Part shown: positions 1 to 64,000 of the stretch, piece by piece
Position numbering within the stretch: position 1 is the stretch's first letter
How the letters are laid out: each line of letters opens with the position of its first letter
Source of the DNA: Catellatospora bangladeshensis
GTDB lineage: Bacteria; Actinomycetota; Actinomycetes; Mycobacteriales; Micromonosporaceae
DNA: 64,000 nucleotides
Reading direction: 5' to 3'
Assembly (NCBI RefSeq): GCF_016862575.1
Contig: NZ_BONF01000038.1
Span: 62,001-126,000 of the forward strand
The notes under the pieces: model-generated
Databases searched by the model: none
Seen by the model: the letters and a program-made list of their open reading frames with translations, nothing else
Told to the model about the DNA's origin: nothing
Made by a program: the position numbers and the translations under genes

Positions 1-1
1 G

Positions 2-844
2 GCTGCCGGGCCGGTCGATCCGTCGCGGCGGCTGCTCATCGCCCGCGGGGCGGCGATCTTCGCGGGGCTGACCGCGGTCGGCATCACCGGGTACGGCGTC
101 CGGACGGCACTCGGTGACCCGGTGCTGAAGCGGGTGCAGATCCCGCTCGCGAAGCTGCCGCGCGGCCTGGACGGCTACAAGATCGCCCTGGTCAGCGACA
201 TCCACCTGGGCCCGCTGACCGGCGTCGAGCACAGCCGCCGCATCGTGCGCTCGATCAACGGCATGAACGCCGACCTGATCGCGGTGGTCGGCGACCTGGT
301 CGACGGCAGCGTCGCCGAGCTGGCCGACGAGGCGGCGCCGCTGCGTGAGCTGAGCTCCCGCGACGGGGCCTACTTCGTCACCGGCAACCACGAGTACTTC
401 TCCGGCGCCGAGGAGTGGCTGGTCGAGGTGGACCGGCTCGGCATGCGGCCGCTGCAGAACGAGCGGCTGGAGATCCGCGGCCTGACCCTGGCCGGCGTCA
501 ACGACCTGAGCGGCGGCGACCTGGGCGAGGGCGGGCCGGACTTCGGCAAGGCGCTGGACGGCCGCGACCCGGCCAAGCCCGTCGTGCTGCTCGCGCACCA
601 GCCGATCCAGGCGTTCGAGGCGGCGAAGCACGGCGTCGACCTGCAGCTGTCGGGGCACACCCACGGCGGGCAGATGGTGCCGTTCAACCTGATCGCGGGG
701 CTACAGCAGCCGGTGATCTCCGGCCTCGGCGAGGTGGACGGCACGCAGGTGTACGTCACCAACGGCGCCGGCTTCTGGGGCCCGCCGGTGCGGGTCGGCG
801 CGCCGCCGGACATCACCCTGATCGAGCTGCGTTCGCAGGCCTGA
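2..844 (+). CDS. Metallophosphoesterase, 5'-truncated
   Basis: The frame is open from the left edge, so the true start lies outside the window. The first visible residues hold one hydrophobic stretch (LLIARGAAIFAGLTAVGI), which looks like the last membrane helix before the catalytic domain. The calcineurin-like metal-binding motifs appear in order: SDIHLG, VGDLVDG, GNHEYF, LAHQP and SGHTHGGQ. This is the pattern of the YkuE/YaeI-type membrane-anchored phosphoesterases, some of which are reported to act on lipid or cell-wall-linked phosphates. The substrate here cannot be told. The next gene starts about 100 bases downstream on the same strand. Confidence 0.9.
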   Translation, partial: AAGPVDPSRRLLIARGAAIFAGLTAVGITGYGVRTALGDPVLKRVQIPLAKLPRGLDGYKIALVSDIHLGPLTGVEHSRRIVRSINGMNADLIAVVGDLVDGSVAELADEAAPLRELSSRDGAYFVTGNHEYFSGAEEWLVEVDRLGMRPLQNERLEIRGLTLAGVNDLSGGDLGEGGPDFGKALDGRDPAKPVVLLAHQPIQAFEAAKHGVDLQLSGHTHGGQMVPFNLIAGLQQPVISGLGEVDGTQVYVTNGAGFWGPPVRVGAPPDITLIELRSQA

Positions 845-945
845 CCTGCGGCGCCGCGCGCGGTCGCGGTGCCGCGTGAGGTAACAACTCTCACTGAAGC
901 GCGTGGCGGTTGCCAATGGACCCGCCACACATGTCAGGATGCGAC

Positions 946-3900
946 GTGCCCCCCGTCTGGACCGCTGATCTGCATATCCACTCGCGGTATTCGCGTGCGT
1001 GCAGCAAGGACCTCGAGCTGCCCACGCTGGCGTGGTGGGCGCGGCGCAAGGGCGTGGCACTGCTCGGCACCGGCGACGTCACCCACCCGGCCTGGTACGA
1101 GCACCTGCGCGAGCAGCTGCGCGAGGCCGAGCCCGGCCTGTACCGGCTGTCCCCCGAAGCGGAGCGGGACGTGGCGCAGCGGCTGCCCGCCCGGCTGGCC
1201 GCGGGCGAGCCCGCCCGGTTCATGCTCAGCGCGGAGATCTCCACGATCTACAAGCGCGGCGAGCGCACCCGCAAGGTGCACCACCTGATCTACCTGCCCG
1301 ACCTGGAGGCCGCGCAGCGCTTCCGCGACCGGCTGGGCCGGGTCGGCAACCTGGCCAGCGACGGCCGCCCGATCCTGGGCCTGGACTCGCGGGACCTGCT
1401 GGAGATCACCCTGGAGGCGAGCCCGGACGCGTACCTGGTCCCGGCGCACATCTGGACGCCCTGGTTCTCGGCGCTGGGCTCCAAGTCGGGCTTCGACGCG
1501 ATCGCCGACTGCTACGCCGACCTGGCCGGGCACATCACGGCCGTGGAGACCGGCCTGTCCAGCGACCCCGCAATGAACCACCGGGTGTCCAGCCTGGATG
1601 GATACGCCCTGGTCTCGAACTCCGACGCCCACTCGCCGCAGGCGCTGGCCCGGGAGGCCACCCGCTTCGACTGCGCGCTGGACTACCACGCGCTCAAGGC
1701 CGCGCTGGCGGGCGCGCCGGGCCTGGCCGGGACGATCGAGTTCTTCCCCGAGGAAGGCAAGTACCACGGCGACGGGCACCGCGACTGCGGCGTGAACTGG
1801 ACCCCCGCCCAGTCGAAGGCCACCGGCGGGATCTGCCCGGTGTGCCACCGGCCGCTGACCATCGGCGTGCTGGCCCGGGTCGAGGCGCTGGCCGACCGGC
1901 CCGAGGGCGCGCCCGCGCCGAACGCCCGCCCGGTCACCCACCTGGTGCAGCTGCCGGAGATCGTCGGCGAGCTGGAGGGCGTCGGCCCGAAGACCCGCAC
2001 CGTCGAGGGCAGGGTGAACGCCCTGGTCGCGGCGCTGGGCTCGGAGCTGGACATCCTCCTGGACGCCCCGCTGGACGAGGTGACCGCCGCCGGCGGCGAG
2101 CTGCTGGGCGAGGCCCTGCGCCGCCTGCGCGCCGGCCGGGTGACCCGGGTGCCCGGCTACGACGGCGAGTACGGCGTGATCCGCCTGTTCGAGCCGGCCG
2201 AGCTGCGCCCGGCCGCCGCCGCGGACACCCTGTTCGACCTGCCCGCGCCGGTCGCGCCCACCGCACCGCGCAAGCCGCGTGCGCCGAAGGCAGCCCCGAG
2301 CAAGCCCGCGGTACGCCGTACCAAGCCGGTCTCCGCGCCGCCGCTGCCGCCGCCGCCCTCGCCGCACGAGCCGTTCGAGCCGATGCTGGCCGGGATGGAG
2401 GAGGTCGGCACCGGCCTGCTGGACCGCCTCGACGCGATGCAGCGGGTGGCCGCGTCCGCGCCGGGCGGCCCGCTGCTGATCGTGGCCGGTCCGGGCACCG
2501 GCAAGACCCGCACGCTGACCCACCGCCTGGCGTACCTGTGCGCCGAGATGAACGTCTACCCCGAGGACTGCCTGGCCATCACGTTCACCCGGCGGGCCGC
2601 CGAGGAGCTGCGGCACCGGCTGGGCGGCCTGCTCGGGCCGGTCGCCGAGGACGTCACCGTAGCCACGTTCCACTCGCTGGCGCTGTCGGTACTGCGCGAG
2701 CAGGAGCCCGACCTGGTGGTCACCGACGAGCCGGGCGGCGAGGGGGTCGCGCTGGACGAGCTGATCCCGCGCCTGGTCGCGCTGCTCAAGGCGCAGCCGT
2801 CGCTGGCGGACAAGCTGCGCTCGCGCTGGCCGTGGGTGTTCGTCGACGAGTACCAGGACGTTGACGCCGACCAGTACGCGCTGCTGCGGCTGCTGGTGCC
2901 CAGCGACGGCAACCTGTGCGCGATCGGCGACCCGGACCAGGCGATCTACTCGTTCCGGGGCGCGGACGTCTCGTTCTTCCTCCAGTTCTCCCGCGACTTC
3001 GTCGACGCCCGGGTGGTGCGCCTGACCCGCAACTACCGCTCGTCGGCGCCGATCCTGGCCGCCGCGACGCAGGCCATCGCGCCCAGCTCGCTGGTGCCGG
3101 GGCGGCGGCTGGACCCGGCCAAGGTCGACCTGGAGGCGCCGCTCATCGGCGTCTACCCGGCGAGCAGCCCGGCCGACGAGGCGGCGTTCATCGCCCGCAA
3201 GGTCGACGAGCTGGTCGGCGGCGTGTCCCACCGCACCCGCGCGGACGTACGCGGGGTGACCGGCACGACGGTGTCCTTCTCCGACATCGCGGTGCTCTAC
3301 CGCACCGACGCGCAGGCCGCGGCGATCGTGGACGCGCTGTCCCGGGCCGGGGTGCCGGTGCAGAAGCGCTCGCACGACCGGCTGCGCAGCCGGGCCGGGG
3401 TCAACACGCTGCTCGCGGAGCTGCGCCTCGCGAACGGGCTGACCGGCTCGGTCGCGGCCCGGCTGAAGCTGACCGCGAAGGTGCTCATCGAGCGCCCGGC
3501 CCTGGGCGGCGGCTCGCCCGAGCCGGACGAGGTCTGGGCCGCGGTCGACCTGCTCACCCCGCTGGCCCTGCGCTGCGGCCAGGACCTGCAGCGTTTCCTG
3601 GGCGAGGTGGCCACCGGCGCGGAGGTCGACGCGCTCGACCCGCGGGCCGAGGCCGTCACCCTGCTCACCCTGCACGCCGCGAAGGGCCTGGAGTTCCCGG
3701 TCGTCTTCCTGGCCGGGTGCGAGGACGGGCTGCTGCCGCTGCGGCTGCCCGGCTCGGCGCCCACCGAGGCCGAGGTGGCCGAGGAGCGGCGGCTGTTCTT
3801 CGTCGGGCTGACCCGGGCGCAGCGGCGGCTCTACCTGAGCCACGCCGCCCGGCGGGTGCGCTACGGCAGCGAGCGCGACTGCCGCCCGACCCCGTTCCTG

Positions 3901-3984
3901 GCGCCGGTCGACGCCGGGCTGCTGGAGCAGCTCGGCGACCAGGCTCCACGTCGACCCCGTGACCAGCAACTACGCCTGATCTGA
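946..3984 (+). CDS. PHP-domain / UvrD-family helicase fusion protein
   Basis: This protein of about 1,012 residues has two enzymatic halves. The N-terminal ~430 residues are a PHP-type metal-dependent phosphoesterase: DLHIHSRYS at the start, a metal-ligand loop VSNSDAHS near residue 235 and a cysteine cluster CPVC near 302. After a Pro/Ala-rich linker comes a superfamily 1 helicase: Walker A GPGTGKT (~515), DEYQD (~633), GDPDQAIYSFRGAD (~661), RNYRSS and LHAAKGLEF (~907). Together they suggest an ATP-driven 3'-5' DNA translocase joined to a nuclease or phosphatase, acting in DNA repair. I chose the GTG at 946 because AGGA lies six bases upstream; ATG at 931 or 916 is possible. Neighbours do not reveal a pathway. 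Confidence 0.85.
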   Translation: MPPVWTADLHIHSRYSRACSKDLELPTLAWWARRKGVALLGTGDVTHPAWYEHLREQLREAEPGLYRLSPEAERDVAQRLPARLAAGEPARFMLSAEISTIYKRGERTRKVHHLIYLPDLEAAQRFRDRLGRVGNLASDGRPILGLDSRDLLEITLEASPDAYLVPAHIWTPWFSALGSKSGFDAIADCYADLAGHITAVETGLSSDPAMNHRVSSLDGYALVSNSDAHSPQALAREATRFDCALDYHALKAALAGAPGLAGTIEFFPEEGKYHGDGHRDCGVNWTPAQSKATGGICPVCHRPLTIGVLARVEALADRPEGAPAPNARPVTHLVQLPEIVGELEGVGPKTRTVEGRVNALVAALGSELDILLDAPLDEVTAAGGELLGEALRRLRAGRVTRVPGYDGEYGVIRLFEPAELRPAAAADTLFDLPAPVAPTAPRKPRAPKAAPSKPAVRRTKPVSAPPLPPPPSPHEPFEPMLAGMEEVGTGLLDRLDAMQRVAASAPGGPLLIVAGPGTGKTRTLTHRLAYLCAEMNVYPEDCLAITFTRRAAEELRHRLGGLLGPVAEDVTVATFHSLALSVLREQEPDLVVTDEPGGEGVALDELIPRLVALLKAQPSLADKLRSRWPWVFVDEYQDVDADQYALLRLLVPSDGNLCAIGDPDQAIYSFRGADVSFFLQFSRDFVDARVVRLTRNYRSSAPILAAATQAIAPSSLVPGRRLDPAKVDLEAPLIGVYPASSPADEAAFIARKVDELVGGVSHRTRADVRGVTGTTVSFSDIAVLYRTDAQAAAIVDALSRAGVPVQKRSHDRLRSRAGVNTLLAELRLANGLTGSVAARLKLTAKVLIERPALGGGSPEPDEVWAAVDLLTPLALRCGQDLQRFLGEVATGAEVDALDPRAEAVTLLTLHAAKGLEFPVVFLAGCEDGLLPLRLPGSAPTEAEVAEERRLFFVGLTRAQRRLYLSHAARRVRYGSERDCRPTPFLAPVDAGLLEQLGDQAPRRPRDQQLRLI

Positions 3985-3997
3985 CGAATCGTGGGAC

Positions 3998-4015
3998 CCG
4001 AACGGCTGAGTTCGG
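3998..4015 (+). terminator. Weak hairpin after the PHP-UvrD gene
   Basis: CCGAAC and GTTCGG pair across a six-base loop 14 bases after the helicase stop codon. There is no T-run, so it may not terminate on its own. Confidence 0.3.
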
Positions 4016-4092
4016 TGACATGACAGTGACACCGACGGGGGCGGCGGCGCTGAGTAGGACAAGAGTGTCCCCAGCGTCACAAGGAGCGTCCC

Positions 4093-4707
4093 TTGTCGGT
4101 CAAGCTTGTCGCGGTCGACCCCGTCACGCTGGTGCGCCTCGGGTACAGCGCCGCCTGCGCGTCCCATCCCGATATCGACCTGGTGGGCCAGGCCGCGACC
4201 GGCGAGGAGACGATCAACCTCATCAGCGACCTGGATCCGGACGTGGTCACCATCGACGCGTCCATCCCGGGCCAGGGTGGCCTGCAGCTCGCGGCCGAGC
4301 TGCGCACGCAGCGCCCGCAGCTGGGCCTGGTGCTGACCGGCCCCGCCGAGGACGGCCTGCTGCTGCAGGCCCTGCAGGCCGGGCTCTCGGCGTACCTGCC
4401 GCGCACCGCGCCGGTCGAGCTGCTGCTGTCCGCGGTGCGCCACGCGGCGGTGGCTCCGGCCTCGTTCACCGCGCCGAACCTGGCCGAGGCGATGGCCCGC
4501 CGGCGCACCCGTTCCACCACCCTCAGCCCGCGCGAGGAGCAGATCCTGCGGCAGCTGCACGACGGCGGCAGCCTGGCCGCGATCGCGTCGCGCATGCGGC
4601 TGACCGAGTCGACGGTGCGCACCTACGTCGCCCGGCTCTACGACAAGCTCGGTGTGCACAACCGGACCCAGGCCCTGCAGGCCGCGGCCCGGCTGTACCT
4701 GATCTGA
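4093..4707 (+). CDS. LuxR/NarL-type response regulator
   Basis: A 204-residue two-domain regulator. The N-terminal ~120 residues resemble a receiver domain, with the candidate phospho-acceptor Asp in VVTIDASIPG. The acidic pocket at the N-terminus is reduced to a single Asp (VAVDP) and the usual conserved Lys is Arg (YLPRTAP), so phosphorylation may be altered or absent. The C-terminal ~65 residues are a GerE/LuxR helix-turn-helix starting at LSPREEQIL and including TESTVRTYVARLYDKLGVHNR. The start is TTG, supported by AAGGAG six bases upstream. No histidine kinase lies beside it. It converges on the Tad pilus operon, which makes pilus control a guess only. Confidence 0.85.
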   Translation: MSVKLVAVDPVTLVRLGYSAACASHPDIDLVGQAATGEETINLISDLDPDVVTIDASIPGQGGLQLAAELRTQRPQLGLVLTGPAEDGLLLQALQAGLSAYLPRTAPVELLLSAVRHAAVAPASFTAPNLAEAMARRRTRSTTLSPREEQILRQLHDGGSLAAIASRMRLTESTVRTYVARLYDKLGVHNRTQALQAAARLYLI

Positions 4708-4729
4708 CCCTCGGCCCGGATACGGCTGA

Positions 4730-4768
4730 AGCTCCGTTCACGCCTGCCGGAGCGGCGCGAACGGAGCT
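4730..4768. terminator. Bidirectional terminator
   Basis: AGCTCCGTTC pairs perfectly with GAACGGAGCT across a 19-base loop. It lies between the stops of the convergent response regulator and tadC genes, so it can serve both. Confidence 0.75.
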
Positions 4769-4781
4769 TCGACCAGCCGTG

Positions 4782-5711
4782 TCAGCGGGCCGCGAAGTTC
4801 TCGACGATCTTGACCGCGCCCGGTCCGATCACCACGATGAACACCGCCGGGAACAGGCAGAGGATCAGCGGGAAGATGATCTTCACGGGAAGCTTGCGGG
4901 CCTGCTCCTCGGCGCGCTGGCGGCGCTTGATCCGCATCTGCCGGGCCTGCTCGCGCAGCACGCCTGCGATCGGGATACCCAGCTCACCCGCCTGCACCAG
5001 CGACGTCGCGATGGTTTTCAGCTCGGGCACGCTGGTGCGGGCGGCCAGGTCGCGCAGCGCCTCGGCGCGGCGCCGGCCCATCTGCATCTCCTGCAGCACC
5101 CGCGCGAACTCCCGCGACAGTGCACCCGGCATCGTCTGGGCCACCTGTACGAGCGCCGAGTCGAAGCCCAGACCCGCCTCCACGGAGAGCGTGAGCAGGT
5201 CGAGCGCGTCCGGCAGCTGACGGCGGATCTCCTGCTGGCGGCGCAGAGCCCGGTCGTAGACCGCGATGAACGGCACCCAGAACCCGAACGCGGCGGCGAG
5301 CACCACAGTGAGCACGAGCGTCGTGCCGGCGAAGTCCAGCACGAACCCGAACGCGCCGCCGACGAAGGCGAAGAGCAGCAGCGAGATGCCCTGCATCTCC
5401 ATGATCCGCTCTGGCGGCCAGGCCACCGGGTTGCCCGCCAGGTCCAGCCAGACCTGCAGCCGCGCCGTCGCGCCCCGCGGGGTCAGCACCCGGCCGAGCG
5501 CGGAGACCTGCCGCGCGGCGGGCTTGAGCCGGTCGCCGAGGCTCTCCTCGGCGACCGCCGCGCTGCCGGGGGCATACACGGTGTCGATGGTCTCCAGTGC
5601 CTTGGCCACGCCGGCGCGGCCCACGCTCGCCGAGGCCAGCGTGACCACGGCGACCAGGATGGCCAGGAAGATCGCGCCGATCCCGACGTTGAGGAGGATC
5701 TGCTGGTTCAC
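4782..5711 (-). CDS. tadC: TadC-like type II secretion F-family platform protein
   Basis: A 309-residue inner-membrane platform protein of the Tad/Flp pilus. It has an N-terminal membrane helix (LLNVGIGAIFLAILVAVVTL), two further helices near residues 115-165, a cytoplasmic T2SSF domain (RQLPDALDLLTLSVEAGLGFDSALVQVA) and a C-terminal helix (IIFPLILCLFPAVFIVVI). With TadB it is expected to form the membrane base on which the CpaF/TadA ATPase acts. The GTG at 5711 is chosen because GAGG sits seven bases before it; it starts two bases after the stop of the upstream VWA-TadB gene. It is the last gene of the operon and is followed by a strong hairpin. Confidence 0.9.
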   Translation of the reverse strand: MNQQILLNVGIGAIFLAILVAVVTLASASVGRAGVAKALETIDTVYAPGSAAVAEESLGDRLKPAARQVSALGRVLTPRGATARLQVWLDLAGNPVAWPPERIMEMQGISLLLFAFVGGAFGFVLDFAGTTLVLTVVLAAAFGFWVPFIAVYDRALRRQQEIRRQLPDALDLLTLSVEAGLGFDSALVQVAQTMPGALSREFARVLQEMQMGRRRAEALRDLAARTSVPELKTIATSLVQAGELGIPIAGVLREQARQMRIKRRQRAEEQARKLPVKIIFPLILCLFPAVFIVVIGPGAVKIVENFAAR

Positions 5712-5713
5712 GG

Positions 5714-7612
5714 TCACACCTCGATTCGGATCATCCGCGACAGCCAGAAGCCGCCGACCGAGATCAGGACAACCCCGACGATGCTCATCATGATGCCGAG
5801 CGGGTGGGTGTACAGCGGGCGGATGTAGTCCCCACGCAGGAAGATCATGAACAGCGCCAGCCCGATCGGCAGCCCCAGCAGCACCCACGCGCTGAGCCGG
5901 CCCTCGGCCGACAGCGAGCGGACCTCGCGGTACAGCTCCTCGCGCTCACGCATGGACTCGACCGTGGTGGTCAGCACCTCGGCGAGATTGCCGCCGACCT
6001 CGCGCTGCACGCGGACCGCCACCACCGCCCACGACAGCTCTTGGCTGCGCATCCGGGTGGCGACGCGGTCCAGTGCATCCTCGATGTCGACACCCAGCCG
6101 GGTCTCGCCGAGCGCCCGGCCGAACTCCGCGGCGATGGGGTTCGGCAGCTCCCGGGACATCGCCTCCACGGCCTGCGTCAGCGAGAAGCCCGACCGCAGG
6201 GAGCCGACCACCAGTTGCAGCGCGTCGGGCAGCAGCTCACGGAACGCCGAGACCCGCTTCGCCGCCCGGTTGCGGTGGTAGAGGGCGGTCAGCGCCCAGC
6301 CGAACACCGGGCCGAGCAGCAACGCCGGCACGGGTCCCAGCAGCAGGCCGAGCAGCAGCGCGACGACGAGGCTGACCGCGGCTCGCAGCAGCAGCCACTC
6401 GTGCGGGCGCAGCCGCATCCCCGCCCGGTCCAGCTGCAGCGCCAGCCGCCCCTCGGCGTTGGCCGACTTGACGACCTGCTCGGACAGCGCCAGTGCGGCG
6501 GCCGCGACCTGGCTGTTGGCGTCACCGGCCGGTCCGCTGCGGCGGACCGGCATGGTGAACTGCTCCACCTGCGCCAGCCGGCGGCGTCGCTCCGAGGCGG
6601 ACATGACCGGGGTCACCACCAACAGGGCCACCCCGAGCAGCGCAAGGAACACGAGCCCGGCCACGGCCCACAGCCACCACGGGGCGGGGGGTGCGGCGGG
6701 CTTGCCCACCAGCGGACCGGCCGCTTTGGTGTCGACGGCGAAGGTCACCGGCACCTCCGTGGTCACGCCCCCGGCGGTCACCGCAAGCCGCGTCTGGCGG
6801 CCGGACAGCGCCGCCGGGACGTCGACCCGCACCAGCAGGTTGGCGCTGAACGAGCCGGAGGCCTCGGCGAACGCAGCGCTGAGCGCGGCCGCGTCGGCGG
6901 CCGTACGCGCCGTGCCGCCGGTGCCCGTGGCCAGTCCGGCCAGCACGTTGGCGGTCGTGTCGGGGGTCTTGAAGGCGATGGTGTCGACGGGGATCGTGCC
7001 GACGGCCTTCTGCACCGCGGCCAGGTTCGAGGTGGACGCGGTGTCGGCGCCGTCGGACAGCGCGACGATCCGGCGCTGCCCCCACTTTCCGCCGCCAAGC
7101 ATCACCGAAGCCAGCCGGACGCCGTCGTAGAGGGCGGTCTCCCCCTTGGCGGCCAGCCCGTCCACCGCGCGCAGCGCGGCGGTGCGGTCCTTGGTCGCCT
7201 TCTGCAGCACGGCCGCCGGAGCACCGGCGGTGATCACGCCGATCTCCACATCGGCGGGCACGGTGCGCAGGAAACCGCGGGCGGCCTCCTGGGCCGCCTT
7301 GATCGGCTCGCCGGCCATGGATCCCGAAGTGTCGAGGACCAGCACCACACCGCGGCGCGGCGTCGCGGCGGTGGCCGTCGCGACCACCTCCTGCGCGGCG
7401 ACTCGCAGGTCCTGGCCGTCGGCGGACACGCTCACCTGGCCCAGGGACCGGCCGGCCGGCAGGTCGACCGCGGACAGGTAGAACTCCACCAGGCCGGCCT
7501 CCTGGCGCAGCCCGGACACGGTCAGCGCGGGCGCGGCAGCGACGGCCGGTGCGCCCACGCCCAGCAGCAGGGCGGCTGCCGCGGCGGGCAGCACGGTCAG
7601 CATCCGGCGCAT
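5714..7612 (-). CDS. tadB: TadB platform protein fused to an N-terminal von Willebrand A domain
   Basis: The 632-residue product begins with a signal-peptide-like segment (residues 1-28). A VWA domain follows, with a complete MIDAS site: DTSGS near 95, Thr in GETALYDG near 160 and Asp in SDGAD near 188. A membrane helix lies near 313-338, then further helices and a TadB/T2SSF domain from about residue 455 (AFRELLPDALQLVVGSLRSGFSLTQAVEAM). The topology implied is an outside-facing metal-binding domain joined to the cytoplasmic platform of the pilus. ATG at 7612 overlaps the cpaF stop as TGATG and has AGGGG six bases upstream; a GTG three bases earlier is the alternative. The frame is continuous, so this is one gene, not two. 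Confidence 0.88.
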   Translation of the reverse strand: MRRMLTVLPAAAAALLLGVGAPAVAAAPALTVSGLRQEAGLVEFYLSAVDLPAGRSLGQVSVSADGQDLRVAAQEVVATATAATPRRGVVLVLDTSGSMAGEPIKAAQEAARGFLRTVPADVEIGVITAGAPAAVLQKATKDRTAALRAVDGLAAKGETALYDGVRLASVMLGGGKWGQRRIVALSDGADTASTSNLAAVQKAVGTIPVDTIAFKTPDTTANVLAGLATGTGGTARTAADAAALSAAFAEASGSFSANLLVRVDVPAALSGRQTRLAVTAGGVTTEVPVTFAVDTKAAGPLVGKPAAPPAPWWLWAVAGLVFLALLGVALLVVTPVMSASERRRRLAQVEQFTMPVRRSGPAGDANSQVAAAALALSEQVVKSANAEGRLALQLDRAGMRLRPHEWLLLRAAVSLVVALLLGLLLGPVPALLLGPVFGWALTALYHRNRAAKRVSAFRELLPDALQLVVGSLRSGFSLTQAVEAMSRELPNPIAAEFGRALGETRLGVDIEDALDRVATRMRSQELSWAVVAVRVQREVGGNLAEVLTTTVESMREREELYREVRSLSAEGRLSAWVLLGLPIGLALFMIFLRGDYIRPLYTHPLGIMMSIVGVVLISVGGFWLSRMIRIEV

Positions 7613-9078
7613 CACATACCCCTGCCGTAGAGCTCGGGGGCGATGGTGATGCCGTGGTCGGCGAGCTGGTCCACGAAGCGCGGCCGCAGCCCGGTGCTGA
7701 CCAGCGCGCCCTGGTGGCGGCCAAACTGGTCCTGGCCCGCGCGGAAGTCGAAGGTGTACAGGTCCTGCATGGTGAGCACATCGCCCTCCATGCCGGTGAC
7801 CTCGGTGATGTGCGTGATCCGGCGCGAGCCGTCGCGGAGCCGGGACAGCTGGACGATGATGTCGACCGCGCTGGCGATCTGCTCGCGGACCGCGCGTATC
7901 GGCAGGTCCATGCCCGCCATCAACACCATCGTCTCCAGTCGGGCGACCGAGTCGCGCGGGGAGTTCGCGTGCACGGTGGTCAGCGAGCCGTCGTGGCCGG
8001 TGTTCATCGCCTGCAGCATGTCGAGCGCGGCGCCGTCGCGGACCTCGCCGACGACGATCCGGTCCGGGCGCATGCGAAGCGCGTTGCGCACCAGGTCGCG
8101 GATGGTCACCTCGCCCCGGCCCTCGACGTTCGGCGGGCGGTACTCCAGGCGCAGCACGTGCTCCTGGGCCAGCCGCAGCTCGGCGGAGTCCTCGATGGTG
8201 ATGATGCGCTCATCCGCGGGCAGGAACGAGGAGACCACGTTGAGCAGCGTGGTCTTGCCGGTGCCGGTGCCGCCCGAGATCAGGATGTCCAGGCGACCCT
8301 GGACGCAAGCGCGCAGCAGGTCGGCGACGCGTGGCGACATGGTGCCGAAGCTGATCAGATCGTCGACGGTGAACGGGTCGGCGGCGAACTTGCGCACGGT
8401 CAGCGCGGCGCCGTCGAGCGCGATCGGGGGCACCACCGCGTTGACCCGGCTGCCGTCGGGCAGGCGGGCGTCGACCATGGGGGACGACTCGTCGATGCGG
8501 CGCCCGATCCGGGAAACGATCTTGTCGATGACCCGGCGCAGGTGCGTCTCGTCCATGAACGCCGCGTCCACGGCGTGGATGTGGCCAAACCGCTCGACGT
8601 AGATGCGGTCCCAGGCGTTCACCATGATCTCGGTGACCTCGGGGTCGCGCAGCAGCGGCTCGATCGGGCCGTGCCCCAGGATCTCGTCGAGGATCTGGCG
8701 GTACGCCGTGGACCGGTCGCCGGCGGTGAGGTTGGCCTCCTCGTTCGCGAGCACCTCGGGCAGGCTCTCGCGCACCCGGCGCTCCAGCTCGGCGTCGTCC
8801 GAGACGGTGTCGTAGAGCTGCGGTCCGAGCAGCTCCAGCAGCGCCTGGTGCGCTCGCTTGCGTACGGCCGCGAGCGGGTCGTACGCCCGCCGGGTGTTGC
8901 GCCGGCCGAACTGGATCGCGCTGACCGGCACGGCGGAGACGGGCATGGTGTGTGAACCCGCGACCGGCATGCCGCCGGCCGCGCCGGAGGCCTCGTTCAC
9001 GCTGCCGAGGCGCTCGCTGAGCACGCCCGGGCTCGCCGGGGCGGGGGTGCGCCGGCCGAGTCGATCCTGCAGTGACAT
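7612..9078 (-). CDS. cpaF: CpaF/TadA-family pilus assembly ATPase
   Basis: A 488-residue secretion ATPase that powers assembly of the Flp pilus at the cytoplasmic face. It has the CpaF N-terminal domain followed by the RecA-like core: Walker A GGTGTGKTTLLN, an Asp box, and a Walker B/His-box region with VVGEVRDGAALDMLQAMNTGHDG and LTTVHANSPRDS. The length fits the family. Five bases separate its start from the cpaE stop upstream, and its own stop overlaps the start of the VWA-TadB gene, so translation is probably coupled. Confidence 0.95.
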   Translation of the reverse strand: MSLQDRLGRRTPAPASPGVLSERLGSVNEASGAAGGMPVAGSHTMPVSAVPVSAIQFGRRNTRRAYDPLAAVRKRAHQALLELLGPQLYDTVSDDAELERRVRESLPEVLANEEANLTAGDRSTAYRQILDEILGHGPIEPLLRDPEVTEIMVNAWDRIYVERFGHIHAVDAAFMDETHLRRVIDKIVSRIGRRIDESSPMVDARLPDGSRVNAVVPPIALDGAALTVRKFAADPFTVDDLISFGTMSPRVADLLRACVQGRLDILISGGTGTGKTTLLNVVSSFLPADERIITIEDSAELRLAQEHVLRLEYRPPNVEGRGEVTIRDLVRNALRMRPDRIVVGEVRDGAALDMLQAMNTGHDGSLTTVHANSPRDSVARLETMVLMAGMDLPIRAVREQIASAVDIIVQLSRLRDGSRRITHITEVTGMEGDVLTMQDLYTFDFRAGQDQFGRHQGALVSTGLRPRFVDQLADHGITIAPELYGRGM

Positions 9079-9083
9079 CGGTG

Positions 9084-10310
9084 TCAGCCCTTCTTCCGTG
9101 CGAAGATCCCGCGCTTGACGGGGGCGGTGCCCAGGAACCGCTTCTCGGCCAGCTCGCGGATCGCGCCGCTGACCGGGTGCTGCGGCTGCCCGGTGGCGAG
9201 CGGCACGCCGCGGTTGGCCGACAGCGGCACGTCACGGCTGCTCGGCACGAAGCCGGCGATCGGCACCCGGATGACCTTCTCGATCTCCGTCATGGTCAGC
9301 CCGACCTTGGAGTCGGCCCGGTTGAGCACGACGGTGCGGGCCTCGCGCCGGTAGTCGAGCAGGTCGAACATGTCGAGGGTGACCCGCAGGTTCTTGAGGG
9401 AGGGCAGCTCCGGCGTGGCCACCAGCACGTAGTGGTGGGTGGCGTCCAGGGCGGCCAGCATCTGCTCGGTGAACGCGCTCGCGGTGTCGATCACCACGAA
9501 GTCGTACATGCCGCGAGCCAGGTGGATGACTTCCGTGATCAGATCACGGGTCACCTCCTCCGCCTGGGCCGGCTGCACCGGGGCCAGCAGGACGTCCACC
9601 GACACCCCGGCGCTCGGCTCGTAGCGCGTCAGCAGGGTGCGCAGCCCGGTCTCGTCGATCCGGTCCGCGACCGGGACGGCGTCGGCGATGGTCCGCTGCG
9701 GCGAGAGCTGCAGCATGATGGCGACATCGCCGAAGGCCAGGTCGAGGTCGATCAGGCAGACCCGGCGGCGCCCCGTCGCCTTGGTGCCCTGCGCCAGGGT
9801 GATCGCCAGGTTGGTGGCGATGGTGCTCTTCCCGCAGCCGCCCTTGGCCGAGAAGACCGTGATGACCTGGGCCTCCGCCATCTCCTCGAAGTCGGCGGCG
9901 GCCGGTGCCGGGCCGCCCGGCACCGAGGCCCGGCCGGTCGGCCGGGCCTGCTTCTGCACGAGCTGCCGGGACAGGTCCCGGGACCGGGCGCTAGCGGCGA
10001 GCAGCGCGGCGTGGTCGGACGGATCCACCACCTCGCGCACGCCCGCCTTGAGCGCGTCGGCCAGCACCTGCACGTCGAGCTCCGGACGGAGCAGGATCAC
10101 CCCGAGTTCCGGGCGGCGCAGGCGGCACTGACCGGCGAACTCCACCGCGTCGGCGAGCGGCGCGCCCGGGCCGAACAGCACCAGCTGCTCGTCCCGGTCG
10201 GTGTTCACCTGCTCGACCAGCGCCTGCGCCGACTCCACGACCACCGCCTCACCCAGCAACGTGGCCAGGTGATGGGCGTAGCGGCGGTCGGCCTCGTAGA
10301 TGATCGTCAT
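9084..10310 (-). CDS. cpaE: CpaE/TadZ-family septum-site ParA-like ATPase
   Basis: A 408-residue protein with an N-terminal receiver-like region (about 1-120) that lacks an obvious phospho-acceptor context, then a MinD/ParA-type ATPase with the deviant Walker A motif FSAKGGCGKST near residue 155, LIDLDLAFGD, and FVVIDTASAF. In known Tad systems TadZ/CpaE places the pilus machine at a cell pole or site. It lies between cpaB and cpaF in the operon. Confidence 0.92.
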   Translation of the reverse strand: MTIIYEADRRYAHHLATLLGEAVVVESAQALVEQVNTDRDEQLVLFGPGAPLADAVEFAGQCRLRRPELGVILLRPELDVQVLADALKAGVREVVDPSDHAALLAASARSRDLSRQLVQKQARPTGRASVPGGPAPAAADFEEMAEAQVITVFSAKGGCGKSTIATNLAITLAQGTKATGRRRVCLIDLDLAFGDVAIMLQLSPQRTIADAVPVADRIDETGLRTLLTRYEPSAGVSVDVLLAPVQPAQAEEVTRDLITEVIHLARGMYDFVVIDTASAFTEQMLAALDATHHYVLVATPELPSLKNLRVTLDMFDLLDYRREARTVVLNRADSKVGLTMTEIEKVIRVPIAGFVPSSRDVPLSANRGVPLATGQPQHPVSGAIRELAEKRFLGTAPVKRGIFARKKG

Positions 10311-10319
10311 GTCGTTGCC

Positions 10320-11084
10320 TCAGCGCAGCAGGGTGCGGTTGTCCACACCGGCCCCGAGGCGCGCCTCGGAGGTGTCGGTGAGCAGGGACAGGTAGAGCTC
10401 TCCGATGCGCAGCGAGTGGATGACCTTCTCCGCGTCGGCCTGCGTGACCGAGATGGTGACCAGTAGCGTCACCTTGCCGGTCTCCGCCGCCTCGCCGCTG
10501 GCCTGCTGCGCCGAGGTGACGCCGTCCGCGCCGTATGCGCCGACGGCCAGCACCTCGACCCGCGGCAGCAGCAGCCGGGTGCTGTAGTTGGACTCGCCGG
10601 TGGCCTCCTTGTAGGCCTTGTCGGCCAGCTTGAAGGTGCCGAAGACGGCGATCTGGGAGCCGGGCCGGACGAACCCGCCCACCTCCTCCTCGGCGGCGAG
10701 CTTCAGGCTGACCGCCATCATCTTCTCCGGCACGGCGACGCCGCCGGACAGCTTGGTCGCGGCCCCGAACATGCCCTTGAGCATCAGCTGGCGCGGCTGC
10801 ACATCGTGCGTGAGCACCAGCTCGTCCAGCTCTGCCGGGATCTCGACCAGGCTGTCGGCCGGCAGCGCGCCGGCCGGCATGACCATCGGCTCCAGCAGTT
10901 CGCGCGCCCGCACCGAGGCGCCGGTGGTGCCGGCCGGGATGCGCTGCTTCGCGACGAGCACCGTCACCGCGGTCTGCCCCGCGGCGACCGAGTTGCGGGT
11001 CTTGCTCACGTAGAGCAGGACGGCGGCCGTGCCGACCACCGCCAGGACGAGGGCGAGCACCACGCCGAGAATGCGCCGGGTCAT
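10320..11084 (-). CDS. cpaB: CpaB/RcpC-like Flp pilus assembly protein with SAF domain
   Basis: A 254-residue envelope protein with one N-terminal membrane anchor (RRILGVVLALVLAVVGTAAVLLYV) and a SAF-type domain beginning at VTVLVAKQRIPAGTTGASV. The family acts outside the membrane in Flp pilus assembly; in Gram-negatives it works with the secretin, which is absent here. The ATG at 11084 has AAGGAA six bases upstream. Nine bases separate its stop from the cpaE start codon. Confidence 0.9.
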   Translation of the reverse strand: MTRRILGVVLALVLAVVGTAAVLLYVSKTRNSVAAGQTAVTVLVAKQRIPAGTTGASVRARELLEPMVMPAGALPADSLVEIPAELDELVLTHDVQPRQLMLKGMFGAATKLSGGVAVPEKMMAVSLKLAAEEEVGGFVRPGSQIAVFGTFKLADKAYKEATGESNYSTRLLLPRVEVLAVGAYGADGVTSAQQASGEAAETGKVTLLVTISVTQADAEKVIHSLRIGELYLSLLTDTSEARLGAGVDNRTLLR

Positions 11085-11109
11085 GTCTGATTCCTTCTTT
11101 GGTACGCGG

Positions 11110-12258
11110 TCAGCCGATGGTCTTGATGACGGTCGCGCCGTAGTTCGTCGTGCTGCTGAACCCGCCGCTCCACGGCAGGAGGGCATTGGTGAAGTAGCCG
11201 AAGACACACACGTCGCCCGACGGGCACAGCGACTTGGCCGACTTCGAGGTCAGGGTCGAGTCGGCGTCCTTGACGCCGGGGAACAGGTTGCCCCAGCCGG
11301 TGATCACGAAGGCGGCGAAGCCCTCGAGCCGGTAGACGCCCTTGCTTCCGGTGCCCGTGGCCTCGTTGTAGATCGGCACGATGATCGGGGTGCGGTTCGT
11401 CCGCGCCGCCACGAACACGGCCTCGCAGGACTTGACCACGTCGTTGCCGGGATCGACGTCGTACATCCCGGCCGACGAGATGAGCGTCTGGCACGTCGCC
11501 GCGTCCGGGGTGTCGGTCCAGCCGAAGTCGCCGGGCAGGTCGGCGCCGGACTTCTTCTTCTCGCACGGATCCGCCGGTCCGCCGCCCTTGCCGCCACCGG
11601 GCGACTTGGTCCTGAGGACGACCTCGTAGGAGCCGGCCGGGACGGCCGGGGGCGCGGGTGCGAGGTTGCCGCCGCTGCCGGTGGCGTCGTTCCACTCCGT
11701 GAGGCAGAAGGTGAGCGCGACGCCGACACCGGGCGAGCCCCAGCCCACCCGGGAGCAGGCACCCACGGTGGTGCCGCTGTAGCCGTCGACCAGCGTCTGC
11801 GCGAAGGACGCCGGGTAGATGTAGTCGCCGCCGTTCGTCTCGGTCTTGGTGCGCACCTCGACGTACGTGGCGCCGGCCGGAATCGTGCCGATGCAGTCGG
11901 CGAGGCTGCCGCCCGGGACGGACGAGCAGGGCGCCAGCCGGCTGTCCGAGCCGCAGACCCGCACGATCGCCGAGTCGCCGTCCCGCGCGTTGCGGTCGGC
12001 GTAGCCGGGCACCGTGCTCGCCGCGGCGAGGCACTCGTTGCCGCGGGTCACGTCGCCGCGCTGGGCGCAGTCGAGGGCGACGGCCATCGCCGCCGCGTCC
12101 GCGCCGGACTGCAGTTCCTCGCGCTCGGCGTAGAGCTGGCCGATGTCGACGACCAGGGCGGTCATCCCCAGCAGCACGCCGCCGGCGAGCAGGATGGCGA
12201 CGATGGTGGCGACCGCGCCGGCATCTCTGCGGCGGCCCCGGATCCTCAGGCGCGACAC
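11110..12258 (-). CDS. TadG-like pilus-associated membrane protein
   Basis: A 382-residue protein with the TadE/TadG-type N-terminus: a short basic leader (RIRGRRRDAGAVA), then one membrane helix (TIVAILLAGGVLLGMTALVV) followed by DIGQLYAEREELQSGADAAA, the putative pilus-assembly Flp/TadG signature. The large exported remainder carries about a dozen Cys residues in pairs and Gly/Pro-rich loops, and has no recognised enzymatic motif. Disulphide stabilisation outside the membrane is a reasonable inference. The GTG at 12258 is preceded by GGGAG at seven bases and overlaps the end of tadE by 13 bases. Confidence 0.82.
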   Translation of the reverse strand: MSRLRIRGRRRDAGAVATIVAILLAGGVLLGMTALVVDIGQLYAEREELQSGADAAAMAVALDCAQRGDVTRGNECLAAASTVPGYADRNARDGDSAIVRVCGSDSRLAPCSSVPGGSLADCIGTIPAGATYVEVRTKTETNGGDYIYPASFAQTLVDGYSGTTVGACSRVGWGSPGVGVALTFCLTEWNDATGSGGNLAPAPPAVPAGSYEVVLRTKSPGGGKGGGPADPCEKKKSGADLPGDFGWTDTPDAATCQTLISSAGMYDVDPGNDVVKSCEAVFVAARTNRTPIIVPIYNEATGTGSKGVYRLEGFAAFVITGWGNLFPGVKDADSTLTSKSAKSLCPSGDVCVFGYFTNALLPWSGGFSSTTNYGATVIKTIG

Positions 12259-12650
12259 GGCATGACTCCCTTGCCCGTGATGGTGATGTCGTCGCCGAAG
12301 GAGGCCCCGCCGAACATGCTGGCGATGCCGCCGACCGGCGTGATCCATTCGAAGGTGTACGTGACGACCACCGTGGCGTCCGAGCCCGCGGTCGGGCTCG
12401 CCGGGCAGAACGTGCTCGCGCCGGTGTCGACGGTGTACTCGGTGTTGACCTTGTTGACGCGCGTCTGCGCCGCGCCGGCCACCGAACTGATGGTGGCGGC
12501 CCGGGCACCTTCCCGGGCCGCCTCCGTGACGCTGATCTGAGCGTTCAGCATCCGGCCGAAGTCGATGATGCCGAGCACGAGCAGCAGGAGCAGCGGGAGA
12601 ACGAACGCCATCTCCACTGCGGCCGCCCCGCGGTCGGCTCTCTCATTCAT
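12246..12650 (-). CDS. tadE: TadE-like minor pilin / pilus assembly protein
   Basis: A 134-residue pseudopilin-like protein: leader MNERADRGAAAVEMAF followed by a hydrophobic helix (VLPLLLLLVLGIIDFGRML), with Glu near the fifth position after the presumed Gly cleavage site as in type IV pilins. NAQISVTEAAREGARAA after the helix is typical of TadE. Two Cys lie in the C-terminal half. ATG 12650 has GAGG seven bases upstream; the GTG one codon earlier is less well placed. Confidence 0.88.
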   Translation of the reverse strand: MNERADRGAAAVEMAFVLPLLLLLVLGIIDFGRMLNAQISVTEAAREGARAATISSVAGAAQTRVNKVNTEYTVDTGASTFCPASPTAGSDATVVVTYTFEWITPVGGIASMFGGASFGDDITITGKGVMPCRA

Positions 12651-12678
12651 CACGAGACCTCAGCGATTCAGGACTCGA

Positions 12679-12870
12679 TCAGCAGGTGCCCGCGTCGGCG
12701 ACACAGTCCGAGGCGTCCTGGAACATGGCGGCCAGGTTGTCGCCGAGGGTCACGACGACCACCACGATGACCATGGCGATCAGGGCGACCATCAGGCCGT
12801 ACTCGACGGCGGTGGCGCCGCGGTCACGGTTCGCCCAGGCGGCCTGAGCCTTGGTGATGAGCTTGAGCAT
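12679..12870 (-). CDS. flp: Flp/Fap-type major pilin
   Basis: A 63-residue pilin. The leader ends at Gly in NRDRG|ATAVEYGLM, so cleavage by the prepilin peptidase would leave Glu at position 5 of the mature helix, the hallmark of Flp pilins. The hydrophobic stretch (GLMVALIAMVIVVVVVTLG) makes the pilus core. Two Cys lie near the C-terminus (DCVADAGTC) and could form a loop. It is the first gene of the pilus operon, as in other Tad loci. Confidence 0.93.
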   Translation of the reverse strand: MLKLITKAQAAWANRDRGATAVEYGLMVALIAMVIVVVVVTLGDNLAAMFQDASDCVADAGTC

Positions 12871-13260
12871 GTGCAAAGCACCCCCAGCAACGGCCGAACC
12901 GCATCAGGCGGCCGGTCCACGACAGATGACGACCGAGCGGCCGCCAGGAGGCAGCCTGCCCAGTCAGCCACAACCCGTCACTCCGTTGTCACGGCACGGT
13001 CACGCCGCGATCGAGGCGGGCCCAGGATGCTTTCAGTTGAACACTCAACGTGATCGGCGCGTATCGGGTCCACCCGACGGTGACGTACGCCCTGTGACGC
13101 GCCTGGGACGTTCGGCCGATGCCATAGGGCTTCGGCAAGGGTCAAATCGGGCAGGCTGTCCGCGGCCGGGACGACGGCCCGGGCACCGCCGTTGTCGCGG
13201 ACACCCGCCTGTCGTCTAGCCGACAGAGTTCGGGATCATCACCCCTGCGGGTGACCCGGC
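12871..13260. other. Leader region of the Flp pilus operon, no gene
   Basis: About 390 bases lie between the prepilin peptidase stop and the pilin start, both on the minus strand. I see no convincing reading frame. The two small hairpins at the right side are listed separately. The pilus promoter should lie here, but I cannot name a -35/-10 pair with confidence. Confidence 0.5.
13209..13254 (-). terminator. Two small hairpins after the prepilin peptidase gene
   Basis: CTGTCG/CGACAG (13209-13226) and TCACCC/GGGTGA (13239-13254) form two 6-bp stems directly after the peptidase stop on the minus strand. Either may attenuate read-through into the pilin operon. Confidence 0.35.
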
Positions 13261-14022
13261 TCACCCGGCCGCGGGCAGCAGCAACCCCACCACGACCAGC
13301 GCGAGCAGCGCCCCGGCCAGCAGCGACGGGCCCATCGGCAGCGAACCACGCCAGCCGACCCGGCGCAGCGCCAGCAGCACCACCGCGACGAGGCCGTTCA
13401 GCAGCACCGCGAGCAGCGCCCCGAACACCACGAGCGGCCAGCCGAACCAGCCCAGCGGCATGCCCAGCACCCCGGCCAGCTTGGCGTCGCCGAGCCCGAG
13501 CTGCCCGCCGGTCAGCAGCGACATCAGCCCGAACACGCCGAGCAGCGCCGCCCCGGCGCCCAGCGCGCGGCCGTACGCCGCCCAGCCGCCCCCGGTCGCG
13601 GCCGCCAGGGCCAGCAGCGCCGCGACGGCCACCGCCAGCCGCCACACGATCGGGTCGGGCAGCCGCCGCACGGCGAGGTCGATCGCGGTCAGCAGCACCC
13701 CGGCCACGCTCAGCAGCAGCGCGGCGGCCAGCACCCAGCCCTGCCCGGACAGCGCCGCCGCGGTGAGCCCCGCCGACACCGCCCCCACGGGCACCGTCCA
13801 CCATGGACTCGGCCCCAGGCGTACCCCACAGGAGACGCACCGGGCGGAGAACCGCAGCCAGCCGGCCGGCCCGGCGGGCAGCGGAGCTTCGCACGAGGCG
13901 CAGCCGGCCCGGGCGGGCTCGCCCCACGGCACCGACAGGCGGTACGCCACCAGCGGGGTCAGCGCGCCGAAGATGGCACCCACGGCGGGTGACAACATCG
14001 TGACGGAGGAGTCGAGGGACAT
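13261..14022 (-). CDS. Prepilin peptidase (A24 family)
   Basis: A 253-residue polytopic membrane aspartic peptidase expected to cleave and perhaps N-methylate the Flp and TadE-type prepilins. The N-terminal part has two zinc-type CxxC pairs (CASC and CVSC), as in PilD. The two catalytic Asp are in LTAIDLAVRRLPD and in the GxGD motif GLGDAKL. Several hydrophobic helices follow. ATG 14022 is used, but GTG at 14031 (VRAMSL) is close to an AAGG and may be the true start. It lies upstream of the pilin operon on the same strand, separated by about 390 bases. Confidence 0.88.
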   Translation of the reverse strand: MSLDSSVTMLSPAVGAIFGALTPLVAYRLSVPWGEPARAGCASCEAPLPAGPAGWLRFSARCVSCGVRLGPSPWWTVPVGAVSAGLTAAALSGQGWVLAAALLLSVAGVLLTAIDLAVRRLPDPIVWRLAVAVAALLALAAATGGGWAAYGRALGAGAALLGVFGLMSLLTGGQLGLGDAKLAGVLGMPLGWFGWPLVVFGALLAVLLNGLVAVVLLALRRVGWRGSLPMGPSLLAGALLALVVVGLLLPAAG

Positions 14023-14076
14023 GGCGCGCACGGTACCTTGGCTGGCACCCCGATCTCGTCCCCGCGGAGCACGGTT

Positions 14077-14559
14077 TTGCACACCCCCGACGACCGCCCC
14101 CCTGCCGACCCCCTGGAGCAGAAGACCGAGCTGCTGCCCATCGTCCAGGCCCCACCCCGGCCCCGGATGGGCGGACGCGGACCCGCCGTCATCGGCATCG
14201 GCCTGCTCGCCGCCTCACTCGTGATCTTCGCCGGTGTGCTGATCGCGCTGAAGCTGGTGCCCAACCCGTTCGCCGAGGAGGCGCCGCCGATCCCGGTGAC
14301 CACGGCGTCGCCGTCCGGGCCGCCGCGTACGGCACGGTTCGCGCAGCCCGGCGACTGCGTCGCCAACCACGGCACCGAGCAGGACCCGGACCTGGTGCTC
14401 ACCGAGTGCGCGCCGGGTGCGCTGGAGGTGCTGGCCCGGTTCGACGCGACCAACGACACCGGCGAGTGCACCGGCGTGCAGGGCTACCGCTACCACTACT
14501 TCTACGACAGCGAGCTGACGGGTTTGGATTTCGTCCTTTGCATGGGGGAACGTCCTTGA
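14077..14559 (+). CDS. LppU/SCO3897-like membrane-anchored protein
   Basis: A 160-residue protein with a Pro-rich cytoplasmic N-terminus, one membrane helix at about residues 36-58 (AVIGIGLLAASLVIFAGVLIAL) and an exported C-terminal domain with four Cys (GDCVAN, ECAPG, ECTGV, LCMGE). The Cys spacing and the ending DFVLC resemble the LppU/SCO3897 family of actinobacteria, whose function is unknown. The start is TTG, chosen because GGAG lies seven bases upstream at 14066. It is divergent from the prepilin peptidase. Confidence 0.72.
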   Translation: MHTPDDRPPADPLEQKTELLPIVQAPPRPRMGGRGPAVIGIGLLAASLVIFAGVLIALKLVPNPFAEEAPPIPVTTASPSGPPRTARFAQPGDCVANHGTEQDPDLVLTECAPGALEVLARFDATNDTGECTGVQGYRYHYFYDSELTGLDFVLCMGERP

Positions 14560-14569
14560 TAATGGCGGT

Positions 14570-15091
14570 ATGAGACCAGTACGGGGGGTCGCTCGCGCCC
14601 TGCTCGGAGGACTGTTCGTCGCCGCCGGTGCGAAGGCGCTTATGAAACCCGACCGGTACGCCGTGCAGGCCGAGCCCCTCGCGGAGCAGGTCGCGCCGCT
14701 GCTGGAGTCCGTCGACCCGCGGCTGCCCACCGAGCCGCGCACCCTCGTCCGGGTGAACGCGGGAGTGCAGGTGATCGCCGGGGCGATGCTGGCCACGGGC
14801 ACCGCGCCGCGCCCCGCCGCGGCCGTGCTGGCCGGCACGCTCATCCCCGCCACGATCGTGGGCCATCCGTTCTGGCAGATCCAGAATCCGGCCGTGCGCA
14901 ACAACGAGATGGTGCACTTCGCCAAGAACCTGGGCCTGCTGGCCGGTCTGCTGCTGGCCGCGGCCGACACCGCCGGCTCGCCGAGCCTGGGCTGGCGGGC
15001 CAACCGGGCCATCCATGACGCGCAGAAGTCCGCCCACAAGTCCATCCGCAAGGCGCAGCAGAAGGCATCGACTCAGCTCCATCTGGGCTGA
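14570..15091 (+). CDS. DoxX-family membrane protein
   Basis: A 173-residue protein with the DoxX pattern of four hydrophobic segments: ARALLGGLFVAAGAKALM, VNAGVQVIAGAMLATG, AAAVLAGTLIPATIVG with the conserved HPFW, and NLGLLAGLLLAAAD. The basic tail (KSAHKSIRKAQQK) is probably cytoplasmic. Some DoxX proteins associate with oxidoreductases, but no partner is adjacent here and the role is unknown. It starts 10 bases after the LppU-like gene and is likely cotranscribed with it. Confidence 0.85.
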   Translation: MRPVRGVARALLGGLFVAAGAKALMKPDRYAVQAEPLAEQVAPLLESVDPRLPTEPRTLVRVNAGVQVIAGAMLATGTAPRPAAAVLAGTLIPATIVGHPFWQIQNPAVRNNEMVHFAKNLGLLAGLLLAAADTAGSPSLGWRANRAIHDAQKSAHKSIRKAQQKASTQLHLG

Positions 15092-15399
15092 GCGGTCGCG
15101 CATAAGTACACCGTCACCGGGTACCTCCAGGCAGAGCCTTCCGCGAGCCCGTTTCTTCGTTCCGGTCGGTGCCGTTGCGACATACGGAGAGTGGTGTTCG
15201 CCCAGCGTGGCGGGCTGGTGTGACGCCAATCACGCTATCTTCGCAGGCTGCGTTAACCAGCTAGAAATGTCGCAAAGGCGTGTGGGATCGGACACGGTCG
15301 GGTAACACGGGAGGTACTGGAGTGGTGCGCCGTTCTAGGCTGCTCGGCAGACACGAACGGGATACCGAAACCCCGAACCTTGAAGGAGGTGGCGACGCC
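15092..15399. other. Intergenic region before the GT87 gene
   Basis: About 308 bases without a supported gene unless the GT87 frame starts at 15322. It must hold the GT87 promoter. I found no hairpin or operator I trust. Confidence 0.4.
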
Positions 15400-16824
15400 A
15401 TGCCGGCACTCGGCGTGCGCCGTCTGCCCCGCCTGTCGCAGAGCCACCGCATTGTCCGTGAGCTGAGATCCCTGAACTGGGATCGTCGCACCTTCGTCCG
15501 GTTCGGCATCGTCGCCGCCGTCTGCTACGTCGCCTGGGTGACCGAGCAGAACTTCGGACGGTGGTACGACTTCTTCGACATGAAGATCTATCACGGCGCG
15601 GTGGTGTGGTGGAGCGGCGGCGGAGAGCTGTACGAGTACATCGCACCTGACACGACGCTCGGGTTCACCTACCCGCCCTTCGCCGCGTTGCTGATGCTGC
15701 CCATGGCCGCGCTCACCCCGTCCGCCGCAGGGCTGTTCAACCTCCTGTTCGGGCTGACCGCGCTCGGCTTCGTGCTGACCGCGCTGCTGGTGCCGGTGGC
15801 CGACCGGTGCGGCTGGCCGCGCTGGATGACGGTCGCCGTCGCGCTGCCGCTGTTCGCCGCGATCGAGCCGGTGCGCGAGACGCTCGGCTTCGGGCAGGTC
15901 AACCTGCTCCTCTTCGCACTGATCATGGCGGACATGGTGGCGCTGCGCCGGGGCTGGCGCTGGGCCGGCGTGGGCATCGGCATCGCCACCGCGATCAAGC
16001 TGACGCCCGCCCTGTTCATCGTGTACTTCCTGGTCAGCCGGCAGTGGCGGGCCGCGCTCACCGCGGTCGGCGCGACGCTGGCCGCCTGGGCCGCGGCCTA
16101 CGTGATCGTGCCGCACGAGTCCACCGCCTACTTCGGCAGCGTGCTCTGGCAGACCGAGCGCGTCGGCGCCGCCGACATGACCCCGAACCAGTCGCTGGCG
16201 GGCCTGCTGTCCCGGCTGTACGACACCACGACCGCGCCCAGCCTGCTGTGGATCGCGTTCACGCTGGTGCTGCTCGCGGTCGGGCTGACCCGCGCCGCCG
16301 CGGCACACGCCGAGGGCGACGAGCTGATCGCGTTCACCCTGGTCGGCCTCACCGCGAACGTGGTCAGCCCGATCTCGTGGACGCACCACCTGGTCTGGGT
16401 CGTGCCGGCCGTCATCGCGCTGGGCGACCAGGCGCTGCGCCGCCGCGCGGCCGGCCGCGGCCTGGCCGCCCGGGGCAGGTCCACCCCGGGCCTGCGCGAG
16501 CCGATCTGGTTCCCGGCCCTGGTCGGCACCCGGCACGGCGGCGCGGCGGTGGCCCTCTACCTGCTGTTCCTGATCTCGCCGATCTGGCCGTACGAGCACC
16601 AGCTGCCGGGCGTCTCGCACTACGCCGACGGCCTGTTCGGCATGCTGGCCGAGAACTCGCTCGCGATCGCCCTGATCGCCCTGGTCGCGGCGCTGCCGTC
16701 GCGGCCCGGCGCGGAGCCCGCGTTCGGCAACCTCACCACGGCCCGCATCCCGCTGGCCCGCCCCGCCGCCGCGGCCCCGCGCCGCGACACCCCAACCCCG
16801 GTCGCCGCGAACGCCGACCACTGA
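15400..16824 (+). CDS. GT87-family (DUF2029) membrane glycosyltransferase
   Basis: A 474-residue polytopic protein of the GT-C fold, related to the polyprenyl-phosphate-mannose-dependent alpha-mannosyltransferases of actinobacteria. The catalytic-loop acidic motif FFDMKIYHGAV follows the first helix, and GFTYPPFAALL is typical. About ten further membrane segments and a C-terminal Pro/Ala tail follow. The likely job is adding a mannose-type sugar to a lipid-linked envelope glycan outside the membrane; the acceptor is unknown. ATG 15400 follows AAGGAGGT by 10 bases; GTG 15322 (GGGAGG seven bases upstream) would add 26 residues and cannot be excluded. Confidence 0.83.
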   Translation: MPALGVRRLPRLSQSHRIVRELRSLNWDRRTFVRFGIVAAVCYVAWVTEQNFGRWYDFFDMKIYHGAVVWWSGGGELYEYIAPDTTLGFTYPPFAALLMLPMAALTPSAAGLFNLLFGLTALGFVLTALLVPVADRCGWPRWMTVAVALPLFAAIEPVRETLGFGQVNLLLFALIMADMVALRRGWRWAGVGIGIATAIKLTPALFIVYFLVSRQWRAALTAVGATLAAWAAAYVIVPHESTAYFGSVLWQTERVGAADMTPNQSLAGLLSRLYDTTTAPSLLWIAFTLVLLAVGLTRAAAAHAEGDELIAFTLVGLTANVVSPISWTHHLVWVVPAVIALGDQALRRRAAGRGLAARGRSTPGLREPIWFPALVGTRHGGAAVALYLLFLISPIWPYEHQLPGVSHYADGLFGMLAENSLAIALIALVAALPSRPGAEPAFGNLTTARIPLARPAAAAPRRDTPTPVAANADH

Positions 16825-16853
16825 CCTCCGCCGCGGGCTCGGCCCCGCAACTT

Positions 16854-16899
16854 CAGGGAAACTGCTGTCATCGGGTACGCCGAGACAGCAGTTTCCCTG
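16854..16899. terminator. Strong bidirectional terminator
   Basis: A perfect 16-bp stem (16854-16869 with 16884-16899) encloses a 14-base loop and is followed by a short T-rich run. It sits between the convergent GT87 and moaE genes. Confidence 0.9.
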
Positions 16900-16924
16900 T
16901 TTCTGCGGCCATCCGCAGGAGCGC

Positions 16925-17347
16925 TCAGGGGCAGTTGACCCACTCGTCGGTGCCGTCGGAGAAGACCTGGTGCTTCCAGATGGGGAGGCGTTCCTTGACG
17001 CGGTCGACCAGGCGGGCGCACACGGTGAAGGCGGCGGCGCGGTGCGCGGTGGAGACCGCGCAGGCCAGTGCCACGTCGCCGATGGCCAGCGGGCCGTAGC
17101 GGTGGGAGACCGCGACGGCGTACACGTCCGGATCGCCCGCCAGCTCGGCCGCGACCTCCCGCAGCACCTCGGCCGCGTTCGGGTGCGCCTCGTAGGTGAG
17201 GGCGTCCACGGAACGGCCGTGGTCGTGGTCGCGGACCACCCCGGCGAAGCTCACCACCGCGCCCGCGCGGGGGTCGGCGACGGCGCGCTCGTGCGCCGCC
17301 ACGTCCAGCGGCTCGACGGTCACCTCGGCCAGCACGACGCGGTTCAC
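16925..17347 (-). CDS. moaE: Molybdopterin synthase catalytic subunit MoaE
   Basis: A 140-residue protein that, with the small subunit MoaD, inserts sulphur into precursor Z to form molybdopterin. The MoaE hallmarks GAVVSFAGVVRDHDHGRSV, LTYEAHP, VSHRYGPLAIGDVAL and the catalytic KERLPIWKHQ are all present. MoaD is not in the window. The GTG start overlaps the moeA stop as GTGA, so the two are translationally coupled. Confidence 0.95.
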   Translation of the reverse strand: MNRVVLAEVTVEPLDVAAHERAVADPRAGAVVSFAGVVRDHDHGRSVDALTYEAHPNAAEVLREVAAELAGDPDVYAVAVSHRYGPLAIGDVALACAVSTAHRAAAFTVCARLVDRVKERLPIWKHQVFSDGTDEWVNCP

Positions 17348-18531
17348 GGCACCTCCACCAGCTCGACGGCGTCCCCGGCGCGGCCGGTGGCGCCCGGCGG
17401 GATGACGGCGAACCCCCGCGCGCCCGCCAGGCCGCGCAGCATCGCCGAGCCCACGTGCGAAACGGGCCGGGCCAGGCCGTCCACCGGATCGACGCGGACC
17501 AGGGCCAGATGCGTGAAGTCACCGCGCCCCGGCACCGGCTCGCCGAGGGTGACCCGCGGCAGCACCGGCTCGGGTCGCCCGGTCAGCCCCGCGAGCAGCG
17601 GGATCACCAGCGACACCAGGGCGACCACGGCCGACTGCGGGTTGCCGGGCAGCCCCGCCACGAACCGGGTACGCCCGCCGTGCGGTACGGCAGCGACCAG
17701 CATCGGGAAGCCGGGGCGCACGGCGACGGTGTTGACCACGTACTGCGCGCCGAGTTCGGCCAGGGCCGGGTGCAGGTGGTCGACCGGTCCGTGCATGGTG
17801 CCGCCGGTGGTGCAGATCAGGTCGGCGCCGCCGTCGAGGGCGGCCCGCAGCGCCGCCACGTGCGCGCCGAGCGTGTCCTGGATCGGGGCGACCGGGTTCT
17901 CGCAGGTCACCCCGAGCCGGCGCAGGTAGGCCGGGATGGACGGCCCGAGCGAGTCGCGGATGCGCCCGTCGGCGGGCGGCCCGGCGGTCAGCAGCTCGTC
18001 ACCGAAGATCAGCATGGCCGCCCGGGGCGCGGGCCGGACCTGCAGCGCGTCCAGCCCGCACGAGGCGGCCAGCCCGATCACGCCCGGCGTGACCGGCGTG
18101 CCGACCGGCAGCAGCGGCTCGCCCGCGTGGGCCTCCTCGCCGGGCACCCGCCACTCGCGCTCGCTCTTTGGGGTGCCGTCGACCAGGTCGCCGCTGCGGG
18201 TGGCGTGCTCGACGCGCAGGATCGCCTCGGTGCCCTCGGGCACCATCGCACCGGTGGCGATCTCGACACCGGTGCCGTCTGCGGCCAGCGGAGCGGGCAC
18301 GCTGCCCGCCAGCACCTGCCCGTGCACCCGCCACGGCCCCCGGCCGCGCAGCGCGAAGCCGTCCACGCTCGCGGTGGGGAAGGCGGGCAGGTCGGTGACC
18401 GGCGCCAGCGGGGCGGCCAGGGTCAGCCCGTCCGCGTCGGCGAGCGGCACGGCGACCGGCGGGAGCTGCGCCCGCCAGCCGGCCGCGTGCACCGTGCGCC
18501 GCGCGGACGCCCAGTCCTCAGGTGCGCTCAC
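17344..18531 (-). CDS. moeA: Molybdopterin molybdenumtransferase MoeA
   Basis: A 395-residue MoeA, which inserts molybdate into adenylated molybdopterin. The conserved domains are visible: the SVDGFAL loop (usually SMDGYA), IATGAMVPEGTEAI, GDELLTAG, TTGGTMHGPVD, a PGFPM loop (usually PGKP) and GLPGNPQSAVV near the C-terminus. The drift in two loops is modest and the fold looks intact. The GTG start follows GAGGAGG. It lies downstream of the moaC-mog fusion and upstream of moaE on the same strand. Confidence 0.93.
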   Translation of the reverse strand: MSAPEDWASARRTVHAAGWRAQLPPVAVPLADADGLTLAAPLAPVTDLPAFPTASVDGFALRGRGPWRVHGQVLAGSVPAPLAADGTGVEIATGAMVPEGTEAILRVEHATRSGDLVDGTPKSEREWRVPGEEAHAGEPLLPVGTPVTPGVIGLAASCGLDALQVRPAPRAAMLIFGDELLTAGPPADGRIRDSLGPSIPAYLRRLGVTCENPVAPIQDTLGAHVAALRAALDGGADLICTTGGTMHGPVDHLHPALAELGAQYVVNTVAVRPGFPMLVAAVPHGGRTRFVAGLPGNPQSAVVALVSLVIPLLAGLTGRPEPVLPRVTLGEPVPGRGDFTHLALVRVDPVDGLARPVSHVGSAMLRGLAGARGFAVIPPGATGRAGDAVELVEVP

Positions 18532-18649
18532 GCGTCCTCCTCGAAGCTATCGGCGGCGGCTCGGTGGCGGCGGTCCGCTGCCCCGCCGGGGCGGTGACGA
18601 GCCCGGCGCGGCCGCGGTGCGCCTCCGGCGCCCCCCTCAAGGTTCGACC

Positions 18650-19681
18650 CTAGTCGTGGCTGTTTCCACCCGATGACGCCGGATGGTCCCCGCCGCGCAG
18701 TTGGTCGACGGCGTGCGGGAGCACCTTCGCGAGCACGGCCAGGCCGTCGCGTACGCCGCCGGTGGAGCCGGGCAGGTTGACGATGAGGGTGCGCCCGGCC
18801 ACGCCCACCACGCCGCGGGACAGCGCGGCCAGGGGAGTGGCCCCGGCGGAGCGCACCGCGTCGGCGATGCCGGGCACCTCGTAGTCGAGCAGTGACCTGG
18901 TCACGTCGGGGGTGCGGTCGGTCGGGCTGATGCCGGTGCCGCCGGTGGTGACGATCGCGTCCGGCCGCTCGGCCAGCGCGTCGCGCAGCGCCCGCCGCAC
19001 GGGCTCACCGTCGGGCACCACGACGACGTCGGCCACCTCGCAGCCGAATTCGCGCAGGCCGGCGGCGAGCAGCGGGCCGCCGGTGTCGGCGTACACCCCG
19101 GTGGCGGCGCGGGTCGACGCGACGATGACGCGGACCTTGGGCGCGCCGCTGTTTGGCCGCGGCTTCTCCTGGGAAATCGCGGTCATGGCTCCGCGCTCCC
19201 AGAGGCCGGTCTTGCCGCCCTCCTTGCGCAGCACCCGCACGTCCTGGATGGACGCCGCGGGATCCACCGCCTTGATCATGTCGATGAGCGCGAGCCCGGC
19301 CGCCGCGACGCAGGTCAGCGCCTCCATCTCGACGCCGGTGCGGTCGGCGGTGCGCACGGTCGCCGTCATCTCCACGCCGTCGGCAGTGACGGTCAGGTCC
19401 ACGGCGACGCCATGGATGGCGATGGGGTGGCACAGCGGAACGAGTTCCGGGGTGCGCTTGGCGGCCATGATGCCGGCGAGGCGGGCCACTCCGAGCGCGT
19501 CGCCCTTCGGCACGCCCTCGCCGAGCAGCAGGTCCAGGACCTCACGCGTGGTGACCACGCGTCCCGCGGCCACCGCTGTACGCAGCGTGATCTCTTTGCC
19601 CGCCACATCGACCATCCGGGCTTGCCCGCGTTCGTCCACATGCGTCAGGTGAGGTGAGGTAGGAGCTGTTCCTTCTGTCAC
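18650..19681 (-). CDS. moaCB: Bifunctional MoaC-MoaB/MogA molybdenum cofactor protein
   Basis: Two cofactor enzymes are fused in one 343-residue chain. Residues 1-160 are MoaC, cyclic pyranopterin monophosphate synthase: LTHVDERGQARMVDV, KRTPELVPLCHPI, VEMEALTCVAAAGLALIDM and KEGGKTGLW. Residues about 180-330 are the MoaB/MogA adenylyltransferase domain: VIVASTRAATG, TTGGTGISPTDRTPD and LPGSTGGVRDG. The frame is continuous with a short linker, so it is a true fusion. Its GTG start follows AGG by eight bases. Downstream are moeA and moaE; MoaA is not in the window. Confidence 0.94.
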   Translation of the reverse strand: MTEGTAPTSPHLTHVDERGQARMVDVAGKEITLRTAVAAGRVVTTREVLDLLLGEGVPKGDALGVARLAGIMAAKRTPELVPLCHPIAIHGVAVDLTVTADGVEMTATVRTADRTGVEMEALTCVAAAGLALIDMIKAVDPAASIQDVRVLRKEGGKTGLWERGAMTAISQEKPRPNSGAPKVRVIVASTRAATGVYADTGGPLLAAGLREFGCEVADVVVVPDGEPVRRALRDALAERPDAIVTTGGTGISPTDRTPDVTRSLLDYEVPGIADAVRSAGATPLAALSRGVVGVAGRTLIVNLPGSTGGVRDGLAVLAKVLPHAVDQLRGGDHPASSGGNSHD

Positions 19682-19818
19682 GACATGAGCCTAGTTGCTT
19701 CGCGGGAGACGATGGGAGGCGAACACAGCGCGTAGGCGATCCACCACCAACTGTGATAAATCGCCTTGAATATTTGAAATGTGAATGCATCCCTAGAATT
19801 CGACCGTCAAGAAACTAC

Positions 19819-19839
19819 GCTCTGCAGCAGAGCTTGACA
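19819..19839 (+). promoter_or_regulatory. Palindrome adjoining a TTGACA -35-like hexamer
   Basis: GCTCTGC-A-GCAGAGC (19819-19833) is a perfect 15-base palindrome. It directly abuts TTGACA (19834-19839) in the AT-richer gap before the GGDEF-EAL gene. No good -10 follows at 17 bases, so the promoter part is weak; the palindrome could be an operator. Confidence 0.35.
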
Positions 19840-19949
19840 AGCAGCGGGCGAGACGGAGGACTGGCAGATGCGAACCCACGACTGGCACTGAGAATCGCTT
19901 AGGCTGTTGGCGACTCACGACCATCTGTCTCTGACGGAAGAGGTCCGAC

Positions 19950-22499
19950 GTGGCCGCCCAGACCGCACCCTCGCAGCAGACCGATCGGCAGCTCCGGCTG
20001 CTCGTCGGTCTAGTTGCGTTCGTGGCCCTCGGGGTCCTGGTCGCCGCCCTCGTCGGCGTGGCCTACACGGAGTTCGGCTCCGGCCTCGCGGTGCGGGTCG
20101 GCGCCCTGGCGCTGATCATCGCGATCGCCGGCGTGACCTACGTCCGCGTCCGGATCCGGTCCACCAACCACGACATCTCCTGGACCGACTCGGCGATGCT
20201 GGTCGCCGTGGTGATGCTGCCCCTGCCGTGGGCCGTGCTGGCCACCGCCGTGGCCGTCACCATCGCCAAGTCGATCCACAAGCTGCGCGGCATCAAGTTC
20301 GTCTTCGGCGTGGCCAAGGAGTCGATCACCTGCGGGATCGCCGGGCTGATCCTCACCGCCGCCGGGGGAGTCACCGACAAGCCGCTGGACAGCCTCGGCC
20401 CGCTGGCGCTCGCGTACGCCGGGCTCGTCCTGGCCGACGACCTGATCGCGATCCCGGTGCTCGCGCTGGCCACCGGCACCAGCGTCAAGGACCGGTTCCT
20501 CTCGAACCTCGACCTGACCTGGGGCTCGGCGTTCGTGCGCTTCGCCGTCGCGGTGCTCGCCCTGGCGGTGCTGGCCGAGGAGCCCGGCCTGCTGGTGGCG
20601 ATCCCGCTGATCGTGCTGAGCCTCCAGCTGACCTACCGCGGCAAGCTGCGCGCCCGCGCGGAGCGGCTGGCCTGGCAGCAGCTGGCCGAGGCGACCGACG
20701 CCATGAACGTGGTGCAGATGGAGACGGTGCTGCACACCGCGGTCCGCAACGGGGCGCGGCTGTTCTCCGCCGAGACGGTCGAGATCGACGTATCCCTGGA
20801 CGGCGCGCAGCAGCTGGTCCGCGGCACGCATCAGGAGATCACCTACCACGGCGCGCCCGACGAGGCCGCCGTGGACGCGCGCACCACGGCGGTCGTGCCG
20901 CTGATCGGTGAGCCGGACGGCGAGCGCGTCGGCGAGCTGCGGCTGTGCTTCCACGTGCCGGTCGCGCTGTCCGAGCGGGAGCAGTTCACGCTGCGGGCGT
21001 TCGCCGGGGCGCTGTGCACCGCGATCCGCAACGCGACGTCGTACGCCCAGCTGGAGCAGCTGGCCGGGCAGCATCAGCACGACGCCACCCACGACCTGCT
21101 CACCGGCCTGCCCAACCGGCGCCGGCTCCAGCTGGAGGCCGAGGACGCGCTCGACCGGCGGCAGCGCGGCCGGGGTGTCACCGCGCTGCTGGTGCTGGAC
21201 CTCAACCACTTCAAGGACGTCAACGACGCGCTCGGCCACACCGCCGGTGACCAGGTCCTCATCACCGTGGCCCGCCGCCTGGAAGCGGCCGCGGGGCCCG
21301 AGGCCCTGGTGACCCGGCTCGGCGGCGACGAGTTCGCGGTCCTCTACCGCGGCCTGCCCGCCCCCGCGCTGGCCCTGCACCGCGCGGAGAACCTGCTGTC
21401 CGTCCTGCACGAGCCGGTCGACGTCGACGGCATGCCACTGGTCGTCAGCGCGGGCGCGGGCGTGTCCGTCGCCCCGTCCCGGGGCGGCTTCGTCGAGCTG
21501 CTGCGCCGCGCCGACATCGCCATGTACCAGGCCAAGCGCACCGGCCGCGCGGTCGCGGTGTACGCCCGCGAGGACGACACCGCCGACCGCGGCCGCCTCG
21601 TCGTCGGCGGCATGCTGCCCCGCGCGGTCGCCGAGAAGGAGTTCACCCTCCAGTTCCAGCCCATCGTCGACCTCGCCGGGGGCGAGGTGATCGGCGCCGA
21701 GGCGCTGGCCCGCTGGCAGCACCCCGACAAGGGCATGGTCGACCCGCGCAGCTTCCTTGAACCCATCGAGCGCTCCGGGCTGCTCACCGCGTTCACCGAC
21801 GCGGTGCTCGACCAGGCGCTGGCCGGGGCCGCCCGCTGGCGCGAGCTGGGCTGCCGGTGGCCGGTCGCGGTCAACATCTCCCCGCGCAGCCTGCTCGACC
21901 GCCGCCTGCCCGCCCTGGTCACCCGCCGCCTGGACGACCACGGCCTGCCCGGCGACGCCCTGGTGCTGGAGCTGACCGAGTCGCACACCGTCAGCCAGCT
22001 GGACATCGTGGACAAGGTGCTGGCCGAGCTGATGGAGCTGGGCTGCGCGATCGCCCTCGACGACTTCGGCACCGGCTACTCCTCCCTGTCCGTGCTGCCC
22101 CGGGTGCCCGCCACCGAGCTGAAGATCGACCGCTCGTTCGTCATGCAGATGGAGAACACCCCCAGCTCCGCCGCGGTCGTCCGGTCCACCGTCGAGCTGG
22201 GCCGCCACCTCGACCTGCTCGTCGTCGCGGAGGGCGTGGAGCGCGACAGCCAGCGCCGCCTGCTGTGGGATCTGGGCTGCACGGCCGGGCAGGGGCACCT
22301 GTTCGCCAAGCCGATGCCGCTGGCCGAGATCCTCGACCTGGTCCGCGCGGGCGACGGCACGGTCCGGCTGGCCGAGCCGCTGCACGACCCCAAGGCCGTG
22401 GTGCGCCTGCCCGCCAAGCGCGGCTCCGGCCGCGGCGCCCGCCAGTCCGGGCCCACGGGTGCCGCCGGCGGCGGGCGGGTGTCAGACTCCACGGCGTGA
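19950..22499 (+). CDS. Membrane-anchored GGDEF-EAL cyclic-di-GMP enzyme
   Basis: An 849-residue signalling protein. The first ~230 residues hold about seven hydrophobic helices, an MASE-like sensor. A GAF-like region (about 245-370) follows. The GGDEF domain has an intact RLGGDEF near residue 456 and a substrate loop with DLNHFKDVND. The EAL domain has intact EALARWQHP near 583, NISPRSL, DDFGTGYSSL and AEGVE. Both synthesis and breakdown of cyclic-di-GMP look possible from the motifs, so the net activity cannot be told. The GTG start has AAGAGG six bases upstream. Its stop overlaps the next start as GTGA. Confidence 0.93.
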   Translation: MAAQTAPSQQTDRQLRLLVGLVAFVALGVLVAALVGVAYTEFGSGLAVRVGALALIIAIAGVTYVRVRIRSTNHDISWTDSAMLVAVVMLPLPWAVLATAVAVTIAKSIHKLRGIKFVFGVAKESITCGIAGLILTAAGGVTDKPLDSLGPLALAYAGLVLADDLIAIPVLALATGTSVKDRFLSNLDLTWGSAFVRFAVAVLALAVLAEEPGLLVAIPLIVLSLQLTYRGKLRARAERLAWQQLAEATDAMNVVQMETVLHTAVRNGARLFSAETVEIDVSLDGAQQLVRGTHQEITYHGAPDEAAVDARTTAVVPLIGEPDGERVGELRLCFHVPVALSEREQFTLRAFAGALCTAIRNATSYAQLEQLAGQHQHDATHDLLTGLPNRRRLQLEAEDALDRRQRGRGVTALLVLDLNHFKDVNDALGHTAGDQVLITVARRLEAAAGPEALVTRLGGDEFAVLYRGLPAPALALHRAENLLSVLHEPVDVDGMPLVVSAGAGVSVAPSRGGFVELLRRADIAMYQAKRTGRAVAVYAREDDTADRGRLVVGGMLPRAVAEKEFTLQFQPIVDLAGGEVIGAEALARWQHPDKGMVDPRSFLEPIERSGLLTAFTDAVLDQALAGAARWRELGCRWPVAVNISPRSLLDRRLPALVTRRLDDHGLPGDALVLELTESHTVSQLDIVDKVLAELMELGCAIALDDFGTGYSSLSVLPRVPATELKIDRSFVMQMENTPSSAAVVRSTVELGRHLDLLVVAEGVERDSQRRLLWDLGCTAGQGHLFAKPMPLAEILDLVRAGDGTVRLAEPLHDPKAVVRLPAKRGSGRGARQSGPTGAAGGGRVSDSTA

Positions 22500-23947
22500 G
22501 CCGACCCGCCGACACCACCCAGGACGCACCCTCGTCTGACGTGCCGCGCCCCGGTGCGGCCGGCCGGCTCTGGCGCCGCGTCGACGGCGCCGCGGGCGGC
22601 CTGGCCGCCGATCTCGGCCTGTACGCGCTGTCGGCCCTGTTCGCCTGGTCCACCGCGAGCGGCTCCACCCTCGCCTCGCACCGCGCCTGGGGCGCCGTCG
22701 CCGTCTGGGGCTACCTCGCCGCCACCGTCCTCACCCTGGCCCTCCTCGCCCTCCGTCTCCGCCCCGCCCCACCCCACCCCGCCCCACCCCACGCCGCCGC
22801 GCCCCGCGCCGCCCGCCAAGATCGTTCGACTTGCCTGGCACATGGGCGAAAGTGCGCGCAAGATACGCCCGATTGCCAGGCAAGTCGAACGATCACGGAC
22901 GGGTCCGGCGGGTCCGGCGGGGTCGGGGCCGTCGCCGGGGTGGCCGGCCGGGCGTGGACGACCGCGGGGGTATGGGTCGCGGTGGCGGTGGTGCCGCTGG
23001 TCGTGCAGGCGGTGCAGCGGGCCGGCGGGGCGCTCGGGCGGGCGCAGGAGGAGGTGCTCGTCGTCGAGGAGTCGGCGCGGCGGCTGCTCGACTCCGGCAC
23101 GCCGTACCTCGGGCGCGACGGGATCGCCGCGCTGCCGGAGCCGCTGCTCGGGTACACGCCGTACCAGCCGGGCATGGCGGTGTTCGGGCTGCCCCGGGCG
23201 TTGTTCGGCACGGCCTGGTGGACCGACGCGCGAGTGTGGTTCGCGATGGCGACCGCCGCGGCCCTGCTGCTCGCCGCGCGGCTCCTGCGCGACGGCACCC
23301 CGTCCCGCGACGCGCTGCTGGTACGCGCCGTGCAGGCCGCCACCGTGCTGCCGCTGTGCGCGCTCACCCTCGCCACCGGCGGCGACGACCTGCCCGTGCT
23401 CGCGCTGTGCCTGCTCGCCTTCGCGCTCGCCGCGCGCGCCCGCTTCGGCTGGTCCGGGATCGCCATGGGCGCCGCCGCCGCGATGAAGCTGCTGGCCTGG
23501 CCGGTCGCGCTGGTCCTCGGGGCGTACGCCGTGGTCCGCCGCTCCGGCGGCCGTTACGCCGCGGGCGCCGCCGGGCTGCCCGTGCTGGCCCTGATCCCGG
23601 CCCTGCTGGCGGACAGCGCCGCGTTCGTGGAGAACGTGATCCGCTTCCCGACCGGCCACGGCCTGGTCACCAGCCCCGCCGCCTCACCGCTGCTCGGCTG
23701 GCTGATCGCCCGGCACGTGCCCGGCGGGCGCACCGTTGCGCTGCTCCTGCTGCTGCTCGCGGGCCTGGCCATCGGCCTCTGGCTGCTGCGCCGCCCGCCC
23801 CACGACGCCGGCGCCGCCGCCCTCATCAGCGCCACCGGCCTGCTCACCGCCATCGTCCTCATGCCCTCCACCCGCTTCGGCTACCTCCTCTACCCGGTGG
23901 CCTTCGCCCTCTGGGCCCTCCCCCTCCGCCCACCCCCTCCGCGTTGA
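22496..23947 (+). CDS. GT87-like membrane protein interrupted in frame by a palindromic element
   Basis: A 483-residue polytopic protein, probably GT-C/DUF2029-like. It has two helices at about residues 40-95, then a low-complexity linker, then about eight helices with LLGYTPYQPGMAVFGLPRAL and a final FGYLLYPVAFALWALP. Residues about 105-136 are encoded by the 84-base palindromic repeat, giving an odd Cys-rich stretch (DRSTCLAHGRKCAQ...) in the linker. The frame stays open through the repeat. Just before it, a run of CCCCA/CCCCG units encodes HPAPPH-type residues. The GTG start overlaps the upstream GGDEF-EAL stop. Function is unknown; a role in envelope glycosylation is inference. Confidence 0.75.
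   Translation: MSRPADTTQDAPSSDVPRPGAAGRLWRRVDGAAGGLAADLGLYALSALFAWSTASGSTLASHRAWGAVAVWGYLAATVLTLALLALRLRPAPPHPAPPHAAAPRAARQDRSTCLAHGRKCAQDTPDCQASRTITDGSGGSGGVGAVAGVAGRAWTTAGVWVAVAVVPLVVQAVQRAGGALGRAQEEVLVVEESARRLLDSGTPYLGRDGIAALPEPLLGYTPYQPGMAVFGLPRALFGTAWWTDARVWFAMATAAALLLAARLLRDGTPSRDALLVRAVQAATVLPLCALTLATGGDDLPVLALCLLAFALAARARFGWSGIAMGAAAAMKLLAWPVALVLGAYAVVRRSGGRYAAGAAGLPVLALIPALLADSAAFVENVIRFPTGHGLVTSPAASPLLGWLIARHVPGGRTVALLLLLLAGLAIGLWLLRRPPHDAGAAALISATGLLTAIVLMPSTRFGYLLYPVAFALWALPLRPPPPR
22762..22790 (+). repeat. C-run low-complexity tract
   Basis: Six CCCC runs separated by single A or G bases, inside the coding sequence and just upstream of the palindromic element. The complementary strand has G-quadruplex potential. 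Confidence 0.7.
22810..22903 (+). repeat. Family-1 palindromic element, copy A (inside a gene)
   Basis: A dispersed inverted repeat. The arms 22820-22840 and 22874-22894 are a perfect 21-bp match and continue outward and inward with a few mismatches. The 84-base core (from CGCCCGCCAAGATC through the second GATC) aligns without gaps to copy B at 46943-47037, with about 72 of 84 positions the same by hand count. All three forward frames through it are open. It sits in the linker of the GT87-like gene. Confidence 0.85.
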
Positions 23948-24021
23948 TCATGAACTTATGGACGTGTTCGACGGCGTGTCACCACCCTGCCACCGTGATC
24001 ACCGCAGCACGCCGCGCCGAC

Positions 24022-24111
24022 CGCGCGGGCCGGACGAGCCGCGCGGGCCGGACGAGCCGCGCGGGCCGGACGAACCGCGCGGGCCGGACGAACCGCGCGG
24101 GCCGGGCGAGG
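24022..24111. repeat. Five tandem 18-bp repeats
   Basis: Five consecutive units of CGCGCGGGCCGGACGARC, the last one diverged, fill most of the gap between the GT87-like gene and crcB. The gap 23948-24195 holds no other supported feature. Confidence 0.85.
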
Positions 24112-24195
24112 CGCGCGAGGACCGCTGGCCGGGCGAGGCTCGCGAGCGGAGCGGGGCGCGAGGGAAGCGGCGGGCAGGCGACGGGCCCGGGGTGA

Positions 24196-24558
24196 TCAGG
24201 AAGCGAGCAGGTAGCCGGCTGCGGCGGCGCCCAGTCCGAGGGTGGCGCTGACCGCGACGTTGAGGACGGCGAGGCCCGCCGCACCGGTCTCGGCCAGGCG
24301 GAGAGTCTCGTAGCCGAAGGTCGAGTACGTGGTGAGCGCGCCGCAGAAGCCGGTGCCCAGCAGGAACATCAGCGACCCGGGCACCGCCCCGGCGACCGTA
24401 CCCCCAGCCAGCAGGCCCAGCACGAACGAGCCCGCCACGTTCACGACCAGGGTCCCCCACGGGAACACCGAGTCGTGCCGGGACTGCACCGCCCGGTCGG
24501 CGAGGTAGCGCAGCGGCGCCCCCACCGCCGCGCCGAGCGCCACCAGCAGCACCGTCAC
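24196..24558 (-). CDS. crcB: Fluoride channel CrcB (first copy)
   Basis: A 120-residue four-helix membrane protein of the CrcB/Fluc family, which exports fluoride. Motifs: [44 protein letters not shown]. Two CrcB genes flank DUF190 here, so a heterodimeric dual-topology channel is likely. The GTG start overlaps the DUF190 stop as GTGA. Confidence 0.93.
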
Positions 24559-24863
24559 CGGATCACCTCAACCGGGTCCAGCATGACCAGCCCTTCCAGG
24601 CCCAGCTCGGCGAGCTGCGGCAGGAACGCGCGGATGCGCTCCTCCGCGTCCACGATGAGCACCATCATCGGCAGCTCCTCGGCCAGCGACAGCAGCCGGT
24701 CGGTATGGATGCGCGAGTGCGTGCCGAAGCCCTCGACCCCGCGCAGCACCGTGGCCCCGGCCAGCCCGGCCGCGTGCGCCCGGTGCACGAGTTCGGTGTA
24801 CATCGGCCGGTGCCGCCACCGGTCGTCCTCGCCGACCAGGACCGTCAGCCGCAGGCCCTTCAC
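24555..24863 (-). CDS. DUF190 protein, partner of CrcB
   Basis: A 102-residue soluble protein of the DUF190 family: [23 protein letters not shown] and [12 protein letters not shown] are the signature, and [12 protein letters not shown] follows. The fold resembles PII/ACT-like proteins, and the family often accompanies crcB; a regulatory role in fluoride export is inferred from that association. GTG 24863 is taken because it overlaps the upstream crcB stop as GTGA; a much longer open frame upstream only reads the other strand of meaning and is ignored. Confidence 0.9.
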
Positions 24864-25252
24864 CGCCGCACCAGCCACCGGGTCACCACCGTTCCGCAGT
24901 ACACCGCCGCCAGCGCCGCCGGCACCGTGCCCACCAGGTACGCCACCGCGACCGCGGGCGCACCGGAATCGATCAACCGCACGATGTCGACGGTATAGGT
25001 GGAGAAGGTGGTAAACCCGCCAAGCACGCCGGTGCCCAGAAACGGCCGCAGCAGCCGGTGCCCCGGCCACACCTCGTTGACCAGCACCATCAGCACGCCG
25101 ATGAGCGCGCAGCCGGTCACGTTGACCCAGAAGATCCCCCACGGGAACCCGGTGGGGGAGCCCGGCACCGCCAGGCTCACCGCGTAGCGGCCCAGCGCGC
25201 CCAGCACCCCGCCCGCGGAGATCACCGCGAGCACGTCCCACTGCCGGCGCAT
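24860..25252 (-). CDS. crcB: Fluoride channel CrcB (second copy)
   Basis: A 130-residue CrcB/Fluc channel subunit: [31 protein letters not shown] and [17 protein letters not shown]. It is the first gene of the crcB-DUF190-crcB set and starts 36 bases after dnaB on the same strand, so read-through from dnaB is possible. I looked for a fluoride riboswitch in this short gap and found none I could support. Confidence 0.93.
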
Positions 25253-25288
25253 GACGCCGAACCTATCGGTCCCCGTATCCCGGCCCGG

Positions 25289-26692
25289 TCACAGGGCCAT
25301 GTCGACGAAGCGGGAGAAGTGCAGCTGCGCGGCGACGGTGATGGTGTCCGTCGGGCCGTTACGGTGCTTGGCCACGATGAAGTCCGCCTCGCCCGCGCGC
25401 GGCGACTCCTTGTCGTAGTAGTCGTCGCGGTGCAGCAGGATCACGACGTCGGCGTCCTGCTCGATCGAGCCGGACTCACGCAGGTCGGACAGCTGCGGCC
25501 GCTTGTCGGTGCGCTGCTCGGGACCACGGTTCAGCTGGCTGACCGCGATCACCGGGCACTCGACCTCCTTGGCCAGCAGCTTGAGGCCACGGGACAGCTC
25601 GGAGACCTCCTGCTGGCGGCTCTCCGTCTTCTTCGGCGAGCTCATCAGCTGGAGGTAGTCGACCACGATGAGCTTCAGGTCGTGGCGCTGCTTGAGCCGC
25701 CGGGCCTTGGCGCGGATCTCCATCAGGTTCATGTTGGGCGTGTCGTCGACGAAGACCGGCGCCTCGGAGATCTCGCCCATGCAGCGGGCGAGCTTGGTCC
25801 AGTCGTCGTCGGACAGCTGGCCGGAGCGCAGCACGTGCAGCGGCACGCGGGCCTCGGCGGACAGCAACCGCATCACGATCTCGGTCTTCGACATTTCCAG
25901 CGAGAAGATGGCACTGGCCATGTTGGCCCGAACCGCAGCGTGACGGGCAAAATCCATTGACGCCGTTGACTTTCCAAGACCGGGTCGGCCAGCGACGATG
26001 ATGAGCTGCCCCGGCTGTAGGCCGCTGAGCAGGCGGTCCAGGTCGCTGAAGCCGGTGGGCACGCCGCGCATGCTGCCGTCGGCGGCGCCGACCGCCTCGA
26101 TCTCGTCCAGCGTCGGCTGGATCATGTCGGCCAGGATGGCGAAGTCCTCACTGGCGCGGCGCTCGGTCACGTCGTAGATGGCCTGCTGGGCCATGTCGAC
26201 GACGTCGTCCACGTCGCGGCCGGATCCGGCGGCCGAGCCGTAGCCGAGCTGCACGATCTTCGTGCCGGCCTCGACCAGGCGGCGCAGCACGGCGCGCTCG
26301 CCGACGATACGGGCGTAGTAGGAGGCGTTGGCCGCGGTCGGCACCGCGGAGATGAGGGTGTGCAGGTACGGCGCGCCACCGATGCGGCCCAGGTCGCCGG
26401 CGCTCTCCAGGGTCGCCGCGACGGTGATGGCGTCGGCGGGCTCGCCGCGGCCGTAGAGGCCGAGGATCGCCTCGAAGACGGTGGAGTGCGTGGGCTTGTA
26501 GAAGTCGTTCGCGCGCAGGATCTCGACCACGTCCGCGATCGCGTCCTTCGAGAGCATCATGCCGCCGAGCACGCACTGCTCGGCAGCGACGTCCTGCGGC
26601 GGGGTCTTCTCGAACGGCACCTGCTCGGCGGCCGGGGTCGCCGGTTGGACAGCGGTGAACTGTCCTCGCACGCCGTCACCGACTGACGTCAC
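25289..26692 (-). CDS. dnaB: Replicative DNA helicase DnaB
   Basis: A 467-residue hexameric helicase that unwinds DNA at the replication fork. The N-terminal primase-interaction domain (PPQDVAAEQCVLGGMML onward) is followed by the RecA-like core: Walker A GRPGLGKST, SLEMSKTEIVMRLLSAEARV, LIVVDYLQLM and the Q-rich VSQLNRGPEQRTDKRP arginine-finger region. There is no intein. GTG 26692 is preceded by AGGGGGG at seven bases; the longer open frame upstream reads through the DnaA-box cluster and is not supported. Confidence 0.96.
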   Translation of the reverse strand: MTSVGDGVRGQFTAVQPATPAAEQVPFEKTPPQDVAAEQCVLGGMMLSKDAIADVVEILRANDFYKPTHSTVFEAILGLYGRGEPADAITVAATLESAGDLGRIGGAPYLHTLISAVPTAANASYYARIVGERAVLRRLVEAGTKIVQLGYGSAAGSGRDVDDVVDMAQQAIYDVTERRASEDFAILADMIQPTLDEIEAVGAADGSMRGVPTGFSDLDRLLSGLQPGQLIIVAGRPGLGKSTASMDFARHAAVRANMASAIFSLEMSKTEIVMRLLSAEARVPLHVLRSGQLSDDDWTKLARCMGEISEAPVFVDDTPNMNLMEIRAKARRLKQRHDLKLIVVDYLQLMSSPKKTESRQQEVSELSRGLKLLAKEVECPVIAVSQLNRGPEQRTDKRPQLSDLRESGSIEQDADVVILLHRDDYYDKESPRAGEADFIVAKHRNGPTDTITVAAQLHFSRFVDMAL

Positions 26693-26760
26693 GGCGCCAC
26701 CCCCCTCACGAACCGATTCGATTGACCCTAGGCGCGGGGTGAACGCTGCACAAACACCCG

Positions 26761-26898
26761 CGTGGACAGGGTTGGGGGCAACCTGTGGACAACCCGGTAC
26801 AGGCTGTGGGGGACCCTGTGCACAGGGTGTGGACAACCCAACCCCACAGCCTGTGGATAAACCTCTGACCTGCTGTTTCGCGATGCACAGGGTGTGCA
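26761..26898. promoter_or_regulatory. DnaA-box cluster upstream of dnaB
   Basis: Two perfect TGTGGACAA boxes (26784-26792 and 26828-26836) and one TGTGGATAA (26852-26860) point the same way within 77 bases, with a weaker CGTGGACAG at 26761. Nearby palindromes CCCTGTGCACAGGG (26814-26827) and TGCACA-GGG-TGTGCA (26884-26898) share the CACAG word. The cluster lies in the dnaB upstream region; DnaA control of dnaB or a secondary DnaA sink are both possible. Confidence 0.6.
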
Positions 26899-26904
26899 CA
26901 GAAG

Positions 26905-26919
26905 AATCTTGCCAAGATT
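26905..26919. promoter_or_regulatory. Operator-like palindrome
   Basis: AATCTTG-C-CAAGATT is a perfect 15-base palindrome in the divergent region between dnaB and the next membrane protein gene. The binding protein is unknown. Confidence 0.45.
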
Positions 26920-27016
26920 TTCCGACGGCGTGGCGTACGTCATAAGATCGCTACTTGCCTATTCTCGCCGGTTCGGGGGATTGCCCGCGATATCGGTCTC
27001 CGCCACGCTCCCATCC

Positions 27017-27646
27017 GTGGGATATCCGGATTGGCCGGCGACTGGTGACGGCCGGGGAACGCCCCAGCACACGCCCAACACCCGGGCGGGCGGCTGGCCG
27101 CACCCGGCGGACCCCGCCGTGCCCCGCCAGCGCTCCGCCGCCGACCGCTACGGCGTGCCCGACGACTACGGCACCCCCGCCGACGCCGGGTTCCACACGT
27201 ACGTCAGCAGCGACAGCCACGACGGCTACGACGACCGCTGGCCCGACAACCTCGCCGACCACCATCCGCAGGAGAGCTACGCCGGCCTGCCCGTGCCGTA
27301 CGACGAGCCGGGCCGCGGCGACCGTGACTACGGTGCGGCACTGCTGTGGGCGGCGGGCTTCTACGCCGTGCCGCTGCTGGTCCTGATCGTCCGGGCGCTG
27401 GTGCTGTCGGGCGAGCCGGACGCCGCCTGCGTGGCCGCCGGGCTCGGCGGCTGCGACTCGGCGCGTTCGGCCGCGCTGGCCGACCTCATCAGCGGCTCCC
27501 CGCGCTGGGCGCTGGCGCTGGCCGGCGCGCTCGGCATGGCGGCGGTGCTGCGCTGGGCCAGCGACACCTGGCGCGCGGCGACCATCGGCTTCTGCGCCGC
27601 GGTCGTCGCCGGTGCGGGTACGACGGTGCTGCTCAGCATCATCTGA
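27017..27646 (+). CDS. Membrane protein of unknown function
   Basis: About 209 residues. The N-terminal half is rich in Asp, Tyr, Pro and His and probably disordered. The C-terminal half has three hydrophobic helices: ALLWAAGFYAVPLLVLIVRALVL, ALALAGALGMAAVLRW and ATIGFCAAVVAGAGTTVLL, with a Cys pair in the loop CVAAGLGGCDS between the first two. I do not recognise the family. The start is uncertain: the frame is open back to 26894, but that part overlaps the divergent dnaB regulatory region and lacks a ribosome site; GTG 27017 and TTG 26981 are candidates. Confidence 0.65.
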   Translation: MGYPDWPATGDGRGTPQHTPNTRAGGWPHPADPAVPRQRSAADRYGVPDDYGTPADAGFHTYVSSDSHDGYDDRWPDNLADHHPQESYAGLPVPYDEPGRGDRDYGAALLWAAGFYAVPLLVLIVRALVLSGEPDAACVAAGLGGCDSARSAALADLISGSPRWALALAGALGMAAVLRWASDTWRAATIGFCAAVVAGAGTTVLLSII

Positions 27647-27823
27647 CCGGTCTCCCGGCCGGGGTCGCCACATCACGGCTGATGCACGGATCGGTCACGT
27701 TTGATTCCGCTTTCGTCTCAGCTGTGCCACGGATGCGGTAAACGATCATCATCTTGCGTCCCATGAAGACCAGTCCCGTCCCGGGCCGCCCCGGCGGCGC
27801 GGACGGCTTCACGGGAGGTCCTG

Positions 27824-29272
27824 ATGAGACTCAGCATTCCCGCGGTGGCACTCAGCGCCGTGCTCGCGCTCACCGCCTGCGGTTCGAGCGACCGCGGCGA
27901 GCCCACCGCCCCGGCCGGTGACAACGGGTTCAGCCAGAACGAGGGCCGCCCGCAGCGTCCCGAGCGTGACGACCTGTCCACCTTCGCCCTCGACATCGAC
28001 ACCGCGTCGTACGGCTACGCGGCCGGCCGCATCAACGACGGGCGCCGGCCCGACCCGGACACGGTCCGCCCCGAGGAGTTCGTGAACTCCTTCGACCAGC
28101 ACTACCCCCAGCCGCGCGGTGACGGCTTCGCGGTGCACGTCGACGGCGCGCGGCTGCCCGCCTCGCACGAGGCGCCGGGCGACACCCGCCTGCTGCGCGT
28201 CGGCCTGCAGACCCGGGCCGAGGAGAACGAGCAGCGCCGCGACGCCGCGCTGACCTTCGTCATCGACGTGTCCGGCTCCATGGACGACCCGGACCGGCTC
28301 GGCCTCGTCCAGGACGCGCTGCACTACCTCGTGGACCAGCTGCGCCCGACCGACGCGGTGGCGATCGTGACGTTCAACGACCGGGCCAAGGTGGTACGCG
28401 AGATGACCCGGGTGTCGGAGAAGGCGGCGCTGCGCGAAGCGATCGACTCGCTGCGCGCCGGTGGCAGCACCAACCTGGGCGACGGCCTGGTCACCGGGTA
28501 CGAGGTGGCGCGGGACGGGTTCCGCAAGGGTGCCAGCAACCGGGTCATCCTGCTCTCCGACGGTCTCGCCAACACGGGCACCACCGACGCCGACCGCATG
28601 CTGCGCCAGGTCCGCGAGGAGGCGGACAAGGAGATCGCGCTGCTGGGCGTGGGCGTCGGCAGCGACTACGGCGACGCGCTGATGGAGCGGCTGGCCGACC
28701 GCGGCGACGGGTTCGTCGTGTACGTCTCCGAGCGGCGACAGGCGCGCGACATCTTCGTCCGGCGTCTTCCCGCCACCCTGTCCCTGCGCGCGCTGGACGC
28801 CAAGGCACAGGTGCAGTTCGACCCGAAGACCGTGGCGTCCTACCAGCTCATCGGGTACGAGAACCGCCAGGTCGAGGACAGCGACTTCCGCAACGACCGG
28901 GTCGACGGCGGCGAGATCGGTCCCGGGCACTCGGTGACCGCGCTCTACCTGGTGCGGCTCAAGCCCGAGGCGAGCGGCCGGGTCGCCGAGGTGCGGGTGC
29001 GCTGGCTGGACCCGAAGACCCGCCAGGCGTCCGAGACGTACGAGTCGATCGCCGCGGCCGACCTGTCCGGCGACTTCGCCGCGGCCGACCCCCGGCTGCG
29101 CGTCTGCTACGCCGCCGCCTTCTTCGCCGTGTCACTGCGCGGCGGCGACGGTGCCCGCGACGTGAACCTCCCCGACCTCGCCCGCATCGCCGACGACGCC
29201 GCAGCCCGCCTCGACGACCGCCAAACCGACGACCTAGCCGACCTGATCCACAAAGCCACCCGCCTGACCTGA
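27824..29272 (+). CDS. VWA-domain lipoprotein (YfbK-like)
   Basis: A 482-residue surface lipoprotein. The lipobox LTAC ends at Cys 19 after a short signal peptide. The N-terminal domain LSTFALDIDTASYGYA...RPEEFVNSFDQHY matches the YfbK-type region. The VWA domain has a complete MIDAS: DVSGSMDD, Thr in GGSTNLGDG and Asp in LSDGLANTG. A C-terminal DUF3520-like region follows. The function is unknown; metal-dependent protein binding at the cell surface is inference. This is the second VWA protein of the window, not closely similar to the VWA-TadB. Confidence 0.9.
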   Translation: MRLSIPAVALSAVLALTACGSSDRGEPTAPAGDNGFSQNEGRPQRPERDDLSTFALDIDTASYGYAAGRINDGRRPDPDTVRPEEFVNSFDQHYPQPRGDGFAVHVDGARLPASHEAPGDTRLLRVGLQTRAEENEQRRDAALTFVIDVSGSMDDPDRLGLVQDALHYLVDQLRPTDAVAIVTFNDRAKVVREMTRVSEKAALREAIDSLRAGGSTNLGDGLVTGYEVARDGFRKGASNRVILLSDGLANTGTTDADRMLRQVREEADKEIALLGVGVGSDYGDALMERLADRGDGFVVYVSERRQARDIFVRRLPATLSLRALDAKAQVQFDPKTVASYQLIGYENRQVEDSDFRNDRVDGGEIGPGHSVTALYLVRLKPEASGRVAEVRVRWLDPKTRQASETYESIAAADLSGDFAAADPRLRVCYAAAFFAVSLRGGDGARDVNLPDLARIADDAAARLDDRQTDDLADLIHKATRLT

Positions 29273-29293
29273 CCCGCCCCGCGCCCACTGCAC

Positions 29294-29312
29294 CAAGATC
29301 ACGTCGATCTTG
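29294..29312 (+). terminator. Short hairpin after the VWA lipoprotein gene
   Basis: CAAGATC-ACGTC-GATCTTG forms a 7-bp stem 22 bases after the stop. The CCAAGATC word also begins the family-1 element, so it may be a degenerate relative. Confidence 0.45.
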
Positions 29313-29378
29313 CACGAAGTGTTAGGGATTTGACCGGTTCGCCCGTGTCGCACCCACAGTTCGCGCAAGATCGGCGCG

Positions 29379-29419
29379 GCGGGGGGGTGGCGCGGGGGGG
29401 GTGGGGTGGGGTGGGGTGG
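29379..29419 (+). repeat. G-rich tract, possible G-quadruplex
   Basis: Five runs of four to eight G separated by one to seven bases, in the convergent gap before rplI. Confidence 0.7.
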
Positions 29420-29424
29420 AAAGG

Positions 29425-29464
29425 CCGAGGCCCCCGGGTCGCTGCAGCGGTCCGGGGGCCTCGG
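29425..29464 (-). terminator. Terminator of the rpsF-ssb-rpsR-rplI operon
   Basis: A 13-bp perfect stem (29425-29437 with 29452-29464) follows the rplI stop by eight bases on the minus strand, and a short T-run comes next. Confidence 0.85.
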
Positions 29465-29472
29465 GCTTGGTG

Positions 29473-29922
29473 TTACTTGGCGGCGACCACGTTCAGGTTG
29501 AACTTGGCGGTCACGTCGGGGTGCAGCTTGATCTGCACCGTGTAACCACCCGTCGACTTGATGTGGGCCGGCAGCTCGATCTTGCGCTTGTCGAGCACGG
29601 GACCGCCGGCGGTCTTGACCGCGTCGGCGACCTCGTTCGGGGTGACCGAGCCGAACAGGCGGCCGCCCTGGCCGGCACGCGCCGTCAGGGTGACCTTCAG
29701 GCCCTCGAGCTGCGCCTTGATCTCGTTGGCGTGGCCCAGGTCCCGGACCTCACGGGCCGCGCGGGCCCGCTTGATCGAGGAGACCTGCTTCTCGGCACCC
29801 TTGGTCCACAGGATCGCGAAACCCTGGGGCAGCAGGTAGTTACGGCCGAAGCCGTCCTTCACCTCAACGATGTCACCGGGGCCGCCGAGGCCGGACACCT
29901 CGTGGGTCAGAATGATCTTCAT
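29473..29922 (-). CDS. rplI: 50S ribosomal protein L9
   Basis: A 149-residue L9: [30 protein letters not shown] is the canonical rRNA-binding N-terminus, followed by the long connecting helix and the C-terminal domain ([14 protein letters not shown]...[11 protein letters not shown]). The ATG at 29922 has AGGAGG seven bases upstream. It ends the rpsF-ssb-rpsR-rplI operon. A longer open frame upstream is an overlap with rpsR in another frame. Confidence 0.97.
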
Positions 29923-29936
29923 CAGGTGTCCTCCTC

Positions 29937-30176
29937 TCAGCGACCGGTGGTGGTGTACGGCAGGAGCGCCATCTCGCGCGCGTTCTTCACCGCGCGCGCG
30001 ATCTGCCGCTGCTGCTGCGTGGTCACGCCGGTCACCCGCCGAGCGCGGATCTTGCCGCGGTCGGAGATGAACTTGCGCAGCAGCGCGGTGTCCTTGTAGT
30101 CGATGTAGGTGATCCCCTCCTTGTCGAGCGGGTTCACCTTCTTCTTGGGCTTGCGCAGGGCCGCAGCCTTCGCCAT
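29937..30176 (-). CDS. rpsR: 30S ribosomal protein S18, cysteine-free form
   Basis: A 79-residue S18 recognisable by [28 protein letters not shown] and [14 protein letters not shown]. The zinc-ligand Cys residues present in the usual actinobacterial copy (a VCxFC-type pair and a later CxxH-type site) are absent: the equivalents read [11 protein letters not shown] and TTQQQRQ. It is therefore the zinc-independent form. It lies in the main rpsF-ssb-rpsR-rplI operon. Confidence 0.95.
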
Positions 30177-30235
30177 GATCCTCTACCTCAGTTTTTGTCC
30201 ACTGACGGGACGGCCTGCCGGCCGCCGTGCATCCG

Positions 30236-30754
30236 TCAGAACGGTGGCTCGTCGTCGAAGTTGCCACCCGAACCGCCGGCCGGAGCCGCCGTGGCCCACG
30301 GGTCGTCGGCGGCGTAACCGCCACCGCCACCCGAGTTGCCACCGCCGCCACCACCGGAGCTGGCGCCGAAACCGCCGCCCCCACCGGAACGAGTCATCCG
30401 CTGCACCTTCGCCGTGGCGTTACGGAGCGAGGGGCCGATCTCGTCGACCTCGAGCTCGTAGACGGTGCGCTTCTCACCCTCGCGCGTCTCGTACGAGCGC
30501 TGGCGCAGCCGGCCCGAGACGATGACGCGGGTGCCCCGGGTCAGCGACTCGGCGACGTTCTCCGCGGCCTGGCGCCACACCGAGCAGTTCAGGAACAGCG
30601 TCTCGCCGTCCTTCCACTCGTTGGTCGCGCGGTCCAGGGTGCGCGGCGTCGACGCGACGCTGAACTTCGCCACGGCCGCACCCGACGGGGTGAAGCGCAG
30701 CTCCGGGTCACCGGTCAGGTTGCCGATGACCGTGATGGTGGTTTCTCCAGCCAT
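30236..30754 (-). CDS. ssb: Single-stranded DNA-binding protein
   Basis: A 172-residue SSB. The OB fold starts at [19 protein letters not shown], with [18 protein letters not shown] and [22 protein letters not shown] Gly-rich linker follows (residues ~125-160) and the protein ends in the acidic tip DDEPPF used to recruit partner proteins. It sits between rpsF and rpsR, as in most bacteria. Confidence 0.97.
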
Positions 30755-30853
30755 GACCTTCTCCTCGAATCACATTTGTTCTGCCGCAAAGGTTCCCACA
30801 GGGATGCGACAGCACACGTGAAGCGGTCCGAGTTGCGGATTACCGCGGGAAGC

Positions 30854-31144
30854 TCAGCGAACTTCCGGACGGATGACCTTGGTGCGCAGCACGGACTCGT
30901 TGAGTCGCAGCTGCCGGTCCAGCTCGGCCACGGCCGCAGGCGTGGCCTGCAGGTCGATGACGGCGTAGATCCCCTCGGCCTTCTTGTTGATCTCGAAGGA
31001 GAGCCGGCGGCGGCCCCACACGTCGAGCTTCTCGACCGAGCCACCCGACGTACGGATCACGTTGAGGTACGTGTCGAGCGACGGGGCGACGGTGCGCTCC
31101 TCGAGACTGGGGTCGAGGATCACCATGACTTCGTAGTGACGCAA
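30854..31144 (-). CDS. rpsF: 30S ribosomal protein S6
   Basis: A 96-residue S6: [46 protein letters not shown] and [12 protein letters not shown]. The start is TTG, with AGGAGG ten bases upstream at 31155-31160 on the complementary strand. It leads the operon rpsF-ssb-rpsR-rplI. The leader before it is described separately. Confidence 0.96.
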
Positions 31145-31153
31145 GACGTACTC

Positions 31154-31238
31154 ACCTCCTATGGGCTGACGGCTACGGACTGTCCGTAGCAGGAGGTCTG
31201 CGTCGTCCGTGCGAATGCCGCGGGATAGGCCCGCGGCA
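31154..31238 (-). promoter_or_regulatory. Structured rpsF leader that can mask the ribosome site
   Basis: On the minus strand the rpsF Shine-Dalgarno sequence AGGAGGT (31160-31154) can pair with ACCTCCT (31197-31191). Between them lies a perfect 9-bp hairpin (31172-31180 with 31182-31190). A further hairpin TGCCGCGGG/CCCGCGGCA (31216-31224 with 31230-31238) lies upstream. This arrangement fits a ribosomal-protein autoregulatory leader; S6:S18 is the natural candidate ligand, by inference. Confidence 0.5.
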
Positions 31239-31339
31239 CACGGAACCCGGTTATGTTACCTGCTCCTCCGCGTGGACCCGGCGTCGCGGTCCTCGATGGC
31301 GTGGTGTGCCCGCCCACAGTCGGCATGCGGACACAGCAC

Positions 31340-31369
31340 GGCGGGGTCACCGTTTCCGGTGACCCCGCC
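31340..31369 (-). terminator. Terminator of the secreted-protein gene
   Basis: A perfect 13-bp stem (31340-31352 with 31357-31369) with a four-base loop. It follows the gene ending at 31476. The rest of the 31145-31475 gap holds the rpsF promoter and leader and no gene. Confidence 0.85.
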
Positions 31370-31475
31370 TGTGAGGAGGACCGCGGGACGCTCTGTCCGA
31401 CTGCTGGGTGGGACCTGGGGAGGAACGACCACACCGACGATGTTGGAGAGAAGCGCCCCGCGGAGACTATTGAGT

Positions 31476-32288
31476 TTACGCGAACTCTGGCCGAGTTGCC
31501 CGCTGAGCGATAATAGCGCGGATTGCCCCGGCTGACACACCAACGACACACACTGTGGCGATAATTGCCAGAAGTCCGATTGGCCCCTTGTCGGGCGAGG
31601 AGGTGCTGGCCGCCGGGTCCATCTTCTGCTCGTCGGGGCCGAGCACCACGGCAGCCGAAGGCTCGACCGCGGGCTCTTCGCCCTCGTCCGACGGTGTCGG
31701 GAACAGCGTCTCCTCGGGCTCCTCGGGAAGCTGCCCGTTCGTGCTGCTCGTCTCCTGGCCACTGCCCTGCCCGGCCTGCGGGCTCTGCCCCGCCTGGCTC
31801 GGCACCTTGGGGCTGGGCTTGGTCGACGGCTTGCGGCTCGGCGTGGCGCTCGGGCTCTGGCCGCCGGTCGGCCGGCTCGGGGCCGCCGTGGCCTTGTTCA
31901 CCACCTCGACGGTCAGCGGCTCGAACGTCGGGTTGAGGTTAAGCAGGCACTCGGGCACCATCGCGACCTTGACCGGGCCGCGGTGGAACTGGACCTCGAC
32001 CGTCTCGCCGTCGGGGACCGCGGCGCTGTCCTTGCCGTCGATCTGGAGCGTCGCGCCCTGGCCGAGCCCGTTGGTGAGCCGGACCTTGGCCTCGGCGGCC
32101 ACGGTGATCTTCGCGGTGGCCGGCTTCGAGCCGCAGAGCAGCAGACCCAGCCCGCCGCCGCTGAAGCTCACCCCTGGCGCCGCCTCGGGCTCCGCGGCCG
32201 TGGCCGGGTGCGCGCCCAGCAGCGGCAGGCCCGCGAGCAGGCCGGCCGCCGCGAAGGCGGCGGCTCGCCGTCGGATGGCGTACGACAT
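31476..32288 (-). CDS. Exported, membrane-anchored protein of unknown function
   Basis: A 270-residue protein with a signal peptide (RRRAAAFAAAGLLAGLPLLG then HPATA), a small globular region with two Cys (LLLCGSKPA and PECLLN), a long Pro/Ser/Thr/Gln linker that could cross the cell wall, and a C-terminal helix (GPIGLLAIIATVCVVGVSAG) ending in a short basic tail. There is no LPXTG motif, so anchoring by the helix is likely. I do not recognise a family. ATG 32288 has GGGGGAG eight bases upstream. Confidence 0.75.
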   Translation of the reverse strand: MSYAIRRRAAAFAAAGLLAGLPLLGAHPATAAEPEAAPGVSFSGGGLGLLLCGSKPATAKITVAAEAKVRLTNGLGQGATLQIDGKDSAAVPDGETVEVQFHRGPVKVAMVPECLLNLNPTFEPLTVEVVNKATAAPSRPTGGQSPSATPSRKPSTKPSPKVPSQAGQSPQAGQGSGQETSSTNGQLPEEPEETLFPTPSDEGEEPAVEPSAAVVLGPDEQKMDPAASTSSPDKGPIGLLAIIATVCVVGVSAGAIRAIIAQRATRPEFA

Positions 32289-32470
32289 AGCACTGTCTCC
32301 CCCTGGGGCGTGCGCCCCGGAATCCGGTCGCCTCGCGGGGGGCGAGGAGGCACGCCCGCAGGTCCCCGGCCGGGGCAGCACGGTGCGGCATTGGAATCAA
32401 CGCGAGAAGTTCGCTCCGGTTGCGGATGCACGGCGCGCAACTCGGCGCGCGGAGCGGTAATACTGGTCGA

Positions 32471-33256
32471 ATGCTTATCGGGGCCCACGTCGATTTTGAA
32501 GATCCACTAGCCGAGGCGGCGGCGCGCAACGCCGATGTCGTCCAGTTCTTCCTGGCCGATCCGCAGGGCTGGAAGGCGCCGGAGGCGCGCCCGGACGCCG
32601 CCGTGTTGCGCGACAGCGCGGTGCAGATCTTCATCCACGCGCCGTACGTGATCAATCTCGCCTCGACCAACAACCGGATCCGCATCCCCAGCCGCAAGCT
32701 GCTCGGCCAGCACGCCGCGGCGGCGGCCACGGTGGGCGCGAGCGGTCTGATCGTGCACGGCGGCCACGTCAACAAGGGCGAGGACGTGGCGACCGGCATC
32801 GAGAACTGGCGCAAGGCGCTGCAGCAGGCGAGGGACAACGGCGGCCTGCCGGTCCAGGTGCTCATCGAGAACACGGCCGGCGGCGACAACGCCTGCGCGC
32901 GCCGCTTCGACGAGCTGGCCCGGCTCTGGGACGCGGTCGGCGACTTCGGGGTCGGCTTCTGCCTCGACACCTGCCACGCCCACGCGGGCGGCGAGGAGCT
33001 GCTCGACATCGTCGACCGGGTGAAGGGCATCACCGGCCGGATCGATCTCGTGCATGCGAACGGATCACGAGATGGATTCGACTCCGGCCGCGATCGGCAC
33101 GACAATCTGACGGTCAAGAACTCAGAGCCCGGAATGATCGACCCCGAGCTGGTGGCCGCAGTGGTACGGGCCGCCGGTGCGCCCGCCGTGGTGGAGACGC
33201 CAGGTGGCGCGCAGGGGCAGTCCGCCGACATCGCGTACCTGCGCGCACACCAGTAG
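32471..33256 (+). CDS. Endonuclease IV-like AP endonuclease (TIM barrel)
   Basis: A 261-residue xylose isomerase-like TIM barrel close to the Nfo/endonuclease IV family, which cuts DNA at abasic sites. Metal-ligand motifs can be followed: [64 protein letters not shown] and VVETPGG. It is slightly shorter than E. coli Nfo (285). The ATG at 32471 is the first in frame before IGAH. It runs ten bases before the next gene on the same strand. Confidence 0.85.
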
Positions 33257-33266
33257 AGGGGAACCT

Positions 33267-35144
33267 GTGAACGGGACCGACGCCGCGCCCGCCAAGGAGC
33301 CGACCACCGTGAAGGAACCGGGCGCCCCTCGCCACGCCGCGCCCGAACCGGAGCCGGCCGCGGAGGACGCCTTCGCCCGGTTCAGCCCGGCGCCCGAGGA
33401 GAACCCGACCGGGTTCCGCCGGGTGCTGCGCGGCACCCGGCTCGCGCTGCTGCACGAGTGGGCGCTGGCCGCGTACGCCTCGGTGGCGCTGGCCGTCCTG
33501 ATGACCTGGCCGACCATGCGCTACCCGCAGTACACGATCCCGCAGGACACCGGCGACCCGACGCTGCAGGCGTGGCAGATGGCGTGGTCCGGGCACGTGC
33601 TGAAGACCGACTGGTCCCAGCTGTGGCACTCGAACAGCTTCTACCCGGAGAAGTACAGCTTCGCCTTCTCCGACACCCTGCTCGGGTACGCCCCGGCCGG
33701 CCTGTTCGGCACCGGCCTGGAGGCGGCCCTCGTCCGCTACAACGTGATGTACGTCCTGCTGCACGCGCTCGCCTTCTTCGGCGCGTACGTGCTCGTCCGC
33801 CAGCTCGGCTCGGGCAAGACCGGCGCGGCCGTGGCGGGCGCCGCGTTCGCGTACGCGCCGTGGCGGCTGGCGCAGGCCGGGCACATGCACGTGATGTCCG
33901 TCGGCGGCATCGCGCTGGCGCTGGCCATGCTCGCCCGCGGCCACGGCTACTCGCTGCGCCACGGCTACCGGCCGGACCAGCGCAAGCCCGGCTGGGCGCT
34001 GGCCGGCTGGCTGGTGGCGGCCTGGCAGATCAGCCTCGGCTTCGGCATCGGCCTGCCGTTCGCGTACGTGCTGGCCACGATCGTGCTGGTGTGCCTGGTG
34101 TCGTACCTGGTCCACCGGAAGTGGATCTGGAGCGAGCCCAAGCCGTTCGGCTGGAGGCTGCTGTCCTTCGACGCGATCGGCGGCCTGATCTTCGCCGCGG
34201 TCGGCGGCCTGATGGCGCTGGCCTACTTCAAGGTCATCGAGCTGCACCCGTACGCGGAGCGCTCGGACGTCGAGGTGGGCTGGTACTCGCCGCCGCTGCT
34301 GGGCTTCTTCACCAGCCCGGCCCAGTCGATGCCGTGGGGCGAGGCGCACACCGGCGCCCGCGAGACGCTGGGCTGGGCGGCGGGGGAGACCAGCCTGCTG
34401 CCCGGCTTCGTGCTCTACGGCCTGGCCTTCGCGGGCCTCGTGATGTCGGTGTGGAAGGTGCGCCAGCGCCTGCTGCTGTTCGGCGGCGTGGTGCTGACCA
34501 TCGTGCTGGCCATGGGCACCAAGTTCTTCGGCGGCCGCCCCGGCTACATGACGCTGTACGACATCCTGCCCGGCTGGAGCGGCATCCGGACCCCGGGCCG
34601 CCTGGTCATCTGGACCACGCTGCTGCTGGCGATCCTGGCCGCGGGCGCGGTGACCGCGTTCGTGGAGCAGGCCCGGACCGTCTCGGAGGACCGGGTGCCC
34701 TCCCGGCCCCACCCGCTGCTGCGCCTGGCCACCCTCATCCCGGTGGTGCTGGTGCTGATGGAGGGCCTGAACGTCACCGAGCACCCGGTGGTGCCGCTGC
34801 AGCCCGCCTCGATGGCGACCGCCCAGGGGCCCATGCTGGTGCTGCCGAGCGACCCGCTGATGGACATGAAGGTCATGGTCTGGTCGACGGACCGGATGAC
34901 CCCGATCGTCAACGGCAACAGCGGCTTCACGCCGGCCACGCTCGGCGAGATCCGGGAGCTGTGCAAGACGTTCCCGGATCAGGCGAGCGTGGACCGGCTG
35001 CGCGCGCTGGGCGTGAAGACGGTGTTGGTGCTCCGCGAGGAGGTCAAGGGCACGCCGTACGAGGCGGCGCTGACCGCGCCCGCCGACGGCCTGGGCCTGC
35101 AGCGCACCGAGGCCCAGGACGCCGTGGTGTTCACACTGAACTGA
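33267..35144 (+). CDS. Large polytopic membrane protein, GT-C-like
   Basis: A 625-residue protein: a ~75-residue Pro/Glu/Ala-rich cytoplasmic N-terminus, then about ten membrane helices, then a ~140-residue soluble C-terminal region. The first extracellular loop has QDTGDPTLQAWQMAWSG and HSNSFYPEKYSFAFSD, features seen in GT-C sugar or lipid transferases of actinobacteria. The C-terminal region includes PGWSGIRTPGRL. The exact family is not recognised, and envelope glycan or lipid modification is inference. The GTG start has AGAGGGG five bases upstream. Its 3' end overlaps the convergent gene by 14 bases. Confidence 0.8.
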   Translation: MNGTDAAPAKEPTTVKEPGAPRHAAPEPEPAAEDAFARFSPAPEENPTGFRRVLRGTRLALLHEWALAAYASVALAVLMTWPTMRYPQYTIPQDTGDPTLQAWQMAWSGHVLKTDWSQLWHSNSFYPEKYSFAFSDTLLGYAPAGLFGTGLEAALVRYNVMYVLLHALAFFGAYVLVRQLGSGKTGAAVAGAAFAYAPWRLAQAGHMHVMSVGGIALALAMLARGHGYSLRHGYRPDQRKPGWALAGWLVAAWQISLGFGIGLPFAYVLATIVLVCLVSYLVHRKWIWSEPKPFGWRLLSFDAIGGLIFAAVGGLMALAYFKVIELHPYAERSDVEVGWYSPPLLGFFTSPAQSMPWGEAHTGARETLGWAAGETSLLPGFVLYGLAFAGLVMSVWKVRQRLLLFGGVVLTIVLAMGTKFFGGRPGYMTLYDILPGWSGIRTPGRLVIWTTLLLAILAAGAVTAFVEQARTVSEDRVPSRPHPLLRLATLIPVVLVLMEGLNVTEHPVVPLQPASMATAQGPMLVLPSDPLMDMKVMVWSTDRMTPIVNGNSGFTPATLGEIRELCKTFPDQASVDRLRALGVKTVLVLREEVKGTPYEAALTAPADGLGLQRTEAQDAVVFTLN

Positions 35145-36615
35145 CCGCCGCCGGACGATCCGGGGTGAACTCCGTGGACGGCCCGTTCCCATCGAGGAGC
35201 GGGCCGTCCGTCTTGTGTACGGGCAGCGGGCCGCTGGGCAGCAGGTGGCTGAACGGGCCGCCGTCCGGGTCGCCGACCTCGGGGTAGGCCTGGCGCACCG
35301 CGTCCTGCTCGGGCCGCAGGATGTCCCGGATCACGAGCACGACCAGCGCGATCACGGTGCCGAGGCGCAGCAGCGAGGCGAAGACGAACACGCCCTCCGG
35401 GAACACCGACTTGCCGGACGCCCCCATCAGCTCGCCGTAGAACGCGACGAAGTAGCAGATCTCCGCGAGCTGCCAGGCCAGGAACGCGCCCCACTTGGGC
35501 CGGGCGAGCACCAGCAGCGGCAGCAGCCACAGCGTGAACTGCTGCGACCACACCTTGTTGGTGATCAGGAACAGCGCCACCACCAGGAAGGCGAGCTGGG
35601 CCAGGCGCGGCGGGGTCTTCACCCGCAGGCCCAGGATCACCAGCCCCACGCAGCAGAGGGCGAAGACCCCGAGCGACAGGTTGGTGACCGTCGGCACGTC
35701 GTTCCACAGCTGCAGGCCGAACGGGTCGAAGTGCCGGGCGACGTACCAGGACGTGCCCCAGTCGATGATGCGCTCGGAGTTGAGGTCGAGGAAGCGGCGC
35801 CAGTTGTCGAAGTTGATCAGCATGACCGGCACGTTGACGGCCAGCCAGGCGGCGGCGCCGGCCGCGATCGACGTCAGCATCGGGGCGTACTTGCGCGAGC
35901 GCAGGCCCAGGATCAGGATCGGCAGGAACAGGAAGCCCGGCCAGAGTTTCGCCGCCATGCCCAGGCCCAGCAGCACCCCGGCGGCCACCGGATAGCGCCT
36001 GCCCCACAGCCACAGCCCGGCCGTCGCCAGCACGATGGCCAGCAGGTCCCAGTTCACCGTCGCGGTCACCAGCAGCACGGGGGACAGGGCGAACAGCGCC
36101 GCGTCCCAGGGTCTGCGCCGCCGCATCGAGATGATCATCGCCACCGTGGCCAGCGCGAACAGGCCCAGCACGAACGCGTTCGCGTCGTAGAACAGCTGCG
36201 CCTGGTTGATCGCCGGGTTCTTCTCCCCGAGCGCGTGCACCGGCAGGCCCAGGGCGCCCATGAAGGCGCCGGTCAGCACCGGGTACTCCACCGGGAAGTC
36301 GACGTAGGGCACGGCGCCCTCGTTGAGGTGCTCGGCGTAGTACAGCGCCAGCACGTCGGTGTAGCAGAAGTGGGTGTACTGCTTGTAGTCCGCCCAGGCA
36401 CCGTCGCGGCAGGGGGACTTCTGCACCCAGTGCAGCGCCAGCATCAGGCAGGTGAGCGCGAGCACGATCCGCGCGGCGGTCCAGAAGCGCCCACCCCGCG
36501 ACGGGGTCTCCGGCACGGCGTGCTCGCCGCGGGGTCCGCCGATCGCCTCGCTCAGCCCGCGGACGAACCCGTCCTCGCGGGCCGGCGACACCACGTGCTC
36601 ACGAACATCACTCAT
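35131..36615 (-). CDS. GT87-family (DUF2029) membrane glycosyltransferase, Rv0051-like
   Basis: A 494-residue polytopic protein. After a cytoplasmic N-terminus and a first helix comes the acidic loop WADYKQYTHFCYTDVLALYY, then VEYPVLTGAFMG and about nine more helices with TATVNWDLLAIVLATAGLWLWGRR. The position next to ponA and the length match M. tuberculosis Rv0051, a conserved membrane protein. The likely job is transfer of a sugar from a polyprenyl-phosphate donor in cell-envelope synthesis; substrate unknown. The C-terminal tail after the last helix contains an antisense terminator-like hairpin. Confidence 0.85.
   Translation of the reverse strand: MSDVREHVVSPAREDGFVRGLSEAIGGPRGEHAVPETPSRGGRFWTAARIVLALTCLMLALHWVQKSPCRDGAWADYKQYTHFCYTDVLALYYAEHLNEGAVPYVDFPVEYPVLTGAFMGALGLPVHALGEKNPAINQAQLFYDANAFVLGLFALATVAMIISMRRRRPWDAALFALSPVLLVTATVNWDLLAIVLATAGLWLWGRRYPVAAGVLLGLGMAAKLWPGFLFLPILILGLRSRKYAPMLTSIAAGAAAWLAVNVPVMLINFDNWRRFLDLNSERIIDWGTSWYVARHFDPFGLQLWNDVPTVTNLSLGVFALCCVGLVILGLRVKTPPRLAQLAFLVVALFLITNKVWSQQFTLWLLPLLVLARPKWGAFLAWQLAEICYFVAFYGELMGASGKSVFPEGVFVFASLLRLGTVIALVVLVIRDILRPEQDAVRQAYPEVGDPDGGPFSHLLPSGPLPVHKTDGPLLDGNGPSTEFTPDRPAAVSSV
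35176..35209 (+). terminator. Terminator inside the convergent gene
   Basis: GGACGGCCCG pairs with CGGGCCGTCC across a 14-base loop and is followed by GTCTT on the plus strand. It follows the stop of the plus gene by 31 bases but lies within the last codons of the minus-strand GT87 gene. Confidence 0.7.
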
Positions 36616-36686
36616 AGCCCGACATCCTGCCTCACGAATCCCGGTTGTGCAGCATGGCGCACGTTTCCGCACTACCGCATATAGAA

Positions 36687-36716
36687 CGAGGGGCCTCCCG
36701 TCCGGGAGGCCCCTCG
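36687..36716 (-). terminator. Terminator of the PBP gene
   Basis: A 14-bp stem (36687-36700 with 36703-36716) with the minimal loop directly follows the PBP stop on the minus strand and leads into the T-rich TTCTATATG. Confidence 0.85.
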
Positions 36717-36726
36717 TGTCGTGTCG

Positions 36727-39648
36727 TCAGCCGTTACACGGCTTTCCTGTGCCGAAGCCACATGACTTGCTCGGTGCCGGTGCCGGTGATGGCGAGTTAT
36801 CCGGATTACCCGGATTCCCGGGGTTACCCGGGTTGCCGGGGTTGTTCGGGTCGTACCCGGGGCAGCCCGGCTGGTTCGGGTTGAAGACGCACTGGCCGAG
36901 GTCGAACGTCGGGCTCGGGATGACGCCGTCGCCCACGCCCTCGATCTCGCCGATGTTGCCACCGGTGCCGTCCGGGAGCGACTCCTTCTTCATGCCCGAG
37001 TGGGCCGCGTTCATGAACTTTTCCCAGATGTCGCCGGGCAGGCCGGAGCTGGTGATGTTGCCGCCGCCCTTGGACTTCGGCTTGTAGATCGGGTCGGAGG
37101 CGTTCTTCACGTTGCCCACCCAGATCGCCGTGGCGATCTGCGGCGTGTAGCCGACGGTCCAGACGTTGGAGTTCGCGCCCTTCTTGACGAGGGACTCCCA
37201 GGTACCCGTCTTGGCCGCGGCCTGGCGCCCGCCGTCGAGCGAGTGGCCGTAGCTGCTCGGCATGTGCTTGAGCACGCCGGTGACCTCGTCGGCCACCTCC
37301 TGCCGGATCGTCCGCTTGCCCACGAGCTTCTCGCCGGTGTTCGGCACGATCTCGTACTTGCCGGTCTTCGTGTTCTTCTTCTCGACCTTGATCACGAAGT
37401 GCGGCTTGTTGTAGATGCCGCGGTTGGCGAAGGTCGCCATGCCGGAAGCGTGGTCCAGCACCGTGATCGGGTACTGGCCGAAGGCCACCTGGTAGTCGAA
37501 CGGGTCGCGGGGACCCTTGATGACGCCGGGCTTGGTGAGGTCACGCGCCTTGCCGTCGTCGGTCGACCACATGGTGCGGATGCCAGCCGCTCGGGCCATC
37601 TCCAGGACCTTGTTCGCGCCGAGCTTCTTCGCGATCTTGAAGAACGGCACGTTCAGCGAGAGCCGGGTGACGTCCTCGAGGGTGCAGTTGGTGCCGCACT
37701 TGAGGTCGCCCGGGTCCCGGCCCGAGTTCTGCACCGGGGCCAGGCCGCACGTGTCGTACTTCTTGCAGTTCTTCGTCGTCAGCGGGGTCGGGTCCCACGT
37801 CGACTTGATGGAGATGCCGTTCTCGATCGCCGTCGCCAGCGTGTAGATCTTGAACGACGAGGCCGCGGGGTGACCGCCGTCCTCCCACTCGGTGCCCTCA
37901 TTGATCTTGCCGGCGTAGTCGATGCCGGTACCGTCGGCGCCACCGTAGTAGGCCATCACCCGGCCGGTCTTCGGATCGATCGCCACACCCGCCGCGATCA
38001 CGTTCTTCGGATAGCCGTTGATCAGCGTGCCCTTACGGTCGATCGCCTTGACCACGTCGTTGGTGCACTTCTTCTTGTCTCCCTCGCCGGTACAGGTCTG
38101 CTTCCACTCGAAGGTGCGGAAGAGCTGCGCCTCCAGTGCCTGCTGGGCCTTGAGGTTGATCGTGGTGGTGATCCGGTAACCCTTGTTGCGCCAGTCGGTG
38201 ATGCCCCACGCGGCTAGCTCGCGGTCCACGTACTTCTGGATCACGAAGCCGGTGCCGGTGCCCTGGACGCCGGTCTCACCGGACTTCGCCGAGTAATCCT
38301 TGACCTTCGGGTACTCCATGGCGTCGCGCTTGGCCTTGTCCAGCCGGCCCATCTCGACCATGTTGTTCAGGACGTAGTTCCAGCGTTCCTTGTTGGCGTC
38401 CGGGTTGAAGTGCGGGTCGAAGCCCTTGGTGCCGTCGGTCTCGTTCGGCTCCGGCTGCTTGAGCACCGCGCCGAGCACCGCGGCCTGCTCGACCGTCAGC
38501 TTGTCGGCGGTCACGCCGAAGTAGGCCTTCGCGGCGGCGCCGACCCCGTTGGAGCCGCGGCCGAACCAGACCGTGTTGACGTAGTACCCGAGGATCTCGT
38601 CCTTGCTGTGCTCCTGCTCCAGGCGGCGCGCCATGACGGCCTCGCGCAGCTTACGGGCGTAGGTCACCTCGAGGTCCTTGGCGGCGTTACGCGCGTACTG
38701 CTGGGTGATGGTCGAGGCGCCCTGGGTCTCGCCGCCGGTGAGGTTGTTCCACGCGGCGCGGGCGATGCCCCACAGGTCGATGCCGTCGTGCTCGAAGAAG
38801 TTCTTGTCCTCACCCGCGATCAGCGCGACCTTCACCTCGTCGGAGAGGGTGGACATCGCGACGATCTCGCGGTTCTCGCCGCCGAGCTTGGCGATCTCCT
38901 TGCCGTCGGAGGACAGCACGAAGGTGTTCTCGTTCTGGCTGAAGTCCTCCGGCGCGGGCACCGAGTCGTAGAAGTAGGTGCCGCCGATCAGGCCGCCGCC
39001 GGCGAGCAGCACGGTGACCGCCACCGAGGCGAGCACGATGCTGCGGACCTTGTTCTTCTTGCCCTTCTTGCCGGGCGCCGTCTTGCCCGAGCCGCCGCCC
39101 TTGCCGGGGCGCGCGTCGTCCTCGTCCTCCAGGCCGGGCGGGCGCACCACGGCCCGGCCCGCGGGACCGCCCACGGTCGCGCGGCCCGCGGAGCCGCCGA
39201 CGGTGGCCCGGCCCGCTGCTCCACCCACCGCTGCGGAGCCGACGGCCGCCGAGCCGACCGCCGCGGAGCCCACCGCGGCGCGTCCCGCGGAGGAGCCCAC
39301 GCTGGCCCGCCCCGCGGCCGGGCTGACCGGCGGGCTCACCGGCGCCTGACCGTACCCCTGGTCGCCGTATCCGCCCTGGCCGCCGCCGTAGCCGGCCTGG
39401 CCGCCGCCGTAGCCCTGGTCGCCGTAGCCGGGCGCGCTCTGCCCGTAGCCGCCCTGGCCGCCGTACCCGCCTCCGTTACCGGATGACGGCTGCCCGTAGT
39501 CCGACGGGGCGCTCGACGAGTAGTCGTAGCCGTAGTCATCGGATGGCACCGAGGCGCGGCCCGAGTTCTGCGCCGGGGGCTGGTACGACTGACGGTAATA
39601 CTCGTCGTCGTACCCGTTGCCGGCGTGAGGGTCGCCGTACGAAGTCAT
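36727..39648 (-). CDS. ponA: Class A penicillin-binding protein (glycosyltransferase-transpeptidase)
   Basis: A 973-residue PBP1-type enzyme that polymerises and crosslinks peptidoglycan. The cytoplasmic N-terminus (~200 residues) is rich in Gly, Tyr and Gln and then has repeats of GRAxVG. One membrane helix follows (RSIVLASVAVTVLLAGGGLIGG). The GT51 domain has GEDKNFFEHDGID and GASTITQQYARN. The transpeptidase domain has the active-site SSFK, SLN and KTGT motifs. The C-terminal tail is a repeated NPG motif ending in a Cys pair. Its neighbours DUF5318, padR and ino1 match the ponA1 locus of M. tuberculosis. Confidence 0.96.
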   Translation of the reverse strand: MTSYGDPHAGNGYDDEYYRQSYQPPAQNSGRASVPSDDYGYDYSSSAPSDYGQPSSGNGGGYGGQGGYGQSAPGYGDQGYGGGQAGYGGGQGGYGDQGYGQAPVSPPVSPAAGRASVGSSAGRAAVGSAAVGSAAVGSAAVGGAAGRATVGGSAGRATVGGPAGRAVVRPPGLEDEDDARPGKGGGSGKTAPGKKGKKNKVRSIVLASVAVTVLLAGGGLIGGTYFYDSVPAPEDFSQNENTFVLSSDGKEIAKLGGENREIVAMSTLSDEVKVALIAGEDKNFFEHDGIDLWGIARAAWNNLTGGETQGASTITQQYARNAAKDLEVTYARKLREAVMARRLEQEHSKDEILGYYVNTVWFGRGSNGVGAAAKAYFGVTADKLTVEQAAVLGAVLKQPEPNETDGTKGFDPHFNPDANKERWNYVLNNMVEMGRLDKAKRDAMEYPKVKDYSAKSGETGVQGTGTGFVIQKYVDRELAAWGITDWRNKGYRITTTINLKAQQALEAQLFRTFEWKQTCTGEGDKKKCTNDVVKAIDRKGTLINGYPKNVIAAGVAIDPKTGRVMAYYGGADGTGIDYAGKINEGTEWEDGGHPAASSFKIYTLATAIENGISIKSTWDPTPLTTKNCKKYDTCGLAPVQNSGRDPGDLKCGTNCTLEDVTRLSLNVPFFKIAKKLGANKVLEMARAAGIRTMWSTDDGKARDLTKPGVIKGPRDPFDYQVAFGQYPITVLDHASGMATFANRGIYNKPHFVIKVEKKNTKTGKYEIVPNTGEKLVGKRTIRQEVADEVTGVLKHMPSSYGHSLDGGRQAAAKTGTWESLVKKGANSNVWTVGYTPQIATAIWVGNVKNASDPIYKPKSKGGGNITSSGLPGDIWEKFMNAAHSGMKKESLPDGTGGNIGEIEGVGDGVIPSPTFDLGQCVFNPNQPGCPGYDPNNPGNPGNPGNPGNPDNSPSPAPAPSKSCGFGTGKPCNG
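36797..36850 (-). repeat. Nine-base tandem repeats at the PBP C-terminus
   Basis: Imperfect tandem units encode NPG triplets (NNPGNPGNPGNPGN) in the extracellular tail of the PBP. Length variation between strains is likely. Confidence 0.7.
39145..39330 (-). repeat. Repeats encoding GRAxVG in the PBP N-terminus
   Basis: Imperfect repeats of about 12-18 bases encode alternating GRA(S/A/T)VG and SAAVG units in the cytoplasmic tail of the PBP, upstream of its membrane helix. Confidence 0.7.
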
Positions 39649-39651
39649 CTG

Positions 39652-40131
39652 TCACACCGTTCCGGTCGGGGATGTGGCGGTGGTGGCAGCCGCGGACGGC
39701 TGGGGGGCCGTCCTGTGTGCGCGTCCCAGAAGGTACTGCTCCACCAAGTGGTTCCAATCGCAGCCGCGGCACACCTCGACTACGTACACCTGAAACTCAC
39801 CGAGCGTGTCGGCGAGAGCCGCCAGCTCCGCGCGCGAACGCGCCTGCCCGGCGGACTGCTTGAGCTGATCACCGTAGATGTAGTGCACGTTGATCATGTA
39901 CTCGCGACGGCAGATGGGGCACCGCTGCTCGGTGGCCTCACCGTGGAACCGGGCCGCGCTCTTCAGGTAGGGGGAGGCGTCGCACACCTCTGACGTGCCG
40001 ACCTTCCCCGTGTAAACGTCTCGCAGCAGCGCCTGCCGCTGCAGCGAGTAGTCAACGAACCCGCTCCGGCGGGGGGCACCCGCCGTAGACCCCCCGTTTG
40101 AGGGCACGGTGATCCGTTGCTGCGCGCGCAT
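39652..40131 (-). CDS. DUF5318 zinc-ribbon-like protein
   Basis: A 159-residue soluble protein. The core starts at GFVDYSLQRQALLRDVYTGKVGTSEVCDASPYL. Two Cys pairs, CPIC and CRGC (VEVCRGCDWNHLVEQYLLG), suggest a zinc ribbon. This matches the actinobacterial DUF5318 family of unknown function, encoded beside the class A PBP gene in mycobacteria as well. Its stop lies three bases before the PBP start, so the two genes form one transcript. Confidence 0.85.
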   Translation of the reverse strand: MRAQQRITVPSNGGSTAGAPRRSGFVDYSLQRQALLRDVYTGKVGTSEVCDASPYLKSAARFHGEATEQRCPICRREYMINVHYIYGDQLKQSAGQARSRAELAALADTLGEFQVYVVEVCRGCDWNHLVEQYLLGRAHRTAPQPSAAATTATSPTGTV

Positions 40132-40277
40132 GAAAAGCAGGGTAACTCCTACTTCTCCCAGCCGCGACCGCCGTCACACAGCGTGACCAGCACATGAGCC
40201 GAGCGCGCAGAGATCTTGAGATGGCGTGACCGTACGCACCGCTGTATTGCCTCGACGTGTCCGGACGTTCTAACGTA

Positions 40278-40302
40278 ACGATGTATCGGGCCGATACATC
40301 GT
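40278..40302. promoter_or_regulatory. Perfect 25-bp operator palindrome before padR-ino1
   Basis: Two 12-base arms (40278-40289 and 40291-40302) around a single G are perfectly complementary. They contain ATGTATC and GATACAT, the core reported for many PadR-family operators. It lies 67 bases before the padR start and in the divergent region shared with the DUF5318-PBP transcript. Confidence 0.75.
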
Positions 40303-40368
40303 CCGTTCCACCGACCCGGTACCCGACCGCCAGACGCACCGCGAGACCGAACGAAGGGGGTGGCCGAC

Positions 40369-41025
40369 GTGCTCGATCTGGCCATCCTCGGCCTGCTGCA
40401 TGAATCCCCGATGCATGGGTATGAGCTGCGCAAGCAACTCAGCACCAAGCTGGGCGCGATCCGCGCGGCGATCAGCTACGGCTCTCTCTACCCCACACTG
40501 CGACGGCTGCAAACCGCCGGCTGGATCACCGAGGCGGGGGAGACCCCCGCCGACGACGCCGACGTGCCGCCGCTCACCAGCCGCCGGGGCAGGGTGGTCT
40601 ACAAGATCACGGCCGAGGGCAAGGAGCGGTTCCAGGACCTGCTGGCGCAGGTCGGGCCGGAGGCGTACGAGGATGCCGCGTTCGGCGTGCACTTCGCCTT
40701 CTTCTCCCGCACCGAAGTCGACATCCGGCTGCGCATCCTGGAGGGCCGCCGCCGCAAGGTGGAGGAACGCCGGGAGGGCTTCCGGGAGGTGCTGCAGCGC
40801 GCCGCCGAGCGGCTCGACGCGTACACCCTGGAGCTGCAGCGACACGGCCTGGATGCGGCGGACCGCGAGGTCCGCTGGCTGGAGGAGCTCATCGCCAACG
40901 AGCGCTCCGGCCGCACTCCACCACCGCGCGGCAGCGAGGGCGAGCTGCGCCCTCCCACGCCGCGCAGCACAGATTCCGCACCACCGCTCACGGCCCGACC
41001 GGGCCCTGACGACTCCGCCGAGTGA
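40369..41025 (+). CDS. PadR-family transcriptional regulator
   Basis: A 218-residue PadR regulator. The winged helix starts at the N-terminus ([27 protein letters not shown]), then [18 protein letters not shown] and the wing [17 protein letters not shown] long helical C-terminal half (residues ~110-185) is typical of the Vir-type subgroup and mediates dimerisation. GTG 40369 is chosen because GAAGGGGG sits eight bases upstream and it aligns with family starts; GTG 40360 is too close to it. The next gene is ino1, as in M. tuberculosis Rv0047c-Rv0046c. Confidence 0.92.
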
Positions 41026-41083
41026 GTTGGGCGATCCCGGCCGACCGGCCGGACGCCTGAAGATGAAGAAGGAGGCAGGAGCT

Positions 41084-42163
41084 ATGGGCTCCGTCCGCGT
41101 TGCGATCGTCGGTGTCGGTAACTGCGCCTCGTCCCTGATCCAGGGCGTGGAGTACTACCGCGACGCCGACCCGTCCGAGCGTGTCCCCGGCCTGATGCAC
41201 GTCGACTTCGGCGGGTATCACGTCCGCGACGTCGAGTTCGTCGCCGCGTTCGACGTCGACGCCAAGAAGGTCGGCCGGGATCTCGCCGAGGCCATCGTGG
41301 CCAGCGAGAACAACACCATCAAGCTGTGCGACGTGCCGCCCACCGGCGTCACCGTGCACCGCGGCCCGACCCTCGACGGCCTGGGCCAGTACTACCGCGA
41401 GATGGTCGAGGAGTCCGACGACGCCCCGGCCGACGTGGTCAAGGTCCTCAAGGACGCCAAGGTGGACGTGGTCGTCGCGTACCTGCCGGTCGGCTCGGAG
41501 GAGGCGGACAAGTTCTACGCCCAGGCCGCGATCGACGCCGGCTGCGCGTTCGTGAACGCCCTGCCCGTCTTCATCGCCTCCGACCCGGTGTGGGCCAAGA
41601 AGTTCGAGGACGCGGGCCTGCCCATCGTCGGCGACGACATCAAGAGCCAGGTCGGCGCCACCATCGTGCACCGCGCCCTGGCCAAGCTGTTCGAGGACCG
41701 CGGCGTCGAGCTGCTGCGCACGTATCAGCTCAACTTCGGCGGCAACATGGACTTCATGAACATGCTGGAGCGCAAGCGCCTGGTGTCGAAGAAGATCTCC
41801 AAGACCCAGTCGGTGACGTCCCAGATCCCGCACGAGATGACCAAGGGTGACGTGCACATCGGCCCGTCGGACCACGTGCCGTGGCTCGACGACCGCAAGT
41901 GGGCCTACATCCGCCTGGAGGGCCGCTCGTTCGGCGACACCCCGCTGAACGCGGAGCTGAAGCTCGAGGTGTGGGACTCTCCGAACTCGGCCGGTGTGAT
42001 CATCGACGCGGTGCGTGCCGCGAAGATCGCGCTCGACCGGAAGATCGGCGGCCCGATCCTGTCCGCTTCGAGCTACTTCATGAAGTCGCCGCCGGTGCAG
42101 TACAGCGACCACGACGCCCACGAGGCCGTGGAGAACTTCATCAAGGGCGATGTAAATCGTTGA
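41084..42163 (+). CDS. ino1: Inositol-3-phosphate synthase
   Basis: A 359-residue NAD-dependent enzyme that converts glucose 6-phosphate to myo-inositol 3-phosphate, the entry to phosphatidylinositol and mycothiol. Motifs: [18 protein letters not shown] (Rossmann loop), [43 protein letters not shown] and SKTQSVTS. The length is right for the actinobacterial type. The ATG follows AAGGAGG by eight bases, 58 bases after padR; both are likely under the 25-bp operator. Confidence 0.96.
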
Positions 42164-42212
42164 TTTCGGGTGCCCGCCTGAAAAGTGTGAGCGGGTTAAC
42201 TCATTCACTGAT

Positions 42213-42267
42213 CGATGGCCTGTCTGCTGCGGAAATCGACTCACGTCGTGCAGTAGATAGGCCATCG
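42213..42267 (+). terminator. Terminator of ino1
   Basis: An 18-bp stem with two G-T pairs (42213-42230 with 42250-42267) around a 19-base loop follows ino1 by 50 bases. Confidence 0.7.
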
Positions 42268-42351
42268 TCTGTACAAATAGGGCGCTGACGCGCGGCTTTA
42301 AGGCACGCTCGGTGTATAGACCCCTGGCGCACAGTTATGCATAGTTGGCTT

Positions 42352-42822
42352 ATGGCCAAGTCTGATTTGATGGATCGGGTGACCACGGATCTCTCCCGTG
42401 GCCATACCTACCCGGCGATCCAGCGTATGCACAGCCTGGTCGCCACCCACCCCACCGACCTCGATCTGCGGCGCAGGCTCGCCGCGATCTACCGGGCCAC
42501 CGGCAACGGCGTAGAGGCCGGCCGCTGGTCCTACCTGGACGACACCGCCGAGCCCGACGAGCTCGCCGCCTTCGAGACCAGCTTCCCCCCGCACCGCCGC
42601 CTGGAAGCCCTGCGCTGGCCGGTCGGGGTGCCCGCACCCACCGACGTCTCCCGGGAGCGGCTCGCGCCGCTGCTGGCCCTCGCCACGGCGGCGAAGGCCC
42701 CGGTGCCCATGGCGCCCAGGGGATCCGGGCGACTGCAGACCGCCGCGGCCGTCACGACGCTCGGCGCGCTCGCCGGGCTCGCGGTCATCGGGGTACGCAC
42801 CGTCGCCGAATGGATCTTCTGA
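42352..42822 (+). CDS. DUF6584-like protein, first tandem copy
   Basis: A 156-residue protein. The N-terminal two thirds resemble a TPR-like pair of helical hairpins (AKSDLMDRVTTDLSRGHTYPAIQRMHSLV and LRRRLAAIYRATGNGVEAGRWSYLDD) and the C-terminus has one membrane helix (TAAAVTTLGALAGLAVIGV). It is a clear paralogue of the next gene; the shared words are AGHT/RGHT and EAGRW. ATG 42352 is taken because it aligns with the MAK start of the paralogue; ATG 42337 is the alternative. The function is unknown. Confidence 0.8.
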   Translation: MAKSDLMDRVTTDLSRGHTYPAIQRMHSLVATHPTDLDLRRRLAAIYRATGNGVEAGRWSYLDDTAEPDELAAFETSFPPHRRLEALRWPVGVPAPTDVSRERLAPLLALATAAKAPVPMAPRGSGRLQTAAAVTTLGALAGLAVIGVRTVAEWIF

Positions 42823-42903
42823 CGCCGAGACGACTGATTATCTGTGACCCGGCCGTTATAAATGCCACTGGCGTGGTGACCACCTCTCCATAAGGATCAG
42901 TGC

Positions 42904-43401
42904 GTGGCAAAGGCGGACGTACTCGCCCGGGTGCGCGCCGATCTCGCGGCCGGGCATACCCACATGGCGGTGCAGCGCCTGCGAACGCTGCTGGCCGCCC
43001 TCCCTGACGACATAGAGATCCGCGAGCTGCTGACCTCCATCTACCGGCAGACCGGTAACCCGGTGGAGGCCGGCCGCTGGGGTTTCCTCACCGACGTGGT
43101 ACGCGACGCGGAGCTCGCCGCGTTCGCCAAGGCCAATCCGGATCCGTGGCAGCGGCTGCGGCTGCTGCACTTCCAGGGCGACACCGTCCACCTCTCCGAG
43201 GGCGCCGCGCAGCGGCTGGTGCAGCTCGCCGACGAGGCCGAGCGCTCCGGCCCGCCGACCGCCTGGTCCGGCTCCTATCGCGCGCCCAGCCGCAAGCGCG
43301 GCGTGGTGCTGCCCTGCCTGTTCACCCTGCTCGTGCTCGGCGTCGCGCTGTTCTTCGCATCGGTGGGGGCCATCAAGGTCCTCGGCTGGATCACCGAGTG
43401 A
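42904..43401 (+). CDS. DUF6584-like protein, second tandem copy
   Basis: A 165-residue paralogue of the gene before it: AKADVLARVRADLAAGHTHMAVQRLRTLL, SIYRQTGNPVEAGRWGFL, then a basic stretch (RAPSRKRG) and a C-terminal helix (VVLPCLFTLLVLGVALFFAS). The pattern suggests a soluble N-terminal TPR-like domain held at the inner face of the membrane. The GTG start has AAGG eight bases upstream. NfeD and flotillin genes follow, so a role in the same membrane domain is possible but not shown. Confidence 0.82.
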   Translation: MAKADVLARVRADLAAGHTHMAVQRLRTLLAALPDDIEIRELLTSIYRQTGNPVEAGRWGFLTDVVRDAELAAFAKANPDPWQRLRLLHFQGDTVHLSEGAAQRLVQLADEAERSGPPTAWSGSYRAPSRKRGVVLPCLFTLLVLGVALFFASVGAIKVLGWITE

Positions 43402-43446
43402 GGCCGTGACGGCCCGCTGTTGCCCGAGGTCGCTACCTTTCGCGGC

Positions 43447-43950
43447 GTGGGTACGGCGACACTGATCTTCCTGATCATCGGGGCACTGGGCGTTCTCATC
43501 GCGGCCGTCGCCGTGCTCGGCGGTGATCTGCTCGACATGGGCGACGGCTTCGTCTCCACGGAGCTCGTGGCGGGACTCGTCGGCGGCTTCGGCTTCAGCG
43601 CCGCCGTGCTCAACGAACTGTTCGGCGAAGACATCGGGCTGGCCGTGGTGCTCGCCCTCGGTGTGATCACCGCCATACCCCTCGGCCTGCTGTCCGGTCT
43701 GCTCGTCGACCGGATGTCGAACATGCGCACCGACGCCACCCCCACCCGCGCCGATCTGGTCGGCACCCGGGGAGTGGTGGTGACCCCGATCCCCGCCGGG
43801 GGATTCGGCGAGGTCCGGGTGCGCATCGGCGGCCAGCCTGTGAAACTCTCCGCCCGTGCCGAGCGCCCGGTGCCGCTGGGCACCAAGGTCGCCGTCATCA
43901 CCGCGGTCAGCGACACCAGCGTGATCGTTCAGGAAGTCCCGGAGCAGTAG
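43447..43950 (+). CDS. NfeD-like membrane protein
   Basis: A 167-residue NfeD-family protein without the protease domain: helices near residues 3-28 and 45-90 (LVAGLVGGFGFSAAVL, IGLAVVLALGVITAIPLGLLSGLL) and a C-terminal OB-fold domain (DLVGTRGVVVTPIPAGGFGEVRVRIGG). Short NfeD proteins are commonly encoded with flotillins, as here, and are thought to help organise membrane microdomains. The start is uncertain; GTG 43447 or TTG 43420. Confidence 0.85.
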   Translation: MGTATLIFLIIGALGVLIAAVAVLGGDLLDMGDGFVSTELVAGLVGGFGFSAAVLNELFGEDIGLAVVLALGVITAIPLGLLSGLLVDRMSNMRTDATPTRADLVGTRGVVVTPIPAGGFGEVRVRIGGQPVKLSARAERPVPLGTKVAVITAVSDTSVIVQEVPEQ

Positions 43951-43972
43951 CTCCCTACAAGAAGGAAGGTTG

Positions 43973-45451
43973 ATGACACCCCTCGCCATCGCCATCGCGG
44001 GCGGCGTACTGCTCGCACTCCTGCTCGTGCTGTTCGTGCTCTCCCGGATCAAGGTGGCCGGCCCCAACGAGGCCTTCATCGTGACCGGCCGCAAGGGCCG
44101 CTCCTTCGAGACCGCCGACGGGGCCCGCTCCACCGACCTGTCCGGCCAGAAGGTCGTCATGGGCGCGTCCGTGTTCGTGCTGCCCGTCGTGCAGAAGCTG
44201 CAGGTCCTCGACCTGTCCAGCCGCCGCATCCACGTGGAGATCACCGGTGCGGTGAGCAAGCAGGGCATCCGGGCCAACCTGCAGGGCGTCGCGATCGTGA
44301 AGGTCGGCGGCACCGAGGACGCCATCCGGGCCGCCGCCCAGCGCTTCCTGCACCAGCAGTCCGAGATCGAGGAGTTCACCCGCGAGGTGCTCGCCGGTGC
44401 GCTGCGCTCGATCGTGGGACGGCTCACCATCGAGGAGATCATCAGGGACCGGGCCGCGTTCGCCTCCGCCGTCGCGGAGGAGGCGGAGCACTCGATGACC
44501 AACCAGGGCCTGGTGCTCGACACGTTCCAGCTGCAGGACATCCTCGCCGAGGGCTCCTACCTGCAGGACCTCGGCCGGCCCGAGGCCGCCCGGGTGCTCA
44601 AGGACGCCGCCATCGCCGAGGCCGAGGCCCGGCAGCTCGCCGAGCAGGCCAGGCTGAAGTCCGAGGAGTCGATCGCCGAGGCGCAGCGCAACCTGGCCCT
44701 CAAGCAGGCCGCCATCCAGGCCGAGATCGACGCGGCCAAGGCCGTCTCGGCCGCGGCGGGCCCGCTCGCCGAGGCCGAGCGCCAGCAGATCATCATCGCC
44801 GAGCAGCGCAAGGTCGCCGAGCAGAACGCCGAGCTGAAGCAGCGCCAGCTCGACACCGAGGTGCGCAAGCCCGCCGACGCGGCGCGATACAAGGTCGAGC
44901 AGGAGGCCGAGGCCGACCGCAACGCCCGGGTGCTCGCCGCCGACGCGGCCCGCCAGGCCACCATCGCCGCCGCGCAGGCGTCCGCCGAGCAGGCCCGCCT
45001 GACCGGTGAGGGCGAGCGGGCCCGCCGGGCCGCGCTGGCCGAGGCCAACGCGATCGAGGGCGCCAAGGAGGGAGAGGCCGAGCAGCGCCGGCGTACCGCC
45101 ATCGCGGACGCGGTCGAGCGCGAGGGCACCGCCGACGCGGCCGCGATCCTGGCCAAGGGCCAGTCCGAGGCCGAGGCGATGCGCCTGAAGGCCGAGGCGT
45201 TCGCACAGTACGGCGAGGCCGCCGTGCTCGACCTGCTGGTGAAGGTGCTGCCGCAGGTGGTCGCCGCCGCGTCCGCCCCGATGGGCGCGATCGACAAGAT
45301 GACCGTGATCTCGACGGACGGCGCCAGCTCGCTGACCAAGTCCGTGGCCACCAACGTGGCGCAGGGCCTGCAGCTCGGCAACGACCTGACCGGCATCGAC
45401 CTGCCCGCGCTGCTGGCGCGGGTGACCGGCGCCGCCACTCCCAAGGAGTGA
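43973..45451 (+). CDS. floT: Flotillin (SPFH-domain protein)
   Basis: A 492-residue flotillin: an N-terminal membrane hairpin (LAIAIAGGVLLALLLVLFVL), an SPFH domain (VAGPNEAFIVTGRKG to VLDTFQLQDI) and a long EA-rich coiled coil (residues ~205-400) ending in a Gly/Ala-rich C-terminus. Flotillins scaffold membrane microdomains; in Bacillus FloT works with NfeD-type proteins. The ATG at 43973 has AAGG at seven bases, 22 bases after nfeD. Confidence 0.95.
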   Translation: MTPLAIAIAGGVLLALLLVLFVLSRIKVAGPNEAFIVTGRKGRSFETADGARSTDLSGQKVVMGASVFVLPVVQKLQVLDLSSRRIHVEITGAVSKQGIRANLQGVAIVKVGGTEDAIRAAAQRFLHQQSEIEEFTREVLAGALRSIVGRLTIEEIIRDRAAFASAVAEEAEHSMTNQGLVLDTFQLQDILAEGSYLQDLGRPEAARVLKDAAIAEAEARQLAEQARLKSEESIAEAQRNLALKQAAIQAEIDAAKAVSAAAGPLAEAERQQIIIAEQRKVAEQNAELKQRQLDTEVRKPADAARYKVEQEAEADRNARVLAADAARQATIAAAQASAEQARLTGEGERARRAALAEANAIEGAKEGEAEQRRRTAIADAVEREGTADAAAILAKGQSEAEAMRLKAEAFAQYGEAAVLDLLVKVLPQVVAAASAPMGAIDKMTVISTDGASSLTKSVATNVAQGLQLGNDLTGIDLPALLARVTGAATPKE

Positions 45452-45456
45452 TCCCG

Positions 45457-45500
45457 CGCTGCGGACGTTCCCGCCTTCGCCGGTGGGAACGTCCGCAGCG
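45457..45500 (+). terminator. Terminator of the nfeD-flotillin transcript
   Basis: A perfect 16-bp stem (45457-45472 with 45485-45500) with a 12-base loop starts five bases after the flotillin stop. Confidence 0.92.
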
Positions 45501-45538
45501 TTCCCCTGCGGGCCACGCGCGCCACGTAGGGTGGTGAC

Positions 45539-46933
45539 GTGCCCCACCCCGTGATCCCGAACGCGACCGAGAGCCGGCGGGTCGCCGCCACCTCCCGCGC
45601 GATCCTGGCCGGCGCGCCCTTCCGGCGCCTGCTCGGGGTGCGGCTCACCAGCCAGATCGCCGACGGCTGGTTCCAGGCCGGCCTGGCCGGGTCGCTGCTG
45701 TTCAACCCCGACCGCCAGTCCAGCCCGGTCGCCATCGCCGCCGGGTTCGCCATCCTGCTGCTGCCGTACTCGCTGATGGGGCCGTACGTCGGCGTGCTGC
45801 TGGACCGCTGGGACCGGCGGGCGTCGCTGTCCACCGCCAACCTGGCGCGCGCCGCGATGGTGCTGCCCGCGGCCGCGCTGCTGTGGTCCGGCCTGCAAGG
45901 GCTCGGGTTCGCGGTGTGCGCCCTGATCGTCATCGCGATCAACCGGTTCTTCCTGGCGGGCCTGTCCGCGTCGCTGCCGCACGTGGTCGAGGAGCGCAAG
46001 CTGGTCCCCGCGAACGCGCTCGCGTCCACGCTCGGCACCATCTGCTACTCGATCGGCCTGTTCACCGCCGCGTCGGTGGTCGCGCTGCAGCTGGTCGGCA
46101 CCGACCGGCACGGGTACGGCCTCATCGCCGCCACCGCCGCCCTGGGCTACCTCGCCTCCGGCCTGCTGGCCCGGCGCTTCTTCCGGCGCGACGAGCTGGG
46201 CCCCGACGCGCACGAGCGGGCCACCGACAGCATCCGGGCGGCCGTGGTCGTGGTGTTCCGGGGCATGGTCAGCGGCGCACGCCACCTCGCCTCACGCGGC
46301 AAGGCCGCCCGGATCATGATCCTGCAGTCGGCGTACCGCTTCCTCTACGGCGTGCTCACGCTCGCCGTGCTCCTGCTCTACAGCCGTTACTTCGGCAAGG
46401 CCGCCGAGCGGACCGCGACGGAGCTGTCCGGCGCGGCCCAGTCGATGGGGCAGCTGGGGCTCGTGGTCCTGTTCGGGGCGGCGGGCGCCGCGGTGGCCGC
46501 GGTGCTCACCCCGCTCGCGGTGCGCTGGTGGGACGCCCGCCGCTGGCTGACCGGCTCGGTCGCCGCCGTCGGCGTCGTGGTGCTGGTCTGCGGGCTGCCG
46601 TTCGTCGCGCCGCTGCTGCTGGTCGCGGTGTTCCTGGTGAACGTCGCCTCGCAGAGCATGAAGATCCTGGTCGACGCGACCATCCAGCACGAGTGCGCGG
46701 ACGTCTACCGGGGGCGGGTGTTCAGCGTCAACGACACCGCGTTCAACCTGTGCTTCGTGGGCGGCCTGTTCACGGCCGCGCTCACCCTGCCCGGCAACGG
46801 CAAGTCCGCGATCGCCCTGGTGATCACCTCGACGGCCTTCGTCCTGCTGGCCGCCTGGTACTGGACCACCACCGCCCGCCTGGCCACCACCCCGCCCGAC
46901 CCGGACGCCACCCCCACCGTCTACAAGTCCTGA
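45539..46933 (+). CDS. Major facilitator superfamily transporter
   Basis: A 464-residue protein with about 12 membrane helices. The DRWDRR motif in GVLLDRWDRRASL is the MFS loop 2-3 signature. The order of helices and the length resemble the EntS/MFS_3-type exporters. The substrate is unknown. It begins 38 bases after the flotillin terminator and probably has its own promoter; GTG 45539 is the start. Confidence 0.88.
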   Translation: MPHPVIPNATESRRVAATSRAILAGAPFRRLLGVRLTSQIADGWFQAGLAGSLLFNPDRQSSPVAIAAGFAILLLPYSLMGPYVGVLLDRWDRRASLSTANLARAAMVLPAAALLWSGLQGLGFAVCALIVIAINRFFLAGLSASLPHVVEERKLVPANALASTLGTICYSIGLFTAASVVALQLVGTDRHGYGLIAATAALGYLASGLLARRFFRRDELGPDAHERATDSIRAAVVVVFRGMVSGARHLASRGKAARIMILQSAYRFLYGVLTLAVLLLYSRYFGKAAERTATELSGAAQSMGQLGLVVLFGAAGAAVAAVLTPLAVRWWDARRWLTGSVAAVGVVVLVCGLPFVAPLLLVAVFLVNVASQSMKILVDATIQHECADVYRGRVFSVNDTAFNLCFVGGLFTAALTLPGNGKSAIALVITSTAFVLLAAWYWTTTARLATTPPDPDATPTVYKS

Positions 46934-46942
46934 CCCGCCGCG

Positions 46943-47037
46943 CGCCCGCCAAGATCACTCGACTTGCCAGGCACTTGGGCGTATGCGGCCGCAAGATACG
47001 CCCGAGTGCCAGGCAAGTTGGACGATCTTGACGGGCG
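46943..47037. repeat. Family-1 palindromic element, copy B (intergenic)
   Basis: A 95-base inverted repeat: 41-base arms (46943-46983 and 46997-47037) with about seven mismatches and a 13-base spacer. It lies in the convergent gap between the MFS and CCA nucleotidyltransferase genes, where it could also act as a terminator. It matches copy A inside the GT87-like gene at 22810-22903. Confidence 0.9.
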
Positions 47038-47082
47038 CGCCCGCCCGGCCGCGCGCGCCGCACGGCCCGAAGGCGGGGAGGG

Positions 47083-48525
47083 TCAGGGGAGGAGGCCCTC
47101 GGCGCGGGCCCAGCGCTGGAGTTCGGCCTCGGCCTCGTCGCGGTCGAGGGGGCCGCGTTCCAGGCGCAGCTCCTTGAGGTGCTTCCAGGCGCGGCCGACG
47201 ACGGGGCCGGCGGGGACGCCGAGCAGCTCCATGATCGCGTTGCCGTCGAGGTCGGGGCGCACCCGGGCCAGGTCCTCCTCGGCCTGGATGCGGGTGATGC
47301 GCTGCTCCAGCGCGTCGTAGTCGGCGGCGAGCAGCGCCGCCTTGCGCTTGTTGCGGGTGGTGCAGTCGGAACGGGTGAGCTTGTGGAGGCGGGCGAGCTG
47401 GTCGCCTGCGTCGGTGACGTACCGCCGCACGGCCGAGTCGGTCCACTCGCCCCGGCCGTACCCGTAGAAGCGCAGGTGCAGCCCCACCAGCGCGACGACG
47501 GGCCCGATCACGTCCTTGGGGTACTTCAGCGCCTTGAGCCGGGTCTTGGCCATGCGGGCGCCGACCATCTCGTGATGGTGGAAGCTGACCCCGCCGTCGG
47601 CGCCGACCGCCTTGGTGGCCGGCTTGCCGATGTCGTGCAGCAGCGCGGCCAGGCGCAGGACCAGGTCGGGGCCGCCGTCGGCGGTGTCGTACCCGGCGGC
47701 GTTGCTGACCACCTTGAGGGTGTGCTCGTACACGTCCTTGTGCTGGGCGTGCTCGTCGATCTCCAGCTTCAGCCCGGCCAGCTCGGGCAGGAAGCGGTCG
47801 GCCAGGCCGGTGTCGACCAGCAGCCGCAGCCCGGTCACCGGGTCGGCGCCGAGCAGCAGTTTGGAGACCTCGTCGCGGATCCGCTCGGCAGTGATCCGGT
47901 CCAGGTCGGCGGCCATGTGCTCCATCGCCGTACGCACCGCGGGGTCGAGGTCGAAGCGCAGCTGCGCGGCGAACCGGGCGGCGCGCAGCATGCGCAGCGG
48001 GTCGTCGCCGAACGACTGCGCCGGGGTGCCCGGCGTCCGGATCACCCGCGCGGCCAGGTCCTGCAGCCCGCCGAACGGGTCGGCGAACTCGTGGCCGGGC
48101 AGGCTGACCGCCATCGCGTTGATCGTGAAGTCGCGCCGGACGAGGTCGTCGTGCAGGTTGTCGCCGTACTGCACGAGCGGGTTGCGGCTGACGCCGTCGT
48201 ACGACTCCGCCCGGTAGGTGGTGATCTCCAGCCGGAGCCCGCCGCGCTGCAGCCCGATGGTGCCGAACTCGCGTCCCGTCTCCCAGGTCGCCTCGGCCCA
48301 GCCCTTGATGATCTTCAGGGTGTCCTCGGGACGGGCGTCGGTGCAGAAGTCGAGGTCGTCGCCGAGCCGGCCGAGCAGCGCGTCCCGGACGGACCCGCCG
48401 ACGAGGTGCAGCTCGTAGCCGGCCTTGGCGAAGCGGCGGCCCAGTTCGTCGGCGACGGGTGAGACGCGCAACAGCTCGGTGACGGCGTTGCGCTGGGCGG
48501 CGGAGAGTTCAGGTGAGGGCGACAT
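47083..48525 (-). CDS. pcnA: CCA tRNA nucleotidyltransferase
   Basis: A 480-residue class II nucleotidyltransferase that adds or repairs CCA at tRNA 3' ends. Motifs: LVGGSVRDALLG, DDLDFCTDA, RRDFTINAMAVSL, DPLRMLRAARFAAQL, and an HD domain (EHTLKVV, LHDIGKPATKAVG). The HD-containing form and this position beside murJ match the M. tuberculosis PcnA (Rv3907c). Confidence 0.94.
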   Translation of the reverse strand: MSPSPELSAAQRNAVTELLRVSPVADELGRRFAKAGYELHLVGGSVRDALLGRLGDDLDFCTDARPEDTLKIIKGWAEATWETGREFGTIGLQRGGLRLEITTYRAESYDGVSRNPLVQYGDNLHDDLVRRDFTINAMAVSLPGHEFADPFGGLQDLAARVIRTPGTPAQSFGDDPLRMLRAARFAAQLRFDLDPAVRTAMEHMAADLDRITAERIRDEVSKLLLGADPVTGLRLLVDTGLADRFLPELAGLKLEIDEHAQHKDVYEHTLKVVSNAAGYDTADGGPDLVLRLAALLHDIGKPATKAVGADGGVSFHHHEMVGARMAKTRLKALKYPKDVIGPVVALVGLHLRFYGYGRGEWTDSAVRRYVTDAGDQLARLHKLTRSDCTTRNKRKAALLAADYDALEQRITRIQAEEDLARVRPDLDGNAIMELLGVPAGPVVGRAWKHLKELRLERGPLDRDEAEAELQRWARAEGLLP

Positions 48526-48583
48526 CGATCATCCAGCCTACTGGGGAGGCTGGTCATGGCTGTTCGCAGGTATGGTGCATCCC

Positions 48584-50323
48584 ATGACAGCCCCCGATCG
48601 CACCCCCCCGATCGACTCCGAGAACACCACCGTCATGCCGAGGGTGGTGTCTGCCGGGCTGCCCGCCGAAGAGCTGGAGGCCTCGGCCGAGCCCAGCTTC
48701 GAGGAGGAGCACAAGGGGGCGGCCGGCAACTCGGCCATGATGGCGGTCGGGTCGCTGGTCAGCCGGGGCACCGGCTTCCTGCGTACGGCGGTCATGGCGG
48801 CGGCGCTCGGCGGTGGGCTGGTCGGCAACGCGTACACCACCGCGCAGATCTTCCCGGGGATGATCTACGAGCTGCTGCTCGGCGGCATCCTGTCCAGCGT
48901 GCTGGTGCCGATGCTGGTCCGCGCGCGCAAGAGCGACCCGGACCGCGGCCAGGCCTACACGCAGCGGCTGCTCACCCTCGCGGTGATCGTGCTGGGCATC
49001 ACCACGGTGCTCGCGGTGATCTGCGCCCCGCTGCTGACCATCGCGTACGCCAGCGACGAGGCCACCGACGCGCAGAAGCACCTGATCACCACGCTGTCGT
49101 ACCTGATGCTGCCGACGATCTTCTTCTACGGCCTGACCGGCCTGTGCAGCGCGGTGCTCAACACCCGGGGCCAGTTCGCCGCCCCCATGTGGACCCCGAT
49201 CCTGAACAACGCCGTGGTCATCGCGACCGGCGTCACCTACCTGGTGATCTTCGGCGACGCGCAGATCGACCCGGAGCAGATGACCCCGGCCCGCATCCTG
49301 GTGCTGGGCGGCGGCGTGCTGCTGGGCATCGTGGTGCAGGCGCTGGGCCTGTTGCCCGCGCTGCGCAAGGTCGGCTTCCGCTGGCGCGCCCGCTTCGACT
49401 TCCGCGAGCTGGGCCTGCGCCGGCTGGCCACGGTCGGCGGCTGGATGTTCTGCTATGTGATCGTCAACCAGCTCGCGCTGCTGGTGCTGACGAACCTGCT
49501 CAACCGGGCCGGTCACGTCGGCGGCGCCGGTCCGATGATCTACAACAACGTGTTCCTGCTGATGATGATGGCGCACGGCATCGTGGCGGTCTCGATCATC
49601 ACGGCGCTGCTGCCGCGGATGAGCGCGGCCGCGTCCGAGGGCCGGGCCGGGGACATCGCGGCCGACCTCAGCAAGGGCATCCGCACCGTGGTGGTCATGC
49701 TCGCGCCGGTCGCGGTCACGTACGTGGTGCTGGCGCTGCCGATCTCGATCGCGCTGTTCGAGCGCGGGGCCTTCCACCGGGCGGACTCGATCCAGACCGC
49801 GCCGGTGCTGGCCATGGCCGGACTCGCGCTGCTGCCGTTCGCGATCAGCCAGCTGTTCAACTTCAGCTACTACTCGCTGCAGGACACGAAGACCCCGGCG
49901 CTGATCAACCTGCCGGTGATCACCATGCGGCTGGCGATCCAGCTCGGCTGGTGGGCGGCGTTCGCGGCGGCCACCACCGCGGTCGGCATGATGCTGGGCA
50001 ACGCCGTCTCGTACGTGTTCGCCGCGCTGCTCTCGGCCGCCCTGCTCAAGCGGCGGATCGGCCTGATCGGCCTGCGCCGGATCTCGGTCACCGTGGCGAA
50101 GGTCGTGGTCGCCGGGCTCATCGCGGCGGCAGCCGGCTACGGCACGGTCCAGCTGCTGTTCATGGGCGCGACGCAGTCCGAGGTGAGCGGCTTCACCAGC
50201 TGGGTCACCCTGGCCACCGGCGGCATCGTGATCTGCGGCGTGTACGGCGCCGCCGCCCTCGCCCTCAAGATCGGCGAGGTCCAGGACGTCCTCGGCATGG
50301 TCCGCCGCAAGCTCGGCCGCTGA
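48584..50323 (+). CDS. murJ: Lipid II flippase MurJ
   Basis: A 579-residue MVF-family flippase with 14 or so helices. A cytoplasmic N-terminus with acidic patches precedes GAAGNSAMMAVGSLVSRGTGFLRTAVMAAALG. Later motifs include YELLLGGILSSVLVPMLVRA and FYSLQ-type YYSLQDTKTPALIN. The C-terminus stops after the last helix, so the kinase-like domain fused to MviN in mycobacteria is absent; a separate pseudokinase gene lies 2 kb downstream. ATG 48584 or 48572 could be the start. Confidence 0.94.
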   Translation: MTAPDRTPPIDSENTTVMPRVVSAGLPAEELEASAEPSFEEEHKGAAGNSAMMAVGSLVSRGTGFLRTAVMAAALGGGLVGNAYTTAQIFPGMIYELLLGGILSSVLVPMLVRARKSDPDRGQAYTQRLLTLAVIVLGITTVLAVICAPLLTIAYASDEATDAQKHLITTLSYLMLPTIFFYGLTGLCSAVLNTRGQFAAPMWTPILNNAVVIATGVTYLVIFGDAQIDPEQMTPARILVLGGGVLLGIVVQALGLLPALRKVGFRWRARFDFRELGLRRLATVGGWMFCYVIVNQLALLVLTNLLNRAGHVGGAGPMIYNNVFLLMMMAHGIVAVSIITALLPRMSAAASEGRAGDIAADLSKGIRTVVVMLAPVAVTYVVLALPISIALFERGAFHRADSIQTAPVLAMAGLALLPFAISQLFNFSYYSLQDTKTPALINLPVITMRLAIQLGWWAAFAAATTAVGMMLGNAVSYVFAALLSAALLKRRIGLIGLRRISVTVAKVVVAGLIAAAAGYGTVQLLFMGATQSEVSGFTSWVTLATGGIVICGVYGAAALALKIGEVQDVLGMVRRKLGR

Positions 50324-50338
50324 TCGGCTCATTCCCAC

Positions 50339-50371
50339 CGAGGCCGCGGTTTCCCCGAAACCGCGGCCTCG
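50339..50371 (+). terminator. Terminator of murJ
   Basis: A perfect 14-bp stem (50339-50352 with 50358-50371) with a five-base loop, 16 bases after the stop. Confidence 0.92.
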
Positions 50372-50380
50372 CTGCTTGCC

Positions 50381-50445
50381 ATGATCAGTGTTTCGTGCCG
50401 GAAGACGTGGTCTGGCCTCACGTTCCGACACGAAACGCCGATCAT
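50381..50445. repeat. Family-2 palindromic element, copy A
   Basis: 22-base arms (50381-50402 and 50424-50445) with three mismatches, all G-U-compatible. It shares sequence with the palindrome at 63023-63089. Confidence 0.75.
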
Positions 50446-50490
50446 CGCGACGTAGCCGGCCGCTGACGGCGGGACCCGTGCAGGCCGGGA

Positions 50491-50541
50491 GTTAAGAAGG
50501 TGCCCTTCCTCTACGGATAGCGTTAAGAAGGTGCCCTTCCT
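50491..50541. repeat. Two direct repeats containing AAGGTGCCCTT
   Basis: GTTAAGAAGGTGCCCTTCCT occurs at 50491-50510 and again at 50522-50541, a 31-base period. The centre is near-palindromic. From memory such units are frequent in Micromonosporaceae intergenic DNA. Confidence 0.8.
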
Positions 50542-50574
50542 TGCGTCGGTCAGCGGCGGCGGGTGCCACCCGGG

Positions 50575-52101
50575 TCAGCGGCGGCGGGTGCCGAAGATGG
50601 AGCGGATGATGGCGGTGCCGGCGGCTGCGGCGGCGGTCGTGAGCAGGCGTTTGGTGGTCTTGGAGCCGAGGATCTGGGTGGCGAGGTTCGGCTCGGGCTT
50701 GGCCTGCGGCGGGGGAGCGGGGGCCGGGGTGGACGCGGGCGGTGTGGGGGCCGGCGGCGGGGCCAGGCGGGCGGCGAGCATCTCGTATGCCGACTCGCGG
50801 TCCACCGGCTGGTTGTACTTCGCGCCCAGCGGCGAGCCCGCCGTGATCGCGGCCAGCACGGCCGGGTCGGCGGCGGCCATCAGCGACTGGGGCGCGCGCA
50901 GCCGGGTCCACGCGACCGGGGTCGGCGCCCCCTTCTCGTTCAGCACGGTCACGATCGCCTCGCCGGTGCCGAGCTGCGTCAGCACCTCCTCCAGGTCGTA
51001 GCCCGACCTCGGGAACGTGGACGCGGTCGCCTTGAGCGCCTTCGCGTCGTCGGGCGTGTACGCCCGCAGCGCGTGCTGCACCCGGCTGCCGAGCTGGGCG
51101 AGCACGTCGGCGTGCACGTCCTTGGGGGTCTGCGTGACGAAGAAGACCCCGACGCCCTTGGACCGGATCAGCCGCACCGTCTGGGTGATCGACTCCAGGA
51201 ACGCCTTGGAGGCGTCCTTGAACAGCAGGTGCGCCTCGTCGAAGAAGAAGACCAGCTTCGGCTTGTCCGGATCGCCGACCTCGGGCAGCTCCTGGTAGAG
51301 GTCGGCGAGCAGCCACATCAGGAACGAGGAGAACAGCGCGGGCTGGGCGACCACGCCGGGCAGCTCCAGAACGGTGACCATGCCCCGCCCGTCGGGCGCG
51401 GTGCGCAGCAGGTCGGTGGTGGCGAACTCGGGCTCGCCGAAGAACGCGTCCGCGCCCGCGTCGCTGAACCCGATCAGCTCCCGCAGCAGCACCCCGGCGG
51501 TCTGCTTGGACAGGCCGCCGAGGCTCTTCAGCTCGGCGGCGCCCTCCTCGGAGATCAGGTACTGGATCACCGAGCGCAGGTCCTTCACGTCGACCAGCGG
51601 CAGGCCCTTGGCGTCGGCGAAGTGGAAGACGAGGTTGAGCGAGGAGGTCTGCACCTCGGTCAAATCCATCACCTTGGCCAGCAGCAGCGGCCCGAAGTCG
51701 GTCACGGTTGCCCGGACGGGCACGCCGACGCCCTTGCCGCCCAGGGTGAGGAACTCGCACGGGTACGCGGTGGGCACCCACGGCTGCCCCAGCTCGGCCA
51801 TCCGTTCGGTGATCCAGTCGTTCGGCACGCCGGGGGCGGCCATACCGCTGACGTCGCCCTTGATGTCGGCCAGGAAGACCGGCACCCCGGCGGCGGACAG
51901 CTGCTCGGCGAGCACCTGGAGGGTCTTCGTCTTGCCGGTGCCGGTGGCCCCGGCGACCAGCCCGTGCCGGTTGAGCATGGCCAGCGGGACCCGGACCGGG
52001 CAGTCGGACTGGGCCTTGCCGTCGTCGCCGACCAGCGCGCCGAGCTCGACCGCCGGGCCGTCGAAGGCGTATCCGGCCCGTACCGCCGCCGCATCCACCA
52101 T
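50575..52101 (-). CDS. HerA-like ATPase / DUF853 helicase-domain protein
   Basis: A 508-residue AAA-type ATPase: Walker A GATGTGKTKT near residue 50, LADIKGDVSG, LGGKGVGVPV, and Walker B KLVFFFDEAHLLF near 285, then SKGVGVFFVTQTPKDVH. The C-terminus is Pro/Ala-rich and basic. It matches the DUF853/HerA helicase-like family, of unknown role. ATG 52101 has GGGAG seven bases upstream. It lies on the minus strand between murJ and the pseudokinase gene, which belong together in related genomes. Confidence 0.87.
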   Translation of the reverse strand: MVDAAAVRAGYAFDGPAVELGALVGDDGKAQSDCPVRVPLAMLNRHGLVAGATGTGKTKTLQVLAEQLSAAGVPVFLADIKGDVSGMAAPGVPNDWITERMAELGQPWVPTAYPCEFLTLGGKGVGVPVRATVTDFGPLLLAKVMDLTEVQTSSLNLVFHFADAKGLPLVDVKDLRSVIQYLISEEGAAELKSLGGLSKQTAGVLLRELIGFSDAGADAFFGEPEFATTDLLRTAPDGRGMVTVLELPGVVAQPALFSSFLMWLLADLYQELPEVGDPDKPKLVFFFDEAHLLFKDASKAFLESITQTVRLIRSKGVGVFFVTQTPKDVHADVLAQLGSRVQHALRAYTPDDAKALKATASTFPRSGYDLEEVLTQLGTGEAIVTVLNEKGAPTPVAWTRLRAPQSLMAAADPAVLAAITAGSPLGAKYNQPVDRESAYEMLAARLAPPPAPTPPASTPAPAPPPQAKPEPNLATQILGSKTTKRLLTTAAAAAGTAIIRSIFGTRRR

Positions 52102-52388
52102 CACGCCGCTCCCTGTCAGATTTGCCCGATATAGAGGAAGCGTAGCTATTTTGCGCCACCCGCACCGCCCATCCGGCCCGCCGACCGATACCGGTTCGAG
52201 TTCTCGGAGGGGCCCTCTGCGGCTGCGCCGATTCGTCAGATAGCTGTAAGGTCGCACTCGGCAACCGAGCGGAACGCCTAGGCTCTCTAGATAGCGGACG
52301 ACAATGCGACGGCCTCCACGTGCGGGCTGAGTCCGATCCATGGCGGCACCGACGGCACATTGCGACTGCATCACTGAGGGAGGACGGG

Positions 52389-53903
52389 GTGACCCAGGTC
52401 GGCGAGGGGCCATCCGCGGCCGGGTCGGCTGCCGAACCCCTGGGCGGGCTCGCGGTCGGCGATGTGCTGGCCGAGCGCTACCGCCTGGAGGAGCACATCA
52501 ACAACGACAGCGCCGGCCGGCAGGTCTGGCGCGGGGTCGACGTGGTGCTGCGCCGGCCGGTCGCACTCGTGCTGCGCACGCCCGGCGGCGCCTCCGCCGA
52601 GGAGATGCTCTCCGCCGCGGTCACCGCGAGCCGGGTGGTGCACCCGAACCTGATCGGCGTCTACGACGCCATCGACGAGGGCGAGCGGGCGTACGTCATC
52701 CGCGAGTGGATCGAGGGCACCGCTCTGCGTGACCTGGTCACCGAGGAGGGCCCGTTCGACGCCGAACGGGCCACGTCGGTGCTGCACGCGGTCGCCGACG
52801 CGGTGTCCGCGCTGCACGCCAGCGGCATGGCGCACGGCAACGTGCACCCCGGCACGGTCCTGGTGGCCAACGACGGCCGGGTCGTGCTCGCCGACGCCCG
52901 GGTCGACGACCACACCAGCAACGAGGCCGACGTGCGCGGCCTCGGCGGCGTGGCGTACTTCATGCTCACCGGCCACTGGCCGAAGGCCGAGGCGGGGCGC
53001 TCCGCGCTGCCCGACGGCCGCCGCGACAGCACCGGCGCCCTGGTCGCCCCGCGCCAGGTCCGCGCCGGCGTCCCCACCTACCTCGACGATCTCGTGATGG
53101 ACCTGCTCGACGGCAAGCTCGCGCTGCCCACCGCGCAGGTGCTGACCTCCGAGCTGGCCCGGCTGGACACCGGCGAGCGGCTGCTGCTCGGCGGCAACGG
53201 CACGCTGCGCTTCGCCGAGGACCCCGCCGAGCCGGCCCCGCGCGCCGCGACCCCCAAGCTGATGGCCGTCGGCGGCGTCGCCCTGGCACTGGTCGTCGCG
53301 GGCCTGGTGTTCGCCGTCCGCGCGCTCAACGCCGGTGCCGAGGAGCCGGTCGCGAGCCCCTCGCCGACCGTGTCGGCCGCCCCGGCCGAGTCCGCCGCGC
53401 CGCAGCCTCGCGTGCTCAACCTGCGCGCCGACCAGGTGCGCATCGTCGACCCGGTGGGCGACCGCGACTCCGCCAAGGACGCCGCCAAGATGGTCGACGG
53501 CGACGCGAACTCGCAGTGGCGCACCAGCTGGTACAAGCAGAACTTCGGTGCCGTGGGCCAGCAGAAGAAGGGCCTCGGCATCCTCATCAAGCTGGACCAG
53601 CCGCAGATCATCTCCAGCGTGAAGGTGCAGCTCACCGACACCGGCACCTCGGCGACGCTGCAGGCCGGCCCGGCCGACGCGCCGATGACCAAGGCCGGCG
53701 ACCAGACCATCGTCGCCACGTTCAAGCCGGTCGAGGGCGCGACCGTGTTCGGGCCGGACTCCGGCAGCACCATGGTGTTCTCCACCGACACGACCACGCC
53801 GTACCAGTTCCTGATGATCTGGATCTCGCAGCTGCCCCCGGATTCGGAGGACGCCGGCCGGTTCCGCGTCGGCGTGCAGGAGATCGTGGTAGAGGTGCAG
53901 TGA
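52389..53903 (+). CDS. Membrane pseudokinase with extracellular domain (MviN-partner type)
   Basis: A 504-residue protein. A kinase-like domain (residues ~30-280) lacks the catalytic residues: VALVL (58-62) replaces the usual VAxK, HGNVHPGTVL near 149 replaces HRDxKPxN, and LADARV replaces DFG. A helix follows at about 291-311, then an extracellular domain (residues ~340-504) resembling the F5/8-type C-terminal domain of mycobacterial MviN. In mycobacteria this region is fused to MurJ and binds the regulator FhaA when phosphorylated. The GTG start has GGAGG at four to five bases. The stop overlaps the sigM start as GTGA. Confidence 0.9.
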   Translation: MTQVGEGPSAAGSAAEPLGGLAVGDVLAERYRLEEHINNDSAGRQVWRGVDVVLRRPVALVLRTPGGASAEEMLSAAVTASRVVHPNLIGVYDAIDEGERAYVIREWIEGTALRDLVTEEGPFDAERATSVLHAVADAVSALHASGMAHGNVHPGTVLVANDGRVVLADARVDDHTSNEADVRGLGGVAYFMLTGHWPKAEAGRSALPDGRRDSTGALVAPRQVRAGVPTYLDDLVMDLLDGKLALPTAQVLTSELARLDTGERLLLGGNGTLRFAEDPAEPAPRAATPKLMAVGGVALALVVAGLVFAVRALNAGAEEPVASPSPTVSAAPAESAAPQPRVLNLRADQVRIVDPVGDRDSAKDAAKMVDGDANSQWRTSWYKQNFGAVGQQKKGLGILIKLDQPQIISSVKVQLTDTGTSATLQAGPADAPMTKAGDQTIVATFKPVEGATVFGPDSGSTMVFSTDTTTPYQFLMIWISQLPPDSEDAGRFRVGVQEIVVEVQ

Positions 53904-54556
53904 CCGGGCCGGACCCCCGTACGGACGAGGAGCTGCTGGCGGCCCATGCCGCCGGCGAGCCCGACGCCTTCGGGGTGCTGTTCCGCCGCCACCGCGACCG
54001 GCTCTGGGCCGTGGCGCTGCGCACCACCAACGACCGCGAGGACGCCGCGGACGCGCTGCAGGAGGCGATGCTCTCCGCGCATCGCGCCGCGGCCCGGTTC
54101 CGCGGCGAGGCCGCCGTCACCACCTGGCTGCACCGCATCGTGGTGAACGCCTGCGTCGACCGGCTGCGGCGGCGCCAGGCCCACTTCACCCTGCCGCTGC
54201 CCGGCCAGGCCGGGGCGGAGGAGGAGGACCGCCACGGCCCGGCCCGCAACGAGCCGGCGGCGCCCAGCACCGACCACGACACCGCGATGGTGGTGCGGGC
54301 CGCGCTGGCCGAGCTGCCGTACGACCAGCGGGCCGCGCTGGTCCTGGTCGACCTCCAGGGCTACTCGGTCGCCGAGGTGGCCGAGATGATGGGCGTGGCC
54401 GAGGGCACCATCAAGAGCCGCTGCTCACGGGGCCGGGCCCGGCTCGCTGTGATGTTGGGCCACCTACGCAACCTGAGCGCCCCACCTGACGTCGGAGGGA
54501 CACGGACGCAGGACCTGGCACCGAGAGGGGGCTCCCATGACCACAGTCGATCATGA
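53900..54556 (+). CDS. sigM: ECF sigma factor SigM
   Basis: A 218-residue ECF sigma factor. Region 2 is in ELLAAHAAGEPDAFGVLFRRHRDRLWAVALRTTNDREDAADALQEAML, and region 4 in LAELPYDQRAALVLVDLQGYSVAEVAEMMGVAEGTIKSRCSRGRARLA. The extended, charged linker and the tail after region 4 are typical of the SigM group. Overlaps with the pseudokinase (GTGA) and with the anti-sigma gene (20 bases) show translational coupling. In Streptomyces and mycobacteria SigM is released by its anti-sigma factor under envelope stress. Confidence 0.94.
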   Translation: MTGPDPRTDEELLAAHAAGEPDAFGVLFRRHRDRLWAVALRTTNDREDAADALQEAMLSAHRAAARFRGEAAVTTWLHRIVVNACVDRLRRRQAHFTLPLPGQAGAEEEDRHGPARNEPAAPSTDHDTAMVVRAALAELPYDQRAALVLVDLQGYSVAEVAEMMGVAEGTIKSRCSRGRARLAVMLGHLRNLSAPPDVGGTRTQDLAPRGGSHDHSRS

Positions 54557-55424
54557 TCTGCTGGCCGACTACGTCGGCGGCGCGCTGGAGGGCACCCCGG
54601 ACGAGGCCCGCGTCGCCGAGCTGATCGCGGCGGACCCGGCGTGGCAGGCCGCCGCCGACGAGCTGCGCGGTGCGCTCGCCCTGGTCTCGGCAGACCTGGC
54701 TGTGCTCTCCGCCACACCGGAGCCCATGCCCGCGGATGTGGCCGCCCGCTTCGACGCCCTGCTGGCCTCGTCCGAGTTCGCGCCGGTGCCCGCCGCGGCG
54801 CCGCGCGCCGGCGTGGGCGAGCGCACCCTCGACCGGTCCGACCGGCCCAGCCGCCCCGGCGCGGCTCGGCGTCCGCGGCGACGCTGGGTGATGCCGACCG
54901 CGGTCGCGGCAGGCGTGCTGGCGCTGGCCGGGATCGTGCTGCCGCTGGGACCGCTCGGCATGTCGGCGCAGGAGGCGGGCACGATGGCGGACGCCCCCGC
55001 GGCCGCGCCTGCGGCAGCCGGTCCGGTGCCCGCATATGCCAGCGGCTCCGACTACCTGCGCGAATCGATGCGGGAGGGGATGCGCGCCGCCGCGTCGGCC
55101 AAGTCCAGCCCTGACGCGGAGCTGTTCAGCACGCCCACGGACTCCGCCAGCCCTGGGGACGTCGCCGCCCTGAGCTACGACCTCCATCGGGCGCCCGCCG
55201 GGCTGGCCCGGCTCACCGCCTCGCCCGACGCGCTGGCTCGCTGCCTGGACGCGGTGCGCACCGCGGTTCCGGGTACGGTGACCTCGGTCGACTTCGCTCG
55301 TTTCGAAGGCCGGCCCGCCGTGGTCATGATGGTCGACACCGCCTCCGGACGCCTGTGGTTCGTGGCCGGGCCGGGCTGCGGCGTGAACGGTCCTGACGAG
55401 CTGTTCCGCGCGCCACGCGACTAG
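54537..55424 (+). CDS. rsmA: Anti-sigma factor for SigM (RsmA-like)
   Basis: A 295-residue protein: a cytoplasmic N-terminal domain (DHDLLADYVGGALEGTPDEARVAELIAADPAWQ), a Pro/Ala-rich stretch, one membrane helix at about 118-140 (MPTAVAAGVLALAGIVLPLGPLG) and an exported C-terminal domain with two Cys. The zinc-binding HxxxCxxC of common anti-sigma factors is absent. Position and topology match the SigM antagonists of Streptomyces and Mycobacterium. Its start overlaps sigM. Confidence 0.88.
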   Translation: MTTVDHDLLADYVGGALEGTPDEARVAELIAADPAWQAAADELRGALALVSADLAVLSATPEPMPADVAARFDALLASSEFAPVPAAAPRAGVGERTLDRSDRPSRPGAARRPRRRWVMPTAVAAGVLALAGIVLPLGPLGMSAQEAGTMADAPAAAPAAAGPVPAYASGSDYLRESMREGMRAAASAKSSPDAELFSTPTDSASPGDVAALSYDLHRAPAGLARLTASPDALARCLDAVRTAVPGTVTSVDFARFEGRPAVVMMVDTASGRLWFVAGPGCGVNGPDELFRAPRD

Positions 55425-55458
55425 ACACAGTGAGCTGACCCACCGCTGGGGCCGCAAC

Positions 55459-55485
55459 GGAATGCTCGCTCCGTACGATGGCGTT
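55459..55485 (+). promoter_or_regulatory. SigR-type promoter of trxBA
   Basis: GGAAT (55459-55463) and GTT (55483-55485) with a 19-base spacer match the Streptomyces SigR consensus GGAAT-N18/19-GTT, 56 bases before the trxB start. trxBA is a classic SigR target. Confidence 0.7.
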
Positions 55486-55541
55486 TCAGCCTGCGACAAG
55501 CACGGCGCGAACGTTCGTGTCGATCCTAGGGAGCGCGTCTC

Positions 55542-56465
55542 GTGGAGAACGTCCGAAACCTGATCATCGTCGGCTCGGGTCCGGCCGGCTACACCGCGGC
55601 CGTGTACGCAGCGCGTGCCAACCTGAAGCCGCTGCTCATCGAGGGCGTGGAGTCGGGCGGTGCGCTCATGACCACCACCGAGGTGGAGAACTTCCCCGGC
55701 TTCCCGGACGGCGTCATGGGCCCGGAGCTGATGGACCAGATGCGCAAGCAGGCGGAGCGGTTCGGCACCGAGTTCATCACCGACAACGCGACCCGGGTCG
55801 AGCTGGCCGGCGACGTGAAGAGCGTCTGGGTCGGCGACCGGGAGTACAAGGCCCGCGCCGTCATCCTCTCCACCGGCTCGGCCTGGCGCCCGCTCGGTGT
55901 GCCGGGCGAGCAGGAGCTGCTCGGCCACGGCGTGTCGTCCTGCGCCACCTGTGACGGCTTCTTCTTCCGGGGCCAGCGCATCGTGGTGGTGGGCGGCGGC
56001 GACTCGGCGATGGAGGAGGCGACCTTCCTCACCCGCTTCGCCGAGCACGTGACGATCATCCACCGGCGCGACGAGTTCCGCGCCAGCAAGATCATGGCGG
56101 AGCGCGCCCTGTCCAACGAGAAGATCTCGGTCGAGTGGAACACCGTGATCGACGAGGTCATCGGCACCGACGGCAAGGTCTCCGCGGTCCGCGTGCACAA
56201 CGTGGTCACCGGCGAGCAGCGCGAGCTGCCCACCAGCGGCGTGTTCGTCGCCATCGGCCACGACCCGCGCAGCGAGATGTTCCGCGGCCAGGTGGCCATG
56301 GACGACGAGGGCTACGTGAAGGTCGACTCCCCGAGCTCGCGCACCGACCTTCCCGGCGTGTTCGCCGCGGGCGACCTGGTCGACCACACCTACCGCCAGG
56401 CCATCACGGCGGCCGGCACCGGCTGCACCGCGGCCCTGGACGCCGAGCGCTTCCTCGCGCACTAG
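55542..56465 (+). CDS. trxB: Thioredoxin reductase
   Basis: A 307-residue NADPH-dependent flavoenzyme. FAD-binding [16 protein letters not shown] near the N-terminus, redox [14 protein letters not shown]-binding [12 protein letters not shown] and C-terminal [20 protein letters not shown] are all intact. GTG has GGGAG eight bases upstream, and a SigR-type promoter lies 56 bases before it. trxA follows after 50 bases. Confidence 0.97.
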
Positions 56466-56515
56466 CGCGCGACACCAACGACGTAACAGAGTTTTCTGAG
56501 ATGGGAGAGACCCGA

Positions 56516-56839
56516 ATGGGATCCGCGAAGGCGGTCACCGACGCCACGTTCGTCAGTGACGTACTGCAGTCCGACAAGCCGGTGCTGGTGGACTTCTGGG
56601 CCGAGTGGTGCGGCCCGTGCCGCAAGGTCGCGCCGGTGCTCGAGGAGATCGCGCGCGAGATGGCCGACCAGGTCACGATCGTGAAGCTCGACATCGACGC
56701 GAACCCCGAGACCGCGCGGGCCTACCGGGTGATGTCGGTGCCGACGCTGACCCTGTTCAAGGGCGGCCAGCCGGTGCAGTCGGTCGCGGGCGCCAAGCCC
56801 AAGGGCGACATCGTCCGGCTCATCGAGTCGGCACTCTGA
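56516..56839 (+). CDS. trxA: Thioredoxin
   Basis: A 107-residue thioredoxin with the active-site WCGPC in [22 protein letters not shown], cis-Pro SVPTL and a C-terminal helix. Together with trxB it forms the cell's disulphide-reducing pair. ATG 56516 has GGGAG eight bases upstream; ATG 56501 would add five residues. Confidence 0.96.
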
Positions 56840-56862
56840 CTCTGCGCTGAACGCGCGTCGCA

Positions 56863-56892
56863 CGGGGCTCTGAGCTGGTGCTCAGGGCCCCG
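56863..56892 (+). terminator. Terminator of trxBA
   Basis: A 12-bp stem with one G-U pair (56863-56874 with 56881-56892) and a six-base loop, 23 bases after trxA. Confidence 0.75.
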
Positions 56893-57047
56893 CGACATGT
56901 TCCGGGCCGGTTCCGGGTACGCGATCATGACAGGTAATGCCGCGAACCGGGCGGCGCGCCGTTTCGAGCCAGGTTGGAGACTCACCACCCACCGGCACGG
57001 CGCGGTAGGCTCCGGTGGCATTTGTGAGGTTTCCCAGGAGGTCCGTC

Positions 57048-58205
57048 GTGCGAGCCATCAAGCGCGGTGAGCGCGGCCCGGCCGTCACCGAGATCCGGTC
57101 GATTCTCGTCGCGCTCCGCCTGCTGCCGCCGGCCCCCGATCCCGCCGAGGCCGAGTTCTTCGACCCGGCCACCGAGCGGGCCGTGCGCGCCTTCCAGCAG
57201 GACCGTGGGCTGTCCGTCGACGGGGAGGTGGGCGCGGAGACCTGGCGCGCCCTGGACGCCGCCCGGTGGACGCTGGGCGCCCGCATCCTCTACTACAGCG
57301 TCACCAACCCGCTGCGCGGCGACGACGTGCGCCAGCTCCAGGAACGCCTGCTGGAGATGGGGTACGACGTCGGCCGCACCGACGGGACGTACGGTCCGCG
57401 CACGGCGCGCGCGCTGTCGGCGTTCCAGCGGGAGATGGGCCTGGCCCCGGACGGCTCGTGCGGCCCGGAGACCCTGCACATGCTGCGCCGGCTCGGCCGC
57501 AAGGTGGTCGGCGGCTCGCCGCTGAAGCTGCGCGAGGAGGTCACCTTCCGGCACACCGGGCCCAGCCTGGTCGGACGGCAGATCATCATCGACCCCGGCC
57601 ACGGCGGCTCGGACCCGGGCGTGGTGGTGCCGGACGGCCCGCTCCGCTGGACCGAGTCGGATCTGGCGTACGACCTGGCCACCCGGCTGGAGGGCCGGCT
57701 CGCCGCAGCGGGCATGCGCGTGCACCTGACCCGCGGCCCGCTGCCCATCGAGGCGCCCAGCGACCTGGACCGGGCGCAGCTCGCCAACGAGATGGGCGCC
57801 GACCTGCTGATCTCCCTGCACATCGACGGACACCACAACCCCCAGGCGGACGGCGTCGCCACGTACCACTACGGCACCGAGAACGGCGTCACCTCGACGA
57901 TGGGGGAGCGGCTGGCCGGGCTGGTGCAGCGGGAGATCGTGGCCCGCACCGGCCTGCGCAACTGCCACACCCACGCCAAGACCTGGGAGCTGCTGCGCTA
58001 CACCCGCATGCCCGCGGTGCGCGTCGACGTCGGCTACCTCACCTCGCCCAAGGACCGGGCGCAGCTCATCGACCCGATGTTCCGCGAGCGGGTGGTCGAG
58101 GCGATCGTCGCCGCCGTGCAGCGCATGTACTACCCCGTGGAGATCGACGTGAAGACCGGCACCATCGACGTGAGCGCGCTGCGGATGGCCCTGCCCAGCT
58201 CATGA
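57048..58205 (+). CDS. cwlM: CwlM-like N-acetylmuramoyl-L-alanine amidase homologue
   Basis: A 385-residue protein without signal peptide: two peptidoglycan-binding PG_binding_1 domains (AVRAFQQDRGLSVDGEVG and ALSAFQREMGLAPDGSCG) and an Amidase_3 domain (IIIDPGHGGSDPG, ESDLAYDLA, LLISLHIDGHHN). The second catalytic Glu, usually in VExGF, is replaced by Asp in VRVDVGYLTSPKD. In mycobacteria CwlM is cytoplasmic, poorly active, and stimulates MurA when phosphorylated; the same role is likely here. GTG 57048 has AGGAGG six bases upstream. It overlaps the next gene as ATGA. Confidence 0.92.
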   Translation: MRAIKRGERGPAVTEIRSILVALRLLPPAPDPAEAEFFDPATERAVRAFQQDRGLSVDGEVGAETWRALDAARWTLGARILYYSVTNPLRGDDVRQLQERLLEMGYDVGRTDGTYGPRTARALSAFQREMGLAPDGSCGPETLHMLRRLGRKVVGGSPLKLREEVTFRHTGPSLVGRQIIIDPGHGGSDPGVVVPDGPLRWTESDLAYDLATRLEGRLAAAGMRVHLTRGPLPIEAPSDLDRAQLANEMGADLLISLHIDGHHNPQADGVATYHYGTENGVTSTMGERLAGLVQREIVARTGLRNCHTHAKTWELLRYTRMPAVRVDVGYLTSPKDRAQLIDPMFRERVVEAIVAAVQRMYYPVEIDVKTGTIDVSALRMALPSS

Positions 58206-59503
58206 CCGCCGCCACCACTCCTTCCACCGACGGCGCCGCCGCGCACCGCCGCTACGCCGACCGGATGTTCGCCGAGGTCCTCGTCGCGCTGCGGCACCGG
58301 GACCAGCGGGGCTTCCGCAGGGCGTGCGACGACGTGTACGCGAGCACCCTGGACTCCGGCGCGGTCGGCGCCGCCGCCCTGCACGCGGCCGAACTGGCGG
58401 TGCAGCACGCGTGGGACCTCAACTGGCAGCCTGCGGAGCTGGACCACGCCCTGCGCCGCTTCGCCGCCAAGGTCAAGGCTCCGGCCGCCGTGACCGCGTG
58501 GATGACCCGCCTGCTGAGCGACGCCAGCGCGGGGCGGATGCGGGCACACGCCCCCGAGACCGTCACGGCCCGCTGGCACTCGCAGCTGGAGGTGCTGGAG
58601 GCGGCGGTCTGGTGGGGCGCCGACGAGGAGCACCTGGCCGGCTTCGGGCAGCGGCACGGGCTGGACCGGCTGAAGGTGCTCGGCGGCGCGTTCGAGCTGA
58701 TGCGCTGGATCCACCACGAGCTGCCGCGCCTGGAGAAGGCCGGGCACGCGCCCGGCTCGCCCGTCCCGCCCCGGCGGACCGCGAGCCGCGCGACGCAGGC
58801 CGCGGACCAGCGCATGCTGGACCGCATCCGGGCGCTGCTGGCCAAGGCCGAGTCGACCGGGTTCCCGGAGGAGGCCGAGGCGTTCACCGCCAAGGCGCAG
58901 CAGCTGATGGCCCGGCACAGCATCGACCACGCGCTGCTGGACGCCACCGCGGGCGGCGGCGACGGCCCGGACACCCGGCGCATCGTCATCGCCAACCCGT
59001 ACGAGGGCCCGAAAGCGCTGCTGCTCCAGGTCGTCGCGAAGGCCAACAACTGCCGCGCGGTGAACTTCAAGGAGTACGGCCTGAGCACCATGGTCGGCTT
59101 CGAGACCGACCTGGACGCCGTGGAGCTGCTCTACACCTCGCTGCTGGTGCAGGCGGTGCGGGCGATGACCGCCGCGAACGCGCGGCCGGACCGCTACGGC
59201 CGCAACGACGTGCGCTCGTTCCGGCAGGCGTTCCTGAGCGCGTACGCCGACCGCATCGGCGAGCGGCTGGCCGAGGCGGCCGAGGAGGGCCACGCCGAGG
59301 CGGCCGCCGGCACGGACCTGGTGCCCGTGCTGGCCGCCCGCACCGAGGCGGTCACCACGGCATTCGACGAGCTGTTCCCGAACCGGACGACCGGCACGGC
59401 GCGGATCGGCAACCTGGCCGGCTGGGCTTCTGGCCGGGCCGCCGCCGACCGGGCCGACCTGGCCGCTCGTGCCCCGCTGCCGCGGACCGGACGGGCCGGC
59501 TAG
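58202..59503 (+). CDS. DUF2786-domain protein
   Basis: A 433-residue soluble protein. The central DUF2786 signature RIRALLAKAESTGFPEEAEAFTAKAQQLMARHSI (about residues 205-240) follows a helical N-terminal region, and a DUF7168-like region with MTAANARPDRYGRNDVRSFRQAF follows it. The family is widespread in actinobacteria and is often linked to peptidoglycan-related genes, but the function is unknown. Its start overlaps cwlM. Confidence 0.85.
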   Translation: MTAATTPSTDGAAAHRRYADRMFAEVLVALRHRDQRGFRRACDDVYASTLDSGAVGAAALHAAELAVQHAWDLNWQPAELDHALRRFAAKVKAPAAVTAWMTRLLSDASAGRMRAHAPETVTARWHSQLEVLEAAVWWGADEEHLAGFGQRHGLDRLKVLGGAFELMRWIHHELPRLEKAGHAPGSPVPPRRTASRATQAADQRMLDRIRALLAKAESTGFPEEAEAFTAKAQQLMARHSIDHALLDATAGGGDGPDTRRIVIANPYEGPKALLLQVVAKANNCRAVNFKEYGLSTMVGFETDLDAVELLYTSLLVQAVRAMTAANARPDRYGRNDVRSFRQAFLSAYADRIGERLAEAAEEGHAEAAAGTDLVPVLAARTEAVTTAFDELFPNRTTGTARIGNLAGWASGRAAADRADLAARAPLPRTGRAG

Positions 59504-59530
59504 CCGGGAGCGGGGCCGGCCGGTGGCGCG

Positions 59531-60199
59531 CTAGTTGGTCGTGCTGCGCACCGCCGGGCGCACGCCGGGGCGCAGCAGCTCCGGGCTCATCGAACCGAGC
59601 AGCTTCTCCAGCGCGTACTCCACGTCTGATTTCCACGACAGCGCGGTCCGCAGCTCCATCCGCAGCCGCGGGAAGCGGGGGTGCGGGCGGACCGTCTTGA
59701 AGCCCACGGCGAGGAAGAAGTCGGCCGGGGCGAGGCAGCTGAACTGGCGCGAGTCCTCCTCGGCGTGCTCGCCGAACTTCGCGTCGCCGAACGCCTCGAT
59801 CGCCTTGACGCCGCGCTTGGTGAGGTCGCGGGCCACCGACTGGATCAGCACCCGGCCCAGCCCGCCCCCGGCGAACGCGGCGACCACGTGCGCCGTCATC
59901 AGCTGCACCGCGTCGGGGGAGACCGGCGAGGTGGGGAAGGCGTTGCCGCGCGGCACGTACATCGGCGGGGCGTAGAGCACGAACCCGGCCGGCATGCCGT
60001 CGACGTAGGCGATCTTGCCGCAGGAGCCCCACTCCAGCAGGGTCTGCGAGACCCACGCCTCCTTCTCCAGCCCGGGATCCCCGGCGGCGCACGCGCGTTC
60101 GGCGGAAACCGGATCAAGCTCCCAGAACACGCAGTTCCGGCACCCCTTGGGCAGGTCCTCCAGGGTGTCCAGCGTCAGATTCACCACTCTGCGTGACAT
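59531..60199 (-). CDS. GNAT-family N-acetyltransferase
   Basis: A 222-residue protein with a GNAT core: FVLYAPPMYVPRGNAFPTSPVSPDAVQLMTAHVVAAFAGGGLGRVLIQSVA, the last part being the acetyl-CoA loop. A Cys pair (GCRNCVFWELDP) near the N-terminus and the downstream DDFFLAVGF-type segment (PADFFLAVGFKTVRPHP) are in place. It corresponds in position to M. tuberculosis Rv3916c. The substrate is unknown. Confidence 0.85.
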   Translation of the reverse strand: MSRRVVNLTLDTLEDLPKGCRNCVFWELDPVSAERACAAGDPGLEKEAWVSQTLLEWGSCGKIAYVDGMPAGFVLYAPPMYVPRGNAFPTSPVSPDAVQLMTAHVVAAFAGGGLGRVLIQSVARDLTKRGVKAIEAFGDAKFGEHAEEDSRQFSCLAPADFFLAVGFKTVRPHPRFPRLRMELRTALSWKSDVEYALEKLLGSMSPELLRPGVRPAVRSTTN

Positions 60200-60402
60200 G
60201 AGCAGCTCCGTGCTTTTACCGCGGCAGGCACCGCGCAAGCCGACTTATGGCCCGTCGCCGAGCCAACTAACCGACTTTACGCCCGATTACAGCCCTGCTG
60301 CACCTATCCCGGAGGATGGATTCGACCGAATGTCGGTTCAGGGGGCACCTGACCCAGCGTACGATTTGACGGCCAGCTGTTTGTCCAGGCCGGGGAGGGA
60401 CC

Positions 60403-61728
60403 GTGTCGGAGACGGGCACCACGCTCGACGATTACACCGATCGATATGCGCAGCGTATCGGCGGGATGACCGCTTCCGAGATCCGAGCTCTCTTCGCCGT
60501 CGCCAACCGCCCCGAGGTGGTCTCCCTGGCCGGCGGTATGCCATACATCTCCGCGCTGCCGCTGGACGCCGTCGGCGAGGTCATCGGCGAGCTGGTCGCC
60601 AAGCAGGGCGCCAGCGCGTTGCAGTACGGCCTCGGCCAGGGCATGGCCGAGCTGCGCGAGCAGATCTGCACCCTGATGGCCGACGTCGGCATCGACGCCT
60701 CGGTCGGCGCGTCGCCCGACGACGTCGTGGTCACCATCGGCGGCCAGCAGGCGCTGGACCTCATCTCCCGCCTCTTCCTCGACCCGGGCGACGTCGTGCT
60801 CGCCGAGGGCCCCACCTACGTCGGCGCGCTCGGCGTCTTCCAAGCCGCGCAGGCCCAGGTCGTGCACCTGGCCATGGACCACGACGGCCTCATCCCGGCC
60901 GCGCTGGAGACCGCGATCGAGGAGCAGCGGCGGCTCGGCCGCCGGGTCAAGTTCCTCTACACCATCCCGACCTACCAGAACCCCGCCGGCGTCACCCTCT
61001 CCGAGGAGCGGCGCGAGCAGGTGCTCGACATCTGCGAGCGGGCCGGGCTGCTCGTCATCGAGGACGACCCCTACGGCCGCCTCGGCTTCGAGGGCGAGGC
61101 GCCGCGGCCGCTGCGCGCCCGCCGCCGCGACGGCGTCTTCTACCTGAGCACCTTCTCCAAGACCTTCGCGCCCGGTCTGCGGGTGGGCTGGATCCTGGCC
61201 CCCCACGCGGTACGCGACAAGCTGGTGATCGCCACCGAGGCGAACATCCTCTGCCCGAGCAACTTCGCCCAGTCCGTGGTGAGCACCTACCTGTCCACCA
61301 TGCCCTGGCGCCAGCAGCTCAAGACGTACCAGCAGATCTACGCCGAGCGGCGCGACGCGATGCTGACCGCGCTGTCCGACCTGATGCCCGAGGGCACCAC
61401 CTGGACCCGTCCCGCGGGCGGCCTGTTCGTCTGGGCGACCCTGCCCGCCGGGCTCAACTCCAAGGCCATGGTGCCCCGCGCCATCGCCGCACGCGTCGCG
61501 TACGTGCCCGGTACCGGCTTCTACGCCGACGGCACCGGCCAGCAGCACCTGCGGCTCAACTTCTCGTTCCCCGCGCCCGAGCGCATCCGGGAGGGCGTCC
61601 GCCGCCTGGCCGGCGTGGTCGAGCAGGAGCTGGCGGTACGGGCCGTCTTCGGCGACACCGGCCCGCTCGACGCGGCGATGGAGCTGCCGCGGCCCGGTGC
61701 GCACGCGCCCGGTCCCGACTTGGCATGA
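60403..61728 (+). CDS. PLP-dependent aminotransferase (class I/II)
   Basis: A 441-residue fold-type I aminotransferase of the MocR/2-aminoadipate type without the DNA-binding domain. Motifs: LAGGMPYISALPLDAV, GGQQALDLISRLFLDPGD, EGPTYVGAL, TIPTYQNPAGVTL, EDDPYGRL, and the PLP-Lys in YLSTFSKTFAPGLRVGWI. The substrate cannot be told; an amino-acid aminotransferase role is assumed. The GTG start has GGGAGG four bases upstream. Seven bases separate it from the D-Ala ligase-like gene. Confidence 0.92.
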   Translation: MSETGTTLDDYTDRYAQRIGGMTASEIRALFAVANRPEVVSLAGGMPYISALPLDAVGEVIGELVAKQGASALQYGLGQGMAELREQICTLMADVGIDASVGASPDDVVVTIGGQQALDLISRLFLDPGDVVLAEGPTYVGALGVFQAAQAQVVHLAMDHDGLIPAALETAIEEQRRLGRRVKFLYTIPTYQNPAGVTLSEERREQVLDICERAGLLVIEDDPYGRLGFEGEAPRPLRARRRDGVFYLSTFSKTFAPGLRVGWILAPHAVRDKLVIATEANILCPSNFAQSVVSTYLSTMPWRQQLKTYQQIYAERRDAMLTALSDLMPEGTTWTRPAGGLFVWATLPAGLNSKAMVPRAIAARVAYVPGTGFYADGTGQQHLRLNFSFPAPERIREGVRRLAGVVEQELAVRAVFGDTGPLDAAMELPRPGAHAPGPDLA

Positions 61729-61735
61729 TTCGAGG

Positions 61736-62719
61736 GTGACCGCACCGTCCACCACGCCCGCCGTCCCGGCCGACCTTCGCTGCCTGGTGCTGGCGGGCGG
61801 CCTGTCCTACGAACGCGACGTCTCGCTGCGATCCGGTCGCCGCGTGCTCGACGCGCTGCGCGCCGTCGGCGTCGAAGCGGACATGCTCGATGCCGACGTG
61901 TCGCTCCTGCCCTCCCTGAAGGCCGATCCGCCGGACGCCGTCTTCATCGCACTGCACGGCTCCACCGGCGAGGACGGCTCCCTGCGCGGCGTGCTCGACC
62001 TGTGCGGCGTGCCGTACGTCGGCCCCGACGCACGGTCCGCCCGGCTCGCCTGGGACAAGCCCTCCGCCAAGGCCGTGCTCGTCGAGTGCGGCATCCCCAC
62101 CCCGGAATGGGTGGCGCTGCCGCACGACCGGTTCTCCGAACTCGGCGCCGTCGCGGTGCTCGACCGCATCGTCGACCGGCTCGGCCTGCCGCTCATGGTG
62201 AAGCCCGCCCAGGGCGGCTCGGGGCTGGGCGCCGCCGTGGTGCGCGACGCCGCCGCGCTGCCGGCCGCCATGGTCGGGTGCTTCGCATACGACCAGACCG
62301 CTCTGGTCGAGCGCTATGTCGAGGGAGTCGACGTAGCCGTCTCCATCCTCGACCTGGGGGAGGGGCCGTTCGCGCTCCCGCCCGTGGAGATCGTGCCCAG
62401 CAACGGCGTGTACGACTACGCCGCCCGGTACACCGCCGGCCTCACCACCTGGCACGCGCCCGCCCGGCTGTCCGCCGAGACGGGCGCCGCAGTGGTCAAG
62501 ACGGCCCTCGCCGCACACCAGGCGCTGGGCCTGCGCGACCTGTCCCGCGTCGACCTGATCGTCACCCCGGCGGGGGAGTGCACGGTCCTGGAGGTGAACG
62601 TCTCCCCGGGCATGACCGAGACGTCACTGCTGCCGCTGGCGGTCCACGCCGGCGGTCTCGACCTCGGTGACGTCATCGCCCGCCTCGTCACCCGCGCCGC
62701 CGCCCGGCCGAGCGCTTAG
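61736..62719 (+). CDS. D-alanine--D-alanine ligase homologue
   Basis: A 327-residue ATP-grasp protein. The N-terminal LAGGLSYERDVSLRSG and ALHGSTGEDGSLRGVLDLCGVPYVG, the ATP-binding VKPAQGGSGLGA, and the C-terminal EVNVSPGMTETSLLPLAV match the Ddl family, which joins two D-alanines for peptidoglycan. The NTLPGM motif reads NVSPGM, and conserved contacts in the middle are partly changed, so it may join another amino-acid pair. A similar gene sits next to the aminotransferase in related actinobacteria. GTG is the start; the ribosome site is weak. Confidence 0.85.
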   Translation: MTAPSTTPAVPADLRCLVLAGGLSYERDVSLRSGRRVLDALRAVGVEADMLDADVSLLPSLKADPPDAVFIALHGSTGEDGSLRGVLDLCGVPYVGPDARSARLAWDKPSAKAVLVECGIPTPEWVALPHDRFSELGAVAVLDRIVDRLGLPLMVKPAQGGSGLGAAVVRDAAALPAAMVGCFAYDQTALVERYVEGVDVAVSILDLGEGPFALPPVEIVPSNGVYDYAARYTAGLTTWHAPARLSAETGAAVVKTALAAHQALGLRDLSRVDLIVTPAGECTVLEVNVSPGMTETSLLPLAVHAGGLDLGDVIARLVTRAAARPSA

Positions 62720-62910
62720 CCACCGCCCTCGGCCCCTCACCCAGCCCCGGCGTCCGGCGGCCCACCTCCGGGTCGGCTTCCGGACCCGGGCGGCTACCCA
62801 CGCCAGGCGTGTGAAACTCGGGGTCCCAGACCGATCGACGTGTCCGGGCACACCGGCCAGGCGCTCGCGCAGGGCGCCGGCGTCGAGGCTGATCGGAGCA
62901 CAGCCGACGC

Positions 62911-62990
62911 CCGCTCCCGGACCCGGAACTCCGCTCCCGGACCTGGGAGCCCGCTCCCGGAGCTGGGGAATCCGCTCCCGGAGCGGCGCG
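62911..62990. repeat. Four tandem ~20-bp repeats with CCGCTCCCGGA
   Basis: CCGCTCCCGGA recurs at 62911, 62931, 62951 and 62972, with spacings of 20, 20 and 21 bases, and variable AG-rich sequence between. Confidence 0.8.
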
Positions 62991-63022
62991 CCCCGCAAGG
63001 TGGGTCGGGCCTCGGCTGCGGT

Positions 63023-63089
63023 GAAGATCGCTAGTTCGTGTCGAGATCTGCGGTCAGACTGCACTTTCTGACACGAGACCGCGACCTTC
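63023..63089. repeat. Family-2 palindromic element, copy B
   Basis: 20-base arms (63023-63042 and 63070-63089) with five mismatches. It aligns with the murJ-downstream palindrome at 50381-50445, especially TTCGTG and GACACGA. Confidence 0.6.
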
Positions 63090-63159
63090 GACGGCCAACC
63101 GGCGCGTCCGGGGTGATGAGGGCAGCACGTGGCGGAAGCAGCGAGCACCTGAGAGCAGA

Positions 63160-63199
63160 GCGAGGGCCGCAGCTTCTGTATAGAAGCTGCGGCCCTCGC
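63160..63199 (-). terminator. Strong terminator of the HIT-like gene
   Basis: A perfect 18-bp stem (63160-63177 with 63182-63199) with a four-base loop, 20 bases after the stop on the minus strand. Confidence 0.92.
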
Positions 63200-63219
63200 G
63201 GGTTGATATGTGGTGTGCC

Positions 63220-63825
63220 TCAGTCGTCCGTGAGCTTGGCCGGGGCCTGCCAGTCGATGCGCGGCGGCTGTGCCAGGGGCGTCCCGCCGAACTCGGCGAG
63301 CCACGCGGCGACATGCGCCAGACTCTCCCGCCACTGCTCCTCCGGGATGGGCGGCAGGATGTCGTCCCACAGCGGGAGGAACGTGCCGCGCAGCTGGAGC
63401 TGACCGTGCGGGCGGGCCATGAACCACACGTGCAGGTGCGCGGCGCCGTCACCCCACCGGTACACGTGGACTCGCGCAACACTGTCGAGCGAGCGGATGG
63501 CCCGCTCCAGCCGCACCGTCATGACACCGAGCTCGGCCGCCAGCAGGTTCGGCAGATCGCCCAGGTCGAGGTGCGACCGCGGCTCCAGCATCAGCACCAT
63601 GGGCAGGCCCGTCGGGCGGTCCATGGTGCGTACGCGCCAGCGCTCGTTCACCCAGATGTAGGCGTCGTCAGGTGCCGTGCAGGCAGTGCAGTCGGCGGAG
63701 TCCTCACCCTTGCGAGCAGGCTCCGACTCGACCGGCGGGTCAAGATGCTTGATCTTGAAATCGCCCTCGAAGGGGAACGAGGGCCAGGTGGTGAAGCCGG
63801 GAAGGGGCATCGGGGTATCGGCCAC
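63220..63825 (-). CDS. HIT-superfamily-like protein
   Basis: A 201-residue protein. The region LDLGDLPNLLAAELGVMTVRLERAIRSLDSVARVHVYRWGDGAAHLHVWFMARP resembles HIT/GalT-type nucleotide hydrolases, but the His triad reads HLHVW: the third His is Trp, so hydrolase activity may be lost or changed. A Cys pair (CTAC) in DSADCTACTAPDDAYIW may bind a metal. The function is unknown. GTG 63825 or ATG 63810 is the start. Confidence 0.72.
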   Translation of the reverse strand: MADTPMPLPGFTTWPSFPFEGDFKIKHLDPPVESEPARKGEDSADCTACTAPDDAYIWVNERWRVRTMDRPTGLPMVLMLEPRSHLDLGDLPNLLAAELGVMTVRLERAIRSLDSVARVHVYRWGDGAAHLHVWFMARPHGQLQLRGTFLPLWDDILPPIPEEQWRESLAHVAAWLAEFGGTPLAQPPRIDWQAPAKLTDD

Positions 63826-63868
63826 CTGCAGAATCTAGCCCAGCCTGCCACTCCTGTCTTCCCCCGCC

Positions 63869-63939
63869 TGTGGATTTCCGGCCCGGGTTTCACGTGAAAC
63901 CACAGGCCAGGATCTCCCTGTGGATAACTGTGTGGATAG
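63869..63939. promoter_or_regulatory. DnaA-box-like sequences beside parS
   Basis: TGTGGATAA at 63919-63927 is a perfect DnaA-box match, TGTGGATAG at 63931-63939 has one mismatch and TGTGGATTT at 63869-63877 is weaker. They flank parS. Confidence 0.5.
63887..63900. promoter_or_regulatory. parS centromere site
   Basis: GTTTCACGTGAAAC is a perfect 14-bp palindrome identical to the Streptomyces parS core that ParB binds for chromosome segregation. It is intergenic, upstream of the HIT-like gene. Confidence 0.9.
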
Positions 63940-64000
63940 CGGTGGCACACCCTGTGGAACGTGACATCGTGAGCGCCGCCACGAATCGGGTCTACACGTT

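Follow-up and report, generated by a model that had tools for sequence, protein, structure and literature searches.

The locus raises the question of why a palindromic repeat should lie in frame within a membrane glycosyltransferase-like gene. The window analysed here is the whole 64,000-nucleotide stretch of DNA at G000:C38:62001-126000 (strand +), G000 being a Catellatospora draft genome of 8.83 Mb in 115 contigs; Catellatospora also provides the nearest named relatives of the GT87-like protein encoded in the window. The gene for this GT87-family membrane glycosyltransferase-like protein occupies 22496..23947 (+) when read from an inferred GTG start that overlaps the upstream stop codon, while our own gene caller placed its start at 22541. 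The 482-aa translation matched Pfam GT87 over residues 220-456 (E 4.7e-18). The in-gene palindrome, which we termed F1, has conserved borders at 22816..22898 (+, 83 bp, CCAAGATC...GATCACGG), and its GATC...GATC core (22820-22894) amounts to 25 codons read in frame, codons 109-133 from the inferred GTG. A second copy (46949..47031, +, 83 bp) lies between two convergent genes that our gene caller placed at 45539-46933 and 47083-48525. The original prediction had described a palindrome at two sites of the window, with a gapless 84-base core and about 72 identical bases; both sites are real and the repeat is gapless, but it measures 83 bp and 68/83 bases are identical. All three forward frames are open at the in-gene copy, as had been claimed and as can be seen directly. 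On folding as single-stranded DNA, the two copies returned z-scores of -7.8 and -9.3, and 0/200 dinucleotide shuffles folded as well. An Rfam search of the window at gathering scores returned 0 matches; two sub-threshold matches were recorded (L041 and L304), and of these mir-2766 (E 0.24) overlaps an F1 element; a known RNA family was rejected as an explanation of F1 on these grounds.

Further copies, for which a genome search had been suggested, are numerous: among the best 150 candidates scored (150 rows), F1 occupies at least 136 distinct places in G000. The examined set comprises 126 copies, 125 of which are among the 136 listed places, the other 11 listed places being left out. As each genome scan scored the best 150 candidates and listed both strands of the palindrome, row counts differ from copy numbers. 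Nine copies in C8:73801-473780 of G000 scale to about 200 per genome, and six in 400 kb of its closest relative, G007, sampled as 20 windows at even spacing, scale to about 130. The 83-bp alignment is gapless for 125/126 copies (one was dropped), with information at background beyond the borders.

F1 was detected in 11/11 genomes of the genus. Outside the genus, a BLAST search matched 0/30 genomes, and a covariance model run on 150 genomes of the family matched 13, namely the 11 genus genomes and two weak others, one of which belongs to the BLAST-negative 30. These two other-genus genomes (G011 and G044) gave one and four weak matches, respectively (best E 2.4e-9 and 6.7e-9), possibly representing distant relatives of F1. 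Core identity between paralogues (46 copies) has a median of 0.87, with a single pair above 0.95, and recent amplification was rejected on that account. Searches of plasmids and phages returned no match at E 1e-5 and viral contigs contained no exact match to the pattern, so carriage by phage, plasmid or virus was likewise rejected. We recognised no title describing F1 in the open-licence PMC literature, a weak negative.

The placement of F1 relative to genes points to gene ends. Using our own codon-score gene caller rather than a standard annotation, we assigned the 126 copies to convergent (55), tandem (59) and divergent (8) spacers, with three in genes and one at the edge of a fragment; in a sample of 400 kb, neighbouring genes formed convergent, tandem and divergent pairs in the ratio 61:215:62, or 35:95:56 for spacers of 80 bp or more. 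The upstream 3′ end was the nearer one for 49/59 tandem copies, at a median distance of 28 bp. Orientation relative to the tandem genes was close to even (32 same, 27 opposite), making a role in the RNA of one strand less likely. The in-frame GT87 copy is thus a rare by-product of a large, conserved set of gene-end palindromes: the object singled out by the original prediction is real and unusual, but its broader significance is to be sought beyond this gene.

We favour, with a probability of roughly 0.48, the reading that F1 is a REP/BIME-like, dyad-symmetric 83-bp site whose double-stranded sequence is selected, situated mainly just 3′ of genes, especially where two genes converge. It draws on the copy number, the fixed length, the gene-end placement and, as detailed below, on stability between close species, position-specific constraint, constraint at the DNA level in two genes and arms that do not covary. 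The copies are best read as sequence-specific, orientation-indifferent, long-resident gene-end sites that are seldom caught in genes. A host DNA-binding protein or topoisomerase would most likely recognise them, and recognition may take place where converging transcription accumulates positive supercoils, in a gyrase-like or nucleoid-protein role; the BIMEs of Escherichia coli are linked with gyrase. The GT87 copy would have landed in frame long ago, in a linker that tolerates it, the gene bearing about 25 odd residues with the DNA site probably preserved. If the constraint is indeed on double-stranded DNA, F1 would represent genome-wide protein sites at points of transcription convergence in one actinobacterial genus.

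Sites embedded in genes provide an internal test, as codon analysis can separate selection on DNA from selection on a peptide. The GT87-like gene is present in 11/11 genus genomes; in agreement with the comparison of orthologues proposed for this locus, the F1 segment is found in six of them (G000, G007, G003, G005, G006 and G010) and missing in five, so that what lies in frame in the linker, as predicted, is a dispersed repeat that other orthologues do not have. Among named loci around GT87-like genes, F1 was present in 4/80, all Catellatospora, suggesting that gain is likelier than loss. An NRPS-like gene provides the second internal case (L012 4062-4155; L304-L311), with F1 in the linker between what we take, from their motifs, to be adenylation and carrier domains. 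At this locus, F1 is present in 8/8 matched genomes (8/11 of the genus, matched at E 1e-100), in the same frame as in the GT87-like gene and with no empty site. The third in-gene copy (L003 4045-4138) forms the last C-terminal residues of a presumably MMPL transporter-like protein, recognised by eye, with a stop codon within a few codons after it. In Catellatospora sp. KI3 (L117 3111-3157), the GT87-like gene carries in frame a member of another palindrome family, F3 (see below), at a site other than that of F1, indicating that members of two families have inserted into this gene, each in a different species.

In both internal genes, the element differs from its host gene in where changes fall. 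At four-fold sites, pairwise differences amounted to 38/242 in the element versus 1851/7413 in the rest of the NRPS-like gene (8 genomes), and to 9/112 versus 1065/4086 for the GT87-like gene (6 genomes). At codon positions 1 and 2, the order is reversed (NRPS, 162/1400 versus 2346/24498; GT87, 114/750 versus 1256/12458). All these counts are sums over genome pairs, so that events are non-independent, and the rest of the gene excludes a margin of 25 codons on each side of the element, narrowed to 15 on one side in GT87. Elsewhere in these genes, four-fold divergence drops to 0.095 (NRPS) and 0.07 (GT87) in some 25-codon windows; hence, neither gene is decisive alone and the joint pattern carries the argument. 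Since four-fold sites change less and positions 1 and 2 change more within the element, selection in both genes seems, from these sequence comparisons, to act on the spelling of the DNA and not on the peptide. The low synonymous change could also reflect gene conversion among copies, as the family-wide position difference described below would allow.

Position-specific constraint was also seen between the two closest genomes. In eight orthologous F1 pairs of G000 and G007, differences numbered 4/376 at invariant, 9/111 at middle and 15/110 at variable positions, these classes having been defined from 46 copies that include some elements of the eight tested pairs; at four-fold codon sites, 5407/56864 differ (9.5%). 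With the tested pair excluded from the class definition (four pairs matched), the counts were 3/168, 9/64 and 2/68, respectively, so the invariant class is still low and the variable class is no longer prominent. Divergence over the whole of F1 is moderate (42/689): it is lower than in the near flanks (41/445) but no lower than in the farther, mostly coding flank (44/905). Across 46 copies, the arms showed no covariation beyond that of shuffles (0.077 versus 0.077; pairing 83.9% versus 83.5%), and a covariation-backed RNA hairpin was therefore rejected. With 84% of arm cells paired, F1 might nevertheless act as a hairpin. The unpaired loop includes CAAGAT, which is 95-100% conserved.

The copies within a genome also appear to have changed in step. 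Element position 53 (counted from 0) is C in 117/125 copies of G000 and in 16/17 rows of G007, which include the GT87 copy twice. In other genomes of the genus it is A in 15/16 copies, among them every orthologous copy in GT87 (4) and NRPS (6); ten of these 16 come from the GT87 and NRPS loci and six from G002, of which five have A. Position 71 has shifted in a comparable but less complete way (G in 116/125 copies of G000, C in 11/16 others). Either the copies convert each other or they track a shared factor; variation persists at other positions, which counts against wholesale conversion.

F1 shares its niche with other palindromes. An all-against-all comparison of spacers revealed further families of F1-like layout, F2-F8, giving at least eight with F1. 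Within the window, an F2 palindrome lies at the 3′ end of the GT87-like gene (23944..24008, +, nhmmer E 2.2e-17). Palindromes between convergent genes belong to F6 (16852..16897, +, E 1.1e-5), F5 (29306..29372, +, E 4.7e-20) and F4 (50384..50443, +, E 2.7e-10; 63026..63084, -, E 6e-14, all nhmmer), and the first of the two F4 copies shares its spacer with an F3 palindrome (50504..50542, -, nhmmer E 2.9e-12). After the F2 palindrome, 3′ of the GT87-like gene, a short GC-rich unit (about ccgcgcgggccggacga) is repeated in tandem at 24020-24110. Counts in region A were 9 for F1, 9 for F2, 18 for F3, 17 for F4, 12 for F5, 9 for F6 and 3 for F7, and F8 had six occurrences in the G002 region and two in the windows of G007. 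Strong inverted repeats (score 15 or more, spacers of 30-600 bp, shuffles giving 0) occur in 67% of the 48 convergent spacers of G000, 17% of its 137 tandem spacers and 2% of its 58 divergent spacers, and in 51% of 41, 12% of 138 and 5% of 57, respectively, of G002.

We then compared convergent slots between genomes, scoring a slot as the same when its whole label was equal and as different even where one family was common. Between G000 and G007 (52 slots), 25 were the same, two different, three occupied in one genome only and 22 in neither; between G000 and G002 (37 slots), the corresponding counts were three the same, seven different, 11 occupied in G000 only, three in G002 only and 13 in neither. 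The contrast between invariant and variable positions of G000/G007 pairs recurs in F2 (6/169 versus 26/134), F3 (5/338 versus 34/88), F4 (2/162 versus 46/156) and F6 (2/152 versus 21/131), with opposite-orientation pairs set aside for F4 (4/11) and F6 (1/7); F5, represented by two pairs, shows no contrast (3/84 versus 0/22). At the six sites viewed where G000 and G007 differ in these other families, the spacer changes lack clean element borders. Along G007:C1, 25 windows (20 kb each) on the arc from 4.85 to 6.75 Mb contain 13 palindrome members, versus 55 in 15 windows elsewhere, and 12 versus 49 without F1; this arc of approximately 2 Mb was picked after viewing F1 positions, and for F2-F8 it is an independent observation. 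Convergent gene pairs are equally common in both sets (79 in the 25 arc windows and 38 in the 15 others), and one window outside the sparse arc, at 7.08 Mb, also has no palindrome members. A genome-wide punctuation code could be imagined, in which at least eight site families unrelated in sequence share one set of gene-end slots, replace one another from species to species, thin out in the 2-Mb arc and change in step, as though each had its own co-evolving DNA-binding protein; we consider this extended scheme unlikely. The family-wide base shift and the exchange of families within a slot make the joint evolution of short repeats addressable in a system with no visible transposase.

The same gene-end data bear on an RNA-level alternative, that F1, lying between convergent genes, acts as a bidirectional terminator or stabiliser of mRNA 3′ ends, its RNA forming a hairpin whichever way it is transcribed. 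F1 resembles intrinsic bidirectional terminators in forming a hairpin between convergent genes, and its strong folding, its 3′-end placement, the concentration of inverted repeats in convergent spacers of G000 and G002 and the occupation of one slot by different families across species would all be expected of such elements. Unlike intrinsic terminators, however, F1 has a T-rich tract after the arm in just 2/125 copies on either strand, and its arms do not covary; several stem positions are unpaired in at least half of the 46 copies while the loop is nearly fixed. The absence of indels from 125/126 copies imposes a tighter spacing than a hairpin loop needs, and in the two long open genes that contain a copy, termination would cut the product short. 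We therefore regard a terminator or stabiliser as somewhat unlikely. That F1 is instead a non-autonomous mobile repeat (MITE- or REPIN-like) that spread in the past and has no host function, its gene-end bias arising because insertion elsewhere is harmful, is distinctly unlikely in our view. Its patchy in-frame occurrence among GT87 orthologues, the restriction to Catellatospora among the 80 named loci, pointing to gain, the sharp borders and the very existence of a family, which requires some spread, are all consistent with such a past. In REPINs, an asymmetric centre is flanked by two inverted arms, and F1 shares this anatomy and the many copies. Against mobility, target-site duplications were not above chance (best 7 observed versus 1.8 expected over 2312 border/length combinations in 125 copies), and a transposon with target duplications was rejected for want of any signal in these copies. 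Y1 transposase (PF01797) matches were found in 6/11 genus genomes and were absent (0) from G000 and four other F1-carrying genus genomes, which sets F1 apart from REPIN/RAYT systems and led us to reject a RAYT-driven REPIN for G000. In 400 kb each of G000 and G007, we found full copies and one shared half-element with no intermediate decay, 8/8 comparable copies were common to both genomes and no F1 insertion polymorphism was seen in about 400 kb; paralogues are, moreover, rarely near-identical. A lone right half of F1 is present in a divergent spacer of both genomes (L151 near 3964; G000:C8 at about 337.8 kb), where G002 has a full copy; it is the one fossil seen.

The original prediction had envisaged a mobile repeat under selection for readability in any frame. 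Overall this is supported in part: a dispersed repeat it is, but the comparisons above gave no sign of current mobility, and selection for any-frame reading is a poor fit because F1 is mostly non-coding, in-gene copies being exceptional (3/126, one merely a C-terminal tail), and because those copies conserve DNA over peptide. In its favour, all three forward frames are open in 32/126 copies versus 10.7 expected from approximate dinucleotide shuffles, the copies being non-independent. A related proposal, made for the RPE of Rickettsia, is innovation at the protein level, in which the inserted peptide is itself useful. F1 is like RPE in layout, as an in-frame palindrome in genes that adds about 25-30 residues, and the two internal insertions use the same one of six frames, with Cys, Gln and a QDT motif recurring in both genes and several species. 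These recurring residues are largely encoded by conserved F1 DNA positions, however, and the codon pattern within the element, with positions 1 and 2 more variable and four-fold sites less so, is the reverse of that expected under peptide selection. Unlike RPE, F1 is rarely in genes (3/126 copies, two of them internal) and its DNA rather than its peptide is apparently constrained, leaving a useful peptide highly improbable.

Returning to the favoured reading of F1 as a selected double-stranded gene-end site, F1 lacks tested defining features of the GTAG/CGTC REPs, REPINs, MITEs and terminators, which places it as REP-like but outside those families. According to excerpts of PMC3733652, REPs are found preferentially 3′ of coding regions, in spacers between convergent or unidirectional genes; some lie in genes, and one genome may hold several REP families. 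Similarly, F1 is a many-copy palindrome that prefers convergent and tandem spacers 3′ of genes, with some copies in genes. The statement that palindromes within proteins are known from Rickettsia needs widening accordingly, as REPs in genes of several species are described in the same excerpts. F1 departs from REPs in its fixed length of 83 bp, compared with units of 20-40 bp, and in sharing its niche with several sequence-unrelated families, though multi-family genomes do figure in the excerpted text of PMC3733652. In relation to the GTAG/CGTC REP superfamilies as given there, GTAG occurs near the ends of F1 in 0/125 copies, and CGTC lies within the end stretches in 22/125.
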